Shown piece after piece: positions 1-43,923 of a stretch of DNA of 43,923 nucleotides (position 1 is the first letter of the stretch; each line of letters begins with the position of its first letter). The DNA is from a virus. A program made the position numbers and the translations under genes. The notes beneath the pieces were generated by a model. It saw only the letters and a list, made by a program, of their open reading frames with translations, was not told where the DNA came from and did no database searches. The stretch covers positions 1 through 43,923 of the IMG/VR virus record IMGVR_UViG_3300023063_000046; one strand, 5' to 3'.

Positions 1-613
1 TACCAAACATAGGGTTATTAGATCCAGTCGTTCTAGCACGTATTTGTTCTATAACCTCTGGACTATGAGTTTTATTAAGGAAATGTGGGTATTCCTTTCC
101 TACTTTACTCATTAGCTCTCTAGTAGCTTCCGTGTGTTTAGCACCTAATCTTGTTTTACCTGCCAAAGGGTTAATGTTATATTTGTCATCAAATAAATCT
201 AAGTTTTTTTGCTCCATATTAATTAATGTAACACTTAACTCTTCACTAAGTAAACTAGTATTAGTAGGTAACAATTCTAAAATATATACAGAAAAATTAT
301 TTAAACCGTGTTTCCTGATAGCATGTTGCAAATATATATTTGAACTTTTATTATTTAAATGGTCCATAATTCTTTTAGCTAAATCCATAGAACTACCAAT
401 ATATAGTTTTTTAGTTTTATTATATACAATAGCATAAATACCACCAACTCCTTTTAATTCTTTTTTTATTAAACTTATATTAGTTTTTACAACGATATTA
501 TGATAAACACTATGGACAGGTATAGAATATAGGTTTTCACCTACATTTTCGCATGTATTCTCTTTTTTTAATGTGTTTTTTTTGCTACAAAAGTCGTAGC
601 CACTATAGGAACA
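1..613 (-). CDS. GIY-YIG homing endonuclease ORF downstream of nad1, 3' end outside the window
   Basis: The frame is open from just after a TAA at 616-614 to the window edge, so the C-terminus is missing. It contains the catalytic segment GIYAIVYNKTKKLYIGSS (both GIY and YIG signatures), then a short arginine/histidine-containing helix and a stretch beginning LGAKHTEATRELMSKVGKE, which matches the NUMOD-type repeats seen in the other GIY-YIG ORFs here. There is no convincing ATG before the nuclease domain, and its first codons overlap the end of nad1 in another frame. The ORF may begin at an alternative codon, be translated by frameshift from nad1, or be a decayed insert. Function as a site-specific DNA endonuclease is inferred from the family; present activity is unknown. 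Confidence 0.75.
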
Positions 614-730
614 TTAACGGGAAGTATTTCACACGTATTCTCTTTTTTAAAGAAATCTTTGTTTACTACGAAAGGGGCAGTAAGTAAAGAAACATTAACA
701 GGAAGAATTTCAAAACTGTATAAAATACAA
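550..730 (-). repeat. Imperfect tandem duplication at the nad1 3' end
   Basis: Two related blocks encode EILPVNV followed by ten to fifteen variable residues and a Lys-rich KKENTCE segment. A third partial copy of the Lys-rich part (KKENTCEN) falls after the nad1 stop, in the frame of the downstream GIY-YIG ORF. The unit is roughly 90 bp and diverged. The pattern fits a duplicated gene terminus next to an inserted endonuclease ORF. Confidence 0.65.
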
Positions 731-3700
731 GGGACTAGTATAATAAATGCAATAACTATTGGTAATAGAACAGTTCAACAATAAGACATTAATTGGTCGT
801 AACGTATACGCGGAAAAGATGCCCTCGCTCATATAAAGGTGAAGATCATCATACAAGCTTTAACTCCTATAACTATACCACCTATTACTGTTCCTATTAT
901 TGTACTGTAATTATCAAAATCAATTACATTAAAATTAGATTCATTATCTGTTAGATACATATAACTATTTCCTTCAATGAATTGTAATAAATAAAAATAA
1001 GGATATAAGAAATAATTAAAATCAAAAAGGTATCCCCCTAAAAATAATATTGAATTTAGTATACAAATAAGTATTATGCTAGCGTATTCCATGGAAATCA
1101 AATTTAACATGCAATTAGATAAAACACACCAGTCCCTTAAGGGTAAGGTGTGTTTTATAAATTGTTTAGTAGGGATTTTGACCCGACTACTTTCAATTAT
1201 ATTAGAAAATAGGCCGTAATTACGGCAACCTCTTTCGAGGCCCATTAGAGTACACCTTAAACTTCTTTTTATCGCCATTTTGGATTGGCTTTTTTTTGCA
1301 AACACCAGGCTGGAAAAAAATGAGGTCAACTACCGTCTACTCGTTGCTCTTTTACAATACCAGATTTATGGCTAGCAGGCCACCCTGATACTGATTTAGA
1401 TCCGCGATTGTCCATTTCTCTTTCGATCATATTCTGACTTGTTACCATACCTGAGTAATTAGTTCAGCCACACATAGTTTTTCAACTATTGCTTGGTACC
1501 AGAAGCTTTAGGAGGTCCCCGGAATTTGATAGTTTTAGCCAAGTTAGTGCATTCCCAATACACTATTCAGCTAAAAAGAAAAATACAAATATAACTGCTG
1601 AATGTTCTGTCATAAATCCACTAACTAACTCTGATTCCATGATTATGATTTTGTGAATTTAAACCAATTTTTGTTTAGAAAATGGGTTTAAAATAATAAG
1701 AATTATTATATTAAGATTAGAATTTAAATATTTACCCACAGTAACTTTAGATATGTTTAAATGATTAGCTAACTCTACATTATTCTTAAACTTTGCAATT
1801 AAATTGTTATCTAAGTCATAGATACCTACACCTAAAGGGTATTTATTCTTTCTTTCACTTAAAATAGCCTTAGTGGCTTCACTGTGGTTTTTCCCAAACA
1901 TTGGATTTAACTCACCGGGTTTACTAATAAAAGCAAGTGTTGTTTCACTAGTATGCTTTTTACCAAACATAGGATGATTATTCTTATCTCTATAATATTC
2001 TACCATCTTTAATTTGGATTCTTCAGTATGCTTATAACCCAAAGAGCTTGTAGCAATAGCCTTAAAATTATAAAGAGTCTCAAAATTAAATTTTTGGATA
2101 TAGGTGGTCTCTAAGTCAGTTAAAGCTTTGTTACTAATTATTTACTTTCATATGTAAAATATTCATATATATAAATATTAAATTTATCTAAGCCATATTT
2201 AACAAATGCTTTTTGTAAAGCAACATTAGACTTTTTATTGTCCAGATGTTCATTAAGTCTTAAATAAAAGTCCTTAGCGCTTCCAATATATTGATTACCA
2301 TTTACAGTGTTAATAAAAGAATAAATACCTCCTTTGTATTTTAATAATTCTTTATGATTTTTAATAGAATCTTCATTATTCAAATTGTTAATTGTTAAAA
2401 TAGGAACAGGGGTAGGTAATTGTGAGTCTGAAATCGAAGTATAATAATATCTACGCCTAGTTACCGTACAAACTTTATTATTAGGTGTCGTGTAAATAGA
2501 ACCTAATAACACTAGGCAACTCGGCTTTAAGTCGATAACAGTGGGATTCATATCTAAACTTGATTCCTAATATAATTATTTTCTATTTTAATTATAATTT
2601 GGACTATATCTTATTTAATATAAGTACTATATTAAATGATCACGTATAGTCTCTGAGGATCCTTTTTTACCTTCTACATAAGTAGAAAAACATAAGTTTC
2701 CTGCTGATTGTATCGCGTAGCGATGGTTTCCAGCATACAGTGATCTTTAGAGAGACCAAATCCTTAGTAGCCTCAGCCAAATCGAACGGTGCTCGGTTTG
2801 TTTCTGCAATTGATCCTATAAAAAATATAATAAATATTGGAAATAAAGGTACTATGTATCAAGTAGCTCTTTGGGCTTCTATTATAACAGTTATATCTAA
2901 ACTACCTGCTAATAAAACTACTAATAATATGGCAGAACTCAAAATTAATTCATAACTAATTAATTGAGCTGTGCTTCTTAATGAACCTAAAAAAGCATAT
3001 TTAGAATTAGCTGACCCAGTATTGTTATCGTAAAAGCTCTTTATCTTTTACTTCCATCTTTCACAAGATGGCTCAGACTATGTCATAGTCTTGTTTATAA
3101 CCACATTTTCATAATTAAGCAAGGAGAATAGGTTATGGACTTCCTATGCTAAATATACAAAAAAAGAACGGAACTGTGACAAATGTTTTTTACGTTGTTA
3201 TACATATACTATCTATTTAGATCTCTCCTCAGAATTTTGAGGAGAGCTGAAAATCAGAAATCCTTTGTATATTTCAAAAGAATCCAAGTATCTATTCAAT
3301 ACAGTAATGTGAATTTTGAGAACACGAGTAGCTTCTCGTTTGGTTTTAAATGGTTGATCGGGAATTAAATTTAACACGCCATTCTCACCTAACTTATACA
3401 CTCATGTCTCAGTACGGGTGTAGTGAGCTCTACTTGTATTTTTTAAAAGTTCACTTTTTACAATTGAATTTATTTCTTTTGTAAAAAAATATACAAGAGT
3501 TTTATTTTGAGAACTAGCTAATTTCGTATCTAAATGCCTAGAGATAGTACGATAATTAACTTTGAAGTGATTAGCAGCAGATAGCAAGCTAGAAAAGGGT
3601 GAATTATTAATCAATTCAAGTGTTTTAGTATCATATACTCAAACTTTGATTTTATTACCCAATTCTAGCCTTTGTGAAGACTCAATAAGACTTTCCACTT

Positions 3701-6700
3701 CTTTAGCTTCCAGTGGTCTACTAAATACATAAGTACCCTTCACCCCTTCTGCTTTCCAAGTATCTATAAAATAGGTTATAACATTACGGCTAATACCTAT
3801 AGAAGTGGATGCTTGGCTTTTAGAGGGAAAGGGGCTACCTTTTATTAATTCTAGGGTTTTGGCATTGTAAGCTCAAACCTGTTTCGCTATATTACTATTA
3901 AGCATTAGACCACTTGATGCACGATTAGATAAATTAAATGTCAACTCAAAATTTATAATGGGTTTCGAGTAGTATAACTTATTTCTAAACGGTACATTAG
4001 TATCCCTAAAAACTCCTAAAGTACCTCTAGCAATTTTTTCACCACTGCTAGCTTCCGTAATACTATTATATTTAACACATGTTTTATTTATATGTGTGTC
4101 ATATACCTCATACACATAAACAGGAATAGATTGACCAGAAACGTAAGAATCAGGGCTAGATTTAAGAGCGGCTAATTTACTAGTTAAACAGGAATAAATA
4201 GCAAATTCGGTCATTTTTGAAGAAAAAGTAGTATTTAATAAAGGTAAGTATTTTTGAAGATAGTAATTCTCTCTTGCTCCTTGTTCTTCAGAAGAACAAA
4301 CCTCTAAAATAGAAATGTCGAAATGCTCTCAACCTACTAGCTTCAAAAAGACATGTAACTTGCTGGTAGAATTAGCTAAAAGATGATTACTAAATCTTCT
4401 TTTAAACAGAGTAGTTCTACCTATGTAATAAATAAGAGGGTTATACTTATATTCTATGACATATATACAACTTTTAGATCCTCACTCTTTTAAGAACTCA
4501 GATCTTTTATTCTTATCTAAGCAATGGTAACAAGTAGCTAAAATTAAATCACGATCAAAAGGTATTACTGGAGCCTCCCTATTTTTGTACAATTCTCTTA
4601 CATATGTAGAATGTAAAGCTTGTAAATCTCAGGTATTATCATTCTCAGTAACCAGGGTAGTATAATATTGTCTTATATCTTTGAGTAACATGGTTCGTAC
4701 TCTAGAAGACATGCAAACACTACTGCTATGAATATATTCACAATCAAGGCTAATTCCCTCTATATATATAAAAAGTAAAAAACAAAGTCAGGCCATAAAT
4801 AATTGTAAAGTTTTATTAGAAAATAGGTAATTTGGAATGAAACCCAAATATAGAGCAAGACTTCGGGCGCTCGTGGTAGAATTATTGTATTTCTTATAAA
4901 CTCATCTACTAGTCGTTGAACGTTCATGTTTTAAACGAGAGGACCCATTTTTTTTTAAAAAATGGTACACTCTTATACACCATAGGCTTCCTTCTTCAAG
5001 TATAAAGAATATAACCCTGATGCATAATAAGAAAATAAATCCATGCTTCGCTTCAAGTTGACTTAGGATAAGTCTTTCTCGAAATTTACCCGATTTTCCA
5101 CAAATTATTCACATAATTGGGGGACTAGTACTTAATCCAGCCAACAATATTCCATATGTAGCTAATGAAGACATAGCTAAAAGATATAATATACCCAGAT
5201 TATAATCCAGCAACATTAAACCAGGACCATACATAAAAGAAAAATAACTTTCACACTATAAAATTTACTTACTTCTCCCCCTATTCATTCCCGATTGAAT
5301 TTCTCTGATTTTAGTGGCACCTTCTAACTTATCTTTTCTTTTTTTTACCATTTCCGAAACTAAACATCAATCGTTGAAATCTAAAGATTTAACACCTAAT
5401 ATCGGATTATTAATAAAGAAAGGTATAATTATTTCATTAACTTCAGAAAATTTTGTAGTTTTAAAATCTATTATATTTTCTTGTTTTCTTAAATAACAAT
5501 ATCCACAATTAAAATATTCTGTAATTGCAGTTAATAATACCTCATCTATTTTATGCTGAGTAATTTTAAATAATAGAGATTTAAAGGCACCTTTATCTAA
5601 GGAAACCGAGAAATTACCTTCAGCTGAAGTAAATCCCGCTATTCATTGTGAATGTGGGATTTTACTGGTTTCTGTTAAAGGACGGGGAACTGGAATAGTT
5701 TCAGGGAACATTAATTGTAATTCTTTTGATAAACCAAAATTTAAGGTTGCTTTTGTGTTTATAATCTTTTGTAAACCTTCTAAAGTCAAATGTTCTTTCA
5801 ATTCCATAATAGATACAATTTGTTTAAATAATAAATAATCTCCTCTTTTTCTAGAAATTAAAGGATATTTATCAAAAAATTTGACTAATTCTACTACCTC
5901 CTGGAATTTTCTGACTCTAAAGGCACTAGTAGATTGGTTACTACTTACAGTCCCTATTCCACCTAAACTATGTTGAATTCCTAACAAAAGGGGAAAATCT
6001 TTAACATGTAGTTTAATTTGAAAATTTAGTTGAACTTCTCAACCAAATTTATAAGAGGAACTTTTTAAGACACTACAAGAAAAACAACCTTCACCATCGG
6101 TAAACCCTGTGATAAATCAAGGGTCAATTTGTGAATTATCAATCGTACGTTTACTATCACTTAATGTAACATAATAACGACGAGTATTAACATTTAAAGA
6201 ATTAAAACCATTTAACGGTGAATCGTAGTAATTTCTAGTATACAGTTTTTTTTTACTATAGCTTATTTCTAAGCTCATTAGAGTACATCTTAAATATATT
6301 ACAAAAATCTTGTAAATATCTACAGCCGTTTACTCGTTGCTCTTTTACAATTGCAGAACAATATCTTACAACTGATTTAGATCCGCGATTATCCATTACT
6401 CTTTAGAGTATCTTATTTATTGTTACCATACATGAATAGTTAGTTCATCCACTCATATACTTTCGTATATAGTTTGGTAAAATAAGCTTTAGGACTTCCC
6501 CGGAATTTGACTATATTACCCTATAATCCCTAAGGTATAACGGCGTAACCTAACAATGAAAAAATTAAAGTTATAATAGGACCAAGAAAAAATAAAAATA
6601 TATTGGCTTGTGTAGGAGAAACATACTCTTTTAATAAAAGCTTAAGGGCATCTGCAACACTTAAGGTTATAATTATTTATATAATAATAACCTTTACCTT

Positions 6701-9302
6701 ATATAACTATAAGGGTTAGACTATATCATCATATCTCTATTTTCTTACTCTTTAGATGAGAAATATGTAAAACGTTTAGTCGTTGAGGAGTCTTTAGTTA
6801 TATCAAAAAAAATAAATTGGTCCTAAGTATCTAATAACCTTAAGAATGATATAGCAAAGTTTCCTGCTGATTGTATCGCGTAGCGATGGTTTCCAGCATA
6901 CAGTTTTATTTTTCATAGTGCAATAAATAAATACCATCCTTAGATATAAGAAACATAAAATATCAAGATATATATCAAAACACTATGGCACTTGCAGTAC
7001 AAGTTACAAAGATTTACACATACAAATATTATAAAACTAATCTATCCTTATATAATCCTTTAATAGCATTAGTGTATATAATGCTTGAAGAGTTATCATT
7101 GCCAACGTAACTTTCAGATTTTTTTGTAATATACGAGTAGTGTGTAAATGTCGTACTTGTTTCCCCTTAAATGCCTGAAGAACCCAGCCTTAAGGGTGAT
7201 ATAGCAAAGTTTCCTGCTGATTGCCCTAACACTAGGAGTTTCCAGCTTATAGTTTTATTTTATATGGTATAATAAAATATATCTCCACTAGATATAAGAA
7301 AAACATACCCAGATATATTTTAAGACACTATGGCACTTGCAGTATAAATTATTAAAAAATAATTTTGTACTCACAATATCTAACTAAAGAAAGATCATAA
7401 TAATAGAGAAAATAAAGATAGATGGTCAATAGATAAATTTAAATTATAATTTTTATCTGTTTTTATATGTTTTTAAGGAGTTTATATAAGTATGTATTAT
7501 AATTTTTCACTAAAAAAATAGAATTCCTTATAACAAGCATAAGTATCAAGGAATTTACTAATAGTCTTATGACTCATGTTTAATGTTTTAGATGCTTGTA
7601 ATTTAGATTTAAATGGTTGGTTATTATCCAATAAAGTAAATTGACCATTTAATTTAATATAAACTCACACTTCAGTAGTAGCATTAGTAGCTTTCTTAGT
7701 CTCTTTAAGAAGATTATCTCTCATATCTTCGCTAATTTCCTTAGAGAACAAGTAAACTAACCGACCGCCTTGCTTAGTTGCAAGTTTTTTGTCTAAATGT
7801 CAAGCGACAGTAGTATACATAACATTAAAATAATTAGCAGCTTGTTGCATACTTGTAAAATATGTATTATTAATTAACTCTAGTGTTTTAGCACAATAAG
7901 CTCAAACCTTAATTTTTGTATTAGGAGCATCTGGACTAGATAGATATAATTTTAGCAAACTCTCTGATTCTATATTAGTTAAAGGTCTACTAAATAGATA
8001 ATTACCATCAAACCCTTTACTTTTTCAAGAATCCTTAAAGTAATTCACTATATCATGAGTAGCACCCAAGTATTTAGCAGCTAATCCTATAGAACGAAAA
8101 GGTTGGCTATTAACTAATATTAGCTTATTTTTGGAAATAGTGTAAATCCAAACTTGTTTAGGAATATTAACATCAATAGTTAACCCTTCACTAGCTTTTT
8201 TAACTAATTTAAAAGATGAGTCTAAATTTTCTAAAGCTTTAGAGAGGAATAATAGCCCTTTAGTAGGAACATTAGTATCTAGATATCTTCTAATAGTATC
8301 ACGAGCTATACCTGTGCCTTTACAGGCTTCACTCATGCTAGTATATTTAACAAATAAAGGGTCAATATTAGTATTAAGTAATTTATAAACTCAAACGGAT
8401 ACTCTAGTACCATTATTTTTAGATAAATTATTTTTAACTAAAGATTGTTTAGTTTTTAGCACACTACTTAAAGTCTGGAAGATAGCTGTTTCAGAGAAAT
8501 GAGAAAAAAAAGTAGAATTTAATAGAGGTAAATATTTTTGAAGGTAGTAATTTTCTCTAATACCTAAATCCTTTTTATCACATATTTCAACTACACTTAT
8601 AATGAAACAATTTCAACCAACTATATTACCAAAAACATGAAATTTGTCTTTTGTTTGTTGTTTAATATGAGATCTAAATCTATAGCTAAATAAAGAAGTT
8701 CTTCCAACATAGTAAACAAGAGGGTCATATTTGTATTGAAAAATGTAAATACCTCCTTTTCCTTCTAACTCTTTTAAGAATTTAGCTCTTTGAGCTAAAT
8801 CTAAAATATCCGAACAAGATGCTAAGAGTTTCTCGGAAAAAGGTTTAACCACAGCCAATCTATCCTTATAAAGCTCTTTAATTAAGTCTAAATTATTGTT
8901 AGCTATTGTAGAGTAAAAATAAGAAGATTGTTTCCCTAAAACAACTTTTCTACCATATAAAAAACCCTTATTATTAGATAATAGAGAATTATTAGATAAT
9001 AGATAATTATTAGATATACGATAGATAAAAGAATTACGTCTAATATAGGAAATACTATTAATATCTTTTAGGTAATGTTGTGAAAGACAACATGTTTTAT
9101 TACCTAATACTTTATGTTTATAATTAACTGTAATTAATGCCTGTAATAGGCCGAATCAACCTACTGAATTTGGACCCAATCTTCTTTGCATACTAGCCAT
9201 TGTTTTTCTCTCAGCTATAGTTACAAAGGCTACAGATAATAAAACAGGAATAGTGACAGCTAATACTTCAAGAATAGACATAATTGTTGGTAAATATAAC
9301 AT
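568..9302 (-). CDS. nad1: NADH dehydrogenase subunit 1, six exons
   Basis: Membrane subunit of respiratory complex I at the quinone-binding heel. Exons read on the minus strand: 9302-9137, 6657-6533, 5231-5135, 3016-2769, 1637-1569 and 1089-568; together 1227 nt, 408 aa. Diagnostic segments are [16 protein letters not shown] in exon 1, [18 protein letters not shown] in exon 2, [19 protein letters not shown] in exon 3, [20 protein letters not shown] and [10 protein letters not shown] in exon 4, [12 protein letters not shown] in exon 5, and [20 protein letters not shown] in exon 6. All five junctions restore consensus residues; at each, the exon ends in T and the intron ends in G. TGA encodes Trp. 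The protein exceeds the usual 330-370 residues because the C-terminus carries two imperfect copies of an EILPVNV block (see repeat at 550-730). The start ATG at 9302 gives the family N-terminus [14 protein letters not shown]. Confidence 0.95.
1090..1568 (-). other. Group I intron nad1-i5, family B core, no ORF
   Basis: A 479-nt intron between LA and EYASI. It contains the whole family B set of conserved blocks: the P segment read as CCGGGGA about 1516, the GCGGATCTAAATC block about 1400, the GCAACGAGTAGACGG block about 1335-1350 and the AAGGTGTACTC block about 1248. GAGTA and TACTC of the last two can pair as P7. With no reading frame of its own, it is the minimal version of the family found in five other introns here. 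Confidence 0.8.
1638..2768 (-). other. Group I intron nad1-i4, family A core, decayed GIY-YIG gene
   Basis: The intron separates LAEA from ESELV. The ribozyme core lies next to the 5' exon: P segment with AATCAGCAGGAAAC about 2697-2711, the R block CAGAGACTATACGTG about 2640-2655 and the S block AAGATATAGTCC about 2602. The endonuclease gene follows the core. A hairpin built on ATCGCTACGCGAT in the P region (about 2710-2722) is also found in nad1-i1. Confidence 0.85.
1659..2551 (-). pseudogene. GIY-YIG homing endonuclease broken by a frameshift
   Basis: Two ORFs (2551-2138 and 2042-1659) are parts of one protein. The first has [19 protein letters not shown] (GIY and YIG signatures) and a conserved [20 protein letters not shown] segment, then stops at TAA about 2138. 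In a second frame the missing stretch continues from about 2135 through [17 protein letters not shown] into NUMOD-like repeats and a helix-turn-helix-like C-terminus. A single-base frameshift therefore separates the nuclease from its DNA-binding tail. It is probably inactive unless frameshifting occurs or the base is an error. It lies in nad1-i4. Confidence 0.75.
3017..5134 (-). other. Group I intron nad1-i3
   Basis: The intron splits the Trp codon of AGWSAN; T from exon 3 plus GG from exon 4 regenerates it. Most of it is an ORF in frame with exon 3. Core-like pairing elements are near the 3' end (about 3040-3160), including a P7-like pair of GACTATG and CATAGTC around 3065-3090. I cannot assign a subgroup from these. 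Confidence 0.75.
3213..5134 (-). CDS. GIY-YIG homing endonuclease in nad1-i3, in frame with exon 3
   Basis: Read with TGA as Trp the frame is open from exon 3 (5231) to the stop at 3213, 673 codons including the exon part, so the endonuclease probably matures from an exon-fused precursor. The nuclease segment [19 protein letters not shown] lies near 4455-4400; the usual GIY is CIY, and YIG is kept. Further on are a conserved [16 protein letters not shown] stretch and four NUMOD/helix-turn-helix-like repeats of about 60 residues that alternate V-YD--TLELI motifs with ---A---F-V----I---L. The same architecture occurs in nad1-i1, so the two are close paralogues. The C in place of the first G may reduce activity. 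Confidence 0.8.
5232..6532 (-). other. Group I intron nad1-i2, family B core
   Basis: The intron lies between VIP and YGPGL. The family B core follows the 5' splice site directly: CCGGGGAAGTCCTAAAGC about 6485-6505, the GCGGATCTAAATC block about 6385, CAACGAGTAAACGG about 6330 and AAGATGTACTC about 6280. A LAGLIDADG gene occupies the rest. Confidence 0.85.
5265..6278 (-). CDS. LAGLIDADG homing endonuclease in nad1-i2
   Basis: A 337-codon two-domain protein read with TGA as Trp, starting at ATG 6278. The first LAGLIDADG helix is [12 protein letters not shown] near residue 55 and the second is [12 protein letters not shown] near residue 213; each keeps an acidic residue at the active-site position. 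The linker [13 protein letters not shown] and the repeated GLEKI/LSKELQ-type segments are typical of single-chain intron endonucleases. The gene looks intact, with a stop just before exon 3. It may serve as endonuclease, maturase or both; the sequence cannot decide. Confidence 0.88.
6842..7350 (-). repeat. Two copies of a 160-170 nt group I core segment in nad1-i1
   Basis: Blocks 6842-7012 and 7192-7350 align over their length. Both have CTTAAG-GATATAGCAAAG, GTTTCCTGCTGATT (the P segment), a variable hairpin, GTTTCCAGC, CAGTTTTATTTT and CACTATGGCACTTGCAGT (all in plus-strand order). Only one R/S pair is visible (about 6715-6790). The hairpin inside the first copy is the ATCGCTACGCGAT type shared with nad1-i4, while the second copy has an unrelated loop. 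Confidence 0.8.
7497..9136 (-). CDS. GIY-YIG homing endonuclease in nad1-i1, in frame with exon 1
   Basis: The frame runs from the nad1 start (9302) through exon 1 without interruption to TAA at 7497, 601 aa in total, with TGA as Trp. The nuclease segment [20 protein letters not shown] is near residue 180; YIG is YVG. A conserved [17 protein letters not shown] block follows, then four or five NUMOD-like helix-turn-helix repeats to the end. It is paralogous to the nad1-i3 protein and shares its block order. Presumably it is translated as an exon-1 fusion from unspliced RNA, then processed. The gene appears intact. Confidence 0.82.
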
Positions 9303-9574
9303 GTTTTAATTAATAAAATAATCATAAAATTACATATAAATATAGTATATTTTAAATAGTTATTTTAATTATATGTGTAGAATGCATATATTATATATTT
9401 TAGTGTTTTAGTTAATGTGTTTAATGTATAGACATATATAGTCATGTATATCATACACATTACTATTAATTTATATACTATATTTTGTTTTTTTGCTTTA
9501 ATATTGTTAGCATAATATTGCAAATAACTACAAATATTAAAGGAAAATTTAGACACCTACTGAGATACAACTAA
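9303..9574 (+). other. Intergenic spacer upstream of nad1
   Basis: 272 bp of very AT-rich sequence between the chimeric ORF stop and the nad1 start. I see no tRNA, repeat or recognisable gene. It presumably holds the nad1 leader. Confidence 0.6.
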
Positions 9575-10783
9575 CTAACAATTCACAAGAACATCACCCT
9601 CATCTATCTTCATAGTTCATTTATATACCTTAAGAGGTAAGATACAACGTCCTGTGTTATGAGTACCGTGCTCAGTAGCTATCATAAGATCCATAGGTAA
9701 AATATCTCTTTCGTAATTATGTAAGCCATTAGATGTTCTCACATCATAATTTTGACACAAAAGACTATATCACCACAAATTAGGCCCTGGAAAAATACTA
9801 TGTGTAACAGGTGCATATAAATTTATACTATCATTATCAACAATAGTTGAATGATAATAATCAAGCAATCTTGGAGAAAATCCCCCAGGATAAAAATAAG
9901 GAGGAATTGTCTTACTCATTACAGCATACCATCTTTGACCGTTCCAGCTAACATAGTGTCTTGTTACGTTATTATGTAATAAAAAGTATAGTCATAGATT
10001 ATATCCTCTTGGACTATTAAGATCAATAAGACAAAATTTACTTGTGTTACCATCTTTTACCATTATTAGCTCAAATTGAATGTAAAGGTTAGGAACAGGT
10101 AGTTGTCTAAATATCTGTGCTACTCCTAATAATAAGACTCATTTCGCATATGTAGCCACATGATTACCTACATCGATAACTATACCCGGCTCTGTAGTTC
10201 CTATCACTGAGGTCGCAGCTAATACAATATCCTGTAAGTAAAACATAATATCAGCATAAAACTCCACTAGCCCTTCCATATGTGGACTAGCACTATTTTG
10301 GAAGTAAAGTCCTCAAGCTCTAGGTGCATCACAGCTAATAGTACCAAAATCAAAACTATAAATTAAAGTTGATACTAAATAGTGTATTGTATCTAACATA
10401 GGCCCAGGATATATACCTAACAATACTGTGGGTATAACAGCCAACAATGAAAAAATTAAAGTTATATTAGTACGTAATACAGAAGCAGTAATTTGAGAAG
10501 TAGGTCTTCTACTGTTTCAGTCATGTTGAAGAGCATTAGCCAAATGTCTCCCATAAGGCTGTTTAGTCCCAGGGCTATTAAAAGGAGCAGCTGCTGTATT
10601 ATTAGGGTCTTGAATTAAATATTGTCCTGTTACAGGGTCATACTGGAAACCTTGACCCAGAGCAACATTACCACCTGGATTTGCTCTTGCTCTTGCTCTT
10701 GCTCTTGCTCTTGCTCTTGCTCTTGCTCTTGCTCTTGCTCTTGCTCCACCTTGTTGAGCACCACCTTGTCCAGGATTATTCAT
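9575..10783 (-). CDS. Chimeric ORF: Ala-Arg repeat, nad1/nad4-like tail, cox2-like N-terminus, unknown domain
   Basis: A 402-codon frame read with TGA as Trp. In order it has MNNPGQGGAQQGG; about eleven Ala-Arg pairs from a GCAAGA hexamer array; a Pro/Gly/Gln-rich segment; [12 protein letters not shown], which resembles nad1 exon 2; VLLGIYPGPMLDTIHY and STLIYSFDFGTI, which match the nad4 C-terminus; CDAPRAWGLYFQNSAS and MEGLVEFYADIMFYL, which match the cox2 N-terminus; then about 220 residues I do not recognise (motifs WNGQRWYAVMSKTIPPYF, GPNLWWYSLLCQNYDVRT). The unknown part is not the copper-binding domain of cox2. In the genuine nad4 a TAG separates the tail from a cox2-like stretch; here a one-base difference removes the stop and joins the frames. 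Both TGG and TGA Trp codons occur, and the frame is intact over 1.2 kb, which argues against simple debris. Confidence 0.72.
10684..10746 (-). repeat. Hexanucleotide array GCAAGA, about 10-11 units
   Basis: A perfect (GCTCTT)n array on the plus strand, read as alternating Ala-Arg in the chimeric ORF. Copy number is probably variable between strains. A length change in steps of six would not disturb the frame. Confidence 0.9.
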
Positions 10784-11240
10784 AGATAAAACATTCCCCT
10801 TTTTTAGGATCCTCTAAAGATGAAAACCCTTCTCAGTTCATAGTAATTTTATTTGTTTCATTACTATTTATGAAACCATCTATCATATGTCTAATACCAT
10901 TTAGTATATTGTCCCAATTAGTAATGAATTTAAACCAATTAATATTTAAATCCCACTGATTAATATAAACCACAATACTACTCATATTTAAATAATAAAC
11001 AATAGAAATTATATTCATATAATCCGCAAATACATTTATACCTAAATAATAATTCACCACAAATCTAGTAACAAACCCTATAAAGAAAATAGCCAATAGT
11101 TTTAGTAAGTTAAAGTTATTACTAAATCATACTAATCAAATTTTAAAAAAAGTAATCATTTTTTTTTTAGGATTATTTAAAAAGTACCTCTGTAACGCGT
11201 ATAATGATAAAGTATCACCTACACTTTTTATAAACACCAT
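10776..11240 (-). CDS. Unknown membrane ORF with a nad4-like 5' leader
   Basis: A 154-codon frame read with TGA as Trp, starting at ATG 11240. The first 19 residues, MVFIKSVGDTLSLYALQRY, are identical to the extended N-terminus of nad4 (16534), and the identity continues upstream of the ATG. A second possible start is ATG 11159 (MITFFKIWLVWFSNN). Two hydrophobic segments follow (LLKLLAIFFIGFVTRFVVNY and IISIVYYLNMSSIVVYI), then a polar tail ending ECFIYE. The stop overlaps the ATG of the downstream chimeric ORF by eight bases (ATGAATAA), which suggests co-transcription and translational coupling or frameshifting. I do not recognise the protein. Confidence 0.6.
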
Positions 11241-11276
11241 AATTATCTTAAGGTTAATAGACTATATGAGTAAACA
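11185..11276 (-). repeat. Duplicated 5' leader cassette, copy 1
   Basis: About 85-90 bp nearly identical to 16477-16562. It covers the codons for MVFIKSVGDTLSLYALQRY, the ATG and about 35 bp upstream (plus strand CATAATTATCTTAAGGTTAA and on). It puts the same 5' region in front of nad4 and in front of the chimeric operon, so it may carry a promoter or ribosome entry signal. Confidence 0.85.
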
Positions 11277-11729
11277 ATAGTAAATTAAAATCTTTACAGA
11301 TTATTGAATAAATTTACTATTGTTATACTACTTTTTTTTATTCAGCTTTAATCAAGCGCAAAGGCGGATGATCTTCTCTTAAAAACTGCTGTACAATTAC
11401 TATTTATTGCATATACAATAATTATAAAGTAATTATAATGCAGCTTTCCCTAATTATAAAAAAAATAGGGGATTTGTTATACTATTTTTTATTTATAATA
11501 ACAAGTTAACAGTAATCTAACTGTTATTTTATAAAAGTCCAAATAAGTTTACTTATTTGGATAATACCAACGACGATGTCGTTGTACTATTGTTCTTGTA
11601 GTCAAGATAAGAACTTAACTAAAGATAACAACTTAACTAAAGATACAGATTCCTTACCGACTAGGATCACTTACCCGATGTGGCATTTGTAAAGGCAAGC
11701 TAGTTTATAAAAAAAATAGCTTAAGTACT
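11241..11729 (+). other. Intergenic region between nad4 tail and chimeric ORFs
   Basis: AT-rich. At 11276-11335 TAAACAATAGTAAATT pairs with AATTTACTATTGTTA as a long stem. Parts of this stem occur in opposite orientation upstream of nad4 (16590-16640), so the segment has been inverted in one copy. I see no gene or tRNA. Confidence 0.6.
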
Positions 11730-11963
11730 TTACCTGTCCTCTCCGATCTTAATAGATGAATCGTCACAATTCCAGCAACTATAATCTGTCCTCTCCGATC
11801 TTAATAGGTGAATCGTCACAATTCCAGCAACTATAATCATTGGATATGTCCTTAATACCGGATAAACATTCCTGGCATATTTGTGAAACGGTATCTGCAT
11901 AAGCAGATACCCCTCTGGGTTATTATTATTAAAATATACCCCTCAAGCTTCAGGCGCATCACA
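11730..11963 (-). pseudogene. cox2-like N-terminal fragment after the nad4 stop
   Basis: Directly after the nad4 TAG, in another frame, is CDAPEAWGVYFNNNNPEG, matching the CDAPRxWGxYF start of mature cox2, then about 55 unrelated residues to TAA at 11730. The end includes the two-copy repeat at 11733-11838. It has no start codon of its own. It is the counterpart of the nad4/cox2 junction inside the chimeric ORF at 10783-9575. Confidence 0.65.
11733..11838. repeat. Tandem repeat, two copies of about 52 bp
   Basis: CTGTCCTCTCCGATCTTAAT, then AG(A/G)TGAATCGTCACAATTCC and AGCAACTATAAT, occurs twice head to tail with one mismatch. It lies at the end of the cox2-like fragment downstream of nad4. 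Confidence 0.9.
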
Positions 11964-11964
11964 T

Positions 11965-14900
11965 CTAAATAGTACTAAAATCGTAACTATAGATTAATGT
12001 TGATACTGAATAGTGTATTGCATCTAAAATAAGCCCTGGGTATATTCCTAAGGCTACTGTAGGTACAACTAGTGTTATTAATACTATAAACTCTCTTTTA
12101 TTTAAATCAGGTATATTAACTGTAAATATACTTGAGTAGGATCCTCCAAATGATATTCTTTGGTACATATAGATAGTATACCCTGCAGAAAATATTATAG
12201 ATAAACTAGCCAATACCCCAAATAATGAGGATGTTTCAAATATTCCATAAAGTGACATAAATTCCCCTATAAAATTAAATGTTAGAGGGGCTCCACAATT
12301 AGCTAAACACAATATAAAGAATAATATTGCGAATAATGGCATAATTTGAGCCATTCCTCTATAGAAAGCTATTAATCTAGTATGGGATCTATCATATAAT
12401 ATACCACCTGCACAAATAAATAGTCCAGGTGAAACTAACCCATGTGCTAGACCTAAATTAATACCCCCTTCAATTCCTTGTATACTATTACTAAATACAC
12501 CTAAAAGATATACTGCTGCATGAGAAACAGAGCTGTATGCTATAAGTTCTTTAACATCTATTGTTCTTAAAGTACTAAGACTAGCATATATTATAGTAAT
12601 AACCCCTATAAGGTAAATAATATAAGTGTATTCCATATACGCCTTAGGCAATACTGGTAAAATTAACCTTAAAATACCATATAGGCTTAATTTAAGCACA
12701 ATAGCTGCTAATATAATACTTCCTCCTAAAGGAGATTCTACATGAGCTTTTAAAAGTCAGGTATTTAAAAAGATTGTTGGTGTTTTAACCGCAAAAGCTA
12801 TAAAAATACCATAAAATAAAAAAATTTGTGTAAAATAAATGAAATTTCTTTTAAATATCGTATCAAAATCAGTAGTACTCATAATAGATGACATTGCTAA
12901 AATAGATAGTAATAAAAACAGAGAACCCAACACGTACACTATATCCTTAGAGAAGGACTTTAGTGTTATCTTTAATTTAGAGTTACTTACATCCACACCG
13001 TACTAGACGGCTTAATCCATCCTTGTGTGCTGTAGCGCAATATATAACGGTTAGTAATGATTATTTGTTAAACAGAACTTCTTAGAGAATTCATATTAGA
13101 CTTTATTAATTTAATTTCAGATATTCCTTTGTCAGTTAAGTGAGCTTTTTTAGTTATTAGCATAGCCACTTTTTTAAAATCAGAATAATCTGAGGCTTTA
13201 ACACCTTTAATAGTATATTTGTCAAAAAATGGTATTATTTTATCAGTAATATCTTGAAACTTTGTTACTACCAAATACACAGCTGATCTAGATAATTTTA
13301 ACTCAATTCTACCACATTCAAAAGTAGTTATAAATTTTTCTAATAGTTCAGTATCTCTACTGTGTTGAGCAATACTAAACTTTAAACTTATAGCTTTACC
13401 TAGTTTAGTTGTAGAACAATTCCGTAAATAAACTAAAAAACACCCTTCAGCGCTAGTAAAACCTGCTAATCAATGTGGATCTTTAACATTTTTATCTAGA
13501 AGTATAGGCCTATTTACCGAAGAAATATAAGGAAAAACTAATTGTAGTTCTTCAGATAAACCTTTATTCATAGAAGATTTGATAGCAAGTATTTTATCAA
13601 ACCCGTTTTTAGTTAAATGTTCTTTACTTTTAAGTAATAAAATCGCTGATTTGAAAAGTTCGTAATCAGCCCATTTTTGACTAATAAGTGGGTATTTTTC
13701 AAAATGAGATAAAATTACACCCAAATCTTTTAAAGACGTTACCCTATATTCTAAAGTAGTGCTACCATGTTTAGTAATACTTCCTACACCAAAATAATCC
13801 TTAATCTGACATAATAAATTAAAATCCTCATTTTTTAAAGTAATCTTGAATATTGCTTGAGTACGATAACCCCTTTTGTATTCACTACTAACAAATACTC
13901 CTATTGCAAAACATCCTTCTCCATCTACAAACCCTGTTACAAATCAAGGGTTTAACTTTTTTACCTGAGATTTTTCGTCTTCAAGAGGGTAATAAATGTT
14001 ATTTACTTGCCCACTCAAAGTGGGGTTTTGTTCTGTAGATCTAGTTGAATGTATAAAAGCTTTTGGCGAAAAAAGCCCACTTACAACTTTGCCGTTATCA
14101 GGATGGAAAGGGATTTTTCTCCCTAAAACCGGTTTCCCGGCGACTAGAGTACACCTTACAAAATCTAAATTCCTAGATTTTGAAGAACCATCTACTCGTT
14201 GCTCTTTTACAGGTTTTGCCTGATTTAGATCCGCGATCACCCATTTCATTTCTATCATCTTTAGTGATGTTACCATACCCTCAATCATTAATGAGGCCAG
14301 TAAGAAAGTTTCCTTAATTACCTTGGTTACTAAAGCTTTAGGGCTTCCCCGGAGTTTGGTTCTTTTACACTGTATATCTTCTAAAAATGTGTATAAAAAC
14401 AAGTAAAAACTAGCCTTTACTCTATTATCCGATCCAAATATACCTATTAGAATAAATAACAAGGCAATCAGATTTATCATGCAAATAAATAATTTTATTG
14501 ATTCTATCCCTGCATAATCTTTTCCTTATATTAGAGAATTTTCTTACAGTGAACATGACTGCATCAGTAAAACCTGTTACAAAGTAAGGATTTAATAAGT
14601 CTAATTCATGTGAGATTTAGCTTCTAAAGTGCAGTGGAATATAGCTTTATTTTATTTATCTGGTTAGAAGGGATTCTGATTTGATAGTTTCTTTCGAAAC
14701 CCTTTAGAGTATACCTTAAATGTAATGTGGTTTCATTACATCAACTACCGTCTACTCGTTGCTCTTTTACAGCACCCTTGTAATTTAAATGCTGATTTAG
14801 ATACGCGATAATCCATTTAGTTTTCACACATTTTCTGACTTATTACTATACACGATTAATTACTTCGCCCACTTATATCCTTTCAAATATAGCTTAGTAC

Positions 14901-16534
14901 CAGAAACTTTAGGATGTCCCCGTAATTTGGTAGTTAATCCCACACAAGTTATTTCCATATCACTTTGCTGGAGGTAATTTATATATAATTTGATTAATTT
15001 ATACGACCCTTATTCATTTCAGCTTTAATATTACGAATTTTTTCTAATCCTTTAATTGTCAAGTGATCCTTATTTTTGATTAAAAGAGCTACTTGTTTAA
15101 AATCTTGAAAATCTTGAGATTTTATTCCAACTATAGGATATTTACTAAATAGGGGAATCACTTTGTTAGTAACAGCCTCAATATCTGTAACTAATAACTC
15201 TCCATGTTCACCATTTCGGGCAACATAACGACCAAAACCTAAATAATCAACCAAACTTTTCATTAATTGCTCATCTCGACTGTGCTGAGTAATTGTAAAC
15301 ATTAATCTTACTGATTCTCCTAGTTTGGTGGGAGATTTAAAAAGACTAACGTAAAAACACCCATCACCAGACGCAAAACCAGCTATCCAATGCGAATGAA
15401 AAATTGTCGAGGGTTGAACTACAGGTCTAGAACAGGAACTATATCAGGAAAATTTTGTTTTAGTTTTTCAGACAATCCTTTATTTAACGAACACCTGATT
15501 GCAACTATTCCCCTAAATCCTTCCAATGTAATATGTTCTTTATTCCCCATCATAAGAATAATTTGTTTAAAAAATTCAAAATCTGTTCGTTTTTGAGTTA
15601 AAAGTGGATATTGATCAAAATGATCAATAATGGTCATTAAATCTTTTAGAGTAAAAACACGAAACCGTACTACATCTTTACTTTGTAGTGAGATAATACC
15701 TACTTTATTAAAATAGTTTTGGATTAATTTTAGTAATGCAAGATCCTTTTTGTGTAAGCCAATCTCAAAAGCTGGTTTAACTCTTCAACCTGTTTTATTA
15801 ACCGGATCTCTTGTTATAGTAACAGTAAAGCAACCCTCAGCATCAACGAATCCTGTGACAAAATTAGGGTCTAGTTCAAATTCTCGCTTTGGATGAACTG
15901 TGGAATATAATCTTAACTTATTTATTTGTTTAATTACCGTCCTGTAGCCCCCGTTTATTGAAGCGGCTATAGGAGCCGAATAAAGTGAATTTAGGTCTTG
16001 TGTTAATGATTTCCCAGATCATATAGCAGGAGGTAGAATGGATTCAAAAAAAATGTAGAATAGTAAAATATCTAATACTAAGAAAACGGCCAATAACAAA
16101 GTTTCTAACAATAGTATTATAATAAGATAAGTTTCTACATCTTTTGATATAGATGTTCAATTTGATAAAATTGAAATAGGAATAATGATCGTTGTTAATA
16201 ATATAAAATATATAGATAAACCATCTATACCTAAGAAAAAGTCAAAATAACTAATTTCATGATATTCTTGTACAAATTGAAATTGATTAGTACTAAAATC
16301 AAATAAAATAAAAATAATTAAAGATACAAATAAATTAAATATAGATGCAGTTAAAGCTATAAATTTAATACTTGTCAACGAAACCCCATTATCTTTATTA
16401 ACCAATATTAAAAACACACCTATTATAGGAATAAAAAGTAAAGATAACAATAACATTATAAAAAAAAACAAAATTAAATACCTCTGTAACGCGTATAATG
16501 ATAAAGTATCACCTACACTTTTTATAAACACCAT
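11965..16534 (-). CDS. nad4: NADH dehydrogenase subunit 4, three exons
   Basis: Proton-pumping antiporter-like subunit of complex I. Exons are 16534-16028, 14459-14385 and 12930-11965, giving 1548 nt and 515 aa with TGA as Trp. Marker segments are DFFLGIDGLSIYFILLTTI and FYIFFESILPP in exon 1, LFILIGIFGSDNRVKASFYL in exon 2, and KTPTIFLNTWLLKAHVESP plus SSVSHAAVYLLGVFSN and PLTFNFIGEFMSL in exon 3. Both junctions restore family sequence with T before and G after. The N-terminus is about 24 residues longer than usual if the first ATG is used; the family start MLLLSLLFIP is internal. The extra part is the leader that is also found at 11240. The gene ends STLIYSYDFSTI at a TAG. Confidence 0.95.
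12931..14384 (-). other. Group I intron nad4-i2, family B core
   Basis: The intron lies between FLYTF and LGSLF. The family B core lies just inside the 5' splice site (14130-14370), with CCGGGGAAGCCCTAAAGC, GCGGATCTAAATC, GCAACGAGTAGATGG and AAGGTGTACTC in order. The frame of exon 2 reads through the core into a LAGLIDADG ORF. Confidence 0.88.
13068..14384 (-). CDS. LAGLIDADG homing endonuclease in nad4-i2, in frame with exon 2
   Basis: With TGA as Trp, exon 2 reads without a stop through the ribozyme core and into a two-domain endonuclease ending at TAA 13068. LAGLIDADG helices are WFVTGFVDGEGCF (about 13945-13910) and [12 protein letters not shown] (about 13470-13435), both with intact acidic residues. 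The linker is SSVNRPILLDKNVKDPH. The endonuclease proper probably starts after the core, near 14000. The gene looks intact. Confidence 0.85.
14460..16027 (-). other. Group I intron nad4-i1, family B core
   Basis: The intron lies between ILPP and LFILIG. The ORF comes first, in frame with exon 1, and the family B core follows (14700-14940): ATTACGGGGACATCCTAAAG, GCGTATCTAAATC, GCAACGAGTAGACGG and AAGGTATACTC. The core differs from the other family B copies at several positions. Confidence 0.85.
14994..16027 (-). pseudogene. LAGLIDADG homing endonuclease in nad4-i1, one-base frameshift
   Basis: In frame with exon 1, the protein runs through NFVTGFVDAEGCF to the linker IVPVLDL and a premature TAG about 15419. 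In a second frame the missing part continues at once with RPVVQPSTIFHSHWIAGFAS, the second LAGLIDADG helix (IAGFASGDGCF), and a full second domain to the stop at 14994. Paralogues have P-V-x-RP at this position, so loss of one base near 15430 explains the break. Otherwise both halves look well kept. Confidence 0.8.
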
Positions 16535-16562
16535 AATTATCTTAAGGTTAATAGACTATATT
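16477..16562 (-). repeat. Duplicated 5' leader cassette, copy 2 (nad4)
   Basis: Nearly identical to 11185-11276. In nad4 it supplies the extended N-terminus MVFIKSVGDTLSLYALQRY and the adjacent 5' untranslated sequence. Confidence 0.85.
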
Positions 16563-16871
16563 AAAAAAACAGCAATTTATTCAATAATCTGTAAATTTAA
16601 TAATCTGTAAAGATTTTAATTTACTATTGTTTATTATTTTTTGCTTTAGTTAAATATAAATTTAATTTTGTCCGAGTAATTGTTTTACAAATATAATATT
16701 GTTATTAAGAACCAGGGCCGGCCTTATTTTTTTATTATTTATCCGCCCTGGCCCTGGCCAAAGCCAGGCGATAGATAAATAACTAAAAAAAAATTGTGGC
16801 CGGTTAGAGCCAAATGTATTATAACTATCTTTGGCCAGGGCCAGGGCCAGGGCCGAAATGTAATATGAAAC
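16535..16871. other. nad4 upstream region with GC-rich hairpin element
   Basis: Besides the leader cassette it holds an inverted repeat at about 16722-16803: GGCCGGCCTTATTTTTTTA and a TTATC arm pair with GATAAATAACT and an AAAATTGTGGCCGG arm, with CCCTGG-rich sequence in the loop. A GGCCAGGGCCAGGGCC run follows at 16832-16853. A close relative of the hairpin is at 19627-19692. Confidence 0.75.
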
Positions 16872-16942
16872 AGGAATATGAAGGAGTTGAACCTTATATT
16901 AATGATCTGCAATCAAAATGCATAGCCGTATGCAACATATCC
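16872..16942 (-). tRNA. trnC: tRNA-Cys (GCA), copy 1
   Basis: The minus strand folds as acceptor GGATATG with CATATTC (one G-T pair), a D arm of TGCATA and TATGCA, and anticodon loop TTGCAGA (GCA) on a short TGA/TCA-paired stem. The T arm is AAGG-TTCAACT-CCTT. The anticodon stem is weaker than usual. A second copy is at 24340-24410, and flanking sequence is duplicated with it. Confidence 0.8.
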
Positions 16943-17037
16943 CTTTTTTTTTTGTGGCTAAGGCCCTAGATTAAAAGTAAGATTAACAGTCAAATTAAGA
17001 GTCAGATTCATAATAAGAGTAAGAGTCAATATTTTTA

Positions 17038-19284
17038 TTAAATAAAAAATAGTAATACAAATATAGAAATACATGTAATAATAATAATATCCCTATAATG
17101 ACCATTTTTAATTAAATCCCTTATTTTTTTACCCAAATTACAGTATTTACGTATTAAATTACAAATTTGTAAAACTAAAAAATAAGTATATACCTGATTA
17201 AAATGAACTTCAAGCTCAGGTAAAATATAAAATAAATAAGGTAAGATATAAGGTATAAAAAATAAAATACTAAAACCCAGTGAAAATGTAAACACAGGTA
17301 AAAAGTATCTAAAAAATGAAATAGGTATAATAGGAAATAAAATACCTGTTTTGTAAATATGCTTACTATAACTATCATGTGAAGTTTTAGGACGTTTAGA
17401 TGGTCCAGGTTTATCGTCTGAAGAAGATATTGTCTCTTCTTCTGATTCAGTCTCATATTCTGATTCTGTCTCATCTTCTGATTCAGTCTCATCTGAATGA
17501 ATGTCGTGTTTCTCTTTAAGTATTTTAATTTCATTTTCTAGTTCTTGTTTTTTATTTTGCTCTATATCTTCCAAGAGTTGTTCTTGTTTTTCATTTATGA
17601 TTTTTTTTACATGGCGTCTAATTTTATCTTTTTCGATGTTAAATGATATTATATCTTGTGTTCCTTTATCAGAATTTTCTTCTTCTTGTTCTTCAAGATC
17701 TTTTTTTTGTATTAATTCAGCATACTCCCTGTCTTTTTGTATTTGGGTTGAAATTTGTTCCTCTTGCTCTGCATCTTGTCACTTTTTCTGTTCTTGTTGT
17801 TCTTTTTTCTCTAGTTCATCCACTTCTTGTTGTGTAGCTTTACCTTTACCTTTATCAAGTTTTTTGCTGGAATCTGATCCAAAACCACTATGCAGTACGT
17901 TAGAAAATACATATGTTTTAGGTATATTCAGATTACTATAAATACTGATTAATAATAATAATAAAAATGCTGTAGCACATACATCTATACCTAATTCTTG
18001 TATACTTACTGGTATAAATCAATGACTACTTACTCAAGTTTTTAATCCAAAGGATCCATTACGTGTTTTAGACATAATAAGTATATATTGTGCATTAGAT
18101 TTAACAAAACCTCTTAATATTGTGGAGGCTAAATTGTTCAAAGAAGAGCGTAAATTTTTTAAACTACCAACATATCTTAATTTAAATATAGCCCTCATCG
18201 CAGTTAAACGCCTTGTTAACCTACCTGCTGCTTCAAATCTTACACCACTTACTACTTGTTGTTTTATGACATTTAAAACATTCTGCTCATTCATATTTTC
18301 CATCCGATCATCAAATGTTCTAAGTGTATGTAAATCAGGTATTTTTACCATTTGTAATACGGCTTTTCTTAATACTCTTACTACTTTATTTTGTCTATCT
18401 CTTAATTTTAATACTACAGCAGATGAAAAAACATCACTGTTTAAGTGTATAGATTTTAAATCAACTAACTTAATTTCTACTTTTTTATCATATATTTTTT
18501 CTATTAAACTGTTTAAACCTAAATTTTTTCAACTTAGCATTAAAGTATTAAATTTAGACATATTAAAGTTAATCATATCTACAGCATTAAAAATTAGTAA
18601 TTGTACCCTAGAAAGTCTTTTTAACAATATTATGTAAAATACAGGTATTTTATATAAATCAAGCTGAAACTTAGCATTGGATATTATACCTTTAAATAAA
18701 TTATCAGTTTTTTTAACAAAAGCCATATTAAACTTTTGAAAAATAAAAAATTGGTTTTTTAATAAATGTGTAAGTCTATTCTTCTGTGTTAGTTTTTCAA
18801 CTATTTCATCTTCAACTAAATATTTCTTAACAAATGTAAAATTAATATGCTTTCTTACATATCGTTGAACTGATGCTTTTTGTTTATTATATACATACAA
18901 TAAAATAACAAGTTTGGTGTTAGTGTGTTTGGTTTCAGCTCTACTTACATATAATTTATTAGCTGAATAACGACTCTTGTTATGCCGTCTACGTTTAAAT
19001 AATACTTTGATTTTATTTTCTAACATATTAAAATAACTTGCAAATATACTATTTACTGTAACATCAATAGCAATTAATGATTTAATATATGATTTGTTAT
19101 AACTATATACACTGTTAAACCATTCCTTTGTTGAAGAGGGATAAAATATAAGGTTTTTGTATTCATTTTTATCAACTTTATTTAGTATTTGAAAATTTTC
19201 TTTTATATTAATACTATTAGTATTATTATTATTTAATGATTTATCATTAAAATTTGTCTGTTTTATTTTGAATATATTTAACAT
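17038..19284 (-). CDS. rps3: Ribosomal protein S3 fused to an unknown coiled-coil and membrane domain
   Basis: The frame from ATG 19284 to TAA 17038 is open for 748 codons with TGA as Trp. Residues 1 to about 420 are mitochondrial uS3: STKEWFNSVYSYNKSYIKSL, VSRAETKHTNTKLVILLYVY, GVRFEAAGRLTRRLTAMRAI and the C-terminal SKTRNGSFGLKTWVSSH, where fungal rps3 normally stops. Here there is no stop. The protein continues with a transmembrane helix (VCATAFLLLLISIYS), a GKGKAT motif, about 100 residues rich in Glu, Lys and Gln that look like coiled coil, an acidic repeat of SEDETESEYETESEE type, KPGPSKRPKTSHDS, and three hydrophobic segments. The tail is unknown. Either a fused precursor is made and cut, or rps3 function tolerates it. 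The rps3 tail is copied at 25840-26010 in front of a different ORF. Confidence 0.88.
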
Positions 19285-19341
19285 TAAATATATTATTTAA
19301 TTATTAGATTCTGTTAGGGAAAGTTGTAATAAGGAACTAGT

Positions 19342-19524
19342 TTATAAAAACTTATAAACTATTATGAAAAAAGTGATTTGACGTCTAAAGTACTGTAATA
19401 TTCAAGCCACACTAAGTAATATTGCAACTATATAATACATAATATTATCATGTAATTCAACAAAAGCTTTGCAATGTGTACTAGCACTATAGTGGAAGTA
19501 AAGTCCTCAAGTTCTAGGTACATA
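19342..19524 (-). pseudogene. cox2 N-terminal fragment
   Basis: An open stretch reads VPRTWGLYFHYSAS, then VELHDNIMYYIVAILLSVAWIL, clearly the first part of cytochrome c oxidase subunit 2 with TGA as Trp, then runs into unrelated residues and a TAA. It lacks an in-frame start and the copper domain. It lies just upstream of rps3. It is better conserved than the cox2-like segments in the chimeric ORFs. Confidence 0.8.
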
Positions 19525-19626
19525 ATATGCATTGGTAAACTATACTTTTTTTTACCCTAAACAAATGCATTTATTGAATAGAAGTACCTTAAATTTTCTT
19601 AAGAAACCTATGAGTAAAATGTTATC

Positions 19627-19711
19627 CCGGCCTTATTTTTTTATTATTTATCATAGATAAATAACTACAAAAAAATTATGGCCGGCCCTGGCCCTGGCCC
19701 TGGCCCTTAAA
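19627..19711. repeat. GC-rich hairpin with GGCCCT array
   Basis: The inverted repeat CCGGCCTTATTTTTTTATTA and ATTTATC pairs with GATAAATAAC and AAAAAAATTATGGCCGG, followed by four CCCTGG-type hexamers. It matches the element at 16722-16803 and the hexamers at 24296-24325. Confidence 0.8.
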
Positions 19712-19744
19712 TTCTAATTATAAATGCCCCAGTACAATAGGCAT

Positions 19745-19985
19745 ATTTAATATTATTTTCTAAAATCCTGCACTTCAAAACGCAAAAGTGGTATTTGATA
19801 AAGTACTGCACTTAACTATAAAAAAAAAGGAATTTTATAAGTCCTGCACTCTACGAAAAAAAAATAAGTATTTAATAAATTCCTGCACTTCAATCTGTAA
19901 CATAGGTATTTTATATATTCCTGAACTTCAATACATAAGATAGGTATTTTATAAATACCTGCTCTTCCATTAAAAAATAGGTATC
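19745..19985. repeat. Imperfect tandem repeats, about 50-60 bp, roughly five copies
   Basis: Units share GTATTTTATAAATTCCTGCACTTCAA with variable spacing and a short A-rich segment (AAATCCTGCACTTC, TAAGTCCTGCACTCT, AAATTCCTGCACTTC, ATTCCTGAACTTC, AATACCTGCTCTTCC). They could be transcript-processing or recombination sites. Confidence 0.75.
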
Positions 19986-20582
19986 TAAGTAATAATTACA
20001 ATAACACTATATAACATAATTTATATAATGTGTACTAACCCGATACTCTCTATTAAACACATAATTTTTTGTTACATATAGTTATTCGACTTTATTAAGT
20101 ATAAGGCGTTTAAACTATGTTAATAAACTTTAAACTTATTATGATAACAATTTATTAAATGCAAAAATACAGTTAAATTGTAAAAACCTAGATGGTATAT
20201 TTTCATTATATATATAAATGTATATTTACGTTAGTTTTAAGTATATGTAATTATTTTTAACATGAATATTATATTTAAAAATTACTTGGATACAAGTAAG
20301 CCGGGTCCTGTTATGCAATATTTAACTAAACAAAAGATTATTCAGGCTTTTTATTTAATAGTTATAATAAAATACTAAAAGTTTTTATTATTTTTAATTT
20401 CTGTTAATTACCTAAGCTTGTACCTCACTTCTAATAAAGCTATTTTAAATCACCGGACTTCCCTGGTATATTTATATTTACCATTATTTATAAAAAAATA
20501 ATGTATAAATTAATATATATTACATTTGTATCACAAGTTTATATTATAATAAACACATGGTTAAAAAGTATAATTATAACCT

Positions 20583-20813
20583 TTAAAAAAGTGGTTCAGG
20601 ACCTCCTAATCCTAATGGAAGCAGGAAGTTACCAAAACCTCCTATTAAAGCTGGATAACCATACAGAATATCATCTTTTTTTGTTATGTTTGCTGCTAAT
20701 CTTAACCCTAGAGAAACATTACGCAATCCTACAAAAAACTTAATTACAGCTACCTTCTTAACATTACTTTGTTTTTTATCACTCGTATTTTGTCATATTA
20801 TCAAATTTTCCTC
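20583..20813 (-). pseudogene. atp6 exon 3 and cox1 fragments in one frame after an unknown ORF
   Basis: In the same frame as the preceding ORF and directly after its TAG, the sequence reads 25 or so unknown residues, then RNVSLGLRLAANI (plus 20686-20723, same as atp6 exon 3 at 31254-31291), then PALIGGFGNFLLPL with GLGGPEP (plus 20593-20655), the cox1 region after its first helices. The frame ends at TAA 20583. The two fragments come from different genes and are joined by about seven residues. Confidence 0.78.
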
Positions 20814-21785
20814 CTAGAAGTTTTCCATGAATTTTATATAGCAATGCTCTCTTATAAACCCCTTAGGACCTAAAAGTGTATTACTTGTACTATCAGAGTT
20901 ATACGTTGTAAAGGATGAGCTACTAAAATCGTTGTACAGTTCTCTAAAATTAGTTAACCCTGTTTTTACATGATGATTGTATAGCATAGGTCCCTCTGTA
21001 TCTAAGTAGTCTTTAAAATCTAAGACAGCCTCTGGTGTACGCATGCTAGGTATTAAAAAACAAATTCTAAGTGTTTTCATATTATATGAATAGATCTTAA
21101 CTAATCTAATGTTTAAAAGTATATTAGTATACCTCTCTTTAAAGTCCTTATCGTGTATTAGATCATGTGCTTGTTTACTTGTAATATTGTAGTCGTTAGT
21201 TGATGATGCTTGTTTAACTTTTTCAAGTATATACTCTAAATTAGCTACAAGATATTGCTTATTATCCTGAAGTTTGGAGAAAGTGGATTTAATTCGGTTT
21301 AAAATGATTCTATCTATTATACCTATACCCATTAATTTAAATAATATATTAATAACATTAGCCATCATTAATGGAAAGGCACACATTAAACAAATTAACC
21401 GAAATATAAATACATTTTTATTAGAGGTCTTTGAATTAATATAAAGAGCTATAAGTGTAGAAACAAATAAGGCAAGTATAGTTCCACCAAGCCCACCAAT
21501 AAGACCAGGTAAATAACTTAAATTACTAGGCAATTCTCTTACTGCTATATTTAGATAATTGCTAGAGTCAACTAAATAATTAATCCCCTCAGATGGCATA
21601 TATTCATCAAAAATAAATACAGGACATGTTTGTTCGGCATAATTATTTAGTAAACGATAAATAACATCATTACGAGGATCGTATATATATTCAATAGTAT
21701 TTGATTGAATAAGTCCCTTAGCAATACAACCATCTGGTTGGTTATGTAAACAATGTACTATTACTAAATCTTTATTATCATCCAC
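20814..21785 (-). CDS. Unknown membrane protein, 323 aa
   Basis: I do not recognise this protein. It starts MDDNKDLVIVHC and has two hydrophobic regions: YLPGLIGGLGGTILALFVST (residues about 92-117) and VFIFRLICLMCAFPLMMANV extended by about ten residues (about 124-157). A polar region with basic and acidic helices and a Ser/Thr-rich SSSSFTTYNSDSTSN stretch follow. It starts eight bases after the stop of the next upstream ORF, so the two probably share a transcript. No plasmid polymerase motif is visible. Its stop is followed in frame by atp6 and cox1 fragments. Confidence 0.65.
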   Translation of the reverse strand: MDDNKDLVIVHCLHNQPDGCIAKGLIQSNTIEYIYDPRNDVIYRLLNNYAEQTCPVFIFDEYMPSEGINYLVDSSNYLNIAVRELPSNLSYLPGLIGGLGGTILALFVSTLIALYINSKTSNKNVFIFRLICLMCAFPLMMANVINILFKLMGIGIIDRIILNRIKSTFSKLQDNKQYLVANLEYILEKVKQASSTNDYNITSKQAHDLIHDKDFKERYTNILLNIRLVKIYSYNMKTLRICFLIPSMRTPEAVLDFKDYLDTEGPMLYNHHVKTGLTNFRELYNDFSSSSFTTYNSDSTSNTLLGPKGFIREHCYIKFMENF

Positions 21786-21792
21786 ATAACGG

Positions 21793-22692
21793 TTAAAAAT
21801 TAAATCTATGAGTTAAGTTATATAATATTTTATAATAGCCTTCTGCGTGTAATCCTATACAAGAAGCCTCAGAATTAGGGATTAAGCCAGGGTGATTAAG
21901 AGTACTTTCCGCATAGCTCCTCATTGATGTTATATGTTCTATACTTATGTCAGGTTTATTTAGTAATGGATATAGTTCAGTGGGATATGACGGTACTGAT
22001 GTCATTAAATCATGCAATTTCTCCAAATTATAAGGTTGAGTAGGAATCGATGAAATCAATTCATTATTTACTATATTATTAGGACAAACAGGGCTAATAG
22101 TATAATACTTAAACCTATTAAGAGCTCCCTGATTATATGCCTTATGCAATTGTATTCCAAATAAATTTCCAAATTTAACAGGAGAAACAAACGGAGTTAA
22201 ATCTCTAAAGACTTCAGTAAGCTTATCCTTTCCGTTCGTAGAATAAAATCTCTGTTGTTTGATAAACATATTAGATTTATATTCTTTACAACCCAAACGG
22301 TTAGTTTTATTTTGTTTATAGTCAATCATACCAGAAGTTTTATCTTCTCGCGTTTGCGGAGAAACAGTTTTCTTTTTAAAGTCAACTCCCCGGGCTAGTT
22401 CCCCTCCTCCTTCTTTGAAATCAGACCCGTCTTCCATTACAGATAATCGACTAATTTTATTATCATTTATATTTACACCCATATTTGAATACAAACTAAC
22501 ACCATATGATTTCTGTAACTTACTATCACAAATGAATATAAAAGGGATAATAAACACCATATAAATTAATTCTACAGTAACACCGTAAGGCAAAGCAACA
22601 GTAATATTCATATCCTTCATGATCATACACAATGGAACAACCAATAATATAAGGATATGCAATAGAGAAAGTAATACATGTGTTTTTATCAT
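21793..22692 (-). CDS. Unknown membrane protein, 299 aa
   Basis: Unrecognised. Two N-terminal hydrophobic segments (HVLLSLLHILILLVVPLCMI, and VELIYMVFIIPFIFI) are separated by DMNITVALPYGVT. The rest is polar, with a Lys/Gly-rich centre (DGSDFKEGGGELARGVDFKK) and a conserved-looking YPTELYPLLNKPDISIEHI. The N-terminus resembles that of the GIY-YIG ORF starting at 28598 (VMNIHTTVHLGLPHGFAVDS), and the upstream regions of the two genes share a block of about 120 bp. It is paired with the 20814-21785 ORF. Confidence 0.65.
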   Translation of the reverse strand: MIKTHVLLSLLHILILLVVPLCMIMKDMNITVALPYGVTVELIYMVFIIPFIFICDSKLQKSYGVSLYSNMGVNINDNKISRLSVMEDGSDFKEGGGELARGVDFKKKTVSPQTREDKTSGMIDYKQNKTNRLGCKEYKSNMFIKQQRFYSTNGKDKLTEVFRDLTPFVSPVKFGNLFGIQLHKAYNQGALNRFKYYTISPVCPNNIVNNELISSIPTQPYNLEKLHDLMTSVPSYPTELYPLLNKPDISIEHITSMRSYAESTLNHPGLIPNSEASCIGLHAEGYYKILYNLTHRFNF

Positions 22693-23660
22693 ATTTTTTT
22701 TTTAAGATTCTGCTGGGTATTTTCGGGGAACCTTCGAACTAGTACCGTACCAACACATACTTTCTGTTGAAGTCCTCTTGATTTATTCAAGAATATTTCA
22801 CCTCACCCAGCTTCATCACTTGACATTGATCCACCCGTCCGCTTTGGCGAGGGTAGATCTTTGAATGTCCGCGCAACTACTAACAATTGTTATCTTGTTA
22901 AGGGGGGCTGGTAATTTTAATAAGACTACTGATTGTATGTTATGTGTACCCTTTATTAAATAAGGTAGAAGATTATATTACTTTATACAGTGCTCAGTCC
23001 AGAGGTTTCTGGTTCTTAAATAGAAGTTCATTGTGGCGTACTTTCTTCATTGAATCATCGTGAATACTTTCATATCCTTTACCACTGATTCTTTGGTGGG
23101 ATTCCATAATGGGAAATCTATCAAGAGAGAGACATTAAGAAACTTTACAGGTAACCATAATACAATTACTTCAAGAGTCGCAGTGGCTTCACGGGCCGTT
23201 ACTAATCCTGCTAAACCAATTTTTTTTTATCGCCTAGCGCAAAAAATGGAGGTGGTCTTTCCCCAGCCAAAGCAGTAATCACCTGATTATTAGCCTTAAA
23301 TTACAAGTCCTATATTAAATAAGGCGATACTATATAAATACTTTTCCTCTTAATAACAACCTTTTCAAAGGTCATCAGATTAAGAGACTTTTTAGTTAAC
23401 ATAAAAAAACCCCAAAACATAAACAAATCTTACTACAACACCCAAAAACACAACACGTGTAAATTCTGCAATTTTATTCGACTATACCACATGAAAAAAT
23501 AACACAAAAAATGGAAATACTTAATAGAATATAATAATTTAATGCATTACTATTTATTTATAAAACCAAATTTTAATATAGGACTCCGTAGAGCTAGAGA
23601 TTAGCTAGGCCAGTTATACCTTTACAATTTTTGAAAAAAAATGGGTTTAAATATAGATTA
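22693..23660. other. Long upstream region of the unknown gene pair
   Basis: Nearly 1 kb without a convincing gene. It has more G+C than the surrounding spacers and several stem-like segments, so it may be a structured leader or RNA. Block 23455-23590 resembles 29250-29375. TTTCCCCAGCCAAAGCAG (23262-23280) resembles TTTTCCCCAGACCAAACAG near 28994. A plus-strand ORF at 23060-23278 lacks family features. I tested for rRNA and RNase P RNA signatures by eye and found none that hold. Confidence 0.55.
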
Positions 23661-23733
23661 TAAGAAATAAGTGATTTGAACACTTAACCTGCCGTGTGTA
23701 AAACGGATGCTCTACCAACTGAGCTAATTTATT
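23661..23733 (-). tRNA. trnV: tRNA-Val (UAC), second copy with acceptor mismatch
   Basis: Same D, anticodon and T arms as the copy at 36935-37007 (anticodon loop TTTACAC; TAC). One base in the 5' acceptor strand differs (ATAA in place of AGAA), giving a T-C mismatch, and one D-loop base differs. The flanking CTGGCTAAGGCCCTGATCGG and ACAGGGCATTTTTTT are duplicated as well. It may be a non-functional copy. Confidence 0.75.
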
Positions 23734-23798
23734 TTTTGTTCTGGCTAAGGCCCTGATCGGACAGGGCATTTTTTTAAGGGGTGCTAAATAAATTTAAT

Positions 23799-24129
23799 TT
23801 AGTATTTACCTTTATAGGGTTTTCCTGTATTTCTTCTTAAATATGTAACTATACTTTGAGGAAATACACCTAAAGTTTTAGCAGCAGAAGCTATATTAGG
23901 GTGTGTAGTGATAACCCCATTACTTATTTCTGTTAAAGATAAAGGTTTACAACTTTTTTGTGGATTGTTATTTAAATCTTTTAAACCTTCTGCTGCTTCT
24001 ACTATAAATCTTCCTAAAATAGGTTTATCTGAATTTAAATGAATAGCACGAGAAATATGTCTTTTATCTATACCTAAAGCCCTTGCGGCTGAAATTATAG
24101 CATGAGCAGTAATAATACTGTTATGAGGT
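23799..24129 (-). pseudogene. C-terminal fragment of a GIY-YIG endonuclease ORF
   Basis: An open frame of about 110 codons without a nuclease domain. It has two NUMOD/helix-turn-helix repeats: IISAARALGIDKRHISRAI with NSDKPILGRF, and IASAAKTLGVFPQSIVTYL with GKPYKGKY at the end. The first is close to the ARALDIDKRYIEHYI segment of the ORF at 30741-29404. It is preceded by a TAA. It is a detached DNA-binding tail. Confidence 0.75.
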
Positions 24130-24151
24130 TAACGTTTATAAAGGTATTTAA

Positions 24152-24292
24152 TTATGTTAGTTTTACCCTTAAACTAATAATAGTTATAGTTAGTTTTACT
24201 CTTAAACTAATAATAGTTATAGTTAGTTTTACCCTTAAACTAATAATAGTTATAGTTAGTTTTACCCTTAAACTAATAATAGTTATAGTTAT
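24152..24292. repeat. 33-bp tandem repeat, four copies
   Basis: The unit TTAGTTTTACCCTTAAACTA with ATAATAGTTATAG is repeated four times, with one C/T change. It is directly followed by GGGCCAGGGCCAGGG and then tRNA-Cys copy 2. Confidence 0.92.
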
Positions 24293-24339
24293 TAAGGGCC
24301 AGGGCCAGGGACAGGGCCAGGGCCGAAATGTAATGAGAC

Positions 24340-24410
24340 AGGAATATGAAGGAGTTGAACCTTATATTAATGATCTGCAATCAAAATGCATAGCCGTATG
24401 CAACATATCC
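24340..24410 (-). tRNA. trnC: tRNA-Cys (GCA), copy 2
   Basis: Identical to 16872-16942 over the tRNA body. The shared block extends from the GGCCAGGGCC array (24296) to about 24508, 200 bp in all. Both copies could be expressed. Confidence 0.8.
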
Positions 24411-24460
24411 CTTTTTTTTGTGGCTAAGGCCCTAGATTAAAAGTAAGATTAACAGTCAAA

Positions 24461-24714
24461 TTAAGAGTCCGATTCATCATAAGAGTAAGAGTCAATATTT
24501 TTATTAAGCTTTCTAGCCAAATATTCGGTTAGTTTAGTTACCCTATTATACTCCTCTCTAACTTCTAAAGCTCTAGCCTTTAACTCCTCACTCGTCTGTT
24601 TATGTTTGTCTCTCTCATGTTGAGGTAAATAAGGGTTTTCCCCCAATTCACACTCTTTATCGCTTTCAGAAGCAAGATTAAAATTTTGCTCATATAGTTC
24701 CTTTTTTTTTCTGG
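24461..24714 (-). CDS. Small charged unknown ORF
   Basis: Open from about 24714 (RKKKELYEQNFNLASESDKE), with an internal start-like TTG, through HERDKHKQTSEELKARALEV, a probable coiled coil, to NKNIDSYSYDESDS. The same C-terminal peptide with one change lies just after the rps3-fusion stop at 17037-16995, in the duplicated tRNA-Cys block. No start codon is clear and it may be a remnant of a chimeric ORF tail. Confidence 0.35.
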
Positions 24715-24935
24715 CTAAGGCCCTTGCAGTTATTAAAGTGAGAAAGAATTATTAAATAAACAGAACTGTTTACCTTATCTTTTTTATAATGTGAATAAGT
24801 CATAATGCGATTACATACACAAGTACAAAATAAACATAATGTAACTATAATTACTAAAGTGTTAAAAAATATAAATGTTAAAATAAGTATAAACATTTCT
24901 AGTGTAATTCTAAAGCATCTTTTATGTATGAACAA
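24678..24935 (-). CDS. Small membrane ORF starting in the duplicated atp6 tail
   Basis: 85 codons with TGA as Trp. The first 25 residues, MFIHKRCFRITLEMFILILT and on, are the alternate frame of the atp6 3' end and are identical to the start of the 26135 ORF. It then diverges into a hydrophobic, Cys-rich segment (TLVIIVTLCLFCTCVCN). The product is unknown and may not be real. Confidence 0.35.
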
Positions 24936-25082
24936 GACAAGACCACAAACACTTGAGATTGTATAAATGCAATCCTAATTCTAGCCCTGAAAAGGCTATT
25001 ATAAATGCTAGTGGTAATAAACCTAGTATGAAGAAAATAAATCCTGAATTCATAATATTGTATGTAAATCCACTAATCTCTG
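24857..25082 (-). pseudogene. Duplicated atp6 3' end, frameshifted
   Basis: About 220 bp nearly identical to 26060-26282. It encodes SGFTYNIMNSGFIFFILGLL and PLAFIIAFSGLELG, then one missing base (AATCCTAATT against AATCCCTAATT) shifts the frame, so the end reads LHLYNLKCLWSC. The real atp6 stop equivalent is at 24899. With 26060-26282 it forms direct repeats around the chimeric ORF. Confidence 0.9.
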
Positions 25083-25091
25083 AACAGACCA

Positions 25092-26135
25092 CTAAATCTT
25101 TCCATTTTCCCTTAAATGATCTATAATTCCCCAAACATCTGTTTTATCCGGTAATACCTGGTTAAATAAAGAACGTTTAGTATGATATAATTCACTTAAT
25201 TGACTACAGACTCTTCCATTTCCTGGGGTATCCTCATAAAATAATTGCTGTTTAGAATCGAAATTAAATTTAAGTTCGGAAAGATGAATTTTCTGCCAAT
25301 AAACCCTACCATCTGCATTTACACCGTTTTCTATTCTTAGATAATAATGAGCCTTTCTTTCTAAGTAGTCTGTGAAATTAGTGTTAGTACCAGTGCCTGT
25401 ATCTGTACCTAAATTAGATACAACTCCTGTACCTTCATTAATACTCAAATAGACACCAGTATCTTCCCCCGCTAAATGATGATCTAGACCTAAACAGATA
25501 TTATTTAAATCAACAAAAAATTGAGAAAAGTCTAAACTTGATATACATGCATAGGTAGCCATAACAATTGTGTTAATTAACAATAATAAAAAATTAATGA
25601 ATACAAAAATTAATATATTTAAAGGTAGTTTAAGTGAAAATTCTACTAAATCCCCTAGTTTAGTGTATATATAAGCTAAAATATTAGATATAGTTACCTT
25701 GATATAATAGAAATAGTTAATTAACATTGTAATCAATACAATGTTAAATAATACCGCTAATACAGTAGGATAGGATATAGCACTATCTTGGGGGTAAGGT
25801 CCTAAAAATGTAGGTGGATCACAGTGAATAACTATTGGCATAAACCAATGACTACTTACTCAAGTTTTTAATCCAAAGGATCCATTACGTGTTTTAGACA
25901 TAATAAGTATATATTGTGCATTAGATTTAACAAAACCTCTTAATATTGTGGAGGCTAAATTGTTCAAAGAAGAGCGTAAAATTGTTAAACTACCAACATA
26001 TCTTAATTTAAATACTAGACCAGTAAAGATAATAAAATAAATAGTAGTTTTCACTAAAAGGTTAAAAAATATAAATGTTAAAATAAGTATAAACATTTCT
26101 AGTGTAATTCTAAAGCATCTTTTATGTATGAACAA
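25092..26135 (-). CDS. Chimeric membrane ORF: atp6 alternate frame, rps3 tail, cox2-like motif, unknown domain
   Basis: 347 codons with TGA as Trp. It starts MFIHKRCFRITLEMFILILT in an alternate frame of the atp6 3' end, overlapping the atp6 stop. Then comes about 55 residues of the rps3 C-terminus (RGFVKSNAQYILIMSKTRNG and KTWVSSHWF), with only a few differences from the real gene. HCDPPTFLGPYPQDSA follows and resembles the cox2 N-terminus CDAPRxWGxYFQxSA. Three hydrophobic segments (VLAVLFNIVLITMLINYFYY; ILIFVFINFLLLLINTIVMA) and a soluble domain with a TGTGTNTN linker come next, ending DHLRENGKI. The unknown part is not assigned. The frame is open throughout, so the fusion may be expressed. 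Confidence 0.68.
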
Positions 26136-26282
26136 GACAAGACCACAAATACTTGAGATTGTATAAATGCAATCCCTAATTCTAGCCCTGAAAAGGCTAT
26201 TATAAATGCTAGTGGTAATAAACCTAGTATGAAGAAAATAAATCCTGAATTCATAATATTGTATGTAAATCCACTAAGTATA
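26060..26282 (-). repeat. Direct repeat covering the atp6 3' end (functional copy)
   Basis: Partner of 24857-25082. The two copies flank about 0.98 kb that holds most of the chimeric ORF at 25092-26135. This layout fits either a duplication made on insertion or a later recombination. Confidence 0.85.
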
Positions 26283-29200
26283 TTTAATAGCATATGTCCA
26301 GAAAGTCGTTCAACAAATTCATCCTCAAATTATGCTATTTATTAGCATAAGTAAACTTTTATTACTATATAATGCAATTAGGAGGTCTCCGGGTAAAGTA
26401 CCCGGCGTATACCACAGTATTCTAGTTTACTAGTTTGAACAAATATTTTCCTTTAAAAGGTTTAGTTCTATTTTCTTTTAAGTATAAAGATATACTGGGT
26501 TGACGACTTATCCGCTGTTAGCGCCAATATAAGAAAAGCAACAATATAATATCAACCAACTGCACACTTTTTTGTTATAATATAACTTAAATTAATTTAA
26601 AAAGATATTTATTTCTAAATGGAGTAGTACGTTTTCGATTAAAATAAGTAGAAATACTAGCTGCAGATATACCTAGAGCTTCGGCTGCTGAACTAACCGA
26701 AGAATATCTAGTAATTTCATTAGTATGAATATTGGTAACTTCTATAGTCTTTGAATAACGTTTAACAAAAGAGTCCACCTTGGTGATAATAAATCCTTTA
26801 ATAGTGCTAATTTGTTCATTTGTAGACGAAGACTCATTATTTTTAAGATAGTTTGAAAGACGTTTACTAGATATCTCCAAGTATTGGCAAGCGGCTTTCA
26901 TTGTAGAGAATTGTTTGGTAACACCTGAAGCCTTATCAGTTAATAAGACAGCTTGTCTTTCATTAGTAAGCCCAGATGTGGAAGGTAAATATAAACCAGA
27001 TTTTACTTTAGTAATTGTATAGCCATTGTAAAGTTTAGAACTAATTAAATATCTCTTAACCGTAGTCATGTGTACCCCTAGGAATTGAGCAGCTTGCGCC
27101 ATAGAAGTGAATTGTTGGCTATCACCTGTTTGACTATTAGAAAGAACGACTGGCTGTCTAAAAGGATTACTATTAGCCATATTCTCTAATTGAGTTTTAG
27201 ATAATTTTCGTCCTAACATGACTTCTCTCTTAGATTTAAGGAACTCCACCGATAGATTTCTACTTTTCGATGCTATACTCATGAGTTTAAGAGAAGCTAC
27301 GCTATGTTTGTATCCTAGGTTTGACCCTGCTATTTTTAGTATATTATATTCTGGCTTAAATTTATCCAAGTAAAATTGCTCTCTGGCCAGTACTTCCACC
27401 TTTGAGCAATATTCTAATATTTCCAATCTAAATCCGGCATAACCATATTTTAAAAGTGCCTTACAAATGAGAGATTTTCCCCGCTTACTATCTGATAAAT
27501 AGCTATTATTAAAGTACCGTCTGAATCTGATCTGAGGCTCGTTAGTCTTTTCTATTTTGTCTCGTTTACCTTTTCTACTTGGTATCGTTTTTTCACTATA
27601 AATGAACCTTGATGTTTGCTAAGCCTTTTAGATATGGCAGGTTGTGTAACACCCATTGCTTCTGCCGCTTTTTTTATAGAAGTATATACAGAAGTTTCAT
27701 TTGTTTTTAAGTCTACAACCTTGAGGGCTGTCCCGCTATCTGCACTCATTCTAGCTTTCATTGATTCTGAAAGAAAGGATTTACCTATTTTGGCTAAAGT
27801 AATTAAGGCTCTTACTTCTTTACTGTGTGTTTTTCCAAAATTTGGGTTATTCAAACCTTTATTTGCCAAACTAAGTAATTTTTTAGTTTGTTCAGTAAGT
27901 TTACGCCCTTGAGCAGCTTGACTCATTTTTAGCCGGCTTTCCTCTGAATGCTTAGTTCCAAGTCTTGAACCTGCGGTAGTGAGTATATTATATTCAGGTT
28001 TTAATAAATCAATATAATATTGTTCTCTACTTATGACGTTTTCTGCTGTACAGTATTCTAGTATTTCTAATTGGAAGTTTAAGTAACCATATTTTAAAAT
28101 TGCGCTATAAATCATGCTTTTACCTTTGACTAATTCGGAGGAAATATTCCTAAAGCTATAGTACTTTCTAAATCTTGTTGTTAGATTTACACTACTACCA
28201 ATATAGGTATTACCATTTACCTTGTTAACTCAACGATAAACACCTGCTTTATTATTATAATTTTTTAGTATGACTGATTTGTTCAAAAAAGCGTCAGGAT
28301 ATGTTACAACAGGAATAAGGCTGCTGCTTTCCACTGGTTGATCATTTATATCCAACTCCGCTGGATTTATAGTAGAATAAGGTCTAGCGTTCGAAATATA
28401 CGCTAACGGCAGACAAAATAAGGGACTAATTAAATTCATACAGTCACTTTGGCGAATAGAATCCACGGCGAAGCCGTGTGGTAAACCAAGATGGACAGTA
28501 GTATGGATGTTCATAACCAACATACCTAATATGACAACCAATAATAAAAAGACAAGTAGCGCCTTTCCAAGATAAAGTAATAAATTTGTGTTTTTCATTT
28601 GTTTTTTATATAATGCTTCGTATAAACCCTCTGCATGGTTTTACAGGAATAGCTCGCTCCTTTTGTCTACTAGCTTATAGTGTTACCTGAGACCTGTAAG
28701 ATTCACCCATGACCGCCTGCGTCATAGGCTATATAACATTGACATCGTGTTATAAATACTTAGCTACACTGATTTCTGTCCCAATCCATCTGAGTTATGT
28801 CAGACATTTCTCACCTGATGTTATATTACGACTACACTCCTTGAGGACCAGACTAACGCTATTGAGAGTAGCGCATACTCGTCTTAGTTTCCGGCTAGTG
28901 TTCTCAGAAGGGCTGATGATGTTATTTAGATTGGAGATTTACAGTGATCTCTAACCCTTTAATAATTAAGGTTGATGTTTAACACCTTTAGTTTTCCCCA
29001 GACCAAACAGAGGACTAAGCATTCTAGAACTGGAATCCATACCCTTTCCACGCGCAAAGGCGATAAATTACCACCCTCGCAAGGCAAGTGCGGTAGGGTA
29101 TAAACAAGTGGAGGAAGGGTATGGAAAATAATTTAATACTAAAAAACACACCTACGGTCTCCGACCCTCCACGGGTGGAACCTGAAACAAGGTAAAAAAA

Positions 29201-32200
29201 TCTTGAATACAACACCCCTGGTGCTGCCACGATTAAAAGGCAAGCTTCAGGAAAGTTATACAATTTTATTCGATTATATTATATGAAAAAACAAAAAAAA
29301 ATTGGAACACAAAAAAATGGAAATATTAAATAATAATTTAATACGCTACTGTATATTTATAGATAGGTTGGAACTCCTTACATACTTCTTACCATTCAAT
29401 TTATTAGTCACATGAAATAGCGGATGATCCGATATAACTTTTTCCTGATTCTGTATGCACTCAACGATAAACACCGGGTTGTCCTTTATTATCTACAATG
29501 ATTGTATTGCTTTCCTTATCTGGGTAAAGATAAGTTTTAACTGGTTCTTGACCAGAAGATGTAGACATAGTCCTTATACAACCTTTAGGCATTAAGTAAA
29601 TATTGTTTAAGCTAATAAATGTAAACCCAATCCGCCTTTTACTGTGGATTCCATGAAATCTTTTTGGGTCAGTATAAGGTGAGTTTAGGTTAAACTTAAC
29701 ACCAGCTCCAAAGCTGAAAAAAGAAAGGGAAAAATATAAAGAATCTTTAAAGAAAGGAAGACTACTCCTTATAGGAATAGTCTTAATTAACGATATAATA
29801 TTGAACAACTTTTGAACTAAACGGATAACAAATTTATCCCCAAATGACAATTTTGCTTCACAAAAAGCAGCAGCGGTAATAGAAGAGTAAATTGTAACCT
29901 GTTTAGTGTCGACGTTAGTAACCTCCACTTTCATAGAAGTTTTTTGAACCTTTTCGTTGATTAAATTTGTACTTTTGTCATCTGAGTTTAAATTTAATTT
30001 AAAAGTATATTTACCTAAAACAGGTTTATCTTGTTTCAAGTAAATGTAATGTTCAATATATCTTTTGTCAATATCTAAAGCTCGGGCTGCAGCTCTAATG
30101 GCATGGTAAGTAGTAGTAGTATTTTTTTCCAAATAAGTTACCTCAACTTCGATACCACTAGATTGACCTTTAGATAATTTAGTTAAAAATTCCGGAGATT
30201 TGAATGTCTTAGATGCAGCGATACGCATATTTTCTAATGTAGCTTCAGAATGTGTTCATCCAGATCCTCGATAAGGGCTTCCAGGTGTTTTTAATATATT
30301 ATACTCAGGAGAGTATACTTCAAAAAAGTGTTTTTCTCTAGACATAAGACTATCTTTGTCACAAATTTCTAAGATAGTAAGACTAAAGTTAGTATAACCG
30401 TACTTTAATAATGCAACGTTAATAGGCATACTTTTTTCGTTTAGTATTCTATTTACATTGTAATATTCCAAAAGCCTACGGGTTAAAGCCACGGAACTCC
30501 CTACGTACTTCTTACCATTCAATTTATTAGTTCACATGTAAATCCCAGATTTACCTTTAATATAATTAAGGATATTTAGTTTGTCTTTGTCGGCATCAGA
30601 GAAAACAGCTAAACCAGAAGAGTCTGTAGAAGAGGAACCATCACTTTTTGAAGTTGAAAACGCCCTTACGGCAATAGGTCTTAAACACTTCGTAGAGAAG
30701 GCATAATTTTTAGATGAATAATATAGGCTACGCGATCTCACGTTATGTAAGTGAAAACAATAAGATGGGACAGATCTCTTAGTAGAATTTTTAACAAAAG
30801 ATAATATAAGTCGTTAACAACTTTATCCTTTCTTTAAAGGTATATATAAACTTTGTCCCCTTATTTAAAGGTGTTTATATACTTTATCCTTTCTTTAAAG
30901 TGTTAGGTTATAAAATAGGGATAGGCTATTGTTATATCTTTAATCTTAGGTTACTTAGTTTCTCCCAAGAACCGGCTTTCCCGGCGACTAGAGTACACCT
31001 TACCATTAGTTTAATATAATGGAAGAACCGTCTACTCGTTGCTCTTTTACAATAATTTCAAATATTACTGATTTAGATCCGCGATCACCCATTCCTATTA
31101 CTAGAATCTCTAATGATATTACTATACCCTCAATCATTAATGAGGCCAGTTAAGAAGTTTCCGTCTTATCTTTAGTTATTAGAGCTTTAGGGCTTCCCCG
31201 GAGTTTGGTTCTTTAACACAATAAGAATGAGTACCTAATCTCATCTTTTTTTTATGTTTGCTGCTAATCTTAACCCTAGAGAAACATTACGAGCAAGATA
31301 TGATCGGCTGTGTTTTTTGACCTGTTAAATACATCAACAAATTTTAATGTATTTAGTATAAAGTAGTTTAAATATAAAAAATCAGTGTTTATACTAATTT
31401 TAGATTATATTTATTTTTATAAGGATTAGTACGTTTCTTGCAAAAATATCCGGATAAACTAGCCCTAGGTACACCCAAAGCTTCGGCAGCTAAAGTAAGC
31501 GAAGGGTATGTTTTTACTTCATTTGTATATATATCGGTGACCTCTACTTTAAGATATTTCCTATTAACTTTAACCTGAGTATCCGTAATCTTGAAAACAG
31601 TATACCCTTTTAATTCAACATTATCGGTTTTAGACATATTGTTTAAAAAGTATCCTAGCCGCGCCCTAGATATATCCAAATATTTGGCAGCATTTACCAT
31701 AGAAGAGAATTCTTTGGAAATACCTGTTAACTTATTAGTTAATCGGACAGGCTGTTGCTGGATAAAACTAGAAGTAGACGATAGCTCAGTGACACCGATA
31801 TCATTTGAAGGGGCTTTAGAAATAGTATAACCCTTGTAAGGCATATTATTTAATAGATATTTCCTTACGGAAACCCGAGATATATCTAGATATATACCAG
31901 CGTCTGTCATAGAAGAAAATTCTTGGGTCTTACCTGTTTCCGTGTTAGTTAACAGGACAGACTTTCTAAAGGTATTACTTAGACGCATTTTATCTAAACG
32001 TTTATCGTCAAAAGTTATACCTATTAACGATTTTCTTCTAATATCACGGCTTGATTCGGATACTATTCTATTTTTAGAAGCTAAACCTATTAACTTTTTA
32101 GCTGCTTCACTATGTTTGTAACCTAAGGGAGATCCAGCAATTTTTAATATATTATATTCGGGTTTACATTTATCAAAGTAGTATTGCTCTTTTTTAAGTA

Positions 32201-35200
32201 ATACATCGGTAGAGCAATATTCTAAAATTTCTAAACTAAACTCCGCATAACCATATTTTAATAGTGCCTTACATATGGGCATATTCCGTTTAGGGTATGA
32301 TATATGATTATAATTAAAATATTGTTTAAATCTAAGATTCAACTTATTTGAAGAACCTATATAAGTTTTACCGGACTCTCTGTGTACTCAACGATAAATA
32401 CCCGTTCGTCCTTTATTTTCATTAACGATCAGTTCTTTGTCCTGATCAGCGTTAATATAGACTCTCTCGGCCAATATTTCAGATGATGTAGACAGAGTTC
32501 TTTTGCTGCTTAGAACGTAAGTACTTATTAAGATCGAAGCCGGTCTGCTTAATAGCATACCATTAGACCGACTCTTCTTTACCACAGATTTATACTTATC
32601 TGGTGTTAGGTTGTTGCTAGTAAATATATTACCGAGGAAACTTTTTCAAATCCGTTTATAAACACAAATTTTTGTAGCTCCACCAGACCAGATCAGGTCA
32701 AAAACTATACAGAAACTTTAAATTTGAGTTACTTAATTCTACTCAAATACCACTTTCATGGCGACTAGAGTACACCTTACAGTATTTTTTTTAATACTGA
32801 AGAACCGTCTACTCGTTGCTCTTTTACAAATAATGAATTATTTGATTTAGATCCGCGATTACCCATTTCTCTGCTATTCGATCATCTCTAATGATCTTAC
32901 CATACCCTGAGTCATTAATCAGGCCAGACATAAAGTTTCCTAAACATCCTTGGTTATTAGAGCTTTAGGGCTTCCCCGGAATTTGGCTCTTTTTCACGAT
33001 TTAAGTTTCCCAACTTATTTTTATGAATTCAATAATTACTAAAAGTGGTAGTAATCCTAAAGGACACCCTGCTGGTACAAATAAAGAAAAGAATTTTAAT
33101 CCGTGTTCTTTAAACCCTAAAACAGTTGCACCTAATACTACAGTAAAGCTAAGTGAAAATGTTAAAATGAAATGTGAAGTTGATGCAAAACTGTACGGAC
33201 GACTTTTATTAGTAGTGTATAAGTAAAACTATGTATTAACTATCATAAAATAACGCCCCTAATTACTTTTTTATTATTATTCTTTTTAATTCTCATCTAA
33301 ATTTTTTTAAGATAAACTCCTGTACCTTGAAATGTAAATTGAGCACCACTATTTGCTTTTAGACTTACAGTGTAGTGGTGCAATCCTAAAAATTTCCCAC
33401 AACTTGAATAACTAGAAAAAGATTGTATTTCTTTATCAGACGATGAATCCATTAAAAGTACAGAGATAGCTTTATTATTAGATATAAACTTTTGAGTTGA
33501 CTTAACAAAGATCTTATCTTCTCTGTATTCATAATTAGAAGGTTGTTTTAGTATTTCCGTAATATCAGCCAAAAGAACACTTCTATCCTCACAAGGTATC
33601 TTAGAAGAAGATAGTCGTTGATTATTCATTTGATTTCTAACACGGTTTATTAAAGCTTCTCCTTCAAAAGTATAATGTAAACCTCGTTTAAAAATCTCCA
33701 ATAGTACTTTTCAATCTCTGTAGTCTAAATATTTTTTACTTTGTCAAACAAGGCCATCCAAAAAAGGAATGAAAACAAATTCTATAAAGTCTGGGTTATA
33801 TAACCTTAATATCGTAATTTCTCTATTTTTTGAATAAATTTTAATTGCACTTTCATAAAGATGTTTATGCTGTGGATCTTTTACTAAATTAATCATAAAG
33901 TCTTTAATAGCATGTAATAATTCTTTATTCCCTTTCTGTGTAATTGAAAAAGCTAATAGATTATCTCGGCTAGTTATATAAAAGGAACCATCTCCTTCAA
34001 TAAACCCAAGTAGTCAGTAAGAAGTTACTTTGTAGCTATGATTTAATGGCATAACTCAATCAGTTCTCTGTTTATTCCTACTATTTCCAATAGTTTCTAT
34101 AAGAGGTTGGATTTCTGCTCGCTGGCTATGCTTACTACTTTGACTATAAAGCTCGTAAGCTTTAGCAAAAGACAAGAAATCTAGATGTTTAGTTGTATTC
34201 AAATGAAAATGCCCAAAGATTGCCAAAACAACTAATAATTCTTTTTTAGCCGAGATCTTAAAAGTAGCAGATGAACCTTTAAGATCGATACTAACTTTAC
34301 CTATCTTCAAAATACTTTGAAGATAATCCAAAGCCTCTCGGTCGTCTAGGTGTAATCCTATTGTAAATATAAATTGATAAGAATTACTCCGATTACTAAT
34401 TTTTGTTATTGCAAAGCAACCTTCAGCATCCGTGAAACCTCTGAACCATTCAACAAAGTTACGAGATAAAACTAGTTCTCTGTCAAGTAGTTGAATAATT
34501 ACAAATTGTGGATCTACATGATCTTTAATTGTACAAGCTTGGGGTATATTATTTATTACTGGCGAGCTTGTTGAATAGGATCTCTTTATATGAGAAGACT
34601 GCGAGATCCAGGTGCCCCGTCGAAGCAGGTAAACCGGATCCCCAGAATAATGAGAATAATAATTATTAAGATTTAGGGTTATAAATTTATGGCTAGTTTT
34701 AACGTAATTTTTAGGGTAGTGGAAATCCCTACCCCATGCAAAACTATATGGACTACTTTATAAGACTTATAGACTTAAAAAGCTGGACTATATCTTGATC
34801 ACTCATCTGTTAAATAGTTTGAGCAACCTATCGCATGTAGTCTCTGAGGATCCCGCCTAGACATCTATAAAGACTCTTTAAGCCGGTTTCCTGCTGATTA
34901 TTCATTGTTTTATGTTTAGAATTGTCACGTCCTTTGAAAAATGAATTCCTTTTATCCCTGGCAGGGAAGGGGACATTAGTTAAGGGTCGTATCTAAACCA
35001 TTAGAAACTCCCAGCATATAGTGACATGTATCTACTTATTATATGTATCTTTTATCTTTTATATTATATATATTGTGCTTATACGATCTTGAATAATTTG
35101 CGTTACGCAGACGTAGGTACTCTTCTACTATTCATATTACTGTTAATTACTTTTATTTTTTCTAATCCCTCCTTTGTTAAATGATCTTTAGATTTAACAA

Positions 35201-36560
35201 TCTCAGCTATTTTTACAAAATCTAAGAAATCTAATTTTTTATTACCAATTAGAGGATATTCGTTAAATAAAGGTATAATCTTATTGATTATGTCTGAAAA
35301 AACTGTAACAGCAAAATATACTTCATTCCGATTTGAATGTGAAATGATACTTCCGCAATCTAAAAATTTAACTAAACTTTCTAATAAAATTCTATCACGA
35401 GAATGCTGAGATATTGTAAATCTTAAAGTTACATATTCCTTTGTTTTGTCTTTAGATACGTTAAATCCTAGATGGAAGGATCCTTCAGCTTCCACAAACC
35501 CTCTTAATCAATTAGTATCTTTCATTTCTGTAAATGGAACCTCTGGTCTGATTGCAGGTATTATATTAGGAAACGACTCTTTAAATTTTTCGGATAAACC
35601 TCAGTTTAAACTAGCCTTTATACCCACTAATTTCAGTATACCTGTCATAGTTAAATGTTCTTTTTTTTCTATTAAATAGACAGATTGTTTAAATAAAAGA
35701 TAATCAGCTAATTTTTTAGTTAGTAAAGGGTAGTTATCTAAATGATTTATTATTACTTTTAAATCCTTTAAAGAACTAACACGATAATCTAATGCATCTT
35801 GTCCGTTTTTATATATTTTACCCCCTCCACCAAATGTTCTTTGTATTGCTTCTAACAATTTTCCGTCTTTCTTATGCAAGGAAATTTTAAAGATAGGTTT
35901 AACTTGTCACCCTATTAAGCTTCTACTATTTGTAAAAATAGAAGTGGTAAAACATCCTTCCCCATCTATAAACCCTGTAACATAGTATGGATGAAGGTAA
36001 TAAGAATTCTTATTACTAGTTAACCTACGTGGGAAACTAGGATTAGTACGGTGTGGTAATATCCGCCAGAAATAAGTATCAAATATAGAAGCAAATTTAT
36101 AAGTAGATGTATAAGTAGAATATGTATTAAGCGCATTCTTGTAATGTATGATAGCGAAGTTGCCAAAAAAGATAGCGGTGTAACCGCTAAAGATAAATAT
36201 AATGGTAGATAGGCACCTTTTTACCATTCCGATTAGATTATTTATTAAGATAAAAATAAATAATGCATACATAAATGGGAAGTAAACTTGACCCTTTTTA
36301 TTATTTATTTGGTTAATTACTATGCTGTGTATAGTAGCGTATAATGTTTCCTGAGTTAAAGATCATTTATTAGGAGCAATTTTTGCGTGATTAGTGGCTA
36401 AAATACTGAAATAAAAGGCTAAAAAAGTAGCAATTGTCATATATAAACCTATATTTGTAATAGATAGGTTAATGTTTCCTAATAAGGGTGTATCAATACT
36501 GAATAAGTTTCTAATCTCAAATTGATCAAGAGGGCTGATAATTGTTTCATATTTAAACAT
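26099..36560 (-). CDS. atp6: ATP synthase subunit 6, four exons
   Basis: Subunit a of the F0 proton channel. Exons are 36560-36223, 33199-33023, 31304-31254 and 26306-26099; the sum is 774 nt, 257 aa. Landmarks are ISPLDQFEIRNLFSIDTPLL and LFIFILINNLIGMV (exon 1), PYSFASTSHFILTFSLSF and FFSLFVPAGCPL (exon 2), SYLARNVSLGLRLAANI with the essential Arg (exon 3), and LSGHMLLNILSGFTYN to ALELH (exon 4). Each junction restores the protein, with T before and G after the intron. An alternative upstream acceptor for exon 2 exists at 34752. Parts of exons 3 and 4 are copied elsewhere in the window. The gene occupies 10.5 kb because of intron and ORF expansion. Confidence 0.95.
26587..27570 (-). pseudogene. 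GIY-YIG endonuclease lacking the catalytic N-terminus (module 3)
   Basis: The frame is open from inside the end of module 2 and reads NEPQIRFRRYFNNSYLSDSK, the region that follows YIG in relatives, then [40 protein letters not shown] and several NUMOD repeats to FKLI at 26587. It is most similar to the atp6-i2 protein (32585-31389). The GIY and YIG strands are absent. The DNA-binding part is well kept, which suggests a recent truncation by recombination with module 2. Confidence 0.75.
27552..28598 (-). CDS. GIY-YIG homing endonuclease with a hydrophobic N-terminus (module 2)
   Basis: 348 codons with TGA as Trp from ATG 28598. Residues 1-60 are hydrophobic (LGKALLVFLLLVVILGMLVM and MNLISPLFCLPLAYIS) and resemble the unknown ORF at 22692. 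The nuclease segment KAGVYRWVNKVNGNTYIGSS starts near residue 118 (GIY is GVY), followed by ILKYGYLNFQLEILEYC, NUMOD repeats and a VTQPAISKRLSKHQGSF helix-turn-helix. The catalytic pattern looks complete. The membrane-like N-terminus is unusual for this family. Confidence 0.78.
28599..29403. other. Unassigned block upstream of module 2 in atp6-i3
   Basis: About 800 bp without a family-recognisable gene. It is partly similar to the upstream region of the 22692 ORF, most clearly 29250-29375 against 23455-23590. A 79-codon minus ORF (29263-29024) has no known motif. Positions 29365-29410 are a diverged copy of the GIY-YIG segment encoding TNKLNGKKYVGSS (compare 30495-30540), a visible recombination scar. 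Confidence 0.55.
29404..30741 (-). CDS. Chimeric GIY-YIG ORF (module 1) with a truncated second nuclease domain
   Basis: 445 codons with TGA as Trp from ATG 30741. GKSGIYMWTNKLNGKKYVGS is near residue 65; LLKYGYTNFSLTILEICDKD and two NUMOD repeats follow up to about residue 280. The sequence then changes abruptly to a hydrophobic stretch (LYFSLSFFSFGAGVKFNL), TFISLNNIYLMPKGCIRTMS and a fresh GIY-YIG beginning (GQPGVYRWVHTESGKSYIGS) that stops after a few residues. So a complete first endonuclease is joined to the head of another. The first domain may still be active. Confidence 0.72.
30742..30960. other. Spacer between ribozyme core and module 1 in atp6-i3
   Basis: Contains three imperfect copies of TTATCCTTTCTTTAAAGG (about 30825-30900). 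I see nothing else. Confidence 0.7.
31305..33022 (-). other. Group I intron atp6-i2, family B core
   Basis: The intron lies between EFI and SYLAR (split Ile codon). The core sits at 32755-33000 beside the 5' splice site, with CCGGGGAAGCCCTAAAGC, GCGGATCTAAATC, GCAACGAGTAGACGG and AAGGTGTACTC. A GIY-YIG gene follows. Confidence 0.88.
31389..32585 (-). CDS. GIY-YIG homing endonuclease in atp6-i2
   Basis: 398 codons with TGA as Trp from ATG 32585. After a Ser-rich leader, the nuclease segment GRTGIYRWVHRESGKTYIGS starts near residue 60, then ICKALLKYGYAEFSLEILEY and CSTDVLLKKEQYYFDKCKPE, and four NUMOD/helix-turn-helix repeats of the TGKTQEFSSMTDAGIYLDIS type. Catalytic residues expected of the family (GIY, YIG, Arg, Glu) can be traced. 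It is the intact relative of module 3 in atp6-i3 (27570-26587). Confidence 0.87.
33297..34752 (-). CDS. LAGLIDADG ORF fused to a duplicate of the start of atp6 exon 2
   Basis: If exon 1 is spliced to the upstream acceptor, atp6 reads on as PYSFAWGRDFHYPKNYVK and into a two-domain LAGLIDADG protein ending at 33297, 485 codons with TGA as Trp. Motifs are WFRGFTDAEGCF and WLLGFIEGDGSF, with the typical LDYRDWKVLLEIF and a C-terminal extension that resembles a NUMOD-like fold (SFSSYSSCGKFLGLHHYTVS). The insertion has duplicated about 24 bp of acceptor plus exon, so normal atp6 can still be made from the downstream copy. Confidence 0.82.
35103..36222 (-). CDS. LAGLIDADG homing endonuclease in atp6-i1, in frame with exon 1
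   Basis: The frame from the atp6 start (36560) continues through the splice site to a stop at 35103, 485 codons with TGA as Trp. The helices are YVTGFIDGEGCF (about 35985-35950) and WLRGFVEAEGSF (about 35510-35475). The order and linkers match the nad1-i2, nad4-i1 and nad4-i2 proteins, so all four are paralogues. It appears intact. Confidence 0.86.
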
Positions 36561-36856
36561 ATGTAAATGTTTTATCTTTTACTACAAGTATAAAAAACAA
36601 GAATTTAATAAAGTAAATAATTGTACAATGAAATATATTGCACAACGATATACCTTAATTTTAGATAAACCTGCCTTATACAGCTGTTCTGTCTATTGAG
36701 ATATATATATCAATACATTACTATATATTTATATATCCCCCCAGCAATGCTGGGGGCAAGGCGAGAGACTTGCTTTCTCTCACCAGGGGGAAGGAGAAAA
36801 GCTCGTTTAGGTACTAGGGGTAGTATACCATTAACCTATAGACCGATATATTATTT
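36561..36856. other. atp6 upstream region
   Basis: AT-rich leader with a GC palindrome (36737-36757) and a purine-rich GGGGGAAGGAGAAAAG. No gene is visible except the tRNA-like sequence that follows it. Confidence 0.55.
36737..36757. repeat. GC-rich palindrome upstream of atp6
   Basis: CCCCCAGCA and TGCTGGGGG form a nine-pair stem with a tiny AT loop. The sequence GGGGCAAGGCGAGAGAC that follows occurs inverted at 37208-37228, next to a second palindrome. Confidence 0.9.
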
Positions 36857-36928
36857 AATATTTAAGAGACTTGAACCTTTATGATAATGATCAAAGTCAT
36901 ACACTTTACTATTAAAATGTTTAAATAT
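36857..36928 (-). tRNA. tRNA-like sequence, identity unclear
   Basis: Acceptor ATATTTA pairs with TAAATAT, a D arm CATTT with AAGTG, and a T loop TTCAAGT are present in the right order over 72 nt, between atp6 and tRNA-Val. The anticodon arm does not close as a normal five-pair, seven-base arm. Possible readings give TGA (Ser) or TTG (Gln), with mismatches. It may be a degenerate or unusual tRNA. Confidence 0.35.
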
Positions 36929-36934
36929 AGATTA

Positions 36935-37007
36935 TAAGAAATAAGTGATTTGAACACTTAACCTGCCGTGTGTAAAACGGATGCTCTACCAATTGAGCTA
37001 ATTTCTT
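36935..37007 (-). tRNA. trnV: tRNA-Val (UAC), intact copy
   Basis: Acceptor AAGAAAT pairs fully with ATTTCTT. The D arm GCTCAATTGGTAGAGC, anticodon stem CCGT/ACGG with loop TTTACAC (TAC), and T arm AAGTG-TTCAAAT-CACTT all fold well. It lies between cob and atp6. A flawed copy is at 23661-23733. Confidence 0.92.
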
Positions 37008-37444
37008 TTTTGTTCTGGCTAAGGCCCTGATCGGACAGGGCATTTTTTTTTTAATGCCCTGATTAAACAGGGCATTAAAGAGACAATAGTTTAGGATTGG
37101 CATATACAAATAGTATCAGAATTAGATTTTAAATACTTGTGCATTTGTTCCTCAGCTAAATCATTGTCCCTGACTTCGTTGATATCCTCTAAAGATTTAT
37201 AAAATATGTCTCTCGCCTTGCCCCCCCAGCATTGCTGCAGATGGGGGGATGCGGGGAAACATCTCTTATAAATTTATACTGATCAAAAGATCAGACCATA
37301 AGAATAAACCTGCTTTTTCCAGTATTCGCATATAGCTCATAATGAATTGAAGAAGGTTTATCACTACTCCCCCCAGCAATCCTGCTGGGGGGGAGTTTAA
37401 ATTAGGTAAAAATGAAGAAACTAAAGAATTAACAAAAACTTAAT
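37008..37444. other. cob-trnV spacer with GC palindromes
   Basis: It begins with CTGGCTAAGGCCCTGATCGG and two ACAGGGCAT boxes that can pair with ATGCCCTG. GC palindromes lie at 37219-37247 (imperfect) and 37368-37395 (CTCCCCCCAGCA with TGCTGGGGGGGAG). A short open stretch encodes SLEDINEVRDNDLAEEQMHK, reminiscent of the small charged ORF at 24461, but no start is clear. Confidence 0.6.
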
Positions 37445-40400
37445 TTAAGTTTTTTTATTGTTTATGTCCACTAAAGAATTTTCAATAAAAGTAACACTAT
37501 ACATTATAACTGAAAAATATAAAAAGTATAAAACGGTACTTAATTGACCAAATTCAATAAATGGTGATTCTACATGTTTAGCTCCTAATTGCATTAATAT
37601 CAAGAAGTTGGCTACAAAAACGTAAAATGACACTTTACTTAGGGGTCTAAATTGCATACCTCTTGATCTACTTACATCTGTAATAGGTAATAACAATAAT
37701 ATTAAAATGGCGGAAAACATAGCAATAACCCCTAATAGTTTGTTTGGAATAGATCTTAATATAGCATAAAATGGAAGAAGATCGAAAAATTAAATCAACA
37801 TACATTTTAGTAGAACTAGTTAATACCAGAATAAACAAAAATGTAAGTGACAGCTTTAGAGACCCAATTTATATAACATTTCTTTAATGAAGTATGGTTT
37901 AACTAAATTACGTAAGTTATCCATAGATTCCTTAAATATATATATACGGGGTTTCTTATCTCTGTTATAATGTATGGAGCATCTAAGATTAAATTTATCT
38001 TGCAGTGTGAACATATAAAAAAAATATCAAAAAGATTAACTATCACTTTTTGATAGAATAGATATTAGATATCTATCTTTATAAAGTTTCTGGGTTTTTA
38101 TATAACTTCTTATTGTAGCAGTAGTAGTGTTAAGATGTGCCGCAGCTAATGTCATTGTAGAAAAAGTAGTAGTATCCTTCGTATGTGAATCTGTTATCTG
38201 TACAGATCTAGTCCTAGGATTACCTAAGCTAATTCTTGATTTAGCTTCTTCAGTATGTTTATAACTTCTGATTTTTTCTTTTGTAGACTCAGATAGCTTA
38301 CGACCACTAAGTGCTTCACCCAAATTTAGCCGAGCCTCTTCTGAGACGACACGACCTAATGCTGACTCACTCATCTTTTTTCTTGACAATAAACTATGCT
38401 TAAATCCAAAAATTGAACCAGCTTTTTTCAACAGATTATATTCAGGTTGAAGCTTATCTAAATAAAACTGTTCCCTTTTGATTGTATCATCTTTACAACA
38501 ATATTCAAGGATTTCTAAGGTAAAGTTTTCCAAACCGTATTTACTTATGGATAGGTAAATAGCCATACGGTTACCAGAACCAGTTACAAGTCGATTTTTA
38601 TTGAAATAAACATTAAATCTAATAGTAAGATTTATACTACTTCCTACATAAGATTTACCATTTAGATTGTTTATTCAACGGTAAATACCAGCTTTGCCTC
38701 TATTTTCTTTTATAATAGTTTTTTTATGTAATTCAGCACTATTATAACACACTACAGGAACAACTAATGAGAAGTGAAGATCAACAGATTATTAAATTAA
38801 CATGACAATATGACAGTTTATTTATTTTCACTAGGTATCTACGTCTTCACTAGTAAATGCATAAACGCTTATGTGTAGTCCACTACCTTGTAGACTACCG
38901 TCGGAACTTAGACCACCTTTTTAAACACATATCTTCCTTTATAAGGTCTATTTTGATTACGCTTAAAAAAAGCGGATATTGTATTATGCCCTATACCTAA
39001 AGCTCTAGATGTTGCATGCATAGAAGTATAGCAAGTTATAGTATTTAATTCTAAATCTTGAACTTCAATTTGAACTGAATTAGGATGATTTATATAATTA
39101 GAATCATAATTAGAAACAGTTAAGTTAGATTCTAACTTATATATACCCTTAAAAGGTTTAGAATTTATAATATATTGTTTTAAAGTGGTCTTGTTAGTAT
39201 CAAGATGTTTAGCTGCCTCTCTTAAAGAAGCATATTCTTGCAAAACATTTGTTTCTAAGTTAGTAACCTTAACCTTAATAGATTTACTTATATTCAAATT
39301 AGCAAGATTTTTATTTACTTTAACCATAGTCTCTTGAGTGTGTTTATAACCTAAGGATGAATAAGCAAACTTCAATACATTATATTTTGGAGACAACAGA
39401 TCCAAATAATATTGTTCTCTTTTAACTAGCTCTTTAGGATCACAATACTCAATTATTTCCAACTTAAATTCTGAGTATCCATGCTTAATAAGAGCTTTAT
39501 TAATAATCATATTCTTACGTGAAATATGAGTAATAAAAATAGGATTATAGTAACTTCTTAATCTTCTCCCTAAATTTATACTACTTCCAATATATGACTT
39601 ATTATTAGCTAAATGAGTTCAGCAATATATACCGGACTTTTTTTCATTTTCTTTAATGGCCTTTTTTTTATTAGAAAGTGCATCATTATAAGAAACAAAA
39701 GGTATAAATGTTAAACAGTTAAGATCAAACAAATTTATAAATATATAAACATGAAACTAAAAACAATAATTCTTAAAAATAACAAAATTACACCTATATA
39801 GCTTGCCAATTGAGCAGATATTATCTTCAGGTTTAACCCGTGTTATTTTACAGTGACGCTAAAAGGCCTTTCCCTAAATTAACTAAAAAGACAATGCTAT
39901 AAGAGAAACGTGAAAAAAGTGAATTCAAAAAGCTAACCCTCTAGGTGTTAACAATTCATAAATGTTACTAGGGACTTTTTTAACGTTAACTACATAAAAC
40001 ATATCTTTAAATACATTAAAACAGGGAAGTTGCATAGTTGTGAAGGTTATAGAACTATATATTTTTTTAGTTCTATTATCTCTAACTAGTTTAGAATGAG
40101 GTTTATAATCCTTAACACAAAAAGGAATAAAGAAACTAAATACATAATCAAAATATTCTTTATGTGCCACAGCTGTTTGAGCATATGTTAATCTAGTATT
40201 ACTAGTAGAGGACCTTCTTGATATGTGGGCATCACCGAGCAAAGTACCAACTAATATATCTCTTATTTCATCTGGCATTGTAATATCAGCTCTCTGAGCT
40301 GATGATAAACGTACAATACCTTTTGTTGAACTAGCAGCACTACGAACAGTGCAAACCGAGAATAGTAAGCTAATATCTGGATCATGTTAATTACATAAAT

Positions 40401-43400
40401 ATTTATATACTTATGTTCATAATATTACTATTATGATTGGACTATATCTTCAAACAAAATATTTTGTTTGTCTCGCGTACAGTCTCTGAAGATCCTACTA
40501 AGACCTGTTGTCCTTTGGTTTCCTGCTGATTATCCTAATATAAAGGAACTCTAAGCATTTAGCGAGATTAAGTGACATCTTTCTTTATCACTCTGGAACT
40601 ATCGCTGGGGGAGTTTGCATAGGATTTGCCATTACATAATTTTCGCTATCACCTAGTACATTAGGCATGAAGAACACAAATAAAGATAACACAAAAACAA
40701 ATATAAATATTGTAATTAAATCTTTAAATAAGTAGTATGGTGCAAAAGGTATTCTTTCATAGTTCCCTGAAATCCCTAAAGGATTTCCCGATCCAGCAGT
40801 GTCATGTAATACTATTAAATGCATTAATGCTAAAGCGGCTAAGACAAATGGTAAAACAAAGTGTAGTGAGAAAAATCTATTTAATGTGGCGTTGTTAACT
40901 GAGAAACCTCCTCAAATGAACTCAACAATATCTTGTCCTACTCAAGGGATAGCACTCATAAGATTAGTAATACGTCTAAAATTAAATACCCCCCTTTACA
41001 TCATAACATTTGATGGGGAGGGGTTACCTGGTGGTTGAACTGTGGTTCTAGGAAGAAGACTTAGGAGAGTAGGCTCTAATTCTTTTTACGGTTAGAGCAG
41101 ATACTAAACCTTCTTTATTTTTTATAGGTTTACTATCATTTAACCGCTGTGTTATAGTGTTATTACTTACATGAAGAGCTTTAGCACAAGAGACCCCATT
41201 AGTAAAATAAGAAATAGAACCATTTAAAAAGATAGCTTTAATAATATAAGTAGATCTTATATATTTCTTTTCGTGAATTATCATAGCTCTACCCTCAGAA
41301 TCTACCTCTATTAAAGGTTTTGATTTAATCAATAGATCTAATTCTGATTTAGTAGACATATCTATAGTTAAGGGGTTAGAATTAGTAGATAATCTATTGT
41401 TATTCATAGTATCACCTAATTTAATCATTAATTCTTTACCCTTTTCTGTAAGATATTTACCATCTAACGCTAAAAAAGCTAAGGTTCTAAAATCTATGTA
41501 ATCCTTATATTTTTTAGTTCTAAATTGTATTTTATCAAAATAAGGTATTAGTATGTTACATATATAATCCACTTGATAAATTTCTAAAACAGAGATAGGT
41601 TTATTATCCCCTTTTATTTTTTTATCTGTAATATTAAATAGTTTAGTGGTACTACCCAACATACCAGAATATTCATCTAAATGACTTAGAAGAAACTCTC
41701 GTATCTTTTCTAAAAGTACTTTATTAGGAGTTGTAGTAACCAATGAGACACGAACTTTAGGGTTTATAATCTGTTATTTTATATAAACCGTTATAAACCT
41801 TTTCAGATTCTAGATACCTTTTTAATGAAAGAGGAGCTATATTTAGCGCTATGGCTGCCGCACGCCGAGAAGCATAACTGTCCACTAGACCAGTCTCTAT
41901 GTTAGTTACGTATGTTACACGCCCGTTACGGGCTAAAGAAGCTAATCCTATTTTTAATTTAGCACTCGACGAGTGTTTAAGGTTAGCTTTTAATTTAGAA
42001 GAACTAATCTTTAATCTGACCTCTTCCTCAACAATGCTACCAACACGAGCTGCTTTTATTTTAGCTTTAGCTTCTTCAGAATGCTTACGGCCTGTTCCTA
42101 ATATTTTAAGTTTTTCTATAGACTCTTGTGTATGTCTATAACCTAAAGGAGAGCCAGCTACTCGAAGTATATTATAAGTAGGATTCAAAGTATCTATATA
42201 GTATTGCTCTCTTACTATGGTACAATCAATATCACAATATTCTAAAATTTCAAGAGTGAATTTGGAATGCCCATGTTTCAACAATGCTTTATAAATATGC
42301 ATATGAACTTTCATTAAATGCTTCAAGTTATAATACTGAAGCAATCTTTTACCCAGGTCTATAGAACTACCTACATAGCGTAAGCCGGATTCATTATTTA
42401 CTCAACAATACACTCCAGCTTTTCCTCTATTATTTTTTACTATTGAAACTTTGTCTACATCTGCATTTGAATACACCACCACAGGAACAACCACACAAAA
42501 ATCAGAGTTTACAATAACCGATTTAAAGCCAAAAAGGATCTCAGCCACGAAAAACACTTCCAATGTGTATTTCGTGTAATAAGTAATACGTAATTTTTGT
42601 GTATTTAATGTAACCATATCTTAAAGATATGGATAATCTCGAATAAAAATTGAATGATTTAAAAAGTGAATGATTTAAAAAGTGAATGATTTGATATACC
42701 TTGTTTATTAAAATAAAATGAACCGTCTCCCTCCAGTAAACCCACTAAATAATTACCTGTAATTCTTATATTATGACCTGCAGGTAAAACATATGATACT
42801 CTGTTAACATTCATACTATTTTTTAATTCAAGAATCTTTGAGTATAAATCTGTTTTATTTAGTTCACTAGTTTTTCGATTTAAAAACATAAAAAAGGCTT
42901 TTTTAAATGCTAAATAATCTAAATGTTTAGTGGAGTTTAATGGAAATTGTTCAAACAAAGGGATTAATATATTTTTAATATCACTTAATTGAGATATTGT
43001 AAATACTAATACATTTCGCTCGGTGTTAAGTCTACCACAACCTAAAGTAGCTTTTATATATTCTAAAGCATTTCTATCATCTATATGCAACGTAATTTTA
43101 AACACGAACTCAAATCCAACTACTACTCCTTCATTTTTACGCGCTCGGCATAAAAAATTAGATTCTGCTTCACTTATACCCACAAATCATTCAATAAATT
43201 CAGAATTTATTGAAGGTTTAAGTTTATATAATACTGGATGGGAACCTTTCTTATTAATATTATCTAGTTCAAATTTTTCCTCCGCTACGCAGGGTAAAAT
43301 TACAGTCTCTTCTACTGTTTCTAATAAGGACTTAGATAAAAAAATATATGGAACAATTAAACAAGTAATACTTAAACCTTTTATATCAACCCTGTCCCAC

Positions 43401-43807
43401 AAGCGTCCTAAAAAGTATACAAATTTATATAGGGTAATAATGGACGCTGTAATAGTGGGAATCATAAAATTTTACACAGGATTATCCATATCTTTAAGAT
43501 ATGGTTACATTAAATTTCTTTAAATCGGACTATATCTTTACTCCCTCCTTATTTACAGCCTACTAACCTTGTCACCTTTTTAGTATAAAGCAGCAACAAA
43601 AATAAGAAAGGAGATGTATCACGTATAGTCTCTGAGGATGCCAGGATAAAAGTTATCCGTAGGTTTCCTGCTGATTACCCTACACTATTTTACCGTTCGA
43701 GTATTTTTATTGTAAGGGCTTTCCAGCATATAGTGATATTTTTCTACAGCTATTACTTGCTTAACTGTAGCACCCCACAGGCTCATCTGTCCATAAGGTA
43801 AAACGTA
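37445..43807 (-). CDS. cob: Cytochrome b, 3' part (three exons in the window)
   Basis: Core subunit of complex III. Exons in the window are 43807-43764 ([15 protein letters not shown]), 40972-40587 ([74 protein letters not shown]) and 37782-37445 ([32 protein letters not shown]; ending VDINNKKT). They join in one frame with TGA as Trp. The two internal junctions follow the T before, G after rule. The N-terminal half, including the first heme-binding histidines, lies beyond the right edge. The distal His pair [15 protein letters not shown] is in the middle exon. Confidence 0.95.
38036..38788 (-). CDS. GIY-YIG homing endonuclease, second of two in the cob intron
   Basis: Open from 38788 with no clear ATG before the domain; about 251 codons with TGA as Trp. 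It has the common leader [15 protein letters not shown], the nuclease segment [60 protein letters not shown], three NUMOD repeats and a final HTH-like [20 protein letters not shown]. The lack of a start suggests translation from an alternative codon or from a polyprotein, or decay. Confidence 0.72.
38908..39756 (-). CDS. GIY-YIG homing endonuclease, first of two in the cob intron
   Basis: Open from 39756 to TAA 38908 with TGA as Trp, 282 codons, no ATG before the domain. Segments are [60 protein letters not shown], then NUMOD and two helix-turn-helix repeats ([39 protein letters not shown]). It is paralogous to the one downstream. The GIY and YIG residues are intact. Confidence 0.75.
39883..40278 (-). 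pseudogene. Truncated LAGLIDADG endonuclease in the cob intron
   Basis: Begins [20 protein letters not shown], the first helix of the LAGLIDADG type often found in cob introns, with [19 protein letters not shown] and [17 protein letters not shown], and ends at [11 protein letters not shown]. The family continues with MDDG and a second domain, but here the frame goes to unrelated residues and a stop. Only the N-terminal half, 131 codons, remains. It was probably displaced by the tandem GIY-YIG genes that follow. Confidence 0.75.
41048..41763 (-). pseudogene. C-terminal half of the split LAGLIDADG endonuclease
   Basis: Starts at [20 protein letters not shown], the segment that normally follows the second LAGLIDADG helix, and continues through [20 protein letters not shown] and a C-terminal NUMOD-like extension to PKSSS at 41048. 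The N-terminal half with both LAGLIDADG helices is at 43465-42659. The two halves are separated by the GIY-YIG gene. The first codons overlap the GIY-YIG stop. Confidence 0.75.
41757..42617 (-). CDS. GIY-YIG homing endonuclease inserted in a LAGLIDADG gene
   Basis: 286 codons with TGA as Trp from ATG 42617. It has the shared leader [20 protein letters not shown], the nuclease segment [65 protein letters not shown] repeats and the HTH-like [20 protein letters not shown]. All signatures of the family are intact. Its stop overlaps the start of the LAGLIDADG C-terminal half, so the insertion is clean on that side. On the other side it is bordered by a 16-bp tandem repeat (42655-42690). Confidence 0.85.
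42655..42690. repeat. 16-bp tandem repeat at the HEG insertion border
   Basis: TGATTTAAAAAGTGAA is present twice in tandem, followed by a third partial TGATTTGA. It lies exactly at the end of the LAGLIDADG N-terminal half and may be a trace of the insertion or repair. Confidence 0.85.
42659..43465 (-). pseudogene. N-terminal half of the split LAGLIDADG endonuclease
   Basis: 268 codons with TGA as Trp from ATG 43465. The helices are [12 protein letters not shown], an atypical first helix, and [12 protein letters not shown] near the end. The frame stops shortly after the second helix ([11 protein letters not shown]) by running into the repeat at 42655. It needs the segment at 41763-41048 to make a full second domain. 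Confidence 0.78.
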
Positions 43808-43923
43808 CAAACTTTACTATAAATATGTCTAATAAATTTAAATAATATATTTATCTATAAACCCACGTAGGGTTTAATTCTGCACTCATAACAACACCTG
43901 CCATCTCTGGAGTTACAGCAGTA
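43808..43923 (-). other. 3' end of another cob intron, continuing beyond the window
   Basis: The short exon at 43807-43764 is preceded by intron sequence ending in G. The last 63 bases of the window encode TPEMAGVVMSAELNP and a stop at 43861, the tail of an intronic ORF whose body is outside. Its family cannot be read from so little. Confidence 0.65.

Follow-up and report, generated by a model that had tools for sequence, protein, structure and literature searches.

Biorfic group I introns were reportedly described by Sellem and Belcour in 1994 and 1997 from Podospora anserina, where nad1-i4 and cox1-i7 are the examples. In these two introns, an optional second open reading frame (ORF) is accompanied by a short fragment, of 292 and 49 bp, that follows its stop codon (PMC4964425). 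The use of alternate 3' splice sites in vivo is credited to Sellem and Belcour (1994) in two later papers (PMC7902536 and PMC3073962), and the general concept goes by the name of splicing-mediated core creep (PMC8393795). Duplicated exon pieces are also described from Ophiostoma: in cob-201 of Ophiostoma ips WIN(M) 1487, two group IB LAGLIDADG modules flank an exon piece of 18 nt that is present in duplicate, and the Ophiostoma atp6-173 and nad3-282 introns contain a duplicated downstream exon, the intron type of atp6-173 being unidentifiable (PMC12308204). For atp6, an intron at residue 113 has been reported from Sclerotinia borealis and Botryotinia fuckeliana (PMC4162613).

The window analyzed here, a stretch of 43,923 nt, has the gene content of a fungal mitochondrion with genetic code 4 and is classed in IMG/VR as a virus. 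Intron 1 of its atp6 gene is, in our judgment quite probably, a biorfic group I intron with alternate 3' splice sites of the Podospora type. Direct observations on the DNA are the duplication at its 3' end, the frames, the presence of just one detectable core, and the comparison with an empty site; the features concerned are listed in Table 1.

Table 1. Features of atp6 intron 1 and its flanking exons in the window (a slash marks the cut at an acceptor)
Feature	Position	Strand	Remarks
atp6 exon 1	36223..36560	(-)	338 nt, end ...GGA ATG GT; translation
Intron 1 5' part with ORF1 (LAGLIDADG)	35103..36222	(-)	In frame with exon 1; stop 35105-35103
Intron 1 group I catalytic core	34764..35078	(-)	RF00028, 37.5 bits, E 1.4e-7
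Acceptor 1	34736..34759	(-)	AAAGTAG/TCCATATAGTTTTGCAT; 7 nt intron end + 17 nt exon 2 start; cut 34753/34752
ORF2 (LAGLIDADG endonuclease)	33297..34757	(-)	486 codons, open from acceptor 1; first Met = codon 236
Tail, ORF2 stop to acceptor 2	33207..33296	(-)	Short; no core detected
Acceptor 2	33183..33206	(-)	AAAGTCG/TCCGTACAGTTTTGCAT; second copy of intron end and exon start; cut 33200/33199
atp6 exon 2	33023..33199	(-)	PYSFASTSHFILTF...LVIIEF; 88% identity to the exon of the related contig G001

The exon 1 part of atp6 is matched by Pfam ATP-synt_A and can be aligned with an intronless atp6 of a related contig, and its length places intron 1 inside codon 113. Further atp6 exons lie near 31304 and 26305 on the minus strand. 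The last exon has a second, frameshifted copy 1.2 kb downstream (26305-24940, minus strand). Extra, truncated copies of atp6 are on report from Sclerotiniaceae. The group I cores of atp6 introns 2 and 3 (33000-32718 and 31223-30938, minus strand) are about 82% alike over 117 nt, a similarity that suggests a recent common origin of the two introns. Elsewhere in the window, a chimeric ORF (10813-9575, minus strand) consists of a copy of the nad4 C terminus (a 79-nt repeat shared with 12045) and, after it, a cox2-like segment.

The sequence-only reading that preceded this work had proposed a comparison with strains that lack the insert. The comparison made here is with IMGVR_UViG_3300031938_000405 (G001; L002/L009), a related mitochondrial contig from a different organism, not from another strain of the same species. 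G001 carries two copies of atp6. Copy A has no intron at the intron 1 site, where GMIPYSFASTSH is uninterrupted. Copy B, the start of which is missing, contains intron 1 with a homologue of ORF1 (53% identity) and the core, and its ...GATG is joined directly to TCCTTACAGCTTTGCATCAAC, without an insert. When the window is aligned with G001, homology spans acceptor 1, ends at GCAT, and restarts at acceptor 2 to continue through exon 2. ORF2 and its tail are thus optional in relatives, copy B being insert-free and copy A intron-free in this different organism. Together with the window, the copies give a series from no intron through an intron with one ORF to an intron with two. At L009 (700-13150) of G001, the atp6 copies stand in tandem, unlike in intron content and the second start-less, along with a third piece that represents the 3' end of the gene. 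G001 and the window are both fungal mitochondrial DNA under IMG/VR virus records.

A 24-base repeat at 34752 and 33199 had been claimed, with both copies restoring GMVPYSFA and with the first leading into an intact LAGLIDADG ORF and the second into the real exon 2; each part of this description was borne out. The two acceptor copies share the consensus AAAGTxG/TCCxTAxAGTTTTGCAT, are identical at 21 of 24 bases, and are spaced 1553 bp apart, and the next-best match to the 24-mer in the window reaches 15 to 16 of 24. Other repeats of 20/24 quality do occur in this intron-rich contig, in 75 pairs that mostly involve intron cores and ORFs related to each other, so the strength of the acceptor pair lies in its position, that is, in place and frame, and not in the quality of the repeat. 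Of all the acceptors with a terminal G that lie between the first two exons, two and no more bring back GMVPYSFA after exon 1, namely, those at 34752 and 33199. The former opens into the uninterrupted LAGLIDADG reading frame of ORF2, giving a fusion of 597 codons, and the latter continues as PYSFASTSHFILTF..., the real Atp6. The exon parts of the copies differ at two positions, and both differences are synonymous (CCA/CCG and TAT/TAC). Apart from the 7 nt of intron sequence, the stretches that precede the two acceptors (the tail in the case of acceptor 2) have little in common.

The host exon is represented in the duplication by 17 bases only, and no long foreign exon copy was found. Elements of the exon-replacement type, of which a case in Allomyces atp6 is reportedly known, would explain the insert as a foreign endonuclease gene that arrived with a piece of host exon and displaced the resident piece, the role of the ribozyme being incidental. 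There are parallels in the Tremella introns with duplicated host exons (PMC7315562) and in Ophiostoma atp6-173, which has a copy of the downstream exon at the intron start (PMC12308204), and the ORF2 homologue of G001 adjoins a truncated second atp6 copy. We nevertheless regard this explanation as unlikely, since the duplication is only 24 nt long and ends exactly around the splice site, and removal of the insert would therefore still depend on intron 1. Exon replacement concerns origin rather more than mechanism and is compatible with alternate 3' splice sites.

ORF2 is predicted to encode a LAGLIDADG homing endonuclease of the I-OnuI-like kind. It contains two LAGLIDADG_1 stretches (E value, 7.7e-26), its relatives in the PDB are I-OnuI-type chains, and both motifs, GFTDAEGCF and GFIEGDGSF, are complete and lie in one chain with their acidic catalytic residues. 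The first methionine codon falls past the first catalytic motif, and no ATG, GTG, or TTG start was found among the codons before that motif. Four ATA codons are located upstream of motif 1, and one of these may serve as an unusual start. From acceptor 1 to motif 1 the frame is open for 106 codons, for which the probability by chance is about 0.001 to 0.003 given the composition. Because ORF2 has no usual start before motif 1, fusion to exon 1 would be its natural route of translation and, judging from the frames, is likely the one taken; only by way of the proximal acceptor would splicing bring the start-less ORF into the frame of exon 1.

The only clear homologue of ORF2 surfaced through the search with the atp6 exons. 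It sits between the two atp6 copies of G001, aligns at 35% over 398 amino acids, and contains one in-frame TAA, and the ORF2 family is therefore not always functional. Codon-position differences between ORF2 and this homologue are near saturation and uninformative. No relative of ORF2 was confirmed by scans of IMG/VR (with ORF2, ORF1, and both alignments) or of the GTDB genomes (with the ORF2 alignment); ORF1 had matches in other contigs, and these are without atp6. The in-frame stop of the G001 homologue, and the decay that is common among such ORFs, would agree with a passive insertion in which the short duplication came with ORF2, splicing goes to acceptor 2 alone, acceptor 1 persists as a relic, and ORF2 stays silent. 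Such a history is distinctly unlikely for the window, where ORF2 is intact over all 486 codons, the frame from acceptor 1 to motif 1 has stayed open without need, and the amino acids have been kept in the exon copy.

A cob intron of the window also holds an ORF2-like gene, which was considered as an instance of the same design and rejected, as it has no duplicated acceptor and has its own ATG. A LAGLIDADG ORF related to ORF2 in a cob intron (43471-41048, minus strand) lies in two parts (43471-42659 and 41773-41048), split by a GIY-YIG ORF (42620-41757, minus strand) in a nested arrangement.

A group I core was detected in intron 1 and none was found in the insert, which leaves one core for two ORFs. 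Run over all 43,923 nt at once, Rfam fails to detect any of the group I introns, and for this reason only the narrow Rfam scans were taken as evidence. In a narrow scan, the insert gave no group I match at an E value of ≤10, and the positive controls were recovered (38.6 bits for atp6 intron 2 and 29.8 bits for the homologue of intron 1 in G001). A custom model, built from four other cores in the window, matched the core of intron 1, which was held out of training, at 34909-34784 (56 bits) and the G001 homologue, also outside the training set, at 63.6 bits; in the insert, with filters off, it scored at best 11.1 bits, at a site within ORF2 and no higher than background. A search of the insert for the P, Q, R, and S motifs of group I introns gave poor best matches only. 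As the custom model is subgroup specific, with GIY-YIG-type introns scoring poorly, Rfam is the broader test, and a core split by the ORF would be harder to detect with either. The covariance-model search that the sequence-only reading had suggested thus yielded no group I core, and its claim that the insert is without a ribozyme core of its own is supported by both models with working controls.

These searches bear on the proposal that two group I introns lie here in tandem, with PYSFA as a mini-exon between them, and that the insert is the second of them, its core being divergent or having escaped detection. Such an arrangement has a precedent in O. ips WIN(M) 1487 cob-201 (PMC12308204). We consider it very improbable here, given that neither Rfam nor the custom model with filters off found a core in the insert, that the P, Q, R, and S matches are poor, and that only 97 nt follow ORF2. 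Moreover, 17 junction pairs within the duplication restore Atp6, and none of the 17 combines a U before the 5' site with a G at the intron end. With either acceptor, intron 1 obeys the group I junction rule that the exon ends with U and the intron with G. That the metagenome contig is an assembly chimera, as a single metagenomic record might allow, is hardly credible, because 3 of the 24 bases are not the same in the two repeat copies, the frame continues over the join, and both flanks match the related contig in order.

According to the preferred explanation, one intron with two 3' splice sites, ORF2 and a tail of about 97 nt lie between the original 3' splice site of the ribozyme and exon 2, with a copy of the last 7 bases of the intron and the first 17 of the exon at either end, and the single core (35078-34764) would join exon 1 to either copy. 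Use of acceptor 2 would remove the whole of the intervening DNA from the transcript and give Atp6, and use of acceptor 1 would place ORF2 in frame behind exon 1 and PYSFA, giving an Atp6-endonuclease fusion in which the start codon of ORF2 is supplied by atp6. Unspliced RNA, in which ORF1 is fused to exon 1, would be read as a third product. In this way, one and the same RNA would probably serve for the normal ATP synthase subunit or for an endonuclease fusion. The expected junctions are GGT^TCCATATAG for the fusion and GGT^TCCGTACAG for Atp6, which would be distinguishable by the synonymous differences. We infer that both acceptors are used in RNA and that the fusion is made and active; ORF2 would have arrived as a mobile gene, presumably capable of homing.

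Alternative 3' splice sites, as originally suggested for this locus, are thus favored by the anatomy, the missing second core, the start-less ORF2, the failure of the mini-exon reading, and the insert-free intron of G001. Counting against them, intron 1 and exon 2 form only a short P10 pairing here (CC:GG), the P1 of this intron differs from that of G001, and another intact atp6 may exist outside the contig. The dissimilarity of the stretches before the two acceptors, the stop-containing ORF2 homologue at another place in G001, and the ATA codons ahead of motif 1 weigh on the same side. As a more tentative idea, and one that we think rather doubtful, ORF2 and acceptor 2 could constitute a ribozyme-free mobile cassette that propagates by copying the 3' splice junction of resident group I introns. 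Such a cassette would carry an exit site of its own along with a few exon codons from the donor, and the host intron would come to act as a splicing switch, with the host protein as one outcome and the endonuclease as the other.

The locus best fits a new case, in atp6, of an arrangement known since the 1990s, when it was first reported from Podospora, and the comparative support for it is unusually clear. Because G001 supplies both of the simpler states, the stepwise history suggested for the Podospora introns can be traced in another gene. An endonuclease gene can live in an essential gene with neither a ribozyme nor a usual start codon of its own, the exit site of the resident intron having been doubled. 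For annotation, automatic calls may turn such an insert into a separate intron or set the exon wrongly.

Among the described systems, the atp6 intron of S. borealis and B. fuckeliana shares the position at codon 113, by the published table (PMC4162613) and the length of exon 1 here; in a comparison by description, mention of a second ORF or of a duplicated acceptor was not found for it (PMC4162613). The introns of Tremella fuciformis resemble the window in having copied host exon, which lies there at the 5' end of the intron as a duplication of the N-terminal part of the host gene, but the Tremella duplications are about as large as the exon that follows, and splicing there is not shown to be the work of a resident ribozyme (PMC7315562). 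In contrast to O. ips cob-201 with its two cores, a single core was found here, and Ophiostoma atp6-173 is named for another position and has its duplication at the intron start. Relative to Podospora nad1-i4 and cox1-i7, the gene is different (atp6), the tail measures about 97 nt, and the splice products are predicted from the sequence. The likeness to the Podospora introns, as later papers describe them, extends to one ribozyme serving two ORFs, to an optional ORF with a short downstream fragment, to alternate 3' splice sites (predicted in our case) that would fuse a start-less ORF to the upstream exon, and to a species series that runs from no intron to a one-ORF and then a two-ORF intron.
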